DNA of 45,511 nucleotides, taken from positions 1-45,511 of the IMG/VR virus record IMGVR_UViG_3300033153_003480. One strand, written 5' to 3'. The position numbers and the translations under genes are program-made. Within the stretch, counting starts at the first letter, position 1. The number at the start of each line of letters is the position of its first letter. Shown one piece after another: positions 1-45,511 of the stretch. The notes beneath the pieces were generated by a model. The model was given only the letters and a program-made list of their open reading frames with translations. It was not told the origin of the DNA and made no database searches. This stretch comes from a virus.

Positions 1-72
1 TTGTAATGCGACATCGTCCGTAACCACCTCTTCCTCTACCACTTCCACGTTCCCGTTCCCGTTCTCCACCAT
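1..72 (-). CDS. 5' fragment of a second copy of the putative recombination gene (partial)
   Basis: The first 24 codons of a gene run off the left edge. The product begins MVENGNGNVEVVEEEVVTDD, which closely matches the start of the gene at 556 (MTENGNAEVIEEEVVADD). A ribosome-binding site of GGGAGG type lies upstream, as for the gene starting at 953. This is either a real diverged second copy of that locus or a branch from a related strain joined at the contig end. The rest of the gene is not in the window on this side. Confidence 0.5.
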   Translation of the reverse strand, partial: MVENGNGNVEVVEEEVVTDDVALQ

Positions 73-237
73 GTCAATCCTCCCTCGTTTTATTCGGAAT
101 CGAAATACTCACGTAGCATCTCTTGCAGTATGAAGCTCTCGCTGCGCTTGTTCAGCTCGCACGCCTGCTTCAACAGTTCAAGCAGTCGCACGCCTTCGTC
201 TTTGTCGTCGTTGAAATACGCGTGCTTGATTATCTGT
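59..237. repeat. Near-exact second copy of 940-1118
   Basis: 179 bases match 940-1118 with three mismatches (positions 118, 119 and 193). It includes the end of the intergenic region and nearly all of the 50-residue gene. It ends precisely where the terminal repeat begins. Confidence 0.9.
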
Positions 238-351
238 TCACGATCTAGCACCTCGTGGATACCGAATGGCCCCATGAAAACACTCACGCCGTCATCGTCC
301 ACAAAAGGCTTGCCGCCCTGGTTCGTGATGTTTGACGCTTTCAAGCGCTTC
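238..351. repeat. Left copy of 114-bp terminal direct repeat
   Basis: Identical to 45398-45511. The base before it differs (T at 237, G at 45397). Closing the circle here would give about 45160 bases. It implies a circular or circularly permuted genome, or a fixed assembly overlap. Confidence 0.9.
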
Positions 352-392
352 TGCCGCCCTGGTTCGTGATGTTTGACGCTTTCAAGCGCTTC
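311..392. repeat. 41-bp tandem duplication
   Basis: Bases 311-351 are repeated exactly at 352-392. As 41 is not a multiple of 3, it shifts the frame of the putative recombination gene. The right terminal copy ends after one unit, so the other sequence end cannot show whether two units are real. Confidence 0.9.
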
Positions 393-556
393 AAGCACAT
401 GAGCTTGATTTTGTCGAGCATCTCGAACGTCTTTTCTACCGCCGCGAAACGTTCCTCTATCTCTAACGCGGTCGGGTACTTCGTATACACTTGTAATGCG
501 ATGTCGTCCGCCACTACCTCTTCCTCTATAACTTCCGCGTTCCCGTTCTCAGTCAT
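341..556 (-). pseudogene. N-terminal part of the putative recombination protein, frameshifted by a 41-bp duplication
   Basis: The start is the ATG at 556, preceded by a strong AAGGAGG site. The product begins MTENGNAEVIEEEVVADD, passes through a helical EERFAAVEKTFEMLDKIK stretch and reaches KRLKASNITNQGG, where the tandem copy of 41 bases shifts the frame and it stops. Without one copy it would read on into KPFVDDDGVSVFMGPFGIHE and, across the circle junction, into the gene at 44818-45511, giving a protein of roughly 290 residues. The break may be an assembly artefact. Confidence 0.6.
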
Positions 557-584
557 TGTCTTCCTCCTTATGCGCATTTAAGCG

Positions 585-953
585 TCAAATATTTTTAAGC
601 TCGACCTTTCCTATCGCATCATTCCACGATGCCCTTACATCAAACTCTTGAGCAAACAGAGGCATGTTGTGGCAAAAGTTGTTTAGTTCGCTCACTGGTT
701 CTTTGACCTTATATTTAAGGCTTCTTAGGATTTTAACTCCTTCCTGTTGCCGCACTATTTCTCTTGTCTGTTCGGCATCAAGGACTTTCTTCCCATGTTC
801 TTCGATTGACCTATTGATATGAGCATAAAACTTCTGCCATGCCTTCGTGTCGGTCATTTTCTTTAACTCACTAACTGCGTCTAGCTTTTCCTTGTAATCA
901 GAAATAGCCTCCTTCTTCCTCTCCGCGTCAATCTTCTTACCGTTCTCCACCAT
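585..953 (-). CDS. Hypothetical 122-aa helical protein
   Basis: The ATG at 953 follows a GGGAGG ribosome site. The protein is charged and mostly helical by composition, with a Lys/Glu-rich N-terminal half and a KILRSLKYKVKEPVSELNNF stretch. I recognise no family. It lies between the 50-residue gene and the putative recombination gene. In the variant segment at 1-237 the same upstream gene is followed directly by the recombination gene start, so this gene looks like an optional insertion in that slot. Confidence 0.7.
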   Translation of the reverse strand: MVENGKKIDAERKKEAISDYKEKLDAVSELKKMTDTKAWQKFYAHINRSIEEHGKKVLDAEQTREIVRQQEGVKILRSLKYKVKEPVSELNNFCHNMPLFAQEFDVRASWNDAIGKVELKNI

Positions 954-970
954 GTCAATCCTCCCTCGTT

Positions 971-1123
971 TTATTCGGAATCGAAATACTCACGTAGCGC
1001 CTCTTGCAGTATGAAGCTCTCGCTGCGCTTGTTCAGCTCGCACGCCTGCTTCAACAGTTCAAGCAGTCGCACGTCTTCGTCTTTGTCGTCGTTGAAATAC
1101 GCGTGCTTGATTATCTGTGCCAT
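971..1123 (-). CDS. Hypothetical 50-aa protein, possibly ribbon-helix-helix-like
   Basis: The ATG (1121-1123) overlaps the stop of the upstream gene as TAATG and has an AGGGAGG site. The sequence MAQIIKHAYFNDDKDEDVRL followed by LLKQACELNKRSESFILQEA looks like a strand followed by helices, as in short ribbon-helix-helix DNA-binding proteins, but this is only a resemblance. A near-identical copy (3 mismatches in 179 bases including flanks) is present at 59-237. Confidence 0.65.
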   Translation of the reverse strand: MAQIIKHAYFNDDKDEDVRLLELLKQACELNKRSESFILQEALREYFDSE

Positions 1124-1386
1124 TATTTACCTCCCTTCTTATGTATTAGCCGCATTTCTATCCACGTGTCACCGTTCCAGATAGATAAATCGTCACCCGG
1201 ACCTATCATGCCTATCCATCCCGTGTCTTCGCCTTGATTTCTGTCGGCATCATAGTGTCTTGTAATCCTCACCCGTCCCGGCCCATTGTCGGGCATAGGG
1301 TTGTTATCTTTATACTTGAACGCTAACTGCTGACCACATACAACCCCGATGACAACCGATACCAGAACAATCGCCGTGATTCTCAT
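1123..1386 (-). CDS. Small membrane-anchored or exported protein (87 aa)
   Basis: The ATG at 1386 has a GGGGGTGG site and overlaps the preceding stop as ATGA. The N-terminus MRITAIVLVSVVIGVVCGQQ is a hydrophobic signal peptide or anchor; the GVVCG stretch could be read as a weak lipobox. The remainder is hydrophilic and rich in Gly, Asp and Trp (DTGWIGMIGPGDDLSIWNGD). The function is unknown. It is one of several exported early products possible in this phage. Confidence 0.65.
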   Translation of the reverse strand: MRITAIVLVSVVIGVVCGQQLAFKYKDNNPMPDNGPGRVRITRHYDADRNQGEDTGWIGMIGPGDDLSIWNGDTWIEMRLIHKKGGK

Positions 1387-1568
1387 ACCACCCCCACATA
1401 CTTCAACTCGATAGTTTCGTCTAGTTCGTTCAGCTTCATCGTAATCCCGCCCTCGATGAGGTCAAGTACCGATATTTCATCAATCCCATCGGCTCTCATC
1501 TTGTCCTTGATCCTATCGTTTGTATCGTCTGGTATTGTTACTGCGAATATGTGTGTGGTGGTGGTCAT
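1383..1568 (-). CDS. Hypothetical 61-aa protein
   Basis: I chose the ATG at 1568 because GGGAGACCCC precedes it; the frame stays open upstream but without a good ribosome site. The product MTTTTHIFAVTIPDDTNDRI continues into an acidic helical half ending ETIELKYVGVV. It is translationally coupled to the next gene by an ATGA overlap. Bases 1569-1641, between this gene and the one upstream, hold no gene I can support. Confidence 0.6.
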   Translation of the reverse strand: MTTTTHIFAVTIPDDTNDRIKDKMRADGIDEISVLDLIEGGITMKLNELDETIELKYVGVV

Positions 1569-1641
1569 GGGGTCTCCCTTAGAACGGTATGTCATCACTA
1601 TCAATCCCGCTGTCAATTGTATGGAAACACTCAATATAGCT

Positions 1642-1812
1642 TTAGAGATATGATTTGACCTTATCGTAAACATCCACGCCGTTATGTTTTTTGCTTATTT
1701 CTCGCGATGAGGTATCCCCACCTGAGTAGAAGTGGATAATGTCATCGCCTATACTTATGTCTGTCAAGTTTTCGAGATTTATCAAAACATTCCCAACTTT
1801 TATCCAATACAT
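1642..1812 (-). CDS. Hypothetical 56-aa protein
   Basis: The ATG at 1812 follows GGGAGGGGAG and overlaps the upstream stop as TAATG. The product starts MYWIKVGNVLINLENLTDIS and contains a DDIIHFYSGGDTS turn. This resembles small phage beta-rich proteins, but I recognise no named family. Confidence 0.6.
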   Translation of the reverse strand: MYWIKVGNVLINLENLTDISIGDDIIHFYSGGDTSSREISKKHNGVDVYDKVKSYL

Positions 1813-2036
1813 TACGACTCCCCTCCCGGACAATCATCTGGACCCCACGGGCACCCTATGCAGCTACCGTCACATCTTTCCATTATGAGCCTCCTTTTCT
1901 GTCTGACCAACACCCAACCATCTTCAATCGAGTGGGGGAAAGTTTCCACCACCTCCATGCCCTCTTCAAGTAACTCTAGCGCAATCTCTTTCGGTATTTT
2001 ATTGTGCAATGACTTTGACACATAAAGCGTGTCCAT
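1812..2036 (-). CDS. Hypothetical 74-aa protein with a C-terminal Cys cluster
   Basis: The start is the ATG at 2036. An AAGGAGG lies about 12 bases upstream and a GAGGG directly abuts the start. The body is helical (ALELLEEGMEVVETFPHSIE). The tail CDGSCIGCPWGPDDCPGG carries four cysteines, suitable for binding a metal ion. The function is unknown. It belongs to a series of small Cys-rich early proteins in this phage. Confidence 0.65.
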   Translation of the reverse strand: MDTLYVSKSLHNKIPKEIALELLEEGMEVVETFPHSIEDGWVLVRQKRRLIMERCDGSCIGCPWGPDDCPGGES

Positions 2037-2053
2037 CCCTCGTCGAGCCTCCT

Positions 2054-2266
2054 TTATTTCTTTTTGTCTGGCGTGAACTTGATTTCAAGTATTCCATAAA
2101 TGCTAGGCTCTTTGTCGTTGAACCTTTGCCCCGCAGTGCTGTCCCTGACTTGCTTTTTAAGGCCTAGCACTTTTCTTGCAATGGAAGGACACAAGCCGTC
2201 GTTGTTCACCTCTTCTAATATATAATCCCCAACCCAATCACGATAAACCCGTACTCTAATCTTCAT
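2054..2266 (-). CDS. Hypothetical 70-aa protein
   Basis: I preferred the internal ATG at 2266 because of the GGGGAGGGAG site just upstream; longer readings of the frame overlap the 40-residue gene upstream. The product starts MKIRVRVYRDWVGDYILEEV and ends in a Lys-rich tail. No family recognised. Confidence 0.6.
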   Translation of the reverse strand: MKIRVRVYRDWVGDYILEEVNNDGLCPSIARKVLGLKKQVRDSTAGQRFNDKEPSIYGILEIKFTPDKKK

Positions 2267-2282
2267 GCTCACTCCCTCCCCA

Positions 2283-2405
2283 TTAGTACCACATCTCCAT
2301 CGGCGGTACGTCAGAATAGTCTTGACCGTTGTCCATGCAATGTTCGCAGTATTTCCCGTCATCGAACGGTGGCATCCCGCAGATGATACACTCTTCGGTT
2401 GGCAT
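2283..2405 (-). CDS. Zinc-binding microprotein (40 aa)
   Basis: The ATG at 2405 is preceded by AAGGAG. The protein has two paired-cysteine motifs, CIIC (residues 6-9) and CEHC (residues 20-23), in a total of 40 residues. It reads as a single zinc knuckle or ribbon. The partner is unknown. Confidence 0.6.
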   Translation of the reverse strand: MPTEECIICGMPPFDDGKYCEHCMDNGQDYSDVPPMEMWY

Positions 2406-2417
2406 TAGGTGGTCTCC

Positions 2418-3155
2418 TTAGTCATTGAAAATATAGTAAACTTCATCGCTCACTTTGTAATAGTGGTTTGGTTTCTCTGGTTTGTATGCCCCGGCTTCAG
2501 TGACAGTCAACTCGCCCCACTCAACAACCATGTTCAAAGCGTCTCCATAACTCAAACCATCAAGCAAAAGACTATCCACAAGCTCTTTCACAGCAGTTTC
2601 GAGTAGCGGATGCTCAACGATTGATTCTTGCTGAAGCCCTAGGGGTGTTGAAATATAAGCATTCTCGCTGATATACACCCCTAGCTTGGCGTCAGAAATA
2701 CAGGAAAGTTCTCCGCAGTAAAAACGAATCTTCTGAGATTGCCCCAAGTGGGCGTCAACGATGGTTAGTTGCTCTTCTTCGGCTACCAACATACCCCCGA
2801 AATCAGCAGTTAATGAGGATAGCGTATCAACAAAAAGTTCCCTTTTTTCGCCGTCTGTTAAATCACGCAATTCCTCAATACTTCTTATATCCATAGCATT
2901 GTAAAAGCAGTTTGTTGTTTTTCTTTTACCCCTCCCGCTATTGAGATTCAAAAACATCTTCTGATGTCGTTCCGTTATTTGTTCGTTCTCAACCCAGAAA
3001 ATATCCATGCGCCTAATCCCAATATCCTCGCAGAAGCTCGGTAGCTTATGCCCTCGCGGAGCGTGTTGGTTTCCTCTTAGAAACGCCCACCCTCCTCCCC
3101 CTGGGAATGTTCTTAGAAAATCAAGCTCGTCCGGTATCGGCGCAAAGCAACTCAT
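2418..3155 (-). CDS. Hypothetical 245-aa early protein
   Basis: The ATG at 3155 follows GGGGAAGTG; a GTG one codon earlier is an alternative. The product starts MSCFAPIPDELDFLRTFPGG and has several scattered cysteines. It looks like a soluble globular protein. No catalytic motif recognised. The start overlaps the end of the upstream gene by 35 bases. Confidence 0.65.
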   Translation of the reverse strand: MSCFAPIPDELDFLRTFPGGGGWAFLRGNQHAPRGHKLPSFCEDIGIRRMDIFWVENEQITERHQKMFLNLNSGRGKRKTTNCFYNAMDIRSIEELRDLTDGEKRELFVDTLSSLTADFGGMLVAEEEQLTIVDAHLGQSQKIRFYCGELSCISDAKLGVYISENAYISTPLGLQQESIVEHPLLETAVKELVDSLLLDGLSYGDALNMVVEWGELTVTEAGAYKPEKPNHYYKVSDEVYYIFND

Positions 3156-3441
3156 CACTTCCCCTCCCTTGTGGCTTTGGAAATGGCTTTACCTGCGGCC
3201 CCACCTTCTTCTCGTTCGTCTTGCACAGGCGACCACAGCGCGTTAAATTGGTGATTGCGCGTCTGATACTGGTAAGAGGTGCCCGCGTTATCATGCACTC
3301 ATACGCCTCGCTCGGGGTCAGTCTGCCGAAGCCTTCAAATACCTTGAGGACGAGTTGGTCCTGTTTCAAGGTTTTGGTGCGGTACATCTCCAGTTGTTCG
3401 CCGTTCTCTTGCGTTGTGTTGTAGTAGTTACCGACTGCCAT
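3121..3441 (-). CDS. Putative winged-helix DNA-binding protein (106 aa)
   Basis: The ATG at 3441 follows CGGGAGGGCG. Residues of about 24-75 (KTLKQDQLVLKVFEGFGRLT, then PSEAYECM and TSIRRAITNLTRCGRLCKTN) have the pattern of a winged helix: a helix, a recognition-type helix with SIRRAITNL, then a short wing. The same layout is common in phage proteins that shuffle between regulation and replication. Its target is unknown. It could be an early regulator. Confidence 0.6.
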   Translation of the reverse strand: MAVGNYYNTTQENGEQLEMYRTKTLKQDQLVLKVFEGFGRLTPSEAYECMITRAPLTSIRRAITNLTRCGRLCKTNEKKVGPQVKPFPKPQGRGSDELLCADTGRA

Positions 3442-3456
3442 CTTTACGCCCTCCCG

Positions 3457-4257
3457 TTAGAACATCTTTGTTTGCTGTATCGCCGTTCTTGTAGCGTCAA
3501 GTCCATCAAATAGCTTCCCTTGTTGTTTGTTGATATCAATCCACTCGGTAGCCTTTTTGAAAAAGTCCTTTTTTATTTCAAATCCATAGCCCCTCCGGTT
3601 CATATTGTGCGCAGCAATCAAAGTCGAACCACTGCCAGCAACCGGGTCAATCACAACGTCATTCTCGTCGGTGAATATTGCAATCAACTTTTGTAATAAT
3701 TTTACCGGCTTTTGCGTTGGGTGGATCTTCATGTATGACTGTGTTTTATCGTCCATCTCCCAATCAATGATGTTGAAAACCATCTTCCCGTTGTTTCTGA
3801 ACTTCGGCAGTTTGTCACGATACAAAACAAGACCATATTCAGCGTTACCAACGATACGCATATTTGCTTTCAATACTTGAGCAGAGAAGTTCTTTCTAAA
3901 AACTAGATTAATATAGTTGTTCAACCCGTATTTCTTGGCGAGTTCAATCAAGTACATCTGCTGGTCAAACGCACAGAACACAATCATGGCGGGTGCGGAG
4001 TTTTTTTGTTTCGGTTCCTTTCTCATCATCTTATTGCAGAAGTGCATGAACTCCGCCGGTCGGAAATCCTTGTCAGTATCAAAAAACTCTTTATTGGCTT
4101 TGTCGCTCTCGCCTTTTTTGTTGTCTCCGTCCACATACCAAGACGGGTTAGACCCATAGGCGTTCTTGCCGACATTGTACGGAATATCAGCAATGACTAA
4201 TTGGGCTTTAGGAATATTGTATCCTTTGTAGTTTTGAAAATGATCGTTTATTAGCAC
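3457..4257 (-). CDS. DNA methyltransferase, amino-group type (N6-adenine or N4-cytosine)
   Basis: A GTG start at 4257 is chosen because GGAGG precedes it by 5 bases; the open frame upstream overlaps the 74-residue gene and is not protein-like. In the 266-residue product the catalytic motif is DIPY (residues 24-27), a DPPY variant. HPTQKP follows near 179 and the AdoMet-binding DPVAGSGST near 204. Catalytic motif before AdoMet motif is the beta-class order. No restriction enzyme gene is nearby, so the likely role is to protect phage DNA from host restriction. The methylated base and target cannot be read from the sequence. Confidence 0.88.
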   Translation of the reverse strand: MLINDHFQNYKGYNIPKAQLVIADIPYNVGKNAYGSNPSWYVDGDNKKGESDKANKEFFDTDKDFRPAEFMHFCNKMMRKEPKQKNSAPAMIVFCAFDQQMYLIELAKKYGLNNYINLVFRKNFSAQVLKANMRIVGNAEYGLVLYRDKLPKFRNNGKMVFNIIDWEMDDKTQSYMKIHPTQKPVKLLQKLIAIFTDENDVVIDPVAGSGSTLIAAHNMNRRGYGFEIKKDFFKKATEWIDINKQQGKLFDGLDATRTAIQQTKMF

Positions 4258-4306
4258 CGTGTCCTCCGCGTCCTCCCGTGGGTGGTTCCAAACTGGAACA
4301 TGCCAC

Positions 4307-4531
4307 CTACGCCAAATGTATGAGCGACTTCTCGTCTTTCCCGTTCCCGCCGGACTCCCACCCATGTATCTCTGTCTCGCTGATGATGACTTTCTTCTGG
4401 TCTTCCTCCGGCACCGCTTCCTCAACGAACGCCTGTGCCAGAGACTTGTTCTTCCAGACACCGTACATCTTGTCGATGTACTCGGTATCGTCAACCACGA
4501 TCGTTCGTGCCACTACCACTACTGTTCGCAT
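4307..4531 (-). CDS. Hypothetical 74-aa protein
   Basis: The ATG at 4531 has an AAGGAG site and the start overlaps the upstream gene. The N-terminus is a Val-rich strand (MRTVVVVARTIVVDDTEYID), followed by a charged helical half. It lies immediately before the methyltransferase with a gap of 49 bases. No family recognised. Confidence 0.6.
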   Translation of the reverse strand: MRTVVVVARTIVVDDTEYIDKMYGVWKNKSLAQAFVEEAVPEEDQKKVIISETEIHGWESGGNGKDEKSLIHLA

Positions 4532-4815
4532 TCTTCGCTCCTTGTCAGTACACCAGATTTTTTTATTGCCGCTTTTAGTTGTTTAGCGCAAGCAAGCCCG
4601 CAGTCTTCCCATAGCGCCTCTTGGCAAGCCTCAAGCAACTCAGGTGCGGCGGCGATTAGGCGGGCGTTAGCTTGGCACTCATCACTATCTAGTCCACAGT
4701 GCCATACGATACCATCTGCATCAGCGATTTCTGCAACTGTCCGCATAGGAGAGCGAACTTCATCGAATCGTTCATCGAATTTCCATTCGCCCGGCGTATG
4801 TTTCTGTTCTGTCAT
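4519..4815 (-). CDS. Phage protein with the ANARLIAAAPELL signature (98 aa)
   Basis: The start is the ATG at 4815, after TAGGAGGGTG. It begins MTEQKHTPGEWKF and contains ANARLIAAAPELLEACQEAL. This pairing of HTPG(P/E)W with NARLIAAAPELL is a very common signature of a small phage protein family of unknown function, especially in phages of Gram-negative bacteria. The end overlaps the next gene by 13 bases. Confidence 0.75.
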   Translation of the reverse strand: MTEQKHTPGEWKFDERFDEVRSPMRTVAEIADADGIVWHCGLDSDECQANARLIAAAPELLEACQEALWEDCGLACAKQLKAAIKKSGVLTRSEECEQ

Positions 4816-5069
4816 ATCACCCTCCTATTATAAGTCCAAAAAGAGGACGGGACGAAAGGTGCAAGGGGAGTTGCGTTTTGGGGTTGTTCGTTGGTAGGAA
4901 TGTCCCGCCCTTTTGAATTTGATGATGGCATTGTTTTTATTAGTCCACGCCTCTCCAAGCACCCACATATTGCATCTGGGTTGGCATTTGCGTCGAATGT
5001 CCCCGGTGTTCCGTCCCAAAGAACATGAGAACCGCAAAACCCACAAGTTCCTACATACATTTTTTTCAT
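4812..5069 (-). CDS. Small zinc-ribbon protein (85 aa)
   Basis: The ATG at 5069 has an AGGTG-type site. CGFC (near residue 8) and CGC (near 36) are likely metal ligands. The C-terminal half is low-complexity and Pro/Asn-rich. The stop overlaps the next start as ATGA. The role is unknown. Confidence 0.6.
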   Translation of the reverse strand: MKKMYVGTCGFCGSHVLWDGTPGTFDANANPDAICGCLERRGLIKTMPSSNSKGRDIPTNEQPQNATPLAPFVPSSFWTYNRRVI

Positions 5070-5077
5070 TACACACC

Positions 5078-5254
5078 TCACCTGTATCTGTCGTAGTTAT
5101 CCCTGCTAGCCTCGTCTCGGACTTGAGCATCGTAGGCACTTAATTCATGCGACAATTCTGTCTCGCACGTTCTTGAGCCACAAATACCCACCGTCCGACC
5201 GCCAAAACACATACTATTATCAGTCTCTTCTCCGCATATTTCACAGTTCAACAT
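5078..5254 (-). CDS. Four-cysteine zinc microprotein (58 aa)
   Basis: The ATG at 5252-5254 lies 1 base after the stop of the first operon gene, with a GGGGGG site upstream. The N-terminus MLNCEICGEETDNSMC, with a second pair around CGSRTC, gives a likely zinc site. The C-terminus is acidic and helical (AYDAQVRDEASRDNYDRYR). The second gene of the leftward early operon. Confidence 0.6.
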   Translation of the reverse strand: MLNCEICGEETDNSMCFGGRTVGICGSRTCETELSHELSAYDAQVRDEASRDNYDRYR

Positions 5255-5255
5255 T

Positions 5256-5465
5256 TTAATAGCCCCCCTTTTCATATAAAACTCCGACATTCTCAAGAGC
5301 GTGTTTCTCATAATGACAGATTGCCTGATTGACAGCTTCTTTCTTCCCCATCTTTTCAATGAAGGCAATTTCATAATTTACATCAGCAAGCAGAACTTTT
5401 GTCGCTTGTCTGATGTGTCTTCCGTTCCTCGCCTTCAGTGAATAATTCGTTACTGTCGCTTTCAT
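5256..5465 (-). CDS. First gene of the leftward early operon, hypothetical 69-aa protein
   Basis: The start is the ATG at 5465, with AAGGGGG eight bases upstream and a consensus promoter at 5514-5542. The longer reading from 5576 runs through the promoter and is rejected. The product MKATVTNYSLKARNGRHIRQ continues with TKVLLADVNYEIAFIEKMGK and a helical tail. No family recognised. As the first gene after a strong early promoter it may be a host-takeover or regulatory protein, which is inference from position only. Confidence 0.7.
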   Translation of the reverse strand: MKATVTNYSLKARNGRHIRQATKVLLADVNYEIAFIEKMGKKEAVNQAICHYEKHALENVGVLYEKGGY

Positions 5466-5513
5466 TTTCTTGCCCCCTTGCGTTTTTTGTACTTCCTTAT
5501 CTTTTCTAATCTC

Positions 5514-5542
5514 ATCATACCCCACAACTGATAGTTTGTCAA
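5514..5542 (-). promoter_or_regulatory. Leftward early promoter, sigma-70 type, with UP-like A-tracts
   Basis: On the minus strand: TTGACA (5537-5542), a 17-base spacer, then TATGAT (5514-5519). Both hexamers are at or one base from consensus. Directly upstream on the minus strand lie runs of seven and eight A (plus strand T-tracts 5546-5552 and 5557-5564), about one helical turn apart, as in an UP element. Transcription should start near 5507, giving a leader of about 40 bases before the ATG at 5465. Confidence 0.85.
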
Positions 5543-5629
5543 GTCTTTTTTTCATCTTTTTTTTCGTGCGCCGCAAAGCCTTATGCCATGCGGGTTTCCG
5601 GGCGAATCAAACTGAGGGTTGGGCTGAAT

Positions 5630-5706
5630 AAGTATTTTCAAGGCGCCAACTCCCTACTGAAACAGGTCGAAAGTGGGGGCGATTCAGTAGGCTAAAGTAT
5701 TTTCAA
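5630..5706. repeat. 12-bp direct repeats and 9-bp dyad in the divergent control region
   Basis: AAGTATTTTCAA occurs exactly at 5630-5641 and at 5695-5706. Between them, CCTACTGAA (5653-5661) and TTCAGTAGG (5683-5691) form a perfect 9-bp inverted repeat around a 21-base centre. The second direct repeat ends 7 bases before the -35 element of the rightward promoter. This looks like operator sites for a repressor or activator, or part of a replication origin. The sequence does not decide between them. Confidence 0.55.
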
Positions 5707-5713
5707 ATTCGAC

Positions 5714-5741
5714 TTGACTTTTCTCGGGGGATGTGTATAAT
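5714..5741 (+). promoter_or_regulatory. Rightward promoter, sigma-70 type
   Basis: TTGACT (5714-5719), a 16-base spacer, and a perfect TATAAT (5736-5741). The predicted start is near 5748. It drives the MmcB-like nuclease and the replication gene through a structured leader of about 130 bases. It is divergent from the leftward promoter, with about 170 bases between the two -35 elements. Confidence 0.82.
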
Positions 5742-5799
5742 GATAGAGGATTACATTGAGAGGATGCAAGATGCAAGCTAACAAAATATCAAACAATCT

Positions 5800-5870
5800 G
5801 ACCCGGCAAGCCGCCGTCCTCTCAATGCCTACCTCGTAGGTTTGTGTCTGCGGTGAGCCGGGTCTTTTAT
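5800..5870 (+). terminator. Structured leader with terminator-like hairpin (possible attenuator)
   Basis: GACCCGGC (5800-5807) pairs with GCCGGGTC (5857-5864), followed by TTTTATT. Inside are CCGC (5811-5814) with GCGG (5850-5853) and a small hairpin CCTAC/GTAGG (5828-5840). The outer stem is GC-rich with a U-rich tail, so it could terminate early or serve as a target for antitermination. The ribosome site of the next gene lies just after it, so it could also control translation. Confidence 0.5.
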
Positions 5871-5882
5871 TATGGAGGTGGC

Positions 5883-6704
5883 ATGAAAGCACCGGAAGCA
5901 ATAAAAGCATTGGAATGTAGGTACGGAGACCATATAACGTTCTCGGAGGTCAAGGACGGTCCGACTTGGGGTGTGCGTCACCGGCGGGTAGATTTCATTG
6001 CTATCAGTAAAAGCTGGTCAAATCTCTGTACTAAGATTTTCGAGGTAAAGGTTAGCAGGTCAGATTTTCTGAATGACAAGAAGTGGCCTGAATATTTAGA
6101 GTTGGGTAATGAATTTTATTGGGTCTGTCCAAAGGGCATGATAAAAAGGAAAGAGGTGGATAGCAGGTGTGGACTGATTTACGTTTACGAAACGGGAACA
6201 TGCCGGACTGTTAAGAAAGCGCTTTTCCAAGATAGAGACCCAGACCCATATTTATTGCTCTATATTCTAATGTGGCGACACGGCACAAAAGAGGCTAAGA
6301 GTAGCCGCGAAGACCGCATGAAACACATAAAAAAAGAGATCGCGGATAGGGATGAGCTAGGCAAGCTATACAGCTTTTTCGTTTCCGACAGACTGGCTGG
6401 GGCTAATCGCGAAATCCGCATCAAAAGAGACGACCTTGCTCAATTGGAACATAGCCTAAAATCTATATTGGGCTGGCTTGAAAAAAAGGGCATGGCGGCA
6501 AGCCAAGCTGTCGCAATGCTGGAAAAGACCGAGGATGTGATGGACTTAATCGAAGAAGTCAACAAGCATCACGTTTATAGCGTGAAGGAAATTTTAACCA
6601 AAGCAAGGCTTTTACACTTAGGGTGGGGTACAAAGAGAAACATAGATGACACGATTATCCTTTTGGAATCAATCAGGGGGGCGATTGTTGGGGCTTCTGG
6701 ATGA
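5883..6704 (+). CDS. MmcB-like nuclease-fold protein
   Basis: The ATG at 5883 is chosen because GGAGGTGGC abuts it; the open frame back to 5844 lies in the structured leader. The product has 273 residues. Its first 110 match the MmcB / PD-(D/E)XK pattern: RHRRVDFIAIS with D37, then KIFEVKVSRSDFLND with E54 and K56, then KKWPEY (67-72). MmcB proteins are linked to DNA repair and mutagenesis in bacteria. The C-terminal part is a long charged helical extension with no recognised domain. It is the first gene of the rightward operon and overlaps the replication gene by 4 bases, so a role at replication or nicked DNA is plausible. Confidence 0.75.
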   Translation: MKAPEAIKALECRYGDHITFSEVKDGPTWGVRHRRVDFIAISKSWSNLCTKIFEVKVSRSDFLNDKKWPEYLELGNEFYWVCPKGMIKRKEVDSRCGLIYVYETGTCRTVKKALFQDRDPDPYLLLYILMWRHGTKEAKSSREDRMKHIKKEIADRDELGKLYSFFVSDRLAGANREIRIKRDDLAQLEHSLKSILGWLEKKGMAASQAVAMLEKTEDVMDLIEEVNKHHVYSVKEILTKARLLHLGWGTKRNIDDTIILLESIRGAIVGASG

Positions 6705-7414
6705 CTGAACTTGACGGCTGGGTCGGCGTATTCAGAGAGCTTTTGGATAGTCCCAAATGGCTCAACTCAACACCCGAACACAAGTGTATTTTGGTTGCAA
6801 TAATCCTTCTTGCTAACCACGAAGAGAACAAATGGGAGTGGCAGGGCAAGACTTTCAAGGTCAAGCCTGGGCAATTTGTGACCAGTATTGATACCCTCCG
6901 TAAAAGGGCAGGAAAAGGGGTCAGCACACAGAATGTCAGGTCCGCACTAAAACGTTTTGAAAAACTCCAATTTCTAACATGCAAAGCAACAAAGACGGGA
7001 CGGGTGATAACTATCTGTAATTGGGACAAATGGAGAGATAAACAGAAATCAAGTAACATAGAGAGCAACAAAGATGTAACAAAGGTGCAACAAAGGTGTA
7101 ACAAAGCTGTAACACCTAACAAGAATGATAAGAATGATAATAATGATAAGAAAGAACCTAAACCTATAGCGAAGTTTGTTCCTCCTTCGATTGAACAGAT
7201 ACAAAAGCACATTGATGAGAAGGGATATACGTTTTCTGCCGAAGCGTTCCATGCTCATTACGATTCTAACGGATGGATGATTGGGAAGAGCAAGATGAAG
7301 AAATGGAAAGCGGCTTGTGTGACGTGGAAATTAAACCAGAAGGAGAATGCCACATCCTTCACCCCACCCGACATCAGCGCGGAAGAGTACGAAAGCGGTA
7401 TCGCAAAGAAATAA
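6701..7414 (+). CDS. Replication initiator / replisome organiser-like protein (237 aa)
   Basis: The start overlaps the upstream stop as ATGA. Residues 1-110 have the pattern of a winged-helix replication initiator (WVGVFRELLDSPKWLNSTPE, then PGQFVTSIDTLRKRAGKGVS). A Lys/Asn-rich linker follows at about 115-150 (NDKNDNNDKK). The C-terminal segment AFHAHYDSNGWMIGKSKMKK with WKAACVTWKLN is the motif shared by many phage replication proteins (FYYESNGWKVG-type). The likely role is origin recognition or loading of host helicase. No helicase or polymerase gene is present. Confidence 0.75.
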   Translation: MTELDGWVGVFRELLDSPKWLNSTPEHKCILVAIILLANHEENKWEWQGKTFKVKPGQFVTSIDTLRKRAGKGVSTQNVRSALKRFEKLQFLTCKATKTGRVITICNWDKWRDKQKSSNIESNKDVTKVQQRCNKAVTPNKNDKNDNNDKKEPKPIAKFVPPSIEQIQKHIDEKGYTFSAEAFHAHYDSNGWMIGKSKMKKWKAACVTWKLNQKENATSFTPPDISAEEYESGIAKK

Positions 7415-7429
7415 TTGGAGGAGGAGAGC

Positions 7430-7561
7430 ATGATTAAAGAATGTGGTTGTAAGCACGAATATCAGGACAAGAAGTACGGAAAGAGCATGAGGGTTCACAA
7501 TAGGATGAAAAAGGATGGGTCAACAGAATGGCGATGTACCGTTTGTAGCAAAGAAAAGTAA
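7430..7561 (+). CDS. Zinc-ribbon microprotein (43 aa)
   Basis: The ATG follows GGAGGAGGAGAGC. CGC (residues 5-7) with His9, and CTVC (36-39), make a likely zinc ribbon in a very basic protein. It is the last gene before the late promoter, and its size and fold suggest a nucleic-acid-binding accessory protein. Confidence 0.6.
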   Translation: MIKECGCKHEYQDKKYGKSMRVHNRMKKDGSTEWRCTVCSKEK

Positions 7562-7602
7562 TCTGCCAGAGAACATCCTAATAAAATAAATCCTAAAAAG
7601 TC

Positions 7603-7631
7603 TTGACTTTGTATTTAGAGTGTAGTATAAA
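7603..7631 (+). promoter_or_regulatory. Promoter before the virion operon
   Basis: TTGACT (7603-7608), a 17-base spacer, TATAAA (7626-7631), with an A/T-rich stretch (7580-7600) just upstream. It shares CTTGACTTT with the promoter at 5714. The transcript would start near 7638 and read into the terminase genes. Confidence 0.75.
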
Positions 7632-7795
7632 CAGATTAACATACTCGTCATGCCTCTACCTGCTCGCCTCTCGACGATGCGGGATGGTTATGCACACTTT
7701 GGGCGAGTCTTTACAGCCTCCAAGTCTTCGAGACGCTAATGGGGGCTTGATTACTATCACACGGACGTGTTTACATAGACCACATGGGGGTTCGT
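7632..7795 (+). promoter_or_regulatory. Structured leader of the virion operon
   Basis: This stretch of about 160 bases between promoter and small terminase has no convincing gene. CTCGCC (7663-7668) can pair with GGCGAG (7702-7707), followed by TCTTTA, and GTCT/AGAC (7724-7734) forms a small hairpin. The arrangement resembles the leader after the promoter at 5714: a stem closing over about 40-60 bases followed by a short T-rich tail. An attenuator or antitermination site is possible but not proven. Confidence 0.4.
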
Positions 7796-8122
7796 ATGAC
7801 TGTCAAGTACACTGCTGCTCAGAAAAAGAAGGTAGCCGACCTCGCTTCACTCAACTGTCAGACTGGCACTATCGCAAATATTACTGGTATTCCGTACAAC
7901 AGCCTCAAGCGTCACTTTGGCAATATATTGACCAAAAAGCGTGCAGAATACAAGGCTTGGCTCAGGAAAACACAGAAAGAATTAGCACCCAAGAACCCTG
8001 CAATGGCTATATTCCTCGGCAAGAACGTACTCGATCAGACTGACAAGCAAGAAGTCACACACGACATACCCGACGACCTGAAGGGGCATCTGGACAAGCT
8101 GTTCCCTATTAAAAATATCTAA
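7796..8122 (+). CDS. terS: Terminase small subunit
   Basis: The ATG at 7796 is preferred, with GGGGG six bases upstream; an in-frame ATG at 7784 has no good site. The 108-residue product begins MTVKYTAAQKKKVADLASLN and contains a helix-turn-helix (TGTIANITGIPYNSLKRHFG, about residues 25-44), the typical N-terminal DNA-binding part of small terminases. It lies directly before the large terminase. The C-terminal half should mediate oligomer formation. Confidence 0.75.
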   Translation: MTVKYTAAQKKKVADLASLNCQTGTIANITGIPYNSLKRHFGNILTKKRAEYKAWLRKTQKELAPKNPAMAIFLGKNVLDQTDKQEVTHDIPDDLKGHLDKLFPIKNI

Positions 8123-8180
8123 GCCGATACACACGCAGACACGCCGAATACCGGCGCTCGTAGCTACGGCACAAACACTT

Positions 8181-9689
8181 ATGCGCATAGTCGAGAACAC
8201 AAGACCCATAATCGAGAAGATGTCGCTGTTCGACAAGAAGACCGGACAGAACATCCCTTTCGCATTATGGCCCCGACAGGTCGAATTTCTCGACGAGATA
8301 CACACTCACCGCAAGGTTGCCTACCTCAAGAAACGCCAGGTCGCTGGCTCGTCACTCACCGGCGCGGACTCCATCTGTCAGTGCGGACTCATCCCCGAGT
8401 TCCTCGTTCTCGCGCTCTCTAAGACAGGTGAGGACTCCGCCGAGTACCTTAAGCGCATATCAGACATGTACCACAGCCTGCCCCCGGTTCTAAAGGCAGC
8501 ATGGCCTCTGGCTAAAGAGACAGCCGATAGGATGGTGTTCAAGAACGGTTCCCGCATAATGAGCCTCTCAGCCCAAAGAGGGGCCGGTTTCACGGCAAAC
8601 AGAATTATTATTGACGAAGCCGCTTTCATCAAGAGCAAGACCGCGCACATTGACCTTGAGACCGTCATCAAGAACGTTGAACCCGCGCTCGACAAGGCCG
8701 AGGGACAACTCATCCTTGTGACCACGGCAGACGGCTACGATGACTTCTACGACATCTACAAGCTCGGTGAAGACCCGGAGTCTTCATGGGAGTCGTTCTT
8801 CTTCAGTTGTTGGGATGACCCGACCTTCAGCGAGGAGAAGCGGGAACAGATTGTCAAGGATCACGGCTCCGACCACGCGAACTGCAACTATCCCCGGACC
8901 GCTGAAGAGGCTTTCTTAAAGAGCGGACGCTGTTTCTTCAGCTCCGACATACTGCACGAGATGATAGCTGGCATGGCTAGACCGGGACGCAATGGTCGGC
9001 TGATAGAGATACACAAGAACGTGTCCTTCCAGGAAGACCCGGACGGACTGCTCACGATTTGGGACAACCCCCGCCCATCGGTTGACTACATCGCCGGGGT
9101 CGATGTCGCGGAAGGGATAGAGGTACGTCCGACCGAGAGGGAGCGTGACTTCTCGACGATCGTGGTGTTCGATAAGAAGTCCATGCACCAGGTCGCTGAG
9201 TACGAGTGCCGCTACGAACCAGAGTTCTTCGGTGAAGAGGTCAACAAGGTCTGTCGGTACTTCAACAACGCTTTCGTTGGGGTAGAGAACAACAACCACG
9301 GACTGACAACGATACGCAAGCTCCAGTCAGTCTACGGCGAGGCACACATGTTCTACATGGACCAGGTGGACGAGGAACGCCAGGTGCGGAGCAAGAAGTG
9401 GGGATGGTCGAGCAACAAGAAGTGGAAACCGCCGATGCTTGACGAGCTTGACCACTGGTTCAGGAACAGCCTCATAGAGGTCTACAGCGAGAAGACGCTC
9501 AAACAGTGCGTGACGTACATCGAGAACGCTGACGGGTCAACCGGGGCGCAGAGCAAGTGCTTTGACGACCTCGTGATGGCTCTCGGGATATGTCTACAGA
9601 TGCGGAGGTACAGTCCCGCGAACATCATGGAGGACGTGGACATCGGTGACTACTACGTCGAGTATAACGAACTGATGAGGGCGGGATGA
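8181..9689 (+). CDS. terL: Terminase large subunit
   Basis: ATPase plus nuclease that packages DNA into the prohead. The ATPase part shows KKRQVAGSS (50-58) as an atypical Walker A, RIIIDEAAFI with D145/E146 as Walker B, and LILVTTADG (177-185) as the coupling motif. The nuclease part shows VDVAEG (D308), VGVENNNHG (E369) and KCFDDLVMALG (D462/D463), the acidic metal-binding triad of the RNase H fold. The length of 502 residues is normal. The ATG at 8181 has no clear ribosome site; the frame is open back to about 8110 without a better ATG. Confidence 0.93.
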   Translation: MRIVENTRPIIEKMSLFDKKTGQNIPFALWPRQVEFLDEIHTHRKVAYLKKRQVAGSSLTGADSICQCGLIPEFLVLALSKTGEDSAEYLKRISDMYHSLPPVLKAAWPLAKETADRMVFKNGSRIMSLSAQRGAGFTANRIIIDEAAFIKSKTAHIDLETVIKNVEPALDKAEGQLILVTTADGYDDFYDIYKLGEDPESSWESFFFSCWDDPTFSEEKREQIVKDHGSDHANCNYPRTAEEAFLKSGRCFFSSDILHEMIAGMARPGRNGRLIEIHKNVSFQEDPDGLLTIWDNPRPSVDYIAGVDVAEGIEVRPTERERDFSTIVVFDKKSMHQVAEYECRYEPEFFGEEVNKVCRYFNNAFVGVENNNHGLTTIRKLQSVYGEAHMFYMDQVDEERQVRSKKWGWSSNKKWKPPMLDELDHWFRNSLIEVYSEKTLKQCVTYIENADGSTGAQSKCFDDLVMALGICLQMRRYSPANIMEDVDIGDYYVEYNELMRAG

Positions 9690-9796
9690 GTGATACTATA
9701 TCGGCGCTGTCTTTGTGGGCGCTGTTGGTGCTTACAGTCATAACTCTAGCGTATATTGCTATCGTGGCAATCAAGGAGAAACACCATGTCAGATGA
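9686..9796 (+). CDS. Single-pass membrane microprotein (36 aa)
   Basis: The start overlaps the terminase stop (ATGA). The product MSDTISALSLWALLVLTVIT continues LAYIAIVAIKEKHHVR, with one membrane helix at residues 8-29 and a basic tail. The role is unknown; position between terminase and portal makes a lysis or virion-membrane role possible. Confidence 0.5.
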   Translation: MSDTISALSLWALLVLTVITLAYIAIVAIKEKHHVR

Positions 9797-9920
9797 CGAC
9801 AAATGGACGGAACCGCAACCAGTACCAAGCACGAACACGGAGCCGCATAGCATCTCCGGTGGCATGAAGTATGATTCCGATGGGACGGGGAAGAAGGACG
9901 ATGACGGCTCATCCAATTAG
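9786..9920 (+). CDS. Hypothetical 44-aa acidic protein
   Basis: The ATG overlaps the end of the upstream membrane peptide and follows AAGGAGAAACACC. The product MSDDDKWTEPQPVPSTNTEP is rich in Asp, Pro, Ser and Lys, probably disordered. It may be a small head-associated or assembly protein. Confidence 0.5.
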   Translation: MSDDDKWTEPQPVPSTNTEPHSISGGMKYDSDGTGKKDDDGSSN

Positions 9921-10056
9921 TCCGTACAGACGCAGACAGCTTGAGGACATGTCTGATACCGAGATAAAGGCATTGCCAAAACACATATTGTCACAGAACG
10001 GCAAGGATTTGTTTCTTTCTATCGTGCCGAAATGGGAGAGAAAACAGAATGGTTGA
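9901..10056 (+). CDS. Hypothetical 51-aa protein
   Basis: The ATG at 9901 is favoured by the AAGAAGGA site; the longer frame back to 9871 overlaps the previous gene more. MTAHPISPYRRRQLEDMSDT is followed by a helical KALPKHIL segment. It overlaps the portal start by 8 bases. No family recognised. Confidence 0.5.
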   Translation: MTAHPISPYRRRQLEDMSDTEIKALPKHILSQNGKDLFLSIVPKWERKQNG

Positions 10057-12169
10057 ACGATTAGCACCAGGCGAAGGCAAGGAAGTCACGAAGGAAGAGA
10101 AGTATAGGCTTGATGTCGTGACGCAGGCTGACGAGAAGGAACAGCCGAAAGACGAGGAGAAACAGGGCATACAGCCGTTCTCCCCGCTCGACATAAGTGA
10201 GGACATGAAGAAGGAGATTGCCAAGCTCGTGATGAAGGAGGTCCGGGCTGACAATCCCGAGCGTAAGGCGTTCATCAAGCACTGCCGGAAGATGCGCCAG
10301 CGGTATCTCATGGAGGACTTGAATCAGTCCGCCTGGCCCGGTGCGTCCCGGCGTAGGACAGCAGGCACGACAATCCATGTCAATCGTCTCATGCCGCGCA
10401 TACACAACGCCGTATGGGACAACGGTCTCGTTATACGTGCGACACCCACCTTGATAGAGTCCGAGGACTTCACACCGCTCCGCCAGGAACAACTGGGCGA
10501 TATCGCCAAGAAACACGAGCGGTTCCAGGACTTCGAGTTCCGTGAACGCATGGACCTTGACCAGGGCGATCTATCGGACAACCTCGAATACGACAGCACC
10601 ATGCTCAATCACGGCATACTAAAGAACAGTTTTGTGTTCGATGAGGAACGAAAGGAAGAGATAATCACCTACGAGACTGCGAACGAGGTGATACTCAAGT
10701 GGGGCGAAGACGTACTATTCAGATACCCGAAACTCATAGAGGACCTGTCCGGGATACCAATAGCCGACGCGATAGAAATAACAGCCGCAGGACAGAAGCT
10801 CCCTGAACTGCCTGAGGGAGACCGAAAAAGCATCCGTATCCTCGAGACGTACTGGGATGTCAAGGTCGGTCAGCGCGGCGAGAACATCCATCCCGGCGAC
10901 ATGGTGTGGGCGCGGGGGACAAAGAACTGGAAGAAGACACCGCTTGCCGCGCACAGGCTCAGGATGCGGAAAGACGAGATACTGCGGAAGATACGTGACG
11001 GGTTCTTTGAGGACATACCGGAGGACGAACTGTTTAAGGGCGATAAGGACAAGAAGAACGTCGATATCAGCAAAGAGTACGACATCTGGGAGGTCTATCT
11101 CCTTTACGACTACGATGAAGACGACTTAGAAGAGAAGGTATTGTGCTGGATATTCGCTGGCGATGATGGTAGCGGGCAGAAGTATCTCCGGGGCATCCGG
11201 TACCCATACACCCACGGTGAACCGCACACGATACTGTTCGGGATACAACACCGACGCTATGGGTTGTACACGATGGGACTCGGTGCCATGCTCGAAGGTA
11301 TGTCTTCGAGTGAGGACATGATGACGAACGCTATCACGAACGCTTGGCAGCAGGCGGTGGTGAAGGCGTGGAAGGTCGTCGTTGACGGGTCAAGCCCGTT
11401 CAGACCACGGATACACAGGTTCTTCCCCGGCGCTATCATGCCAGTGAAAGACCCGAACGAGATAACGGAACTCGCGCAGTCGGACATACCAAGCTCAAGC
11501 ATCACCTTGCGTGAGGACAACCGCATGGAAGGCGAGATGCTCGTCGGCGCTCCGAGGGGGTCGTTCTCGGGACAGGTCAATCAGCAAGACCCGCGTGGGC
11601 CGGCGCGTAAGACTGAGGTTCTTCTCGACCAGGCGCAGATCAACGTCGCGGACTACGTGAAACACTACACGGTCGCTCTCCGTGACCTAGCATACCAGAC
11701 ACAGAGCAACTACTATCAGTTCATGGACGATACCGACAAGATAAACTTTCGGGACGATACGGGGCTCTCCACGCTCTCAAAGATGGAACTACGGACAAAG
11801 ATGCGCTACACGCTCGACCACGCCATTAAGGCGGTTAACGCGAAGGATTTGGCTCAGTCAATGGTGGCGTTCGAGGCCGCACTTGTAGACAACCCGATGT
11901 ACGTTGGCAACACGAGCGCACGTGCTTTCGTCTACGAGACGTTCGTTGAGAACTTTGACCCGATATTCGCCCGGAACATGGACAGGATGGTGCCTGAGGG
12001 TACAGAGGAACGCATAGAGCAGGAACGGCAGGCGAATGAGGCGGCACAGGCAGAGGCTCAGGAGATAGAGCAGGCGACGGAAGCGATACAGTTCGAGAGG
12101 GGTTTAAGTAAACAAGACGCAGAACGCGAGGCTGTCGCTGTTGTTAGAGGTGAGGCGGCTGTAGCGTAA
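10049..12169 (+). CDS. Portal protein (706 aa, P22-like size)
   Basis: Large portal that forms the dodecameric ring at the packaging vertex. The position after the terminases and the length near that of P22-type portals support this. RLMPRIHNAVWDNGLVIRAT (near residues 113-132) and the LGAMLEGMSSSEDMMTNAIT stretch match the helical stem and crown features of this class. The C-terminal roughly 70 residues are Gln/Glu/Ala-rich helix, like a barrel extension. The ATG at 10049 has GGGAGAG about 10 bases upstream. Confidence 0.85.
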   Translation: MVERLAPGEGKEVTKEEKYRLDVVTQADEKEQPKDEEKQGIQPFSPLDISEDMKKEIAKLVMKEVRADNPERKAFIKHCRKMRQRYLMEDLNQSAWPGASRRRTAGTTIHVNRLMPRIHNAVWDNGLVIRATPTLIESEDFTPLRQEQLGDIAKKHERFQDFEFRERMDLDQGDLSDNLEYDSTMLNHGILKNSFVFDEERKEEIITYETANEVILKWGEDVLFRYPKLIEDLSGIPIADAIEITAAGQKLPELPEGDRKSIRILETYWDVKVGQRGENIHPGDMVWARGTKNWKKTPLAAHRLRMRKDEILRKIRDGFFEDIPEDELFKGDKDKKNVDISKEYDIWEVYLLYDYDEDDLEEKVLCWIFAGDDGSGQKYLRGIRYPYTHGEPHTILFGIQHRRYGLYTMGLGAMLEGMSSSEDMMTNAITNAWQQAVVKAWKVVVDGSSPFRPRIHRFFPGAIMPVKDPNEITELAQSDIPSSSITLREDNRMEGEMLVGAPRGSFSGQVNQQDPRGPARKTEVLLDQAQINVADYVKHYTVALRDLAYQTQSNYYQFMDDTDKINFRDDTGLSTLSKMELRTKMRYTLDHAIKAVNAKDLAQSMVAFEAALVDNPMYVGNTSARAFVYETFVENFDPIFARNMDRMVPEGTEERIEQERQANEAAQAEAQEIEQATEAIQFERGLSKQDAEREAVAVVRGEAAVA

Positions 12170-12186
12170 AAAATAAGGAGGGGATA

Positions 12187-12609
12187 ATGTCAACAGAACA
12201 ATCCCAGGAAGAGTACAGTAATTGGTTCGAAGAGCTTGACTCAGGAGAGAGGGAACGCATCACGCAGGTGCTGTATGACAACATACACTCGCCTGTCATC
12301 GCGGTTCTCAAGGAGGCGTACGGGTACCAGAAGAGGTTTTTAGAGACAGAGCTGAACAACATCTCGGCTATGCTCCCGGCCGACATACGGCATATGTGGA
12401 AGGACATCATCGAGGGCAAGATAAAACAGCTTGACTCTAACATCATGGACCTCGACGAAGAGGTGCTGCACGCGACGCTCGACAGCATCACAGCCGAACG
12501 CGAGATGCTTGATAACATCAAGAAGAAGGAGCGGCGCGAGATAAAGGAAATCAAAGAGGCGGACGAACTGAATGAAAAAGAGGGATACATCCCCGGCGAA
12601 GACGACTGA
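12187..12609 (+). CDS. Hypothetical 140-aa helical head protein
   Basis: The ATG follows AAGGAGGGGATA. The protein is acidic and almost all helical, with a coiled-coil-like region (MLDNIKKKERREIKEIKEAD). The position between portal and scaffold suggests a head-assembly or portal-associated protein. No family recognised. Confidence 0.65.
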   Translation: MSTEQSQEEYSNWFEELDSGERERITQVLYDNIHSPVIAVLKEAYGYQKRFLETELNNISAMLPADIRHMWKDIIEGKIKQLDSNIMDLDEEVLHATLDSITAEREMLDNIKKKERREIKEIKEADELNEKEGYIPGEDD

Positions 12610-12769
12610 GGATAAGATAGAGAATATCCTTGACGTGTCTGCACGCTTCTTTCGGCGCATAATAAACGACAAGCCCGACTATCACGGGTCGGTGACGTTT
12701 AATTTCAAAGACGGAGGTTTGACACATCTGAACGAAAAAAAGTCAATAGTTCCGACTGATATAGAATAA
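12572..12769 (+). CDS. Hypothetical 65-aa protein
   Basis: It starts inside the end of the upstream gene, with a weak ribosome site. MKKRDTSPAKTTEDKIENIL is followed by FKDGGLTHLNEKKS. The 38-base overlap is larger than usual here, so translation is likely coupled. Function unknown. Confidence 0.5.
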   Translation: MKKRDTSPAKTTEDKIENILDVSARFFRRIINDKPDYHGSVTFNFKDGGLTHLNEKKSIVPTDIE

Positions 12770-12794
12770 CTATACAGGCGATTAGGAAGAACCT

Positions 12795-12869
12795 AAGCCT
12801 CGTTGATGGTAAGTGAGTCGTATCCCCGATGAAAACGGATACGTGACCATCTGCGGGGCTTTTCTTTTT
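12795..12869 (+). terminator. Three-tier hairpin with U-tract between portal and capsid genes
   Basis: Three nested stems: AAGCCTCG (12795-12802) with CGGGGCTT (12854-12861); GATGGT (12805-12810) with ACCATC (12846-12851); CGTATCC (12819-12825) with GGATACG (12837-12843), loop of 11. A TTTTCTTTTT run follows (12860-12869). It is a strong intrinsic terminator by shape. TTAGG/CCTAA (12782-12796) forms a competing small hairpin whose 3' arm overlaps the base of the long stem. No clear promoter is visible between it and the scaffold gene at 12944. Confidence 0.8.
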
Positions 12870-12943
12870 GCTTCCACGTCTTTAGTACTGGGGCACCCTA
12901 GCCAGTCAAAAAACAGGGTCTAAAAACACTAAGGAGGAAGTCG

Positions 12944-13912
12944 ATGAGACGGCACTACGAGGAAGACCCGTTTGACCTGCAACTATTCGCAGATGATGAC
13001 GGGGACGAAGTAACGGAAGGCGAAGAAGTTGACGGAGGTGGTACGGACGATGCGGGCGCCGATGAGACGGAAGCCCAAGAGACAATAACCGAGACCATCG
13101 GGAGCGTTGAGTACGTCAAGGACAGCGAGGGAAACTACTGTCTTGATAACGGCGAAGGACGGCTATTCGCAGTACTCGACCATAAACGCGTACCGTTCAG
13201 GGACCGCCTGGGCGAAGCTGAGAAGACGCACGGTCAGGAGCGCGACGACTGGCAGAAACGCATGTCGGAGACCGAGACGTTCTACAAGGACGAGATGTCC
13301 CGGAGCCGACCCGCGTCTGCGAGCCAGCCCGAGATGACCGAGGAAGAGTGCTATCAGCGGTACGGGGTCAGCCTCGAACACCGTAGGAACCAGGTAGAGG
13401 ACGCGCGGGCTGAGTTCGAGGGCAAGTTCGACGCTCTTGAAGCTGAGAACGAGAAGGACACCGCATGGAATACGGTGCATCGTGAGCTTGAGGGCTTAAA
13501 GGCAGACAGCAACTACACCCAGTTCTTAGAGGACGAGGATTTCATGGTTGCTCTGAACAAGCGCATGATGGAAATCAAGGTTAGCGACGCGGTAGCTGGC
13601 GGCACGGTTAGAAGCCTAGTCAACGAACTTAAGGGCGAGAACTTCGAGAAGTACGCATCAAAGTTCGAGGCGCGGGGTACACGCAAGGCCAACGAGAGGC
13701 GCGAGATGGTCGGTGCAATAACTCCCCCGGCATCCACGACAGGCGCGAGACGGCCTGGTGGCGGCCCGGCGATCACCGAGGAAGTCAAGAGCTTCGCCAA
13801 GATGATGAACATGACGGAGAAGACAGTAGCGAAGATGTTTGCAAAACGCGAGAAGACGAACGCGGAAAGGCTAGGAGGAAAGCAAGATGACCGAAAACAA
13901 AGCGGAAGGTAA
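12944..13912 (+). CDS. Capsid scaffolding protein
   Basis: The ATG follows AAGGAGGAAG. The N-terminus contains DLQLFADDD, the NLQLFA-like tag seen at the start of many phage scaffold and head proteins. A very acidic region (residues 15-50), a long helical charged middle and a basic C-terminus (KREKTNAERLGGKQDDRKQS) follow. This acidic-helical-basic layout, at 322 residues and directly upstream of capsid genes, is that of a scaffold which guides the shell and then leaves. Confidence 0.8.
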   Translation: MRRHYEEDPFDLQLFADDDGDEVTEGEEVDGGGTDDAGADETEAQETITETIGSVEYVKDSEGNYCLDNGEGRLFAVLDHKRVPFRDRLGEAEKTHGQERDDWQKRMSETETFYKDEMSRSRPASASQPEMTEEECYQRYGVSLEHRRNQVEDARAEFEGKFDALEAENEKDTAWNTVHRELEGLKADSNYTQFLEDEDFMVALNKRMMEIKVSDAVAGGTVRSLVNELKGENFEKYASKFEARGTRKANERREMVGAITPPASTTGARRPGGGPAITEEVKSFAKMMNMTEKTVAKMFAKREKTNAERLGGKQDDRKQSGR

Positions 13913-14156
13913 GGCAACGAAGACGGCAACACAGAAACCGAAGAAAAGCAAGGAACGGTTCAGAACGAACACTGTAGCTAAGTGGGAAAAACTCGTACTG
14001 CTCGGGCATGTGCCGATCGAGATACGCGGCGGCAAGAATGTCAGCGAGATAGCGAGTGAAGTATTGACCCACAAGGTTTACACGTTCGACCTCTCCCCGG
14101 AAGAGGCTCTGGTAGAGCTTGAGAAGTCCCCGGAAGAGGTAGACAAGCTGTTCTAG
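13887..14156 (+). CDS. Hypothetical 89-aa head-region protein
   Basis: The ATG follows GGAGGAAAGCA and lies inside the scaffold's 3' end. The Lys/Thr-rich start (MTENKAEGKATKTATQKPKK) is followed by a folded part, KLVLLGHVPIEIRGGKNVSE. No family recognised; a small head component is likely from its place. Confidence 0.6.
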   Translation: MTENKAEGKATKTATQKPKKSKERFRTNTVAKWEKLVLLGHVPIEIRGGKNVSEIASEVLTHKVYTFDLSPEEALVELEKSPEEVDKLF

Positions 14157-14174
14157 CGGAAAGGAGAATAAGCA

Positions 14175-14639
14175 ATGGTTAACAGATTAGGAATGAACAT
14201 TTCGAAAGTCGCTATGGGGTACAGTGGCGAGGGCGAGACCAAGATAGTGAACCTCCCCTGCTCCGCATCCTTGGCGTTCACGAATCAGGGTGGCAAATGG
14301 GTCGATTATGACGGGAGCAAAGACCTACAGCTTGCGACGAGCGCGTCAACTACGCTTGTTGGTTGGGCGAAGGTTGGTGAGTTCACCGCGTCCTCGACTG
14401 CTGGCGCGACCCGTGTGGACGTTGACCAGTCCCTTGATTCGAGCTACTGGATGAAGGCTGATGCGGCTGTGACGGAGAGTCTCGTACAGAGCATCGCAGG
14501 TCTTACGACCGACGCGGCTGGCAACCAGATCGTTGACGTGACATCGCCTGCTCAAAACACCCTGACCATCATGGAAGTCGATGTTCAGAACCAGCGGGTT
14601 AAAGTACAGAACGTCGCACTCGACACGACCAGCTTGTAG
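14175..14639 (+). CDS. Putative capsid decoration protein (154 aa)
   Basis: The ATG follows AAAGGAGAATAAG. The protein is rich in Ser, Thr, Ala, Val and Gly, with a beta-rich pattern (IVNLPCSASLAFTNQGGKWV; MEVDVQNQRVKVQNVALDT) and little charge. The position just upstream of the capsid gene and this composition fit head-decoration proteins. A minor head protein is the alternative. Confidence 0.6.
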   Translation: MVNRLGMNISKVAMGYSGEGETKIVNLPCSASLAFTNQGGKWVDYDGSKDLQLATSASTTLVGWAKVGEFTASSTAGATRVDVDQSLDSSYWMKADAAVTESLVQSIAGLTTDAAGNQIVDVTSPAQNTLTIMEVDVQNQRVKVQNVALDTTSL

Positions 14640-14666
14640 GATTCCTAATGAAAGGAGGAAGGTAAG

Positions 14667-15650
14667 ATGGTAGCACCGGACACCACTGTAACTGATTTTC
14701 CAGAGGCCATGAAGGCCGATTCATACGAGATGTTTTGGGAGAGATACGATTCGCTCCCGAAAGTCTTTGACAGAATTTACAACGTGAAAAAGACTGACCG
14801 TCTCTACGACAAGTCAACCTCTGCCGTTGGTAGCGGATTGCTTGAAGAGAAGACCGAGACGGGCAATCTAGCTGAGAAGAAACCCATCCAGGGGTTCACC
14901 GTGTTCTCGAAAGTCCGGGAATGGGGCAAGATCATGTCCATATCCCGGTCGATTAAAGACGACACGATGAAACTCGGGAACTTCTTGAAAGACCAGATGC
15001 CGACCATTGGCACCGAGGTCAACGAGACGATGGAGACCTTCTACGCGCTGCCCTTTAATAAAGGGTTTTTGCTCGCAGGCCACACGGTCTTTAACGGTAG
15101 CGTCGATGGTTTGACCGACGCGCAAGACCCGTCAGGGGACAAACTGTACGACTCGACCGTGCTGTTCAATCTCGCGAACAACCTGAGAGCGAGCAAGGGC
15201 GGCGGACAGTACTACAACGGTCACGCACGTCCGTTCTCGATTTCTAACCTGAAGTTCGTTTACACGCACATGACAGTAAACAACAACAGGAAAGAGAACG
15301 ACACGCTGATGCGTATGGTCCCGGACCAGATAATCGCGAGTCCGAACCTGAAGTTCGATATCGACCCGGTATTGTCGTCGCAGGGCGACCCGTCAACGTC
15401 TAACCGCTCGGATAACCCCGTGCAGAACCTCGTTGACAAGATTTACTGGGACTATCTCGATGACACGAACCAGTGGAGCCTGATGAAGGTCAAGACCGAT
15501 ATGGTCGAAGCCCTTATCCGTCAGGAACCTGAGTTCGACATCTTCGAGGATAAGAAGAGCAAGGGTTGGTTCCTCAGTGTCTATCTGCGGTTTGGTTTTT
15601 CGTGGAAGAACTGGAGAGTCATCACGAGTTCGAACGGCACCACTGTTTAG
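14667..15650 (+). CDS. Major capsid protein, HK97 fold
   Basis: The ATG follows AAAGGAGGAAGG. The 327-residue product has features of the HK97 / Mu gpT-like capsid group: VFSKVREWGKIMSISRSIKD (E-loop side), a long backbone-helix region with FLKDQMPTIGTEVNETMETF, and a C-terminal half with LKFVYTHMTVNNNRKENDTL and a final strand KGWFLSVYLRFGFSWKNWRV. It has no N-terminal protease-cut pro-region long enough to hold a scaffold, which agrees with the separate scaffold gene. It should build the shell. Confidence 0.85.
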   Translation: MVAPDTTVTDFPEAMKADSYEMFWERYDSLPKVFDRIYNVKKTDRLYDKSTSAVGSGLLEEKTETGNLAEKKPIQGFTVFSKVREWGKIMSISRSIKDDTMKLGNFLKDQMPTIGTEVNETMETFYALPFNKGFLLAGHTVFNGSVDGLTDAQDPSGDKLYDSTVLFNLANNLRASKGGGQYYNGHARPFSISNLKFVYTHMTVNNNRKENDTLMRMVPDQIIASPNLKFDIDPVLSSQGDPSTSNRSDNPVQNLVDKIYWDYLDDTNQWSLMKVKTDMVEALIRQEPEFDIFEDKKSKGWFLSVYLRFGFSWKNWRVITSSNGTTV

Positions 15651-15659
15651 GCAACTATT

Positions 15660-15691
15660 AAGGCAAGGGGGGTTTCGGCTCCCCGAGCCTT
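15660..15691 (+). terminator. Hairpin after the capsid gene
   Basis: AAGGC (15660-15664) pairs with GCCTT (15687-15691) and GGGG with CCCC inside, around a TTTCGG loop. The tail is TTTAGG rather than a long T run, so it may slow transcription or protect the capsid mRNA end from decay rather than stop all transcription. Confidence 0.5.
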
Positions 15692-15704
15692 TAGGAATAA
15701 TACA

Positions 15705-15983
15705 ATGGCACATGACGATGGATGTAGGGACGCGGCGGGATTCAATACTGTAGAACCGCATGACTACGGCGGTTTTGAGATAGAGGTCTACGGACGGTGC
15801 TACAAGTGCGGAGGCGGACCGAACGAACGCGACGATCCGCTTACGTTTTGGGATAAGCACTGGTGGTGTGACCCGTGCCTCGCGCACTGGCGGGATAGGG
15901 TCAACCCGGATTTAAAGGAGATGGAACGGCGAGACAGGGAGCTGGTCCACTTCCTCAGAAAGATGGACAACATACTAGGGTAA
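15705..15983 (+). CDS. Zinc-ribbon protein in the head operon (92 aa)
   Basis: The ATG at 15705 has an AGGA site. CYKCGGGPNE (near residues 32-41) and CDPC (near 57-60) form a two-knuckle zinc site, followed by a charged helix ending KMDNILG. The place between capsid and tail genes is unusual for a zinc ribbon. The role is unknown. Confidence 0.6.
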   Translation: MAHDDGCRDAAGFNTVEPHDYGGFEIEVYGRCYKCGGGPNERDDPLTFWDKHWWCDPCLAHWRDRVNPDLKEMERRDRELVHFLRKMDNILG

Positions 15984-16000
15984 CACAGGAGGGGTACGAG

Positions 16001-16453
16001 ATGAGCGATAAAGATAGATTTAAAGGAGTCATTGGCGGCATAGGGGTGTTCTTCATGTTGGTCTTAGTTGCGTCGCTCTGCACAGGGTTCAGGCGCATAG
16101 ACAACAGATTCTCTAACGCACCGGCACAAGGATACGTGGATACGGTGGTCGTGACCGTTGACTCAGGCACAGCATCCGGGACGACTACGGTGTCAGGGCT
16201 TGATATGTTTGTGAGCCAGTTCCACTACGCGACCCCCGACCTAAAGGGCGCGGGCACTGCGGAACTGAAGATAATCGACTCAGACGGAAACCATTTGTAC
16301 AAGACCGGGTTCCTCGCGGAGGACAAGAGCAGCCCGGCACACGCACTGACGAAAGACCTGCGTGTCGTTGGCCCGACTTCTTTCAATGTGGCGTGCAACA
16401 CCACACAGGCAACGACACGGACATTTGTCGTGTACTGGTATAACAGATACTAG
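16001..16453 (+). CDS. Membrane-anchored beta-rich protein (150 aa)
   Basis: The ATG follows AGGAGGGGTACGAG. A hydrophobic segment at residues 10-28 (VIGGIGVFFMLVLVASLCTG) acts as an anchor or uncleaved signal, followed by an exported Thr/Ser-rich domain with repeated strands (YVDTVVVTVDSGTASGTTTV). The C-terminal half is also beta-rich. It lies in the virion gene block, next to a secreted adhesin. It could be a surface or host-envelope protein. No family recognised. Confidence 0.6.
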   Translation: MSDKDRFKGVIGGIGVFFMLVLVASLCTGFRRIDNRFSNAPAQGYVDTVVVTVDSGTASGTTTVSGLDMFVSQFHYATPDLKGAGTAELKIIDSDGNHLYKTGFLAEDKSSPAHALTKDLRVVGPTSFNVACNTTQATTRTFVVYWYNRY

Positions 16454-16495
16454 ACTGAAATAAGGGTTGCCGTTATTGCAACATAGGAGCCTAGA

Positions 16496-19400
16496 ATGAA
16501 ATACGTTGTAACATTAATGTTACTGTTGTCACTTATTGTAGCCATAGGTGTCGTTGACGCTGTCGGCAAGTCAGAGATAATCAGCGAACGAGGACGCGGT
16601 AAACGTGTGTGGGACTTGGGCGACAACAAACGAGAGTTTGTTCTCGGACAGGACATCTGTATCCTTGATCCGGACAGTTTGACTTATGTCGTGACCGATG
16701 AGGGCGTTTATGATGTAAAGGATAAGACGAAGAAGAAGAAAGGCAACAAGGGTCGGCTGTACCATAACACGTATGCGGGACTGAGTACGGCAGACACCGA
16801 GGACTATCTGTACAAATGGGAGAGCAGGCTTGGTAACGGCGAGTGGATATCGTTTCAGATACCGGACCGGGACAAGAACATAAAGGTTACGACTGACGGT
16901 AACAAGATAGTCTACGATGACATTTATAACGGAGTATTGCTTGAGATAGAATCAACAGTACGCGGGGTGAAGGAATATGTAATCGCGGAGAACAATCAAG
17001 GCAGAAGTACTCTTGTCGATAAAGGCGAGATAGTCTGGACGTATGTGGTAGGCGATAAGGACGGCGTAGACCCGGCGGCTATTCAGCTTGCTCTCACTTC
17101 TGGTGATAAGGTTATCACGCTAAGCGATAGGAACGGGAAGCTGTTAGGTAACTTCGAAGTCCCTTGGATGCGTGACGACGATAGAAACGAAAACTACCGG
17201 AACGAATATAAACTTACCGATACGACTATCAGTCTTGTCTTAGATACGAGCTGGTTAGATACGGCTTCGGTGCCGATATTGATAGACCCGACATTCTCTC
17301 TTGCGAGAGATACTACCTCAGGCACATTCGCTGTTTCCGTTGACTGTACGATACTAGAAAATGTCCCCACCAAGAACTACGGCGGTCGTGCGTTCAACCA
17401 AGTACAGGAGGCACAGGGGGCATATTCTAACAAGATGTTTATATGGTTTGATCTTTCTCCGTTAAGCGGGTTTACCGTCGATACGGCAGAATTGGAACTG
17501 TGGGTACTTGAGTTGAATTTTGGTGGGATAGCACCATCCCCAATCGACTTTTATAGGATGAAACGAGAGTGGGACGCTGGTAACGCAAATGGAGATATTA
17601 GTTTCGGAGTATCGACATGGGACGACAAATTTCATGCAGACACCCCGTGGTTCGGCGGAACTGCCGGAGGCGATGCCGATGCCGAAGATTACCCGGATTG
17701 GCAGATAGAGAACGACACATGGACATCGTGGGGCGTGAATGACCAAGTAAGCATAAAGCTTGCCGATGATACAACTGCTCCGCTTACTTATACGAACTTC
17801 CAAGCTATGATTGACGGGCAGACAAACAGCAACGGGCCATATACTGATACAGCAGGCACTTCACTAAACACTAACATGGGATGGTTTTTGAAGTATAGAC
17901 TTGATCAGGCGGCGGCTGTAACGGCGAGCGCGAGGTGGGGGGCGAGCAATGGCAACGTACAGGCCCAACGCAGACCTCGTCTAAATGTTGTTGCTACTGC
18001 CGCCGCAACGACACCGGAAACAATCCCATACATAGCAACAGTGAAACCCGATACGTCATCGACATCGGGTAGTGCTACTATATCTGTGGTAGGCGTTAGG
18101 TTCGGTGACAGTCTCGCAGGCGGTACTCGGACTATACGGATAGGCGTGACCACGTTCTCAGCTAACGAGGTAGACACATGGACGAACACGCTGATTATCT
18201 GTACGTCTCCGAAGGTGTCATACTATTCTATAGGCGATACCGATGTCGTTGTCACTAACGATACTGGCATACCTAGCACATCATCTGTCAGCGGCCCGTT
18301 CCTTGCCTATGAGCAACCACCGACAGTACAGTCGATGACGGTATCTTCTACCGCACCGAAGCTGATAGAGATTACGTTTGATACTCAGCCGATGATAAGA
18401 ATGTCAGACTCGACTGGATGGAGCGTGTATCTAAACAACACGGAGGTATCGGCGGGATATTATCTTGACCAAGCAGCGGGGACTATCGCTTTCATCTTGG
18501 GAGAGAACATACGCCCCGGCACTACGGTCAATGTGTTCTATGACGAGAGCGGCACTATAGCAGGCGGCCCACATAGGATATATCTCGACAGGTTCGACTC
18601 GTATGCTGTGGCGAACAATCTCATATGGAACCCCGATACGCCGGGGATAACGTCGATAGTACCAGATACTTCATCTACGAGCGGTTCCGCAACTCTCACG
18701 ATAACCGGTGATTCGTTTGGTCCGACACAGGGCATAGGCGGTGTGACAATAGGCGGCAAGACGGCAGGCATCTTGTCGTGGTCAGCTACGTCAATAGTCT
18801 GTACTTCGCCAAAGGTCAGCCGCAGTTTCTTGGGTGACACCGATGTTATTGTGACTAACGACACCGGGTTCTCTAACCCGACAGGGGACACAATAACGTA
18901 TTGGAACCCGCCCGCGTACTCGTCTGCTGTAGTGAGCGAGACATCACCTGCTATTATTACCGTGACGTTCGACACGGGCCTTATGCGAGTAGATACGGCT
19001 ATAGGGTGGTCGATATCTGTTGATGGGTTAGCGAGGAACGTAGGTGCGTTTGCGTGTGTTCAAGGCACGACTATCAGTCTGACGATTGTCGGCACTGACC
19101 TGACAGCAGATAGCACCATACAGATAAGATATAACGAGTTGTCCGGTACGGCTCTCGGTGGTGGAGGTCGGATACTGCTCGACAGCTTCGACTCGGTGAC
19201 TATCACGAACTCGATACCGTCACAGACAAGGGTCATCAACATAAACCCGACAGCAGGCCCTCTTGCCGGAGGGAATAAGTTTATCATAAGCGGCGACAAC
19301 TTTCTTGATCCTCAGGGCGCGGGTACTTGTACGATAGATGGCGTGGAGTGCTACATCGACACATGGACCAATACGAGGATACAGGGAACGGTGCCAGCCG

Positions 19401-20128
19401 GGGTTGCGCTCGGGTCGGTCGATGTTAGTGTCAGGAACAGCGACGGTATAGTTCAGTCTATTTTTGACGGGTATACATACGACAACGTGCTTTTCCCGGA
19501 GGTGTTCCGCGTCAACCTCGACCACGGGTTCTTCATAGACACACGTATCTTCGACCATTCAGCGTACAATCATCACGGCGATGCGTCCAGCACGACGGTG
19601 TTTGCATGGCCCGGGCTTAGCTTTGACAGCACAGTGCCGAGTTATGTGACGTTCGACAGTCCGGCAATGCTGAACGTGACGACTACGATGACGATTGAGG
19701 TGTGGGTATACCCGGAGGATACCGTCGGTGTTCATGTCGTTATATCCCACGGTAGAGACGCGAACGACGGGGTATACGTTCAGTTGCGCGGCGGCGTGAT
19801 TGATTTCGTGACGAACCGCTCCGGTGATTCGAGGGTTACGAGTTCAACTGCAAGCGTTCAGCCTAACAAGTGGAACCATGTTGTCGTATCCTATGGACTG
19901 CCAACGGCAACCATATTCGTTGACGGTGTGGACCAGACCGCTTCGCAAGGCACACACAAAACGCCACAGAGTTGTAAGGACCGCGAACTATTGCTTGGCG
20001 TAGCGTATGACAAGACCTCGTATCCGTTCGGTGGGAAAATGGGGTCATGGGTGCGGTGGGAGAAGAACACGACAGACCTTGTGGGCGCAAAGAACAGATT
20101 TAACGAGACGAGACGGGGGCTTAAATAA
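16496..20128 (+). CDS. Secreted-type adhesin with DNRLRE-like, IPT/TIG and lectin-like domains (1210 aa)
   Basis: The ATG has an AGGAG site. An N-terminal signal peptide (residues 1-22, MKYVVTLMLLLSLIVAIGVV) is followed by a beta-rich part of about 200 residues. A DNRLRE-like module (about 275-500, with ILENVPTKNYGG) comes next, then IPT/TIG repeats at about 507-605, 715-805 and 908-998. Two Ig-like SwmB-type modules (about 610-710 and 810-905) alternate with them. The C-terminus (about 1000-1210) looks like a LamG/concanavalin-type lectin (MTIEVWVYPEDTVGVHVVIS; PNKWNHVVVSYG). Such proteins bind surfaces or glycans. In the virion block it may be a tail or head fibre, but the signal peptide is odd for a cytoplasmically assembled virion. 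Confidence 0.75.
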   Translation: MKYVVTLMLLLSLIVAIGVVDAVGKSEIISERGRGKRVWDLGDNKREFVLGQDICILDPDSLTYVVTDEGVYDVKDKTKKKKGNKGRLYHNTYAGLSTADTEDYLYKWESRLGNGEWISFQIPDRDKNIKVTTDGNKIVYDDIYNGVLLEIESTVRGVKEYVIAENNQGRSTLVDKGEIVWTYVVGDKDGVDPAAIQLALTSGDKVITLSDRNGKLLGNFEVPWMRDDDRNENYRNEYKLTDTTISLVLDTSWLDTASVPILIDPTFSLARDTTSGTFAVSVDCTILENVPTKNYGGRAFNQVQEAQGAYSNKMFIWFDLSPLSGFTVDTAELELWVLELNFGGIAPSPIDFYRMKREWDAGNANGDISFGVSTWDDKFHADTPWFGGTAGGDADAEDYPDWQIENDTWTSWGVNDQVSIKLADDTTAPLTYTNFQAMIDGQTNSNGPYTDTAGTSLNTNMGWFLKYRLDQAAAVTASARWGASNGNVQAQRRPRLNVVATAAATTPETIPYIATVKPDTSSTSGSATISVVGVRFGDSLAGGTRTIRIGVTTFSANEVDTWTNTLIICTSPKVSYYSIGDTDVVVTNDTGIPSTSSVSGPFLAYEQPPTVQSMTVSSTAPKLIEITFDTQPMIRMSDSTGWSVYLNNTEVSAGYYLDQAAGTIAFILGENIRPGTTVNVFYDESGTIAGGPHRIYLDRFDSYAVANNLIWNPDTPGITSIVPDTSSTSGSATLTITGDSFGPTQGIGGVTIGGKTAGILSWSATSIVCTSPKVSRSFLGDTDVIVTNDTGFSNPTGDTITYWNPPAYSSAVVSETSPAIITVTFDTGLMRVDTAIGWSISVDGLARNVGAFACVQGTTISLTIVGTDLTADSTIQIRYNELSGTALGGGGRILLDSFDSVTITNSIPSQTRVININPTAGPLAGGNKFIISGDNFLDPQGAGTCTIDGVECYIDTWTNTRIQGTVPAGVALGSVDVSVRNSDGIVQSIFDGYTYDNVLFPEVFRVNLDHGFFIDTRIFDHSAYNHHGDASSTTVFAWPGLSFDSTVPSYVTFDSPAMLNVTTTMTIEVWVYPEDTVGVHVVISHGRDANDGVYVQLRGGVIDFVTNRSGDSRVTSSTASVQPNKWNHVVVSYGLPTATIFVDGVDQTASQGTHKTPQSCKDRELLLGVAYDKTSYPFGGKMGSWVRWEKNTTDLVGAKNRFNETRRGLK

Positions 20129-21240
20129 TGGCTAGGACTTTCTTTGAGTGGCAGAAGAGCGCGTTCGCAAAGTTCGGACTCAACCTTGATGAAGACAACT
20201 TCACGACCGATAAGGGTCGCATACTTGCGCTCAACCAACTGAAAGAGGCGTGCAATAACACGCTCAAAGATATCTACCTTCAGCAGTTGTCGTGGATGAG
20301 GCGTGACGGGCGGTTGAGCATCCGGGCGACCCATACTGACGGAACGATATCTATTACGCAGTTCACGCGCACTATCACAGGTGTCGGGTCTAACTTTACC
20401 CGCAAGATGGCGGGGCAGAAGATAGTCATAGAGACAAAGGCTTACCGGGTGCGGACGTACATATCAACGACAGAGTTGACGCTTGACACTGAGTATGTCG
20501 GCACGACCGTAGCGGATGTCACGTATGCCCTCCATTTTGACACGCTTGACACTCCGTCAGACTTCGCCACGTTCATCGTCGCAAAGAACGCGACCCCGAA
20601 GATAACGTATTTCTTTGATGATGACTTGCTGCTTACGACTTCCACGGCTTCAAGTACGCCGGTCGATATACAGATGATAGGGATACGCAGAACCCCGCAC
20701 TTCCAAAACAGCACCACGAACGGTACGGTAGCCGCGACAGCCGATAGCGCAACACTCACGTTCTCTATCGCGTTCGTTACCACTGACGTAGAGATAGGCA
20801 TGTATATTAAGGTGGGTACGCACGGACGGCTATATGAGATTATAGATGTCAACATAGGGGCGCAGACATGCACGATCGAGAAAGGGTTTGGCGGCACTAC
20901 CGGAGCGACTTCGACGTTCATGGTACAACCCCCTGGGCTTCAACAGATACGGTTTGAGACCGCGCCAACTCTTGCAGCGCTTATACCGTACACGTACCGT
21001 CCGACGTTCGTGAGGCTTGAGGATGATGACGAGATGGTCCCGGTTACGTCCGACGCTGACGAGACTGCGCTGAACGGCGCTATATACAGATGGTCGAAGA
21101 TAAAGAACCGCCCGTGGAAACGCGACGCGCAACAGGACTACGAGGACAGCTTGGCGGCTCTTGGTTCCATAAAAAACGAGAGTGAGCAGGAGACGATGCC
21201 TCCTGACTTGTTCTTCCAGACGGAGCAGTTCACTGGCTAA
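20128..21240 (+). CDS. Tail adaptor / head-tail connector protein (370 aa)
   Basis: The start overlaps the upstream stop as TAATG. The N-terminal helical part (KGRILALNQLKEACNNTLKD) and C-terminal helical part (DDDEMVPVTSDADETALNGA) flank a central beta-rich domain with FTRTITGVGSNFTRKMAGQK. This layout, directly before the nozzle gene, fits a short-tail adaptor ring of the P22 gp4 or T7 gp11 functional class, with a beta insertion of about 150 residues. Homology to either is not claimed. Confidence 0.65.
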   Translation: MARTFFEWQKSAFAKFGLNLDEDNFTTDKGRILALNQLKEACNNTLKDIYLQQLSWMRRDGRLSIRATHTDGTISITQFTRTITGVGSNFTRKMAGQKIVIETKAYRVRTYISTTELTLDTEYVGTTVADVTYALHFDTLDTPSDFATFIVAKNATPKITYFFDDDLLLTTSTASSTPVDIQMIGIRRTPHFQNSTTNGTVAATADSATLTFSIAFVTTDVEIGMYIKVGTHGRLYEIIDVNIGAQTCTIEKGFGGTTGATSTFMVQPPGLQQIRFETAPTLAALIPYTYRPTFVRLEDDDEMVPVTSDADETALNGAIYRWSKIKNRPWKRDAQQDYEDSLAALGSIKNESEQETMPPDLFFQTEQFTG

Positions 21241-24200
21241 TCAACCGCTTAAAGTATTCGAAGGTATGCACACTGTCGGGGATTTGAAAGACCACCCGAT
21301 GAACAGTTGCTATGAACAACAGAACATGTGGATTCGTAGCGGCAGGTTTGTCACGAGGGAAGGTCTGACAAAATACAACACGACTGTTTACAAGGGCGAG
21401 ATAAACCTCGTTCATCTGCTTAGGAACCCGGTCACGGGGAACAAGGTGATAGTGGCGTATGCCGACAAACTTGATTTGGATTTGAGTACCACGGCATTAA
21501 GGGCGATCAGCACGGCGCAAGAACTTCAGGACGTGAACAACAATCTCACTGCCAGCTATTATCTTACGAACAACATAGACATGAGTGGATTCGGCGCGTT
21601 CACTCCGATAGGACCGACCGCAGGCGCCACATTCAAAGGTTCTATAGATGGGCGTGGTTACACCATAGACAAATTGACGGTGACTCGCGGTGCTACGCAG
21701 TATAACGGCCTTGTCGGATATACAGATACAGCATCATTCAGAAACTTGTTTTTTACTGACTTGCAAGTCACCGGTGCAGACAATACTGCTGGTATAGTAG
21801 GCTTTCTCTCTTACGGCGAAATCTTGAATTGTCACATCCAAAGTATGACCGCCACAGGTGTTTCTGGCAACAACACTGTCGGCGCTATCTTTGCTCAATC
21901 TGCTAACGATTGTCTCGTATGGAAGTGTTCGGCAAAAGGATACGTTGAATCGTCTGCGGGCGGCGGCGACATCGGGGGCGCATACGGGATACATGCCGCA
22001 GGCATTGTAAGCGAGTGCTATTTCGACGGCACTGCTAACGGAGTAACGCCAGATGTATTCAGCGCAGGACTGAGGGTTGGTGGCTTCGGTGGCAATCAAG
22101 GCGCAGGCGGTACGACAAGAAATTGTTGGGTGGCGGCGAAGGTACAGGGGGCCAGCGAAGATGCTTTCATACAGTCAGACGCAGGCACAAGTTCAGGCAA
22201 CTACGCCGATTCCGATATAGACACGACGGGGAGCTTCACCGGTGCGACGGCGAGAACTTCGGTGCAAATGACACAAGAGGCCTTGTTCGCCAACTGGGAC
22301 TTCGAGAACATATGGACTACTTCGAGCGATACTACATACCCGAGATTTCAGAGAACATATACAGGCCCGAAGATGAGCGCGGCGAACCTAAAACGTCATT
22401 CGGTCTTGGTAGACGGCATTAGGGGCAATCAGACGACTGACGGTCTCACAGCCGAAGAGAACTTGAGCATAGTCGCTCCGGTTGCCGCGTGTGGCACTGC
22501 ACAAAAGGCTGGCGGTAGTCTTACAGCTCTCGGTGTGTATAAATTCGCCTACGAATATTACAACAAAGACAGAGGTCAGCCTAGTGCGATGTCGCCGGAG
22601 TCGTCAGTGGTTACGCTTGCCGGAGGGAACAACCAAGTCACTATTACAATACCGACAAACACCGCACTCGACAAACAGGTGACTCACGCAAGGGTATATA
22701 CGACAGACACGAGTGGTGCAATCTTCTATCAAGAGGCATCTGAGATAGTTGCTTATACTGGTACGGCGGTAACGATAGACATAAGTTCCGCAGACTCGGC
22801 AAGACAGATTCCAATGGGAGAACTCGACGGGGACAACGACTTTCTTAACAACCTAGACGTTCATAAGAGGGCGATACCGTACAAGCATTGCCTTGAACAT
22901 AAGAACCGCATGTGGTTATGGGGAGGCGAGAGGTTCACAGACGGGACTGCTGCTGTGACAAAGGCAAGCGATACTGTGACATTTCTCGATGCTGTTATAA
23001 ACGAAGGCATAGAGGGCATGTTCTTTCAGGTAGATGGCGACCCGACGCGGTATGTCATAGAGTCCCGTGATTTCCCGTGGCAGATAACGCTCACCGAGAA
23101 TTACGCGTGGACGACTGATGCAACGGCTGGGTACACGATCTATGGCGAAGAGTCAACGCTCAGACATTCATACGTAGGGACTGACGGTACACCGTATCCG
23201 GGGAGCTACCCGGACTCATACAAGGACGACTTGGCGAAAGATAGCGGGTTCAAGGCTCAAGGGCTTGCTGTGGCGGGACAAAACCTTATCGCATTCAATG
23301 GGGCGCAGCATTATAGAATATCAGGTACAGACCATGCGAGCTTCGCGCCGTATTTCGTTGCAAGCACAGGAAGCTGTAGCGGTTACACTGTCGTATCCGA
23401 CGGAGACGGAAACGTTATCTGGTGTGCTGGCAAAGATGGATGTTTTATATCCAATGGGTTTGGTGAACCAAGTAGCCTTACAGAAACGAGCATAGGCAAC
23501 ATATTTAACGGAGACGATAATCCGCCGTTCAGTTTCACGGAGGCAGACTTTGGGGAGCTACATGCAGTTTGGGACGATAGAAACAAACGCTACCATCTGT
23601 ACGATAACGCAGGTAGGGGCGTGATATATGATTTCAAGAAAAACCCGGCAACAGGCCGCGAGACGGGATGGACGACATACTACGGTATCAAAGCGCGGTG
23701 TAGTGGTGTCATCGAGGTCAGCGGTATAGAGCGTGTGGCGATAGGTGATAACGGTGGTGATGAGATAACAGGGATACGTAAGGGGTATGTCAATTACTAT
23801 GACCCGACAGCGACGAATGACGGAGCCGCAACATACGGCAGGCAAGGAAGTATTACCAATCCGAACGCTTTGAGTTTTCGATACGCTAGTGGCACTGTAG
23901 ACGAGGTTATGGAGGGTACGCATTGTGTTGTTATTTCAGACCCGACTGCACCGGCGGCAGTTGGTCAAGTTAGGCGAATCGATTCTGTTGGCGTTGTTTC
24001 AAGAACAATGAACATTGATGTTAAGTGGACAACCGATCCATCTGTTGATGCTATAATAGGCACTGGCAACATAATAAACTATCGTGAGAGCAACTGGACT
24101 GACCTCGGCACTCGCGTATTCAAAGACATTGATGTCATAGAAGTGAACTACGACACGAAGACATATGACGCAACGCTGGAATACCGGAAGGACTACGATG

Positions 24201-24388
24201 ATGATTCGTGGGGAACTTTTAATATAGACATGCAAAGAGACGGGCAAGTGGACGAAGTAGAGTTTGGGCTTGTTAGCATGGAACACTTAAAATGGAAAAT
24301 AAGCCATGACGTTGTTGATGAACCGATTGGCATAAACGAACTCAATATCAGATACGAAGTAAACGATGACGCGGATAGGGACTTGTAA
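21182..24388 (+). CDS. Tail nozzle protein with inserted GLUG beta-helix domain
   Basis: The P22 gp10 / T7 gp12-like class, a propeller-type ring at the tail tip, is suggested by the N-terminal QPLKVFEGMHTVGDLKDHPM and the WLWGGERFTDG, YFVASTGSCSGYTVVSDGDG and HAVWDDRNKRYHLYD blades (GTG-start numbering). Residues 108-395 are an insertion typical of GLUG adhesin domains: AISTAQELQDVNNN, YYLTNNIDMSGF, PIGPTAGATFKGSIDGRGYT, then the WDFENIWTTSSDTTYPRF ending. The start is uncertain: GTG 21182, CTG 21233 (with GGAG 7 bases upstream) or ATG 21266. The CTG reading gives a family-like L/M-A-N-Q-P N-terminus. Confidence 0.75.
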   Translation: MSRRRCLLTCSSRRSSSLANQPLKVFEGMHTVGDLKDHPMNSCYEQQNMWIRSGRFVTREGLTKYNTTVYKGEINLVHLLRNPVTGNKVIVAYADKLDLDLSTTALRAISTAQELQDVNNNLTASYYLTNNIDMSGFGAFTPIGPTAGATFKGSIDGRGYTIDKLTVTRGATQYNGLVGYTDTASFRNLFFTDLQVTGADNTAGIVGFLSYGEILNCHIQSMTATGVSGNNTVGAIFAQSANDCLVWKCSAKGYVESSAGGGDIGGAYGIHAAGIVSECYFDGTANGVTPDVFSAGLRVGGFGGNQGAGGTTRNCWVAAKVQGASEDAFIQSDAGTSSGNYADSDIDTTGSFTGATARTSVQMTQEALFANWDFENIWTTSSDTTYPRFQRTYTGPKMSAANLKRHSVLVDGIRGNQTTDGLTAEENLSIVAPVAACGTAQKAGGSLTALGVYKFAYEYYNKDRGQPSAMSPESSVVTLAGGNNQVTITIPTNTALDKQVTHARVYTTDTSGAIFYQEASEIVAYTGTAVTIDISSADSARQIPMGELDGDNDFLNNLDVHKRAIPYKHCLEHKNRMWLWGGERFTDGTAAVTKASDTVTFLDAVINEGIEGMFFQVDGDPTRYVIESRDFPWQITLTENYAWTTDATAGYTIYGEESTLRHSYVGTDGTPYPGSYPDSYKDDLAKDSGFKAQGLAVAGQNLIAFNGAQHYRISGTDHASFAPYFVASTGSCSGYTVVSDGDGNVIWCAGKDGCFISNGFGEPSSLTETSIGNIFNGDDNPPFSFTEADFGELHAVWDDRNKRYHLYDNAGRGVIYDFKKNPATGRETGWTTYYGIKARCSGVIEVSGIERVAIGDNGGDEITGIRKGYVNYYDPTATNDGAATYGRQGSITNPNALSFRYASGTVDEVMEGTHCVVISDPTAPAAVGQVRRIDSVGVVSRTMNIDVKWTTDPSVDAIIGTGNIINYRESNWTDLGTRVFKDIDVIEVNYDTKTYDATLEYRKDYDDDSWGTFNIDMQRDGQVDEVEFGLVSMEHLKWKISHDVVDEPIGINELNIRYEVNDDADRDL

Positions 24389-24666
24389 TGGTAGAAGCTA
24401 AACGGCTAAAGGGTGAGATATTCGAGGGCGGGTATGTACTTCAAGACCCGAACGCCGTACAGATGCAGGAGAAACTCGTCAGCGTTCTTCGGAACCTGGG
24501 CGCGAACAACATGAAGAACGAGGGCAGGCTTCTTAATGCCGTACAGAAAGCTCCGACAAGTTCGACGGCACCCGGTAAAAAGGGACAATGGTTCGCAGAC
24601 GAGAGCTTCCGATATGACTGCGTAGCGGACTCAACATGGCGACAAATAGCGAACTCAACATTCTAG
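24388..24666 (+). CDS. Small tail-associated protein (92 aa)
   Basis: The start overlaps the nozzle stop as TAATG. Its last third (APTSSTAPGKKGQWFADESF and RYDCVADSTWRQI) is the short aromatic strand pattern often found at the ends of phage fibre and tail-tip proteins (GQIAYDDDYLYVCTATNTWK type). It is probably a small tail or fibre-attachment component. Confidence 0.55.
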   Translation: MVEAKRLKGEIFEGGYVLQDPNAVQMQEKLVSVLRNLGANNMKNEGRLLNAVQKAPTSSTAPGKKGQWFADESFRYDCVADSTWRQIANSTF

Positions 24667-24676
24667 GAGGATTGAT

Positions 24677-25354
24677 ATGGCGGGCATAATTGGTGGAGCG
24701 GCAAGTGGAGCGGCGGTAGGCGCGACTTTAGGCGGGCCTGTTGGTGCTGTAGTAGGTGGTTTTGCGGGAGGCGTAGGCGGATTCTTAAATAGACGGCAAA
24801 GGAAGAGGGAGCAGAAGGAACTCGCTCGCGCCCAGGAAGAAACGAACCGTCGAAGAGCGGAACTCGGAGAACAGGCTCTTGAAGATATTGAACCAGGCGC
24901 AGAGCTTTTGGGACAATTCAGGGAAGAAGCACTCGCACCCGCTACGCTAGGGCGCAGGTTCGCGGCAGGCAAGGGTCCGATACTCGCGGCAGAACAACGA
25001 GAGAAGCGGGCGATACTCCGCGATCCGTCAACCGGGCGCAGAGAGTCCATGCGTGGAGGTGCAACGTCTCGGGCAGGCGGAAGACTGGCTAATCTAGGTT
25101 TTCAGGTAGAAGAGGCGCGACTTGGCGATATACGTACCGCTGGTCAAGATGCTCTAACCCTCGGAAGCATAAGAGACAAGATAAGGCAAGGCGCTTTTAC
25201 TGACACATTACCAGAGATACAAGAACGCGGATTTCTCAGCGAGGAGTTTGGCGATTTTGCACAGAACGCACCCGAGATAGGGCGAGATATAAGAACGGCT
25301 CGAAGGGGTAAGCGTAGAGGCAGGGTTGGCGCTTCGGCAGGCGTTGTAAGGTAA
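24677..25354 (+). CDS. Glycine-zipper ejection protein (225 aa)
   Basis: The ATG follows CTAGGAGGATTG. Residues 2-40 (GGAASGAAVGATLGGPVGAV, then VGGFAGGVGGFL) form a Gly/Ala zipper, typical of ejected virion proteins that insert into the inner membrane. A strongly basic, helical Arg-rich region follows. It is the first of three consecutive internal or ejected proteins. The basic C-terminus (RRGKRRGRVGAS) may bind DNA. Confidence 0.72.
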   Translation: MAGIIGGAASGAAVGATLGGPVGAVVGGFAGGVGGFLNRRQRKREQKELARAQEETNRRRAELGEQALEDIEPGAELLGQFREEALAPATLGRRFAAGKGPILAAEQREKRAILRDPSTGRRESMRGGATSRAGGRLANLGFQVEEARLGDIRTAGQDALTLGSIRDKIRQGAFTDTLPEIQERGFLSEEFGDFAQNAPEIGRDIRTARRGKRRGRVGASAGVVR

Positions 25355-25379
25355 TAAGATGGTTCCAGGGAGATTATAA

Positions 25380-26744
25380 ATGGCTGGTATAACATTAGGT
25401 CAGGCGCTACAACAGAGAGCGGCGCAGAAACGGCAGTTCACAAAAGAGGATGTTCTTGCGTTCAACACCAAGATGGCGATTGAGAAGTCAGACTTCGAGC
25501 AAGACCAAGCTGATTTAAAACGAGAGAACGAGTTTGCTATAAGGGAACTAAAAGCAGAGACGAAACTTGAGGATGCCCGTGCTGAGACGGTCAAGATAGA
25601 ACAGGCGCAACAGCTTGAAGATGACCTCGTAGAGATTGAGAAGGGCCTTGCGCGTCAGGACCTAGAAGAAGACCGCGCACTTAACGTGCTGGAGATTGAA
25701 AAAGCTGAACGTCGCGGACGAGTGCGTGCGGCGGCTGGCAAGACAACTCTCGGAGATGTACTGGAGGAACGTGAGGCGGCACCGCTGTCACCGCAGGAGA
25801 AGGCACGGCAGACGGAAGCCGGGAAGTTGCAGGCGAGGGCAGGGGCGGCACCTGAACCAAGAACGGAAGAGGAAATAAAGGCGATAGAAGACGCAACGGG
25901 CAAGGCGTTTGACAGGGTGTCTGGAACTTTCATATCTCCGGCGGCTGACGGGGGCGTGGATGTACCGGCTGAAGACGTAGACATAACGACGCTCACAAAG
26001 AAACAGAAGGAGAGGTTTATCAACGCCCGGATATCTGATGCGGCGGGGTTGGCTGACTTCATCCAGAAAGACTTTCAGTTCGCTATCGACAGAGGCATAT
26101 TGACCGCCGATGAATGGGAAGAGATAAAAGGCGACGCTGCGGCAATCGAAGACTTTGTGCTTCAAAAGACGAACCTCCCGTCTGCCGACCCGGCTGTTCG
26201 CGCCAAACGTGCGGCGCTAAAGAGGGAAATAAGACGAAAGACAGCAGAGACCAACGTGAAAGTATCGAAGGCAGGAACAGTGTTCAAGAAAGCAGTCGGT
26301 CCGAAGTTGACCCAAGTGAAAACGCTAACGGAACTCAATGCCCTGATATTTGACGGTGACGACAAGATAGAGGGACTCCACGACTCCGGTGCTAAGGACG
26401 ATCTTGGCGTATGGTGGGATGCTCAACTAAAGGCTAAACTGACTCCGCTCATCCGAAAGTTCAAGCTAGACGCAACCAAGGAGAAGATAGACAACATAGA
26501 ACAGTTCCGCGACTGGTCGGATGAACGAAGCGCTATCATAGGTGATATATTTGACCCGGACGCACGCAAAGAACTCGCAGAGTGGTTCAAGAAAGAAGCG
26601 GGTAAAAAGATTGAACAGTTCGCCAAAGAATCAAAAGAGGAAGCCGCAGCGGCGAAGGAAATACTTGAGGGCGAGGAAAGCGTATTGGGTACTCTCTTGA
26701 GAGGTGCCAAGAGGGTATCGAAAGGACTACAAGGATTATTCTAA
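25380..26744 (+). CDS. Coiled-coil internal virion / ejection protein (454 aa)
   Basis: The ATG follows AGGGAGATTATAA. Residues of about 30-130 are a long Glu/Lys/Arg coiled coil (KRENEFAIRELKAETKLEDA), then a Pro/Ala linker, then a second helical part. It lies between the glycine-zipper gene and the 1613-residue gene, the place of the middle ejection protein (P22 gp20 or T7 gp15 class) in short-tailed phages. No enzymatic motif seen. Confidence 0.65.
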   Translation: MAGITLGQALQQRAAQKRQFTKEDVLAFNTKMAIEKSDFEQDQADLKRENEFAIRELKAETKLEDARAETVKIEQAQQLEDDLVEIEKGLARQDLEEDRALNVLEIEKAERRGRVRAAAGKTTLGDVLEEREAAPLSPQEKARQTEAGKLQARAGAAPEPRTEEEIKAIEDATGKAFDRVSGTFISPAADGGVDVPAEDVDITTLTKKQKERFINARISDAAGLADFIQKDFQFAIDRGILTADEWEEIKGDAAAIEDFVLQKTNLPSADPAVRAKRAALKREIRRKTAETNVKVSKAGTVFKKAVGPKLTQVKTLTELNALIFDGDDKIEGLHDSGAKDDLGVWWDAQLKAKLTPLIRKFKLDATKEKIDNIEQFRDWSDERSAIIGDIFDPDARKELAEWFKKEAGKKIEQFAKESKEEAAAAKEILEGEESVLGTLLRGAKRVSKGLQGLF

Positions 26745-29700
26745 ATGGCGCTACAGATTAACGACCCCGCATTCAAAGAGGCATCGAAACAGACGTTCGT
26801 ACCGGGAGCTATCGGTCCGGTAGAAGAACCAGCCGTCACGATCGAACCTCTTGTAATAGACGACCCGGTGTTCGCTGAAGCAAGCAAACAGCGAATTGAC
26901 ACCGAAATTGCTGGTGACGTGTCGGCTCAGACCGAGACGCTTGCTCCGCAGGAAGACATTGACCTTGTTGCGCCAGAGAGACGGCAACTCACTGAACAAG
27001 AAATCTTTGAAGCAGCACAGAGAGAGATAGAAGTTCAGTCTGATACTGACATCCCGGAAGTGCAACAGTTTGTCGGACAACTGCAACAGAATATACAAGA
27101 CCCGAGTGCTTTGGCGGAGATTCTGCAAGTTGACATAATTTCGCCTCTAAGCGACGAGGGCGTTGTGGCAGGGCAAGACGTGGGTGGGGGTGGTGTCGTT
27201 GATTCTGGGGCAACTGGTGGTGTCTCAGGGGCATTTGGGCCGCAGGAAGCCCCGAAACAAAGGTTTGGGTCTGTATTGCCTGACTTCGATGAGAACGAAG
27301 AGCCTACTAATATATTGGCGATGAAGAAAGCGATGGGGACAGAAATAGAATTGTCGCCGCTTGCTCAAGATGCAAGCGAGAAATTGCCGGTTACTGGAAC
27401 ACCTGAGGTTGACGAGATGAGCACGGAGTTTGCTGACGATATAGCTGACCGCACGGCTTCGGTTGTGTCGAACTTCATACAGGGTGCAACTGGTATCGAT
27501 CCGGGACTGATAACACCGGAACGCCGCGAGGCTCTTGAGGAACGCTCGAGCAAGTTCAACCTTAACGATATACCGGGTTTTCAGAACGTGGTCAACTTTG
27601 TCGAACGAAAACTAAGCGGAGGTAGCACGCTTCTTCCGTCACAGCTTGCGGAAAGACGTTTTGAAATATCTACTGCTGATGTAACCGATTCGCTTGCTCA
27701 GGTGGGCGGTGCGCTTGCGCTGTTCGAGAGAACGATGGCATCAATGGGTGGAGCGAAAGCAGGTTCTCTTGCCGATAAAGGCAGGCGGTTATTTGGTACT
27801 GGTTTCTATACATCGGCGATTACAAACGCAAATGCTAGAATACAAGAAGCGGCACTCACGGACAAGAAACTTGACCCAGTTGGTGTGGCAAAGGAATCGT
27901 TCGAGGTAGGCTTGAAATCAGGCGCACACCTTCTCACGTTCGTAGGCACTCACATGGTAGCGAAGGGAGCGGTCAAAGGAGTGACGCCCGCTCAGTTCGT
28001 CAAGCAGGTCGAAGCGGTACCGGGACTTGCAAAGACCCTCGATGTTGCCGGGGTCGTTGGTATCGGCACATCACTATCAACTATCACTCAGTTGATCGAG
28101 GGCGATTTTGACCCGAGGCGTGCATTGGAAGAAGGTGCGTCTGCCGGTATGTTCGTGTGGATGGGAGGCTTGAACAAACCCAAGAACATCAAGGCGAAAC
28201 AGTTGGCTGACCTTGCAAATAAACGCTGGATGGACTTATGGCAGAAATCGAAAAAGGCGGGATTGAGCAAGGCAGAGATGAACGAGCTACAGTTCTTGGA
28301 AGCCGGGAAGAACGACCCGAAGTTTCTGTCATTCATTTATGATGTTGCGCTGACAGGCAAAGAAGCCCTCAAGGAATCGGCTGAGGCGTTAAAGCGTGGG
28401 GAGGTAGGGCTGTCCACAAGGAAGCCCACACCCGAGGAAGCCGCTAAGGTTAAGAAAGCGGAGGCAGAGAAAGCGGCTGTTGGTGAGAAGGCAGAGCCTA
28501 AAAAGCCCGCACCAAAAGGCGGATTTGCCATTGATGAGGTTGTCAAGGCTACCGACAGGGGCAACTTCGGAAAGATAGTCGAGTTCACCGACAAGGGTGC
28601 GAAGGTGCGTTTTGTCAATAAGGAGACAGGCAGAAGCTCGACCGTGAATATGTCTCTTGAACAGATTGAGAAGACGAAGAAAACGCAAGACTTGACACCA
28701 GAAGAGCGAGAGAAGGTTGAACTAGCGCAGAGATTACAGAGAGAGAAGCAGAGAGGGCAACTGTTCGAAGATAAGGGCGAGGAACGTGAGGCGATTATAG
28801 AAGAACAGCGCACACCTGAGCAGATTATCGACATAATGTTCGAGTCCAAACCACCGACACCTACACCGAAAGAACTAGGCGAGGGCAAAGAGGTCAAGCA
28901 GGTGTTCAAGGTTGACAAGTTTAATCTGACAAAAGAAGGCAACGACCTCATACAGAAGTCTTTTGAGAAAGCAGGTCTTGAGCGCAGGCGCGTCAAGCAC
29001 AACGAGCAGACCGTAGCGGAAGCAGAGAAACTGGACGATGACGTTATACTTGCGAAGCTCCCTGATGTTCTTGACGGTAAGACGAACCTTTCCGATGCAG
29101 AGGTTCTGCGTATGTCGAACCTATCGAACAACCTTGCCAATGCCATAGGTGAACTATCGAAACAGGCGAAGGACAACCCGAACCTATACATCGAGATAGA
29201 GGACATGTTGGACAATCTGGAACGTGCGACTGTCCTTCAGGTCAGAGCAGGCACCGCACACGGACGAGCCATACAGATAATGAGACAGCAAGCATCGTTC
29301 ACGCTTGAACCTAGCTTCTGGCTCCGTCAGGCGGCTAAGAAGATAGGGAACGACAGATTGCCGGGAGATACGGTACAGAAGATAAACGACTTCATAGCTA
29401 AAGGCGACCGTGACGGGCTTGCTCAGTTCGTTGCTAATCTCGGTGAGACGTTATGGTCAGAGCGCATACTGACGCTTTACAAGGCTGGTTTGCTTACTGG
29501 CATCCCGAAGACTGACGCGAAGAACATGGGTTCTAATACGCTGATAAAGGTGTTTGATGACCTTACCGACCTCGGGCCGGGGAATATATTTGACTCTATC
29601 ATCGGTTCGATGACTGGTCTGCGTACAGTAGATTTCACTCTTGAAAATGCTTTCAACTCATGGTCGCAATTCGGCAAGGGCGCAAGCGAGGGTTGGGAAC

Positions 29701-31586
29701 TTTTGCGCACTGGTGTCGATAAGACCAATTACGCCGGGAACAAGATAGAGTTCAAGAAATCGTTTGACCGTTTCTCTAAGAACCCGGTTGAGCGTGCGGC
29801 GGCTCATTATACGGATTTCATCTTCGGGAGACTTGAGGCAGAGGACAAACCGTTCAAGGCTATGGCATTCGGCAAGTCTCTATGGGAGCGTGCGCGGATA
29901 GACGGAAAGAAAGCGGGACTGAAAGACCGCGCACTTGACCAGTTCATAGCGAAGAAGATGGCGAACCCTACCGCCGAGATGATGAGACTCGCCCAACACG
30001 ATGCGTTGCTTATGACGTTTCAGGCAGAGAACACGCTCAACGATGCGTGGCGTGGGTTTATAGGCGGCGCGGAAGGACTGGCGAAGCTAACCAAGGCGGA
30101 CGAGACGAGAATGGGAAGAGAACTTGCGGCGGCGTATCGCGCTTCTTGGGAGTTTGTCAATCCATTCAATAAGGTCGGGACGAACTTGATACTTGTGGCA
30201 ACAGAGTTCTCTCCGCTAGGGTTCGGTAAGGCGGTTCTTGATGCCGTAGGACCAGTCAAGGGAAAACAATTCACCAAGAAGGAACGTGCTATAGTTAGGC
30301 AGCGCCGCGTTGTTAAGGACTTGAGCCGCGCAACAGTAGGGTCGGCAATATCGTTCGCAATACTGAATATGATAAAAGACAGTAAGGACGAAGACGATCC
30401 TGAGATAACGCTGAGAACGCTGTCCGAGTTCAAGGAACGCAGACTAAAACAGAGGGCAGGGGAGCAAGAAGGTTCTTTTTCTTATACGACAAAAGAAGGC
30501 AAGAGAAGGAACATATCGTTCTCCGGCGTTGACCCGATACCGTCCTTCTTTCTATCTGCTGGTATTATGAAGAAGATAGCAGACGGCGAGATAGGATACA
30601 AAGAGGGCATACTGACGTTTGTGCAACAGAAATATGTCAATGAATCTTATTTCACCGGCATAAAGGATATGCTTGACGCTCTCACCCCAGGCGACACCGG
30701 CGAAGAGAAGATGGACAGGTTCATACAGAACACAGCGGCAGGCTTTGTGCCGACAATAGTATATCAGTTCTCGAAGCTGTCAGACGATACGTTCCGTGAT
30801 GTTGATTCGATACCGTCTGCGATACTTGCGCGGATACCGATACTCAGGAAACAGCTACCGCCTCGCATTGATGCGTTCGGAAATGAGGTCAAGTACAAGA
30901 ACGATAACGTGACAAAGGCACTCAATATCTTTCTCAATCCGTTCGCTGTATCTACCGTAGAGATAGGGGATATCGACAAAGAACTGAAGCGCCTTGTCGA
31001 TGCCGGGTTCGATTCAAGTAGGGTTCTCCCGAGCGAGACGTTCACTCGCATTCAGATAAATGGGCGCAACTCGTTCCTGCGCTTAAACGCAAAAGAGCGC
31101 AACCTCGTACAGACCCAACGCGGGAAGAATGTGTTTACTGGCTTGACCAACATAATGAAGTCTGATGATTACAAGGAAGCAGAAGACGAACGCAAGGTGT
31201 CAATGATTTCGTCCCATTATACAAGGGCATGGACTGAGACAAAGAAGACAATCGTCAAGGAGATAGCGGAGCAGAAAGTACAACAGAAACAGAAGAGCGA
31301 GAAGCAGACGAAGGACTTACGCCTATTCATCAAGAAACAGCGCGACAAGATAGATAAGGAGAAGAAGCGCGATGCGGCGAAACTAGCACGCGAAGAGGCG
31401 AGAGCCGTAAGAGAAGAGGAAACCGCTGAACGTAAGCGGATACGCGAGGCAATCCCTCGGCGCACACCGCGTCCCAAGAGCGCGGCGAAACGAACACGGA
31501 GAGGCGCAACGCCGACAACGAAGCCGAAGACAGAGAGGGAACTGATACTAGAGCGTAGGCGGAAACGCCTTGAAAATAGACAATAG
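26745..31586 (+). CDS. Giant ejection protein, polyvalent-type (1613 aa)
   Basis: The longest gene in the window. Residues 1-200 look disordered and Gln/Glu-rich. A small SH3/KOW-like module sits at about 590-645 (GGFAIDEVVKATDRGNFGKI). A long helical C-terminal half contains YKAGLLTGIPKTDAKN near 912, a pattern shared by large polyvalent phage proteins (LPD-type helical domains). A hydrophobic helix lies near 1192-1212 (GSAISFAILNMI). The last 100 residues are a Lys/Arg-rich coiled coil (KKQRDKIDKEKKRDAAKLAR). No lysozyme motif is evident. It would leave the virion with the DNA and help cross the envelope. Confidence 0.75.
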   Translation: MALQINDPAFKEASKQTFVPGAIGPVEEPAVTIEPLVIDDPVFAEASKQRIDTEIAGDVSAQTETLAPQEDIDLVAPERRQLTEQEIFEAAQREIEVQSDTDIPEVQQFVGQLQQNIQDPSALAEILQVDIISPLSDEGVVAGQDVGGGGVVDSGATGGVSGAFGPQEAPKQRFGSVLPDFDENEEPTNILAMKKAMGTEIELSPLAQDASEKLPVTGTPEVDEMSTEFADDIADRTASVVSNFIQGATGIDPGLITPERREALEERSSKFNLNDIPGFQNVVNFVERKLSGGSTLLPSQLAERRFEISTADVTDSLAQVGGALALFERTMASMGGAKAGSLADKGRRLFGTGFYTSAITNANARIQEAALTDKKLDPVGVAKESFEVGLKSGAHLLTFVGTHMVAKGAVKGVTPAQFVKQVEAVPGLAKTLDVAGVVGIGTSLSTITQLIEGDFDPRRALEEGASAGMFVWMGGLNKPKNIKAKQLADLANKRWMDLWQKSKKAGLSKAEMNELQFLEAGKNDPKFLSFIYDVALTGKEALKESAEALKRGEVGLSTRKPTPEEAAKVKKAEAEKAAVGEKAEPKKPAPKGGFAIDEVVKATDRGNFGKIVEFTDKGAKVRFVNKETGRSSTVNMSLEQIEKTKKTQDLTPEEREKVELAQRLQREKQRGQLFEDKGEEREAIIEEQRTPEQIIDIMFESKPPTPTPKELGEGKEVKQVFKVDKFNLTKEGNDLIQKSFEKAGLERRRVKHNEQTVAEAEKLDDDVILAKLPDVLDGKTNLSDAEVLRMSNLSNNLANAIGELSKQAKDNPNLYIEIEDMLDNLERATVLQVRAGTAHGRAIQIMRQQASFTLEPSFWLRQAAKKIGNDRLPGDTVQKINDFIAKGDRDGLAQFVANLGETLWSERILTLYKAGLLTGIPKTDAKNMGSNTLIKVFDDLTDLGPGNIFDSIIGSMTGLRTVDFTLENAFNSWSQFGKGASEGWELLRTGVDKTNYAGNKIEFKKSFDRFSKNPVERAAAHYTDFIFGRLEAEDKPFKAMAFGKSLWERARIDGKKAGLKDRALDQFIAKKMANPTAEMMRLAQHDALLMTFQAENTLNDAWRGFIGGAEGLAKLTKADETRMGRELAAAYRASWEFVNPFNKVGTNLILVATEFSPLGFGKAVLDAVGPVKGKQFTKKERAIVRQRRVVKDLSRATVGSAISFAILNMIKDSKDEDDPEITLRTLSEFKERRLKQRAGEQEGSFSYTTKEGKRRNISFSGVDPIPSFFLSAGIMKKIADGEIGYKEGILTFVQQKYVNESYFTGIKDMLDALTPGDTGEEKMDRFIQNTAAGFVPTIVYQFSKLSDDTFRDVDSIPSAILARIPILRKQLPPRIDAFGNEVKYKNDNVTKALNIFLNPFAVSTVEIGDIDKELKRLVDAGFDSSRVLPSETFTRIQINGRNSFLRLNAKERNLVQTQRGKNVFTGLTNIMKSDDYKEAEDERKVSMISSHYTRAWTETKKTIVKEIAEQKVQQKQKSEKQTKDLRLFIKKQRDKIDKEKKRDAAKLAREEARAVREEETAERKRIREAIPRRTPRPKSAAKRTRRGATPTTKPKTERELILERRRKRLENRQ

Positions 31587-31609
31587 ACATTGAGTTAGGG
31601 AGGTGAGTA

Positions 31610-31642
31610 ATGGGAAAAGATAAACCGATGTACGGTATTTAA
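31610..31642 (+). CDS. Possible 10-aa mini-ORF with strong ribosome site
   Basis: MGKDKPMYGI follows a GGGAGGTGA site with ideal spacing. It could be a leader peptide coupled to the next gene, or the remains of a shortened gene. The evidence is only the quality of the start signal. Confidence 0.25.
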   Translation: MGKDKPMYGI

Positions 31643-31672
31643 TACAATAAAATTAGAAGGAGGGAAGACAGG

Positions 31673-32767
31673 ATGAAAAGGTTTGCTTTAGGAATTGGGA
31701 TTGTTTTGATTGTGGCGGTAGCGCTGTTCGCCGCTGAAGGTGATAAAATCACGTCTATCACTGACGGCGTTGAGGTGTTCCGTGTGACCGAGGATGGCGG
31801 CGTTGTGTCTCTTGAGAACGTACAGCTTCCTGGTACGGCTACTGGTCCGAAGATCGACATTAACCATGACGCGACAGCGAACACCATAGGCACGGTTATC
31901 TCAACCGTAGATATCGTGACTCAGGTTGGTGACGGTGCCGGGTTGGCTACTGGCGGCGCGATTACTGGTCTGCACATTACCGTAGGCGGGACGAACACCG
32001 CCTCCCAGGTAGACGCTATCACTGTCGGCGGTACCCAGGGCGTTATCCGTCAGAACATCTGGGACAACGTAAGCGGTGAGACGATCTACCGTTGGACCTC
32101 TAGGTCTGGTGTGACTGACATCAGCGAGAGCGCTGCGGCGACTCACATGGACACCAATTTTCTTGTCAAAAAGAACGAATGTCTTTACTTCATAGTCGGG
32201 ACTGAGTTCGATGGAATAAATGTCCAGATGTCTACGGTAGCCTCGCAGAATCTCTTGTGTACGTTTGCGTACAGCGATACGACAATGGGTGATACCATAT
32301 CGTCGTGGAAAGAGTTTAATCCGACCGATTTCACGGACGGGTTCACTCGCAACGGCGCTATAGTGTGGGGGGCTTCAATGCTCACGAACTGGCAACCTGG
32401 TCAGGACACTGTTATCTTCGGTAATGTGTCCGACACTGGTCATGTCATTCGTATCACTCGGACGCTTCCGTTGCGTGACGACGTGACTGGCCCTGTAGAG
32501 GACAAGATTACAGCCATCACGTATGACAAAACGTACCAGTGGGATGATGGCGGTAATGTCTCGATAAACACTCTTTCACTTGCCGCTGAGTTTGAGCTTG
32601 CCCAGATTGATACCCCGACAGTAGTGAATGATGCAGACACCGGTACCATCTTCTTGTCAGAGGATGCGCTGTATTCAGACACCTACAGATTGAGGATTTG
32701 GATCAATAACAAGTGGAGGTACATTCCGACTTTAGAGACAAACAATTACAACTGGGGCAACCCGTAA
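31673..32767 (+). CDS. Exported-type, fibre-like protein (364 aa)
   Basis: The ATG follows AGAAGGAGGGAAGAC. A typical Sec signal peptide (MKRFALGIGIVLIVAVALFA, cut possible after FAAEG) precedes a Gly/Thr/Val-rich, beta-rich protein with few Cys. ITSITDGVEVFRVTEDGGVV resembles the first strands of fibre shafts. Near the C-terminus SEDALYSDTYRLRIWINNKW is a strand pattern common in fibre head domains. It is probably a tail fibre or adhesin component. The signal peptide is unexpected for a phage structural protein. Confidence 0.6.
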   Translation: MKRFALGIGIVLIVAVALFAAEGDKITSITDGVEVFRVTEDGGVVSLENVQLPGTATGPKIDINHDATANTIGTVISTVDIVTQVGDGAGLATGGAITGLHITVGGTNTASQVDAITVGGTQGVIRQNIWDNVSGETIYRWTSRSGVTDISESAAATHMDTNFLVKKNECLYFIVGTEFDGINVQMSTVASQNLLCTFAYSDTTMGDTISSWKEFNPTDFTDGFTRNGAIVWGASMLTNWQPGQDTVIFGNVSDTGHVIRITRTLPLRDDVTGPVEDKITAITYDKTYQWDDGGNVSINTLSLAAEFELAQIDTPTVVNDADTGTIFLSEDALYSDTYRLRIWINNKWRYIPTLETNNYNWGNP

Positions 32768-32817
32768 ACTGTTTGTTTCGTAGCGGTGATTATTATCAAC
32801 AACAAGACAATAAAGAG

Positions 32818-32854
32818 AGGCGTGGAGAGGGGGGCGTGTCCCTCCTCCCCGCCT
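32818..32854 (+). terminator. Hairpin between the two fibre-like genes
   Basis: AGGCG (32818-32822) pairs with CGCCT (32850-32854), and GGAGAGGG with CCCTCCTCC with one bulge, around a GGCGTGT loop. The tail is TTCCCC, so termination would be partial. It could set lower expression of the downstream fibre gene. Confidence 0.5.
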
Positions 32855-32877
32855 TTCCCCTAGAGAGGAGTGATGTG

Positions 32878-35304
32878 ATGAAGAAACTTTTACTTGCTAT
32901 TATAATTATGTTCTTGCTTTCAACTTCCGCCCATGCGGGCAACGCAGGGTTGTGGAGGGACGAGTTCGGGACATCTCTGTTCATCATCTACGACACCGGG
33001 CAATCGTTCTTCCGTCACGGTATCCGGTCGGATAGTAACGTCACGATAAATGGCAACCTCGATGTCTCTGGAGTTATGACGCTAGGCAGCACTGCAACTA
33101 TATCCGGGGCTTTAGTCACGGACACGATATATCCGGTGACTACCGGAGGAACACAGACCTCCGTATGGGTTAGAGCAACCAACCTATATGTCGGCACAGG
33201 GACTACTAGAATCGGTGGTGACGGCACGTTTGACAACATAAACATAATCGTGTTTGATAGTAACACGTTGCACACTTGGGGTGCTGAGACGGTAGTAGGC
33301 TACAAGACCTTTATGGGCAACGTGAGGTTTGCGAGGACGAACGGAGATAGTTCGTTCTTGATAGACGTTATCAACGACGAGATATACGCGGTGTCCGACA
33401 TGAACGTAGACAACATAGACGTCGATGGTCAGTTCACGGCAGACGCGGCGGCTTCGTTTGATTTTGGTCAGAACCAACTAACAGAAGTGGGTACTCCCGG
33501 TGCGGATGACTTTCATGCCGCAAACAAGCTCTATGTAGACAACCAATCAGATACCACGGCAAACGAGGATAGGATAAACTCGATTGATACGAGGATGAAC
33601 CGCATCCTATCTGACAGTATTGTCGGCCTGTCATTCTCGAAGGTATCGGGCGATACCACCACAAAAACCTACTCTGATTCAATAGCAGACAACAGACTGA
33701 AGAACTCAGGTAGCGATACGTTTCTCGGTAGCCTCCATTTATCAAGCGGATCCGGGGCAGGCACAATAGCAATATTTAATGCCGTGCTTTCAGCAAAGGC
33801 TATCTTCCTTTCTGATACATACGCTGGCCACATAACGCTTGTCGTTGAGAACCTCGATGACGGCACTACGTCATGCGTCCAAGTGTCGCTTATAAACGAT
33901 GCAGGGGAGCAGTTCTCTCTAACCCACACCAGTTCAAACTTTCAGTTTGGTGGATTCCCGTTCGGGAATACATCGCTACTCCAGACAGAGGCCAGTAATG
34001 GTCTTGGGATATTCTCCGACTCACCGAATAGCACGATATTCTTTAACGTACACGACAGCGATGACGATGAATTTACGATAGACGATCAATCCTCCACTTT
34101 CTCCGGGAGTCTGTTTACAGACACGATGAGTATATCCAGCTTTCTGAGATGTGACACAATAGCAAAGAAAACATGTGGAAACACGGCTATTATTAACATA
34201 TTGAACTGTGCCCCACCGGATACAGCGCGGGTGTCGGGCATATCGTTCAACGTGCATGATGGTGACGGAGTGACGAGGACTGTGGGCAAAATCTATGCTC
34301 ACGCCACAAACATCTATCCTAACAATTTCGCAGGCATAGTCCACATATCTGCCATTGAGACAGGCGAGATAGAGGTCAAGGCGTTAAGTATTACACCGTC
34401 GGCTAGGGTAGGGGTCGGTACTGGTGATGATGAACCGAAGGGGAGGCTTCATATAAGAAGCGGATTGTCCGGTATTGCAGCCGCTCCCAGCGTAGCCGAT
34501 GATGTTGTGATAGAGAATAACGGTGCCGCCGGAATATCTATATGGTCACCGAACGCAAATTCGTCCAACATTTATTTCGGTTCACCGAGCGACATAAGTG
34601 GCGTAATAGAGAGATGGGACCCGACCGCAGGGCTGTTCAGCATTGGTGGTGCGGCAACGAACGCAGAGGTCGCCATAACATCCGGTGCTTTTGTCGAGGC
34701 GGTACGGATAGACAGCGGAGGGCAGGTGGGGATAAACAACACCAACCCGAACAGGGCTTTAGATGTCAGCGGAACCACAGCAACAACCGGGCTTGAGGTT
34801 GACAGCGGCATATCCGTAGGTGGTACGGCGGCTGTCGGTGGACTCACTGTACATGGTGAGCCTATCCATGTCGGGCGTATAATTTACGGCGAGATAAACA
34901 TAAACAACTTTCCGTCAACTGTTACGCTTACGCTACCGGGCAGTTATATGTACAGGCCTATCAACGGACTTGAGACAGGCACAGTCAGCCCTACTGTAAC
35001 AGCCGACAGCAACGAGATTGTTTTGGGGGCGGAAGATACGGGGATATATTCTGTTATGATTTCCATGTCTTTTAGTGGGAGTGCCGGAAGTTATAGCGGA
35101 TCTCTATACGATGACGGAGAAACAATAGGGAGTGTCGGGTTTGACAGGACATTGACCGTGAATAAGATAGGCGTTATTTCTGCAAGCGGAACACACAAGA
35201 TTGACGCAGGCTCAAGCCTGAAGTTCAAGGTTGGTGGAACAGGCACAAACTTCGGTGTTGCTCGATTCAATCTATCAATCCATAGGATAAAGAGGATTCA
35301 GTAA
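32878..35304 (+). CDS. Long tail-fibre-like protein with signal peptide and C1q-like end (808 aa)
   Basis: The ATG at 32878 is chosen because GAGAGGAG lies just upstream; the open frame further up covers a hairpin. The signal peptide MKKLLLAIIIMFLLSTSAHA ends in a clear AHA-G cleavage site. The body has repeated shaft-like strands (NVTINGNLDVSG, STATISGALVTDT) and VGINNTNPNRALDVSG, a motif of trimeric fibre stalks. The last roughly 130 residues (GSYMYRPINGLETG to NLSIHRIKRIQ) look like a C1q/TNF-type beta-jelly-roll tip. It is likely a receptor-binding fibre or a secreted adhesin. Confidence 0.7.
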   Translation: MKKLLLAIIIMFLLSTSAHAGNAGLWRDEFGTSLFIIYDTGQSFFRHGIRSDSNVTINGNLDVSGVMTLGSTATISGALVTDTIYPVTTGGTQTSVWVRATNLYVGTGTTRIGGDGTFDNINIIVFDSNTLHTWGAETVVGYKTFMGNVRFARTNGDSSFLIDVINDEIYAVSDMNVDNIDVDGQFTADAAASFDFGQNQLTEVGTPGADDFHAANKLYVDNQSDTTANEDRINSIDTRMNRILSDSIVGLSFSKVSGDTTTKTYSDSIADNRLKNSGSDTFLGSLHLSSGSGAGTIAIFNAVLSAKAIFLSDTYAGHITLVVENLDDGTTSCVQVSLINDAGEQFSLTHTSSNFQFGGFPFGNTSLLQTEASNGLGIFSDSPNSTIFFNVHDSDDDEFTIDDQSSTFSGSLFTDTMSISSFLRCDTIAKKTCGNTAIINILNCAPPDTARVSGISFNVHDGDGVTRTVGKIYAHATNIYPNNFAGIVHISAIETGEIEVKALSITPSARVGVGTGDDEPKGRLHIRSGLSGIAAAPSVADDVVIENNGAAGISIWSPNANSSNIYFGSPSDISGVIERWDPTAGLFSIGGAATNAEVAITSGAFVEAVRIDSGGQVGINNTNPNRALDVSGTTATTGLEVDSGISVGGTAAVGGLTVHGEPIHVGRIIYGEININNFPSTVTLTLPGSYMYRPINGLETGTVSPTVTADSNEIVLGAEDTGIYSVMISMSFSGSAGSYSGSLYDDGETIGSVGFDRTLTVNKIGVISASGTHKIDAGSSLKFKVGGTGTNFGVARFNLSIHRIKRIQ

Positions 35305-35582
35305 TGACCGAACACATACTGGCAGAAATCCACGTTGAACTCAAGTACATATCTCAGAGCATCGACAAGCTAAACTCTGACATGGATGCGAGAGAACGCG
35401 CCAACGGACATCAGGACACCAAGATAGCTTTGATAGAACAGAATTGTGCTATCAAGGAAACTTCATTCAGCGAACTGAAAAAGAAGCACGACAGTCTGTG
35501 GTCTAGGGTTATCTTCGCTAACCTCATAGGTTCCGGTGGTGCTTTATCCATAGGCACGTTGCTATATAAGGTGCTGGGATGA
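35304..35582 (+). CDS. XhlA-like holin accessory / membrane coiled-coil protein (92 aa)
   Basis: The start overlaps the fibre stop (TAATG). Residues 1-65 are a charged coiled coil and residues 70-91 a C-terminal membrane helix (VIFANLIGSGGALSIGTLLY). This is the layout of the XhlA / hemolysin-type lysis accessory proteins. It overlaps the putative endolysin by 4 bases, which strengthens a lysis role. Confidence 0.65.
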   Translation: MTEHILAEIHVELKYISQSIDKLNSDMDARERANGHQDTKIALIEQNCAIKETSFSELKKKHDSLWSRVIFANLIGSGGALSIGTLLYKVLG

Positions 35583-35953
35583 GCCTCTACTACAAGGACG
35601 ATGTGCAGGGCCAACATAGTATGTGTCGTGCCATGAGAGCATTGAGAGCCGTGTACCTTGATATGTTCGGAGACCTGATAATCACCTCTGTCGCTGACGG
35701 TAAACACGGAGACGAATCGCTCCATTGGTTCTTCTTGTATCAGCTTGACAATAACAAGAACCTTGTCCCTGACGGATGGTGTGCCTTTGACATTAAGCGC
35801 ATACTGACTGTCGATGAGATAATCGAGGCGAAGTCAAAGATGAACGGCAAAGGCTACAACATCTTGCATCTTGACATCGTGCCTGAGAGAACGCATAGTC
35901 ACAGCGAATGGGACGATAAGCATTTGAAGGCAGGGAGTTATGGGAAACCATGA
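35579..35953 (+). CDS. Putative M15-like peptidase endolysin (124 aa)
   Basis: ADGKHGDESLHWFF (His49) and GWCAFDIKRI (Asp71), then ERTHSHSEWD (His106/His108), match the Zn-ligand and catalytic pattern S-x-H ... A-x-D ... H of M15-type cell-wall peptidases found as short phage lysins. In this family about 6 residues usually separate the His and Asp. Here there are 21, because a segment (about 51-66) seems inserted. The protein would cut peptidoglycan cross-links at lysis; the activity is inferred. Confidence 0.6.
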   Translation: MSLYYKDDVQGQHSMCRAMRALRAVYLDMFGDLIITSVADGKHGDESLHWFFLYQLDNNKNLVPDGWCAFDIKRILTVDEIIEAKSKMNGKGYNILHLDIVPERTHSHSEWDDKHLKAGSYGKP

Positions 35954-36107
35954 ACCGAACATCACAGGTCCGTGTGCGTTATGCCGAAAGCGACGCCGCT
36001 TGTATGAAGTAAGGGAGCGTGGTAAAAATAATATATGGCTATGTGGCGAGTGTAAGGGCGCAGGTAAGATAAAGATAGTATCGTGTGGATTAATATTTAA
36101 TACATAG
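35940..36107 (+). CDS. Zinc-ribbon microprotein (55 aa)
   Basis: The ATG lies at the end of the endolysin gene (AGGGAGTT site). CALC (residues 12-15) and CGEC (35-38) are a paired zinc site in a basic protein with a short hydrophobic tail (VSCGLIF). Function unknown. Confidence 0.55.
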   Translation: MGNHEPNITGPCALCRKRRRLYEVRERGKNNIWLCGECKGAGKIKIVSCGLIFNT

Positions 36108-36120
36108 GGGGAATTGAATT

Positions 36121-36243
36121 ATGGGTGGACCGGTATGGAGCGTCGGGGGTTTATTTTTTCTGTTACTTATCAGGATTAGGATGTGGATAGTTTCGGTAAT
36201 AGCGATTCTTTTGCTTATGGCGTTGATACATGCCTACATCTGA
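36121..36243 (+). CDS. Two-helix membrane microprotein, holin candidate (40 aa)
   Basis: The ATG follows GGGGGAATTG. Residues 6-16 and 21-38 are hydrophobic (VGGLFFLLLIRIR; MWIVSVIAILLLMALIHAYI) with Arg between. A protein of 40 residues next to the lysis genes could be a holin or holin partner. Very short, so moderate support only. Confidence 0.5.
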   Translation: MGGPVWSVGGLFFLLLIRIRMWIVSVIAILLLMALIHAYI

Positions 36244-36442
36244 CCCGTTCAAGAACCCACCGGACGCAATGGATGACATAAAGAAGGCTATGGTGGAAGA
36301 TGTCAAGAGCGATATCAAGAACGCTATTGATAAAAAATATGAGGAAGGAGATTGGGTATGGAAAAGTATATTAAGGGTTTCACGCTTTTTGTATCTGTGT
36401 TCAGGGCTCTGGTCGAATTTATTGAAACGGTTGAGGAAGTAG
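36230..36442 (+). CDS. Hypothetical 70-aa protein overlapping its neighbour
   Basis: MPTSDPFKNPPDAMDDIKKA, then a charged helix and a hydrophobic/basic end. The start overlaps the membrane peptide and the end overlaps the next gene by 85 bases. The ribosome site is weak. The overlap is unusually long, so it may be a shadow; the first 40 residues look genuine. Confidence 0.4.
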   Translation: MPTSDPFKNPPDAMDDIKKAMVEDVKSDIKNAIDKKYEEGDWVWKSILRVSRFLYLCSGLWSNLLKRLRK

Positions 36443-36654
36443 TCGAGGGGGCGAAGAGGGGACATTCCGAGGTCAAGTCTGGTGCTGTAAAGTTCGACCT
36501 TGTTATGGCTGCTCTCAACACCACGCTGAAAAAGTACACGGATACTGCCGAGGACATTATCGCTGACGTAAAAGCAAGGGCCGCAACTACCGTCAAGATA
36601 GTGGTTGGCTTCTACAACTCCATCGGCAAGTTCAAGAGTTCGGATTCTGAATAA
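36358..36654 (+). CDS. Amphipathic helical protein (98 aa)
   Basis: The ATG at 36358 has GGAAGGAG seven bases upstream. MEKYIKGFTLFVSVFRALVE is a semi-hydrophobic helix, followed by charged helices (YTDTAEDIIADVKARAATTV). This could be a membrane-associated lysis or assembly protein. No family recognised. Confidence 0.6.
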   Translation: MEKYIKGFTLFVSVFRALVEFIETVEEVVEGAKRGHSEVKSGAVKFDLVMAALNTTLKKYTDTAEDIIADVKARAATTVKIVVGFYNSIGKFKSSDSE

Positions 36655-36655
36655 C

Positions 36656-37699
36656 ATGGATGCGGATGATGTGGCGTGTCCAAAGTGTTCGAGCAGCGAT
36701 ATGCGTTTGGCTGGTTTCGATAAAAACAGGGCTGGCGAGAATGTGCGGCGATTCATCTGCCGTAATTGTGGCAAGAGGTCAAACGAGAACACCGTCAAGA
36801 GGATACTGTCTGCCGTACACAGCGAAGAGGAGATCAAGGCTGTCAACTGGCGCGAGGAGTGCGACCACGCTGCCGGACTCGTAAACAGAAAGCACCGTCG
36901 AACAGGCGACCCGTTCGCTGACATAGAAGTAGAGATTGAGCCGGGAGAGGATGGGTTCGGGAAATGTCTGCCGTGTGGCGATCTCCATCTTGGGGGGTTC
37001 CATGATGGATACGATTCGTTCAAGACGATGGTGGAGCGCATCATCCGTGAGCGTTGGCAGTTTTGGGGTACGGGTGATTATGTTGAACAGTTCCTTCGTC
37101 CCATAAAGGGCAACTGGCTACCCATATACAACCAAGTGCTTTCACCACAAGAGCAAGAGCTTCTATTCAAGTCCGTTGTGAGGGAACTGGTTGACGAGGG
37201 GTTGCTGCCTTTTCTCGTAATGGGGAACCATGACACCAGGGCGAAGAATCTGACCGGGATAGATACATGGTCGATGTTCGATTGGGGTGCCATGAAGATA
37301 CGTACCAACCGGGCAACGATAAACGTGACCTGCGGGAAAGCCAAGTATAAGGGTCTGGTAGTCCACAAGTCTCTGAAGGGTTCGAGTTGGTTTAACCCGA
37401 CCCATGCAGGCAAGCGTGAACTGATGGAGGAGATGGGTGATGCCGACTTCGTTATCTTGGGACATAAACACACAGGGCATTCCACTCTTGCTAATCAAGC
37501 CGGGAGGAACATACCTATAATAATGGTCGGCTCTTTCAACGCGAAGAACGCATACTCGCAATCCATGTTCTCAAAGCATGGGTTCATATCGACACCGATA
37601 CTATACTTCGATAGCGAGAAGAGAGTTGACCATCCGCTATGGACTCCGGGGTTCTACCGCGACAAGATAATTACTTTCAAAATCGAGGACATGAAGTGA
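36656..37699 (+). CDS. Zinc-ribbon plus calcineurin-like phosphoesterase (347 aa)
   Basis: The ATG at 36656 is used because the frame upstream overlaps the previous gene. Residues 8-38 are a zinc ribbon (CPKC, CRNC) like those of transposase and DNA-binding proteins. From 105 a metallophosphoesterase core follows: GDLH (108-111), GTGDYVE (138-144), MGNHD (189-193), His237, GHKH (269-272). These are the metal ligands of the calcineurin superfamily, with YVE where NxxD-type residues are usual. Role inferred: phosphodiesterase or nuclease acting on DNA or RNA; substrate unknown. The zinc ribbon may target it. Confidence 0.78.
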   Translation: MDADDVACPKCSSSDMRLAGFDKNRAGENVRRFICRNCGKRSNENTVKRILSAVHSEEEIKAVNWREECDHAAGLVNRKHRRTGDPFADIEVEIEPGEDGFGKCLPCGDLHLGGFHDGYDSFKTMVERIIRERWQFWGTGDYVEQFLRPIKGNWLPIYNQVLSPQEQELLFKSVVRELVDEGLLPFLVMGNHDTRAKNLTGIDTWSMFDWGAMKIRTNRATINVTCGKAKYKGLVVHKSLKGSSWFNPTHAGKRELMEEMGDADFVILGHKHTGHSTLANQAGRNIPIIMVGSFNAKNAYSQSMFSKHGFISTPILYFDSEKRVDHPLWTPGFYRDKIITFKIEDMK

Positions 37700-38016
37700 G
37701 GATAAAGATAGGGCCGTTTGATGTCGAGGTTATCTATACCGATGATGTGGGGTTGATAGATAGCGTTGGCGGTAGGGATGACACCGAGGCTCATCTTGAC
37801 GGTGTGGCGGACTTCAATAACGAGAGGATATACATCAGGTCAGACAGAACAGAGGCGTTCGAGACAGCGGTGCTACTGCATGAGATAGTCCACTACTTAG
37901 AATGGTACGGCTCTGAGATGACAGAATCACAGGTGAACTGTATGGCGACAGGCATATTCCAAGTGCTTAAAGACAACCGGGATATACTGGAACTTATATT
38001 GGGGGAGAGCAGGTGA
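37696..38016 (+). CDS. HExxH metalloprotease-like protein (106 aa)
   Basis: A GTG start at 37696 overlaps the phosphoesterase stop and has GAGG about 8 bases upstream. LLHEIVHYLEW (His62, Glu63, His66) is an HExxH zinc motif, with preceding strand-rich IYIRSDRTEAFETA. The size and layout resemble small phage/IrrE-type zinc proteins of unknown target. Last gene of the rightward block. Confidence 0.65.
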   Translation: MRIKIGPFDVEVIYTDDVGLIDSVGGRDDTEAHLDGVADFNNERIYIRSDRTEAFETAVLLHEIVHYLEWYGSEMTESQVNCMATGIFQVLKDNRDILELILGESR

Positions 38017-38132
38017 AAACACCTTAAATCGAGGCTCCAAAACAAGGCATATACATCCTTATTTCGCCTCTGCCATAAAACCCATACCATACCATTAGCA
38101 CTAAAATAGACCCCGTAAAAATCGGCTGTTTG

Positions 38133-38169
38133 AGGACGAGGAGGTACGGTTAAGCTATGGTTTCGTCCT
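38133..38169. terminator. Possible terminator between convergent operons
   Basis: AGGACGA (38133-38139) and TCGTCCT (38163-38169) form a 7-bp inverted repeat with a 23-base loop. Read leftward it is followed by a run of five T (at about 38117-38121), 11 bases after the stem. It sits where the two blocks meet. The stem is short, so efficiency is uncertain. The rest of 38017-38154 shows no gene or stronger structure. Confidence 0.35.
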
Positions 38170-38379
38170 GTCACTACCGTTGATTTCACATAAATGGTCA
38201 ATTATCTGTGGACGCTCGTTTCTAACGTAATCATCCTTGTCTACTAGCTTGTTGAACCAGTTGATAAGTCTTTTCCTTGTGAACTTCTGGCCCTCGATCG
38301 CAAAAGCGAAACAGATGTAGTCGCTGTAGTACGGATTCTTCTCTTTCACGTCGTCGAATCTGCGGCGTATGGATTTCAT
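38155..38379 (-). CDS. Hypothetical 74-aa protein, last of the leftward block
   Basis: The ATG at 38379 opens a basic helical product (MKSIRRRFDDVKEKNPYYSD; FTRKRLINWFNKLVDKDDYV) that could bind nucleic acid. No family recognised. It follows the coiled-coil gene after 3 bases. Confidence 0.65.
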   Translation of the reverse strand: MKSIRRRFDDVKEKNPYYSDYICFAFAIEGQKFTRKRLINWFNKLVDKDDYVRNERPQIIDHLCEINGSDRTKP

Positions 38380-38382
38380 CTA

Positions 38383-39366
38383 TCACCCCCCGGTATCTTT
38401 ATAGCCCGTTGCTTTCTTGTAGTGTGCAATAGCGAACTCTATTATTCCCGTTAGTTCCGCTATGCGCTTGTCTTTCTCTGCAAGCCTCAGGCCGACAAGG
38501 GACTCTACTGCCCCGGATCCATACCATCCCGTCTTCTTGTCTCGTACCAGCCGAAATATAGCACCGAGTTCATCTGTGTGTTCCTTCTTCAACCCCGCGA
38601 TATCTCGGTCTTTCTCTAACAACCTTCCATGCGTAAGGCAAGCCTTACAGTTGAACGACGTACTCATCTTCAGCTTGTCGTTCTCTCGCCGTAGTTCCTC
38701 TATGCGCTGACAGTCTATGCTGTGCAGTTTTGCCCACTTGCGATTGTCTTTCCGTAGAGACTCGTTGCCTTGCTCTAGTTCCGCTATGCGCTTGTCTTTC
38801 TCTTCACACGACTTGGCATCACGACAAGATGCCACCATCCAGATATGAACCTTCTTCCTCAGCTTCTCCAACTCCCCCATTACAAACGCCTTCACGCCCT
38901 CCGGTGTCGCTATGTCCTCGTCTGTCAGGTAGGCTAGATGGTATTGCCATGACTCTATCTCTCGGTCACGCTCGGCTAACATCTTCCGCAGTATCGGCAC
39001 ACACCCACAATGGACTTCATCTTCACAAGGCTCTTCAACAAACTTCCGCGCGTTATTCCACTCGTCAAGTTCTTCCTCCAGTTCACGGTATGCCTGCGAA
39101 TAATTAACCACCGCAGTCCATAAACACGCCATCACTTCCTTGTCTGCCTCTGGTGAATATGTTGCGTCCTGAGCATCCTCCTCTGCCTTTTTGGCTTTCT
39201 CGATAGCCGACTGACCTACATCTTCGTCACATTCATGGTTAGGTACAGATATGTCTGTATCTATGCTTTCGCAGTCTTCATCTGGCTCGTCATGTCTACT
39301 GAGCGGAGTCTTGCCACACTTCCCACAATCTGCACCTCTATCGACTCTGAACTTTACCGTCCTCAT
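38383..39366 (-). CDS. Coiled-coil protein with EKDKRIAEL repeats (327 aa)
   Basis: The ATG at 39366 is chosen for the GGGAGGG site; a longer frame adds five residues. Four copies of a helix seed related to EKDKRIAEL occur (CEEKDKRIAELEQGN, LLEKDRDIAGLK, LAEKDKRIAELTG, LAERDREIESW). Cys pairs near the N-terminus (CGKC) and elsewhere (CKAC) may bind metal. The rest is charged coil. It could be a scaffold or filament in the infected cell. No known family. Confidence 0.7.
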   Translation of the reverse strand: MRTVKFRVDRGADCGKCGKTPLSRHDEPDEDCESIDTDISVPNHECDEDVGQSAIEKAKKAEEDAQDATYSPEADKEVMACLWTAVVNYSQAYRELEEELDEWNNARKFVEEPCEDEVHCGCVPILRKMLAERDREIESWQYHLAYLTDEDIATPEGVKAFVMGELEKLRKKVHIWMVASCRDAKSCEEKDKRIAELEQGNESLRKDNRKWAKLHSIDCQRIEELRRENDKLKMSTSFNCKACLTHGRLLEKDRDIAGLKKEHTDELGAIFRLVRDKKTGWYGSGAVESLVGLRLAEKDKRIAELTGIIEFAIAHYKKATGYKDTGG

Positions 39367-39419
39367 ATCACCCTCCCTCATTTACGATCTCAACTCAACA
39401 CAGTATACATTATCGGTAG

Positions 39420-39650
39420 TTAATCATCGCCAAGGATAATAACGAACTGCAGTTCGGTTATTTCTATGCCTACGACCTCTTTCGAATAGTCCCTTTTCAT
39501 CTGTTTTATGAGATGGCTTCCAACCCGCTTTAAGGCATCTCTCAACCTGTACTTTGATATAACCTCCTCCGTCAGCCTTGCTCCCACAGACGGGAACGCG
39601 AACCGCACTCCGTTGTCTCTTGGTTTAAAACCTTTTCCATAAATCTTCAT
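39420..39650 (-). CDS. Hypothetical 76-aa protein
   Basis: Start ATG 39650. MKIYGKGFKPRDNGVRFAFP then a helical basic middle (KYRLRDALKRVGSHLIKQMK). It resembles a small DNA- or RNA-binding protein by charge only. There is no gene in the 51 bases before it or the 53 after. Confidence 0.6.
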   Translation of the reverse strand: MKIYGKGFKPRDNGVRFAFPSVGARLTEEVISKYRLRDALKRVGSHLIKQMKRDYSKEVVGIEITELQFVIILGDD

Positions 39651-39701
39651 TCTCTCCCTCCGCTCTGCATAGGTATCTTACCGTACATTTACGACCTCTC
39701 G

Positions 39702-39884
39702 TTATTCTCCGCAATCGTCTATACATTTCTGTGGGCGTGGATGCGTTATCCAACCATCTTCTTTTTCACTATTGACAAGATGGTCTATCCTTATGTCGTA
39801 CAACAAGCATTCACCAGTACACCGCAACAATATCGGACACCCGTCACAATACCCCTGGTCATCTAGTTCTATCTCTATCTTCAT
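39702..39884 (-). CDS. Cys-rich microprotein (60 aa)
   Basis: The start codon at 39884 lies inside the end of the upstream gene. CDGCPILLRCTGEC (near residues 13-26) plus CIDDC near the end gives six Cys, a likely metal-binding cluster. Function unknown. Confidence 0.6.
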   Translation of the reverse strand: MKIEIELDDQGYCDGCPILLRCTGECLLYDIRIDHLVNSEKEDGWITHPRPQKCIDDCGE

Positions 39885-40149
39885 CTGTCCCCCCTAAAGA
39901 CTTCTTTGCGTTGAGGAACACCTCTGCCTGGCATCTATTGAACCCACCGATATGCATATTGTGGTCACGCTGTGGCTGAACATCTGTCGGCTCAAACAAC
40001 TCAACGCTATCAGGTACCACATCTTCAAGCCATCGTAGCATCAGAGCCTTGACGTTCTCGACATCCGCGTCCCAATCGTATGTTGTTCCGTCATGCTCGA
40101 CATCAACCACTTGTCTCAGTACTTCCCGGATGCGTTCATCCATTATCAT
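39859..40149 (-). CDS. Hypothetical 96-aa protein
   Basis: The ATG at 40149 has GGAGG six bases upstream and overlaps the end of the resolvase gene. MIMDERIREVLRQVVDVEHD begins a helical N-terminal half; the C-terminal part is Asp/Arg-rich. No family recognised. Confidence 0.6.
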   Translation of the reverse strand: MIMDERIREVLRQVVDVEHDGTTYDWDADVENVKALMLRWLEDVVPDSVELFEPTDVQPQRDHNMHIGGFNRCQAEVFLNAKKSLGGTDEDRDRTR

Positions 40150-40507
40150 CTTCTGCCTCCGCTATCGTTATCTCTGTTCTCGGTCGTTTCGTGTCTATCT
40201 CTTGGCTGATGTCAGGCTTGCCGATCCACTTAGGGCTATCGTCTACGATGACATCGTTTTTCGTGAGTGCGTCAATCAAGGCCTTGCAGCCGCCCACCAA
40301 ATTATCATGGTCTAGTGCTTTCGTGCGGTACGACACTATCTTGACGCTACGTTTCGTCGTGGCTTTCTTTAGCCGTTGACAATGTTTCGCTGACGCTATA
40401 AGCCAGAGCCAATCCTCTTTTATCTTGCGGCGTTTCGCCCAGTGCATCCTCTCCCATACGTTAAGGCTAGGAGTGATTTCTGGTATCGTCAGCTTGATTT
40501 CTTTCAT
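40136..40507 (-). CDS. rusA: RusA-type Holliday junction resolvase (123 aa)
   Basis: I use the ATG at 40507, with GGAG 8 bases upstream; the frame is open further up but overlaps another gene. The protein begins MKEIKLTIPEITPSLNVWER, a RusA signature, and has KALDHDNLVGGCKALIDALT with D66 and D68 and NDVIVDDSPKW with D89/D90, matching the catalytic aspartates of RusA. It cuts four-way DNA junctions made during replication or recombination, resolving branches before packaging. Confidence 0.85.
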   Translation of the reverse strand: MKEIKLTIPEITPSLNVWERMHWAKRRKIKEDWLWLIASAKHCQRLKKATTKRSVKIVSYRTKALDHDNLVGGCKALIDALTKNDVIVDDSPKWIGKPDISQEIDTKRPRTEITIAEAEDDNG

Positions 40508-40518
40508 TGTGTTTTCTC

Positions 40519-40545
40519 CTATACTCCACCTTTCGTCTTGAACAT
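40519..40545 (-). CDS. Possible 8-aa mini-ORF before the resolvase
   Basis: MFKTKGGV has GGAGG just upstream. It ends 11 bases before the resolvase start. It could be a coupling leader. The only evidence is the ribosome site. Confidence 0.2.
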   Translation of the reverse strand: MFKTKGGV

Positions 40546-40566
40546 TTCGTGCCTCCGTCTTGGATT

Positions 40567-41247
40567 TTATCCCTCTGAGAAGAACGGTTCGTCGTCTTCT
40601 CTGTAAAGAGCTTCGTCTTTGAACATGATGTCGTCTGGTTCCTCGGGTATCCTCGTCACGTCCATTGCCCGGTCCTCGTCCTCGCGGAACTCGTCGGGCG
40701 GTGTTGGTTTGTCCCACGACACGGCTTTCTCCATCTCGCCGCGTCCCGGTATCGTAATCCTTGTATCCGCGAACTCGACACGGAAGAACGCCTTGACCTC
40801 TTCCTCTGTCTTGCAACTGGTGATGTTAGCGTGTATCTCTTTTATCTTATATTCTGACAGACGTTTCGGTCGCTCGATACCGTTCGCAACCCCTATCGCC
40901 TTGACTCTATCCATCCACTTCATTATCGCCCAGTGGTACGGCTGTTTCCATTTCGGTGTGCGGGGGTCCTTTGGATCATCCGCCGGTTCCTCACTCACGG
41001 TGTCACTTTTCCCTATCACTTCCAACTGACTGCGTGCGAGGTAGCACGCTTTCCGAAGATGCGGTAGCTTGAAATGACGTTTCGTGTCCGCCCGCTCGTA
41101 CAACATGTTAAGTCCCAGGTCGAACTCTTCCTTGCTGAAATACTGTATCTTTTGGTACATCATTATGAGGTACGACTTTGAGAACGAGCTATACTCTTCT
41201 TGAACCTTCTTGTACTCCATGTCGAAATATTCAGAGGTTAGTCTCAT
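40567..41247 (-). CDS. Hypothetical 226-aa protein, possible replication accessory
   Basis: The ATG at 41247 is preferred (GGGAGATAAC). The N-terminal helical part (KSYLIMMYQKIQYFSKEEFD; ERADTKRHFKLPHLRKACYL) looks like small phage replication accessory domains (helicase-loader N-terminal layout). The remainder is acidic. This is a weak resemblance; no motif is decisive. It lies in the recombination gene cluster. Confidence 0.5.
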   Translation of the reverse strand: MRLTSEYFDMEYKKVQEEYSSFSKSYLIMMYQKIQYFSKEEFDLGLNMLYERADTKRHFKLPHLRKACYLARSQLEVIGKSDTVSEEPADDPKDPRTPKWKQPYHWAIMKWMDRVKAIGVANGIERPKRLSEYKIKEIHANITSCKTEEEVKAFFRVEFADTRITIPGRGEMEKAVSWDKPTPPDEFREDEDRAMDVTRIPEEPDDIMFKDEALYREDDEPFFSEG

Positions 41248-41248
41248 G

Positions 41249-41455
41249 TTATCTCCCACAATCCGGGCAAACATATGTTCCACACCCCGGAGCCTCCGGG
41301 TCTTCCTTGAAATATGGAGGCCACTTTTCTTCTGGTTCTATCACCGTACTGCCAAAGATATTTCCGGTTTTCGTCATGTCGTGACCGTGCGGAGCAACCC
41401 CATATGAAGGATAACACCCCGCTTTGCACAACTCGTTCTGACATTCATCTCTCAT
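41249..41455 (-). CDS. Cys-rich zinc microprotein (68 aa)
   Basis: The ATG at 41455 follows GGAGGGTGGG. MRDECQNELCKAGCYPSYGV and CGTYVCPDCGR at the end provide at least six Cys, a zinc ribbon split between the two ends. It lies between the Cas4-like nuclease and the 226-residue gene. Confidence 0.6.
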   Translation of the reverse strand: MRDECQNELCKAGCYPSYGVAPHGHDMTKTGNIFGSTVIEPEEKWPPYFKEDPEAPGCGTYVCPDCGR

Positions 41456-42450
41456 CCCACCCTCCCTATATCAGTCCGCCACGAGACGGTATCATCTGTC
41501 TTGTACTGCTCTTTGACTTCATCCGGGAACTCGTACTTCGCTCTCGTCGAACGGCTACACCGGGCAAAGAAATCACCCACGATGAACTCGGCTTTCTTCT
41601 CGCCTAGCTCTTCTGCCTTTGCCTTAAACTGTGCTTTCACCTGTCCGTCTATTTTCTTGTACTCTTCTGCCGAGTCCTTTACCTCGTCGCGCCTTTCAAG
41701 GAGTTCACCGAGGGACTCATCATCTATCATCTGCACACCCGCACCCCAATCACGTCCAGAGAAACAGATGTGCCGGAACCCGCACCTCTCGCATATCTCG
41801 ATGTCGTCTGTCGCGGGAGCGTCGATGTCCTCACGGTCAACGTACTCGTTTATTGTCTCCGCTTTCTGTAGCAGGCTCTCCGCGTACTCGTAGTCGAGGT
41901 CGCAGGGGACCGGTTTCATCTGGCCTGACACCTTGTTCTTGAAAAAGAAAACACCCTCCTCGTTATTCGTCATAAGCATATAGCTTTGTACCTGCCCTGC
42001 GTACTTTCTTATGTAGTAGCGCTTGTTATTCAACACGCTGTCGTAGTCAGAGATTGACGACCAGTTATATGGTGACATGGTTTTGCCTTCAAACGGGATT
42101 TCGATGGGAATATGAATCGGGTGTTGGCAAAACCCGTCGATGTGACCCGACATATCTATTTTTTTATTCCCCATGCTCTTTATGTGGTACGATCGCTGTG
42201 TCTGCGTGATGACAAAACCCGCCTCCTCCAATGCTCTGTTCATGGCAGGTTCGTGCAGGTTCCCTTCATCGAACACGTACTGCAAACCGACATCGTGTGG
42301 CAATCTGTCGCGCCATCTCAGTCTACACATTACGAGGAACCGCAGACAGTCATGGCCTATGTCCGAGGCTCTGTTTGTTGGGTAAGGGCTAACCCTTATC
42401 TTTCGCCGCTTCGCTTCGTCTAGGGCTTCTCGTATCGCCTGAGCGTCCAT
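41452..42450 (-). CDS. Cas4-like PD-(D/E)XK nuclease with Fe-S cysteines (332 aa)
   Basis: Residues 35 (IGHDCLRF) and 220, 223, 229 (CERCGFRHIC) are the four cysteines that bind a [4Fe-4S] cluster in Cas4 / AddB-type nucleases. GHIDGF (Asp105), FEGK (Glu121, Lys123) and QVQSY (Gln153, Tyr157) are the PD-(D/E)XK active-site and QxxxY motifs. The enzyme should trim DNA ends to make single strands, acting with the putative annealing protein upstream. No CRISPR array is present, so phage recombination is the likely role. Confidence 0.82.
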   Translation of the reverse strand: MDAQAIREALDEAKRRKIRVSPYPTNRASDIGHDCLRFLVMCRLRWRDRLPHDVGLQYVFDEGNLHEPAMNRALEEAGFVITQTQRSYHIKSMGNKKIDMSGHIDGFCQHPIHIPIEIPFEGKTMSPYNWSSISDYDSVLNNKRYYIRKYAGQVQSYMLMTNNEEGVFFFKNKVSGQMKPVPCDLDYEYAESLLQKAETINEYVDREDIDAPATDDIEICERCGFRHICFSGRDWGAGVQMIDDESLGELLERRDEVKDSAEEYKKIDGQVKAQFKAKAEELGEKKAEFIVGDFFARCSRSTRAKYEFPDEVKEQYKTDDTVSWRTDIGRVG

Positions 42451-43446
42451 TTAGGAGTCCTCCTTGTCTTTTTTCTTGTTCAAAACAACTCCCATGCCGC
42501 GACAATCAGGGCAATCGTTGAGCGGCTCGTTTATCGTTTTCACAAGAGCCTTGCAATAGGAGTCTATCTTTTTCTTCAAATCCTCTTGGTTGTCGCCACG
42601 AAATCCTTTAATAGGCTCGTATCCTCCGTAGTTTTCAGGGGAAAATGTCATGGCGAAAACCTCGACAAGCCTCGAATTTCTGTAGCGTGTCTCATGTTTC
42701 GGTTTTCTTCGCTTATGCCAAAGATTTACATCAACCATATATTTCTCAACAACAGCAAGCGCAATTTTCTTTTTCACCGTAAAGCAAAAGTTGTAATCAG
42801 ACGTTATTTCTGCGACTTCGTAATTCATGTGTTGCTTAATATACTGCCGGACGATTCTATAGGTTTGCCCTGATGTGAACTCGCATGGTCTCGCCGGAAG
42901 CAGTATATCGGGAAAGATAATCTTATCAATTAGCTGATGTTGAACTTCTCCCTCCTTTAACTTCGTGGTACCCTCGTTAGCCCATTGTGTTTTCTGGACA
43001 TCATACGCAAACCCCTCGTATTCTCTTACCTCCTTTACCTCCATAAGCAAAACCCATTCAAATTCAACAGCCTCATTAACATCGTCTTGCTTGTCGCTTT
43101 CCTCCCGATACAGGGAGCGTAATTTTGAATATTCATCCCGCCATTCCGTGTACCCATCAACGATGTGTGTAACGACATCTTTTTCTAGCACCATTGGCGC
43201 TTTGTCAGATTGCATGTCTTCATCTATCAACACATACCTGTGATTTATGTCTGGCTGGCTCACGAGTTTTTCTATCTTTTTCGGCACCCCCTTCAATATG
43301 AGCCAATTTTTATGGCATGATTTTTTCGGCAATGCCCCGTCGAAAAATAATCTGCACAAGCCGTCTGAGTTGTATTTTCTATAGTTTTCCTTCTCCTCCT
43401 GAGCAACATAATATTTGTCCTCACACTTAATCGCAACAATCTTCAT
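42451..43446 (-). CDS. Hypothetical 331-aa protein with a C-terminal zinc pair
   Basis: The ATG at 43446 is set by GGGGAGGGGGAG and overlaps the GroES stop (TGATG). Internal CxxC near the C-terminus (CPDCRGMG) suggests one zinc knuckle. Many Lys, Glu and Tyr; it is more A/T-rich in appearance than its neighbours, which may hint at a separate origin. No catalytic motif recognised. Confidence 0.65.
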   Translation of the reverse strand: MKIVAIKCEDKYYVAQEEKENYRKYNSDGLCRLFFDGALPKKSCHKNWLILKGVPKKIEKLVSQPDINHRYVLIDEDMQSDKAPMVLEKDVVTHIVDGYTEWRDEYSKLRSLYREESDKQDDVNEAVEFEWVLLMEVKEVREYEGFAYDVQKTQWANEGTTKLKEGEVQHQLIDKIIFPDILLPARPCEFTSGQTYRIVRQYIKQHMNYEVAEITSDYNFCFTVKKKIALAVVEKYMVDVNLWHKRRKPKHETRYRNSRLVEVFAMTFSPENYGGYEPIKGFRGDNQEDLKKKIDSYCKALVKTINEPLNDCPDCRGMGVVLNKKKDKEDS

Positions 43447-43739
43447 CACTCCCCCTCCCCGAGCAACAACCATACGTCCTCTTCGAGTATGAGTTGGCAC
43501 TCTTCGCCATAGTAGTCTACCTCCATGCCTGCGTACTTGTCCATGAGTATCTTGTCGCCCACGGACACACAGACGGGTACTCGCGTCCCGTCATCCAGTC
43601 TGCGTCCGTTACCCACAGCCCGAACGTCCACAACAACTTGTTTCGTCTGCGCTGACTCCGGGATGTACAAAGTCCCGACTTTCTCAGCCGGATCAATCCG
43701 TTTCACTATCAGTCTGTCGCCGAACGGCACCAGTTCCAT
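43446..43739 (-). CDS. groES: GroES-like co-chaperonin (97 aa)
   Basis: The ATG at 43739 has GGAGGAG six bases upstream. The protein starts MELVPFGDRLIVKRIDPAEK, has the mobile-loop KVGTLYIPESA (about 20-30, hydrophobic LYI) and the core VVVDVRAVGNGRRLDDGTRV, VSVGDKILMDKYAG. All are Cpn10 features and the length fits GroES. Phages such as T4 use their own co-chaperonin with host GroEL to fold capsid proteins. No groEL is present, so it must work with the host's. Confidence 0.88.
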   Translation of the reverse strand: MELVPFGDRLIVKRIDPAEKVGTLYIPESAQTKQVVVDVRAVGNGRRLDDGTRVPVCVSVGDKILMDKYAGMEVDYYGEECQLILEEDVWLLLGEGE

Positions 43740-44658
43740 CTTCATCTCCTCCAAGAATAATAATTGCCCCAGCCAAGAGTTCTTCAACTTTTATGAGAAT
43801 TTCTCTTGCTGACTTACTGCGGCATGTCGGGGTTTGTATTAGCTCTATGTCACGAGCCATCTTCAGCAGTTTGTCTTTGTCGGAAGCTGTTTTCTCGTTT
43901 TCAATTCTTTCGGCTTCTTCACGGATAGCTTTTGCCTCTGCGTCTTTCTTGGCCTGTAGTTCTGCCTCAACCTTAGCCCGCTCGCCAGCTTCCTTCTTTA
44001 GCTTTTCTTGATGGGCCTTCTCCTTCTTCCTCGCTTCTTCGAGAGCCTTGTCCTCGATAGCTTTCTTTTCCGCCTCAGACTTCTCCCTCTCTTTGCGTGC
44101 CTTATCTTCAAGTTCCCTCTGCTTTTTATCGGCCTCACGCCTCTGCTCGGCAAGTTTGCGTTCCCTCACTTCCGCTTCCTTCTTTAGCTTTTCATTCTCC
44201 TTGCGGACACGCTCTTGCTCTTCGGCCTGTCGCTTTTCCTCGGCAATCCTCTCTTCCTCCATACGAGCCTCAACCTCTCTGCGCTTGTCATCTTCCTCGG
44301 CCTTCTTCTTGAGTTCTACAAACTTCTCTTGACGCTCAAGATATTGCTCTGTCGTTTGGATGACAGCCTTGAGTGTCTTGGCTATTCCATCTATCAACTG
44401 ACCCTCAAGAAGAGAATCTTTCTTCAAGTCTTTGCGGGTGTTCTCGACATCTATCCTTTTCTTCCGCAGTTCGAGCCGCCCCACACGGGCTATCTGCATA
44501 TCCGATGTCTGCGCCTCGCTCGTAACAACTATCTCCTTTGCCTTCTTCTCCCAATCGGCAGCGCCATCGAAAAAACCCTTGAACTTGTCAAGGATTATTT
44601 GCGCCTTAGTCTTTTCCAGTCCGCTATCGTCCGCTAACTTCTGTAATTCGTTACTCAT
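43693..44658 (-). CDS. DUF1351-like coiled-coil recombination-cluster protein (321 aa)
   Basis: The ATG at 44658 has GGGGGAGAG upstream. The N-terminal ELRKKRIDVENTRKDLKKDS segment (about 65-85) matches the pattern of DUF1351-type phage proteins found beside recombinases. A very long Glu/Lys/Arg coil (about 115-270) and a short C-terminal domain (IQTPTCRSKSAREILIKVEE) follow. Its end overlaps the GroES start by 47 bases. Likely supports recombination or replication, as inferred from neighbours. Confidence 0.65.
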   Translation of the reverse strand: MSNELQKLADDSGLEKTKAQIILDKFKGFFDGAADWEKKAKEIVVTSEAQTSDMQIARVGRLELRKKRIDVENTRKDLKKDSLLEGQLIDGIAKTLKAVIQTTEQYLERQEKFVELKKKAEEDDKRREVEARMEEERIAEEKRQAEEQERVRKENEKLKKEAEVRERKLAEQRREADKKQRELEDKARKEREKSEAEKKAIEDKALEEARKKEKAHQEKLKKEAGERAKVEAELQAKKDAEAKAIREEAERIENEKTASDKDKLLKMARDIELIQTPTCRSKSAREILIKVEELLAGAIIILGGDEDGTGAVRRQTDSETD

Positions 44659-44818
44659 CACTCTCCCCCTCAAAGAATTTCTCAAGCGCTGTCGTTGTCA
44701 ACCAGTAGAAAACTACCGGGATAACAAACACAATATTCTCGTACTGCCCGGACACGAGGGAGGCAATAGCTCCCCCGATTACCATGCCGAGCATCGTGAA
44801 AAGTCTGATGTTCGTCAT
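44651..44818 (-). CDS. Two-helix membrane microprotein (55 aa)
   Basis: MTNIRLFTMLGMVIGGAIAS at the N-terminus and NIVFVIPVVFYWLTTTALEK in the middle are two hydrophobic helices; the tail is acidic (FEGESDE). It starts at the stop of the putative recombination gene (TAATG) and overlaps the coiled-coil gene by 8 bases. It may be a phage inner-membrane protein; an exclusion or lysis role is possible. Confidence 0.55.
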   Translation of the reverse strand: MTNIRLFTMLGMVIGGAIASLVSGQYENIVFVIPVVFYWLTTTALEKFFEGESDE

Positions 44819-45511
44819 TACTCAGCCGCTCCCGACTGACCCTTGTGCCAGTTCCGTATCTTGCCGAGCGTGGTACTAAGCCACTTGCCCGTCAACTGGT
44901 TCACGCTCGTAACGCCGGGGTTGTCGCCGAACTTCGTGGTCGCCTGCAAGAACTTCTTTGCCGCGTCCTCGGTCGGATGGAACTCCTTTATCATCTGCGC
45001 GATTTCCTTCTGGTGTTCCTTCTCGTCGCATGTCACTTCCTTCTTTCCCTTAAAGTCAACGCCCTTGCAATCCTCTTTCTTGATACCGACTCCCGAGAGT
45101 TCTTCCCACGTGAGGTTGTTAAGGCCGAGCATCTTACGGAGCGCCCTGCCGTGAAAGTTCGCCCGTGCTTTCTTCGTCATGGCGAGATAGTTCTCGTGGT
45201 CATCGCCCATGAACTTCTTTTCTTTGGCGTTCTTGTAGAACCCGCCCTCGTAGCTTGCCTCGATACCGAGTGCGCGTGAACCCATCTTGCCCTTGAAGAT
45301 GACTGCCTGCACCACGCCCTTGTAACAGTCCGGGTCGTCAAGAGAAATCTGTGTCCCGTCTTCGTTTACCACGTACCCCTTGATGGTCTCTTTCCCGTCA
45401 CGATCTAGCACCTCGTGGATACCGAATGGCCCCATGAAAACACTCACGCCGTCATCGTCCACAAAAGGCTTGCCGCCCTGGTTCGTGATGTTTGACGCTT
45501 TCAAGCGCTTC
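44818..45511 (-). CDS. Putative recombination / annealing-type protein (partial, runs off the right edge)
   Basis: The reading continues off the window edge. KASNITNQGGKPFVDDDGVS is followed by a GPFGIHEVLDRDGKETIKGY domain, and RANFHGRALRKMLGLNNLTW resembles helical parts of phage proteins found beside recombinases. On circle closure the N-terminus would come from the gene at 556. It is adjacent to the coiled-coil, Cas4-like and RusA genes, which supports a homologous-recombination role. The family is not identified with certainty. Confidence 0.5.
   Translation of the reverse strand, partial: KRLKASNITNQGGKPFVDDDGVSVFMGPFGIHEVLDRDGKETIKGYVVNEDGTQISLDDPDCYKGVVQAVIFKGKMGSRALGIEASYEGGFYKNAKEKKFMGDDHENYLAMTKKARANFHGRALRKMLGLNNLTWEELSGVGIKKEDCKGVDFKGKKEVTCDEKEHQKEIAQMIKEFHPTEDAAKKFLQATTKFGDNPGVTSVNQLTGKWLSTTLGKIRNWHKGQSGAAE
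45398..45511. repeat. Right copy of 114-bp terminal direct repeat
   Basis: Identical to 238-351, in the same orientation. It ends exactly at the window edge. Confidence 0.9.

Follow-up and report, generated by a model that had tools for sequence, protein, structure and literature searches.

Transcript mapping of the T7-like phage LUZ100 revealed an apparent strong terminator immediately 3' of the capsid gene (PMC10134795). Comparable sites were common when we surveyed phages whose terminases are related: counting the window, 11 of 54 loci carried an intergenic T-run hairpin at or below -18 kcal/mol no more than 8 kb from the terminase. By the window we mean the whole 45,511-nt stretch of viral DNA analysed here. 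Seven of these hairpins were checked. Five lay directly after the capsid gene (phrog_9953; loci L138, L140, L143 and L144 and the annotated record L124). The other two followed a scaffold-like gene (phrog_673; L152 and L129). Like the terminator of LUZ100 and the five post-capsid hairpins, the element described here combines a hairpin and T-run on the sense strand and occupies a non-coding gap in the virion operon. Unlike them, it precedes the scaffold gene, 1.8 kb 5' of the capsid gene, and has a much longer, interrupted stem, a competing hairpin and no recognised local promoter. As in trp-type and riboswitch-type attenuators, a hairpin formed earlier shares six bases with the 5' arm of the terminator. 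Unlike in those attenuators, forcing the earlier hairpin destabilises the full RNA by 7.4 kcal/mol, and the element sits far inside an operon instead of in a leader, with no stabilising signal recognised. In phage T4, a pseudoknot in the gene 32 mRNA serves as an autogenous translational operator; the window may likewise hold an H-type pseudoknot 5' of a phage gene start, although here it is a weak candidate. We regard the element as a probable phage terminator located within an operon, where it would act as a leaky or switchable stop; it has a competing hairpin and is of a kind familiar in phages.

The record is a 45.5-kb virus whose virion operon runs rightward through terminase, portal, two small genes, scaffold, capsid and then tail genes (Table 1). 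The second small gene encodes 65 aa and is coding by codon score; its stop codon (12767-12769) ends 6 nt 5' of the competing hairpin. Both this hairpin and the terminator hairpin lie inside the gap that follows, in which the three frames gave codon-use scores of -0.31, -0.15 and 0.17 (genes 0.32 +/- 0.13). The probable scaffold gene had no PHROG match and was named from its composition and its position ahead of the capsid gene.

Table 1. Features of the virion operon around the terminator hairpin, in window coordinates
Feature	Position	Strand	Basis
Likely virion operon promoter, TTGACT-17-TATAAA	7603..7631	+	Score 11.3, among the four best + strand sites
65-aa gene	12572..12769	+	Codon score 0.40 vs 0.32 +/- 0.13 (known phage genes)
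Non-coding gap, 174 nt	12770..12943	+	Largest gap in the virion operon (gap table)
Competing hairpin, AGGC-(GA)-UUAGG / CCUAAGCCU	12776..12800	+	-8.6 kcal/mol
Terminator stem-loop, three nested tiers	12795..12861	+	MFE -30.1 kcal/mol; reached by 0/1000 shuffles
T-run TTTTCTTTTT, 9/10 T	12860..12869	+	Directly after the stem, same strand (sequence)
Candidate H-type pseudoknot, ACUGG/CCAGU + ACCCU/AGGGU	12887..12919	+	4/500 shuffles of the 57-nt region
Scaffold-gene Shine-Dalgarno, AGGAGG	12932..12937	+	-12.0 kcal/mol with the 16S tail
Probable scaffold gene, 322 aa	12944..13912	+	26% identity to the same-position gene in L210
Major capsid gene	14667..15650	+	23% tblastn match to an annotated capsid protein; weak PHROG head match

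The hairpin and T-run were present where the first-pass annotation had placed them. The segment 12782-12869 folded to -34.8 kcal/mol, against -20.1 +/- 3.1 kcal/mol for 1000 dinucleotide shuffles, none of which was as low. The annotation had described three stems in series; instead, three tiers are nested within one hairpin. The outermost pairs 12795-12803 with 12853-12861 (9 bp including two G-U) and is followed by a 1x1 U-U mismatch. Within it, 12805-12810 pair with 12846-12851 (6 bp), leading through an 8x2 internal loop to a 7-bp tier (12819-12825 with 12837-12843) that closes an 11-nt loop. In line with the earlier remark on its size, the stem-loop spans 67 nt, compared with 24-37 nt for most terminators in related phages. 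On the minus strand, the complement of 12782-12869 folded to -26.5 kcal/mol and was without a T-run. Because the T-run is present on one strand alone, the element belongs to the + strand only.

The hairpin is stable and contains G+C, as intrinsic terminators require. It lacks the compact, uninterrupted stem and short loop that are typical of them, if not strictly defining, having a mismatch, an 8x2 loop and an 11-nt loop. It was absent from the list of a generic terminator scanner that accepts only loops of 3-8 nt. On a d'Aubenton Carafa-type score, the stem taken as 12797-12859 gave +10.6 and that taken as 12795-12861 gave -6.7.

When every T-rich site in the 45.5 kb was ranked, on either strand, this was the second strongest T-run hairpin, after a similar one at 5800-5864. 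When the whole window was shuffled 12 times, its best T-run hairpin was usually at -21 to -29 kcal/mol. Two of the 12 reached -30 or lower, which counts against the terminator reading. Folding energy alone is thus moderately rare genome-wide and not overwhelming. A chance origin is nevertheless unlikely given the energy together with the siting in the operon's only large gap. Rfam 15 gave no match at gathering score for the whole window and nothing relevant for the element at E values up to 10. No DNA similarity of the operon or element to phage records was detected, and a scan of viral contigs for the T-run-plus-stem pattern returned generic terminators and nothing else. A tRNA or tmRNA identity of the element was excluded.

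The alternative stem TTAGG/CCTAA of the first-pass annotation proved real and does overlap the terminator arm, but its extent had been drawn too small. The competing hairpin comprises 9 bp, with arms at 12776-12786 and 12792-12800, and covers six bases of the terminator 5' arm (AAGCCT, 12795-12800). About 1% of shuffles of the 25 nt upstream (20 of 2000) equalled it with the same part of the terminator arm covered. In equilibrium calculations on nascent RNA up to 12852, the competing hairpin had a pairing probability of 0.87-0.96. Once the terminator was complete, the probability was just 2e-6 for the outer and 0.01 for the upper tier of the competing hairpin, and forcing this hairpin in the full RNA gave -27.4 instead of -34.8 kcal/mol. 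An alternative hairpin that excludes the terminator, as attenuators have, is therefore present, since 12795-12800 are common to both structures. No aptamer or leader peptide that could shift the balance was recognised, and no Rfam match was found. A ribosome at the stop codon of the 65-aa gene would presumably mask some of the competing 5' arm, which would favour the terminator. Since its strand is easily displaced in thermodynamic terms, the competing hairpin may have no effect.

No sigma70-like promoter scored well in 12780-12943. The best sites in 12870-12943 reached 5.2 and 4.8, compared with 14.5 and 11.3 for the two clear rightward promoters of the phage. The earlier statement that the stretch from hairpin to scaffold gene lacks a visible promoter was therefore borne out for sigma70. 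The strong promoter at 12870-12943 that, with full termination, would have made this an ordinary terminator was likewise not seen as regards sigma70. That annotation had also suggested that the element sets the ratio of portal to capsid messages. A particle requires far more capsid than portal. Partial termination would cut the scaffold and capsid message below that of portal, the reverse of what is needed, and we thus disfavour this idea. Predicted Shine-Dalgarno pairing was -1.7 kcal/mol for TerL, -7.3 for portal, -12.0 for scaffold and -11.6 for capsid. These strengths suggest that the ratio may be set at translation, with scaffold and capsid favoured. The element may also have the separate regulatory-RNA role that the annotation had offered as an alternative; it matched no Rfam family.

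Relatives of the phage were not found by single-protein searches; alignments gave L125 and L210, and other scans nothing closer. L125 shares 40% identity in the terminase, and the window's portal, scaffold and capsid had no match in it. L210 is the nearest syntenic relative (capsid 47%, portal 38%, scaffold 26%). Its gap before the scaffold gene is just 43 nt and holds no terminator hairpin. Similarity between this gap and that of the window was marginal (18 of 500 shuffles, for one of five gaps compared). No relative had a homologous hairpin or was near enough for a covariation comparison. L210 carries three short H-type pseudoknots, at 3421-3447 (before scaffold), 4617-4644 (156-aa gene) and 5247-5274 (capsid), which follow the pattern CCC-n(1-2)-CGNN-TGN-GGG-n6-NNCG. 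The second stem shows compensatory changes among the copies (CGGT/ACCG, CGGC/GCCG and CGTC/GACG). A strict-geometry search of 4.06 Mb of loci (both strands counted) returned the three L210 copies and four scattered others, and Rfam contained no match for them. In the same genome, the gap before the 156-aa gene has two tandem hairpins at 4670-4735 with similar tips, GGGAAACGCC and GGAAACGCC. The candidate pseudoknot of the window has an 8-nt A-rich third loop and lies 12 nt 5' of the scaffold Shine-Dalgarno. It must be considered weak, since about 20 sites elsewhere in the window equal or beat it.

Taken together, our results make an intra-operon intrinsic (Rho-independent) terminator, leaky or conditional, between the terminase/portal and scaffold/capsid genes the probable reading, which we hold with moderate confidence. 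It is favoured by the strong hairpin with a 9/10 T-run on the sense strand only, by the positive score with the stem bounded at C12859 and by the siting in the largest operon gap. The other strongest T-run hairpin, at 5800-5864, is also in non-coding DNA, and head-module terminators are common in phages with related terminases, both of which argue the same way. A further point in its favour is that the upstream hairpin is predicted to form earlier than the terminator, with whose arm it overlaps. RNA polymerase from the promoter near 7603 would reach the terminator after about 5.2 kb. Since no promoter was recognised for the capsid genes themselves, a useful fraction of polymerases must pass it, either because the terminator leaks or because an antitermination factor overrides it late in infection. 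Until the terminator 3' arm has been made, the upstream 9-bp hairpin would hold the 5' arm. Completing the terminator would then need strand displacement, which may reduce its efficiency or provide a control point. A conditional terminator would act as a switch, delaying capsid and scaffold synthesis until the remaining packaging machinery has been made. The locus lends itself clearly to testing how a single long virion operon, with one recognisable promoter, copes with very unequal protein needs, in a phage group without close relatives in our searches. Against this reading stand the long interrupted stem, unlike that of an efficient compact terminator, and a score whose sign varies with the stem end chosen. 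A terminator without a following promoter also opposes the high demand for scaffold and capsid, and no such hairpin is predicted at the corresponding place in L210.

That demand would be better served if the hairpin were an ordinary unit end and full stop, with scaffold and capsid transcribed from a promoter at 12870-12943 invisible to sigma70 rules, for example one used by a phage factor. We consider this unlikely: the interval lacks a sigma70-like site, the other units of the phage begin at clear sigma70-like promoters, and no promoter-like repeat common to this gap and others occurred among the repeats listed. The capsid message would also gain from an RNA processing or stability element, whose stem is cut by RNase III or shields the downstream (or upstream) message from decay, leaving a stable 5' hairpin on the scaffold/capsid mRNA. 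RNase III could plausibly cut a stem of about 22 bp that has internal loops. Such an element has no need of a T-run, yet the T-run here is good, and L210 is without a corresponding hairpin; this explanation appears less likely still. Joint control of termination and scaffold translation by a regulated leader, with the pseudoknot as a translational operator (e.g. for the scaffold protein), seems very improbable. This reading draws on the candidate pseudoknot ahead of the scaffold Shine-Dalgarno and on the L210 pseudoknot at the same place, whose two other copies, with compensatory changes, precede further head genes. Genome-wide, however, the pseudoknot of the window does not stand out, and it differs from the L210 motif in both sequence and geometry.

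The strongest T-run hairpin in the window, at 5800-5864, is also three-tiered and lies in the non-coding leader of a rightward promoter, beginning about 52 nt past its likely start site. The leader (5748-5883) contains an 11-bp perfect complement, 5754-5764 with 5817-5827, which overlaps the hairpin interior and was equalled in 2 of 500 shuffles. An upstream segment able to pair with part of the hairpin thus occurs at both 5800-5864 and 12795-12869. Sequence kinship between the two hairpins was tested and found to be at chance level. The pair could conceivably be matched attenuators that respond to one phage factor and time the replication and capsid genes separately, but we regard this as quite improbable.

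Two further features of the record were observed. Its right end (45398-45511) is an exact repeat of 238-351, and 56-237 is repeated at 937-1118 with 98% identity; these repeats may mean that the genome is circular or end-redundant, or may mark an assembly joint. On the minus strand, 42451-43500 encodes a homolog of Gad1 (phrog_20113, E 1.6e-77; 32% identity to annotated Gad1), known from SPbeta-like phages as an anti-Gabija protein.
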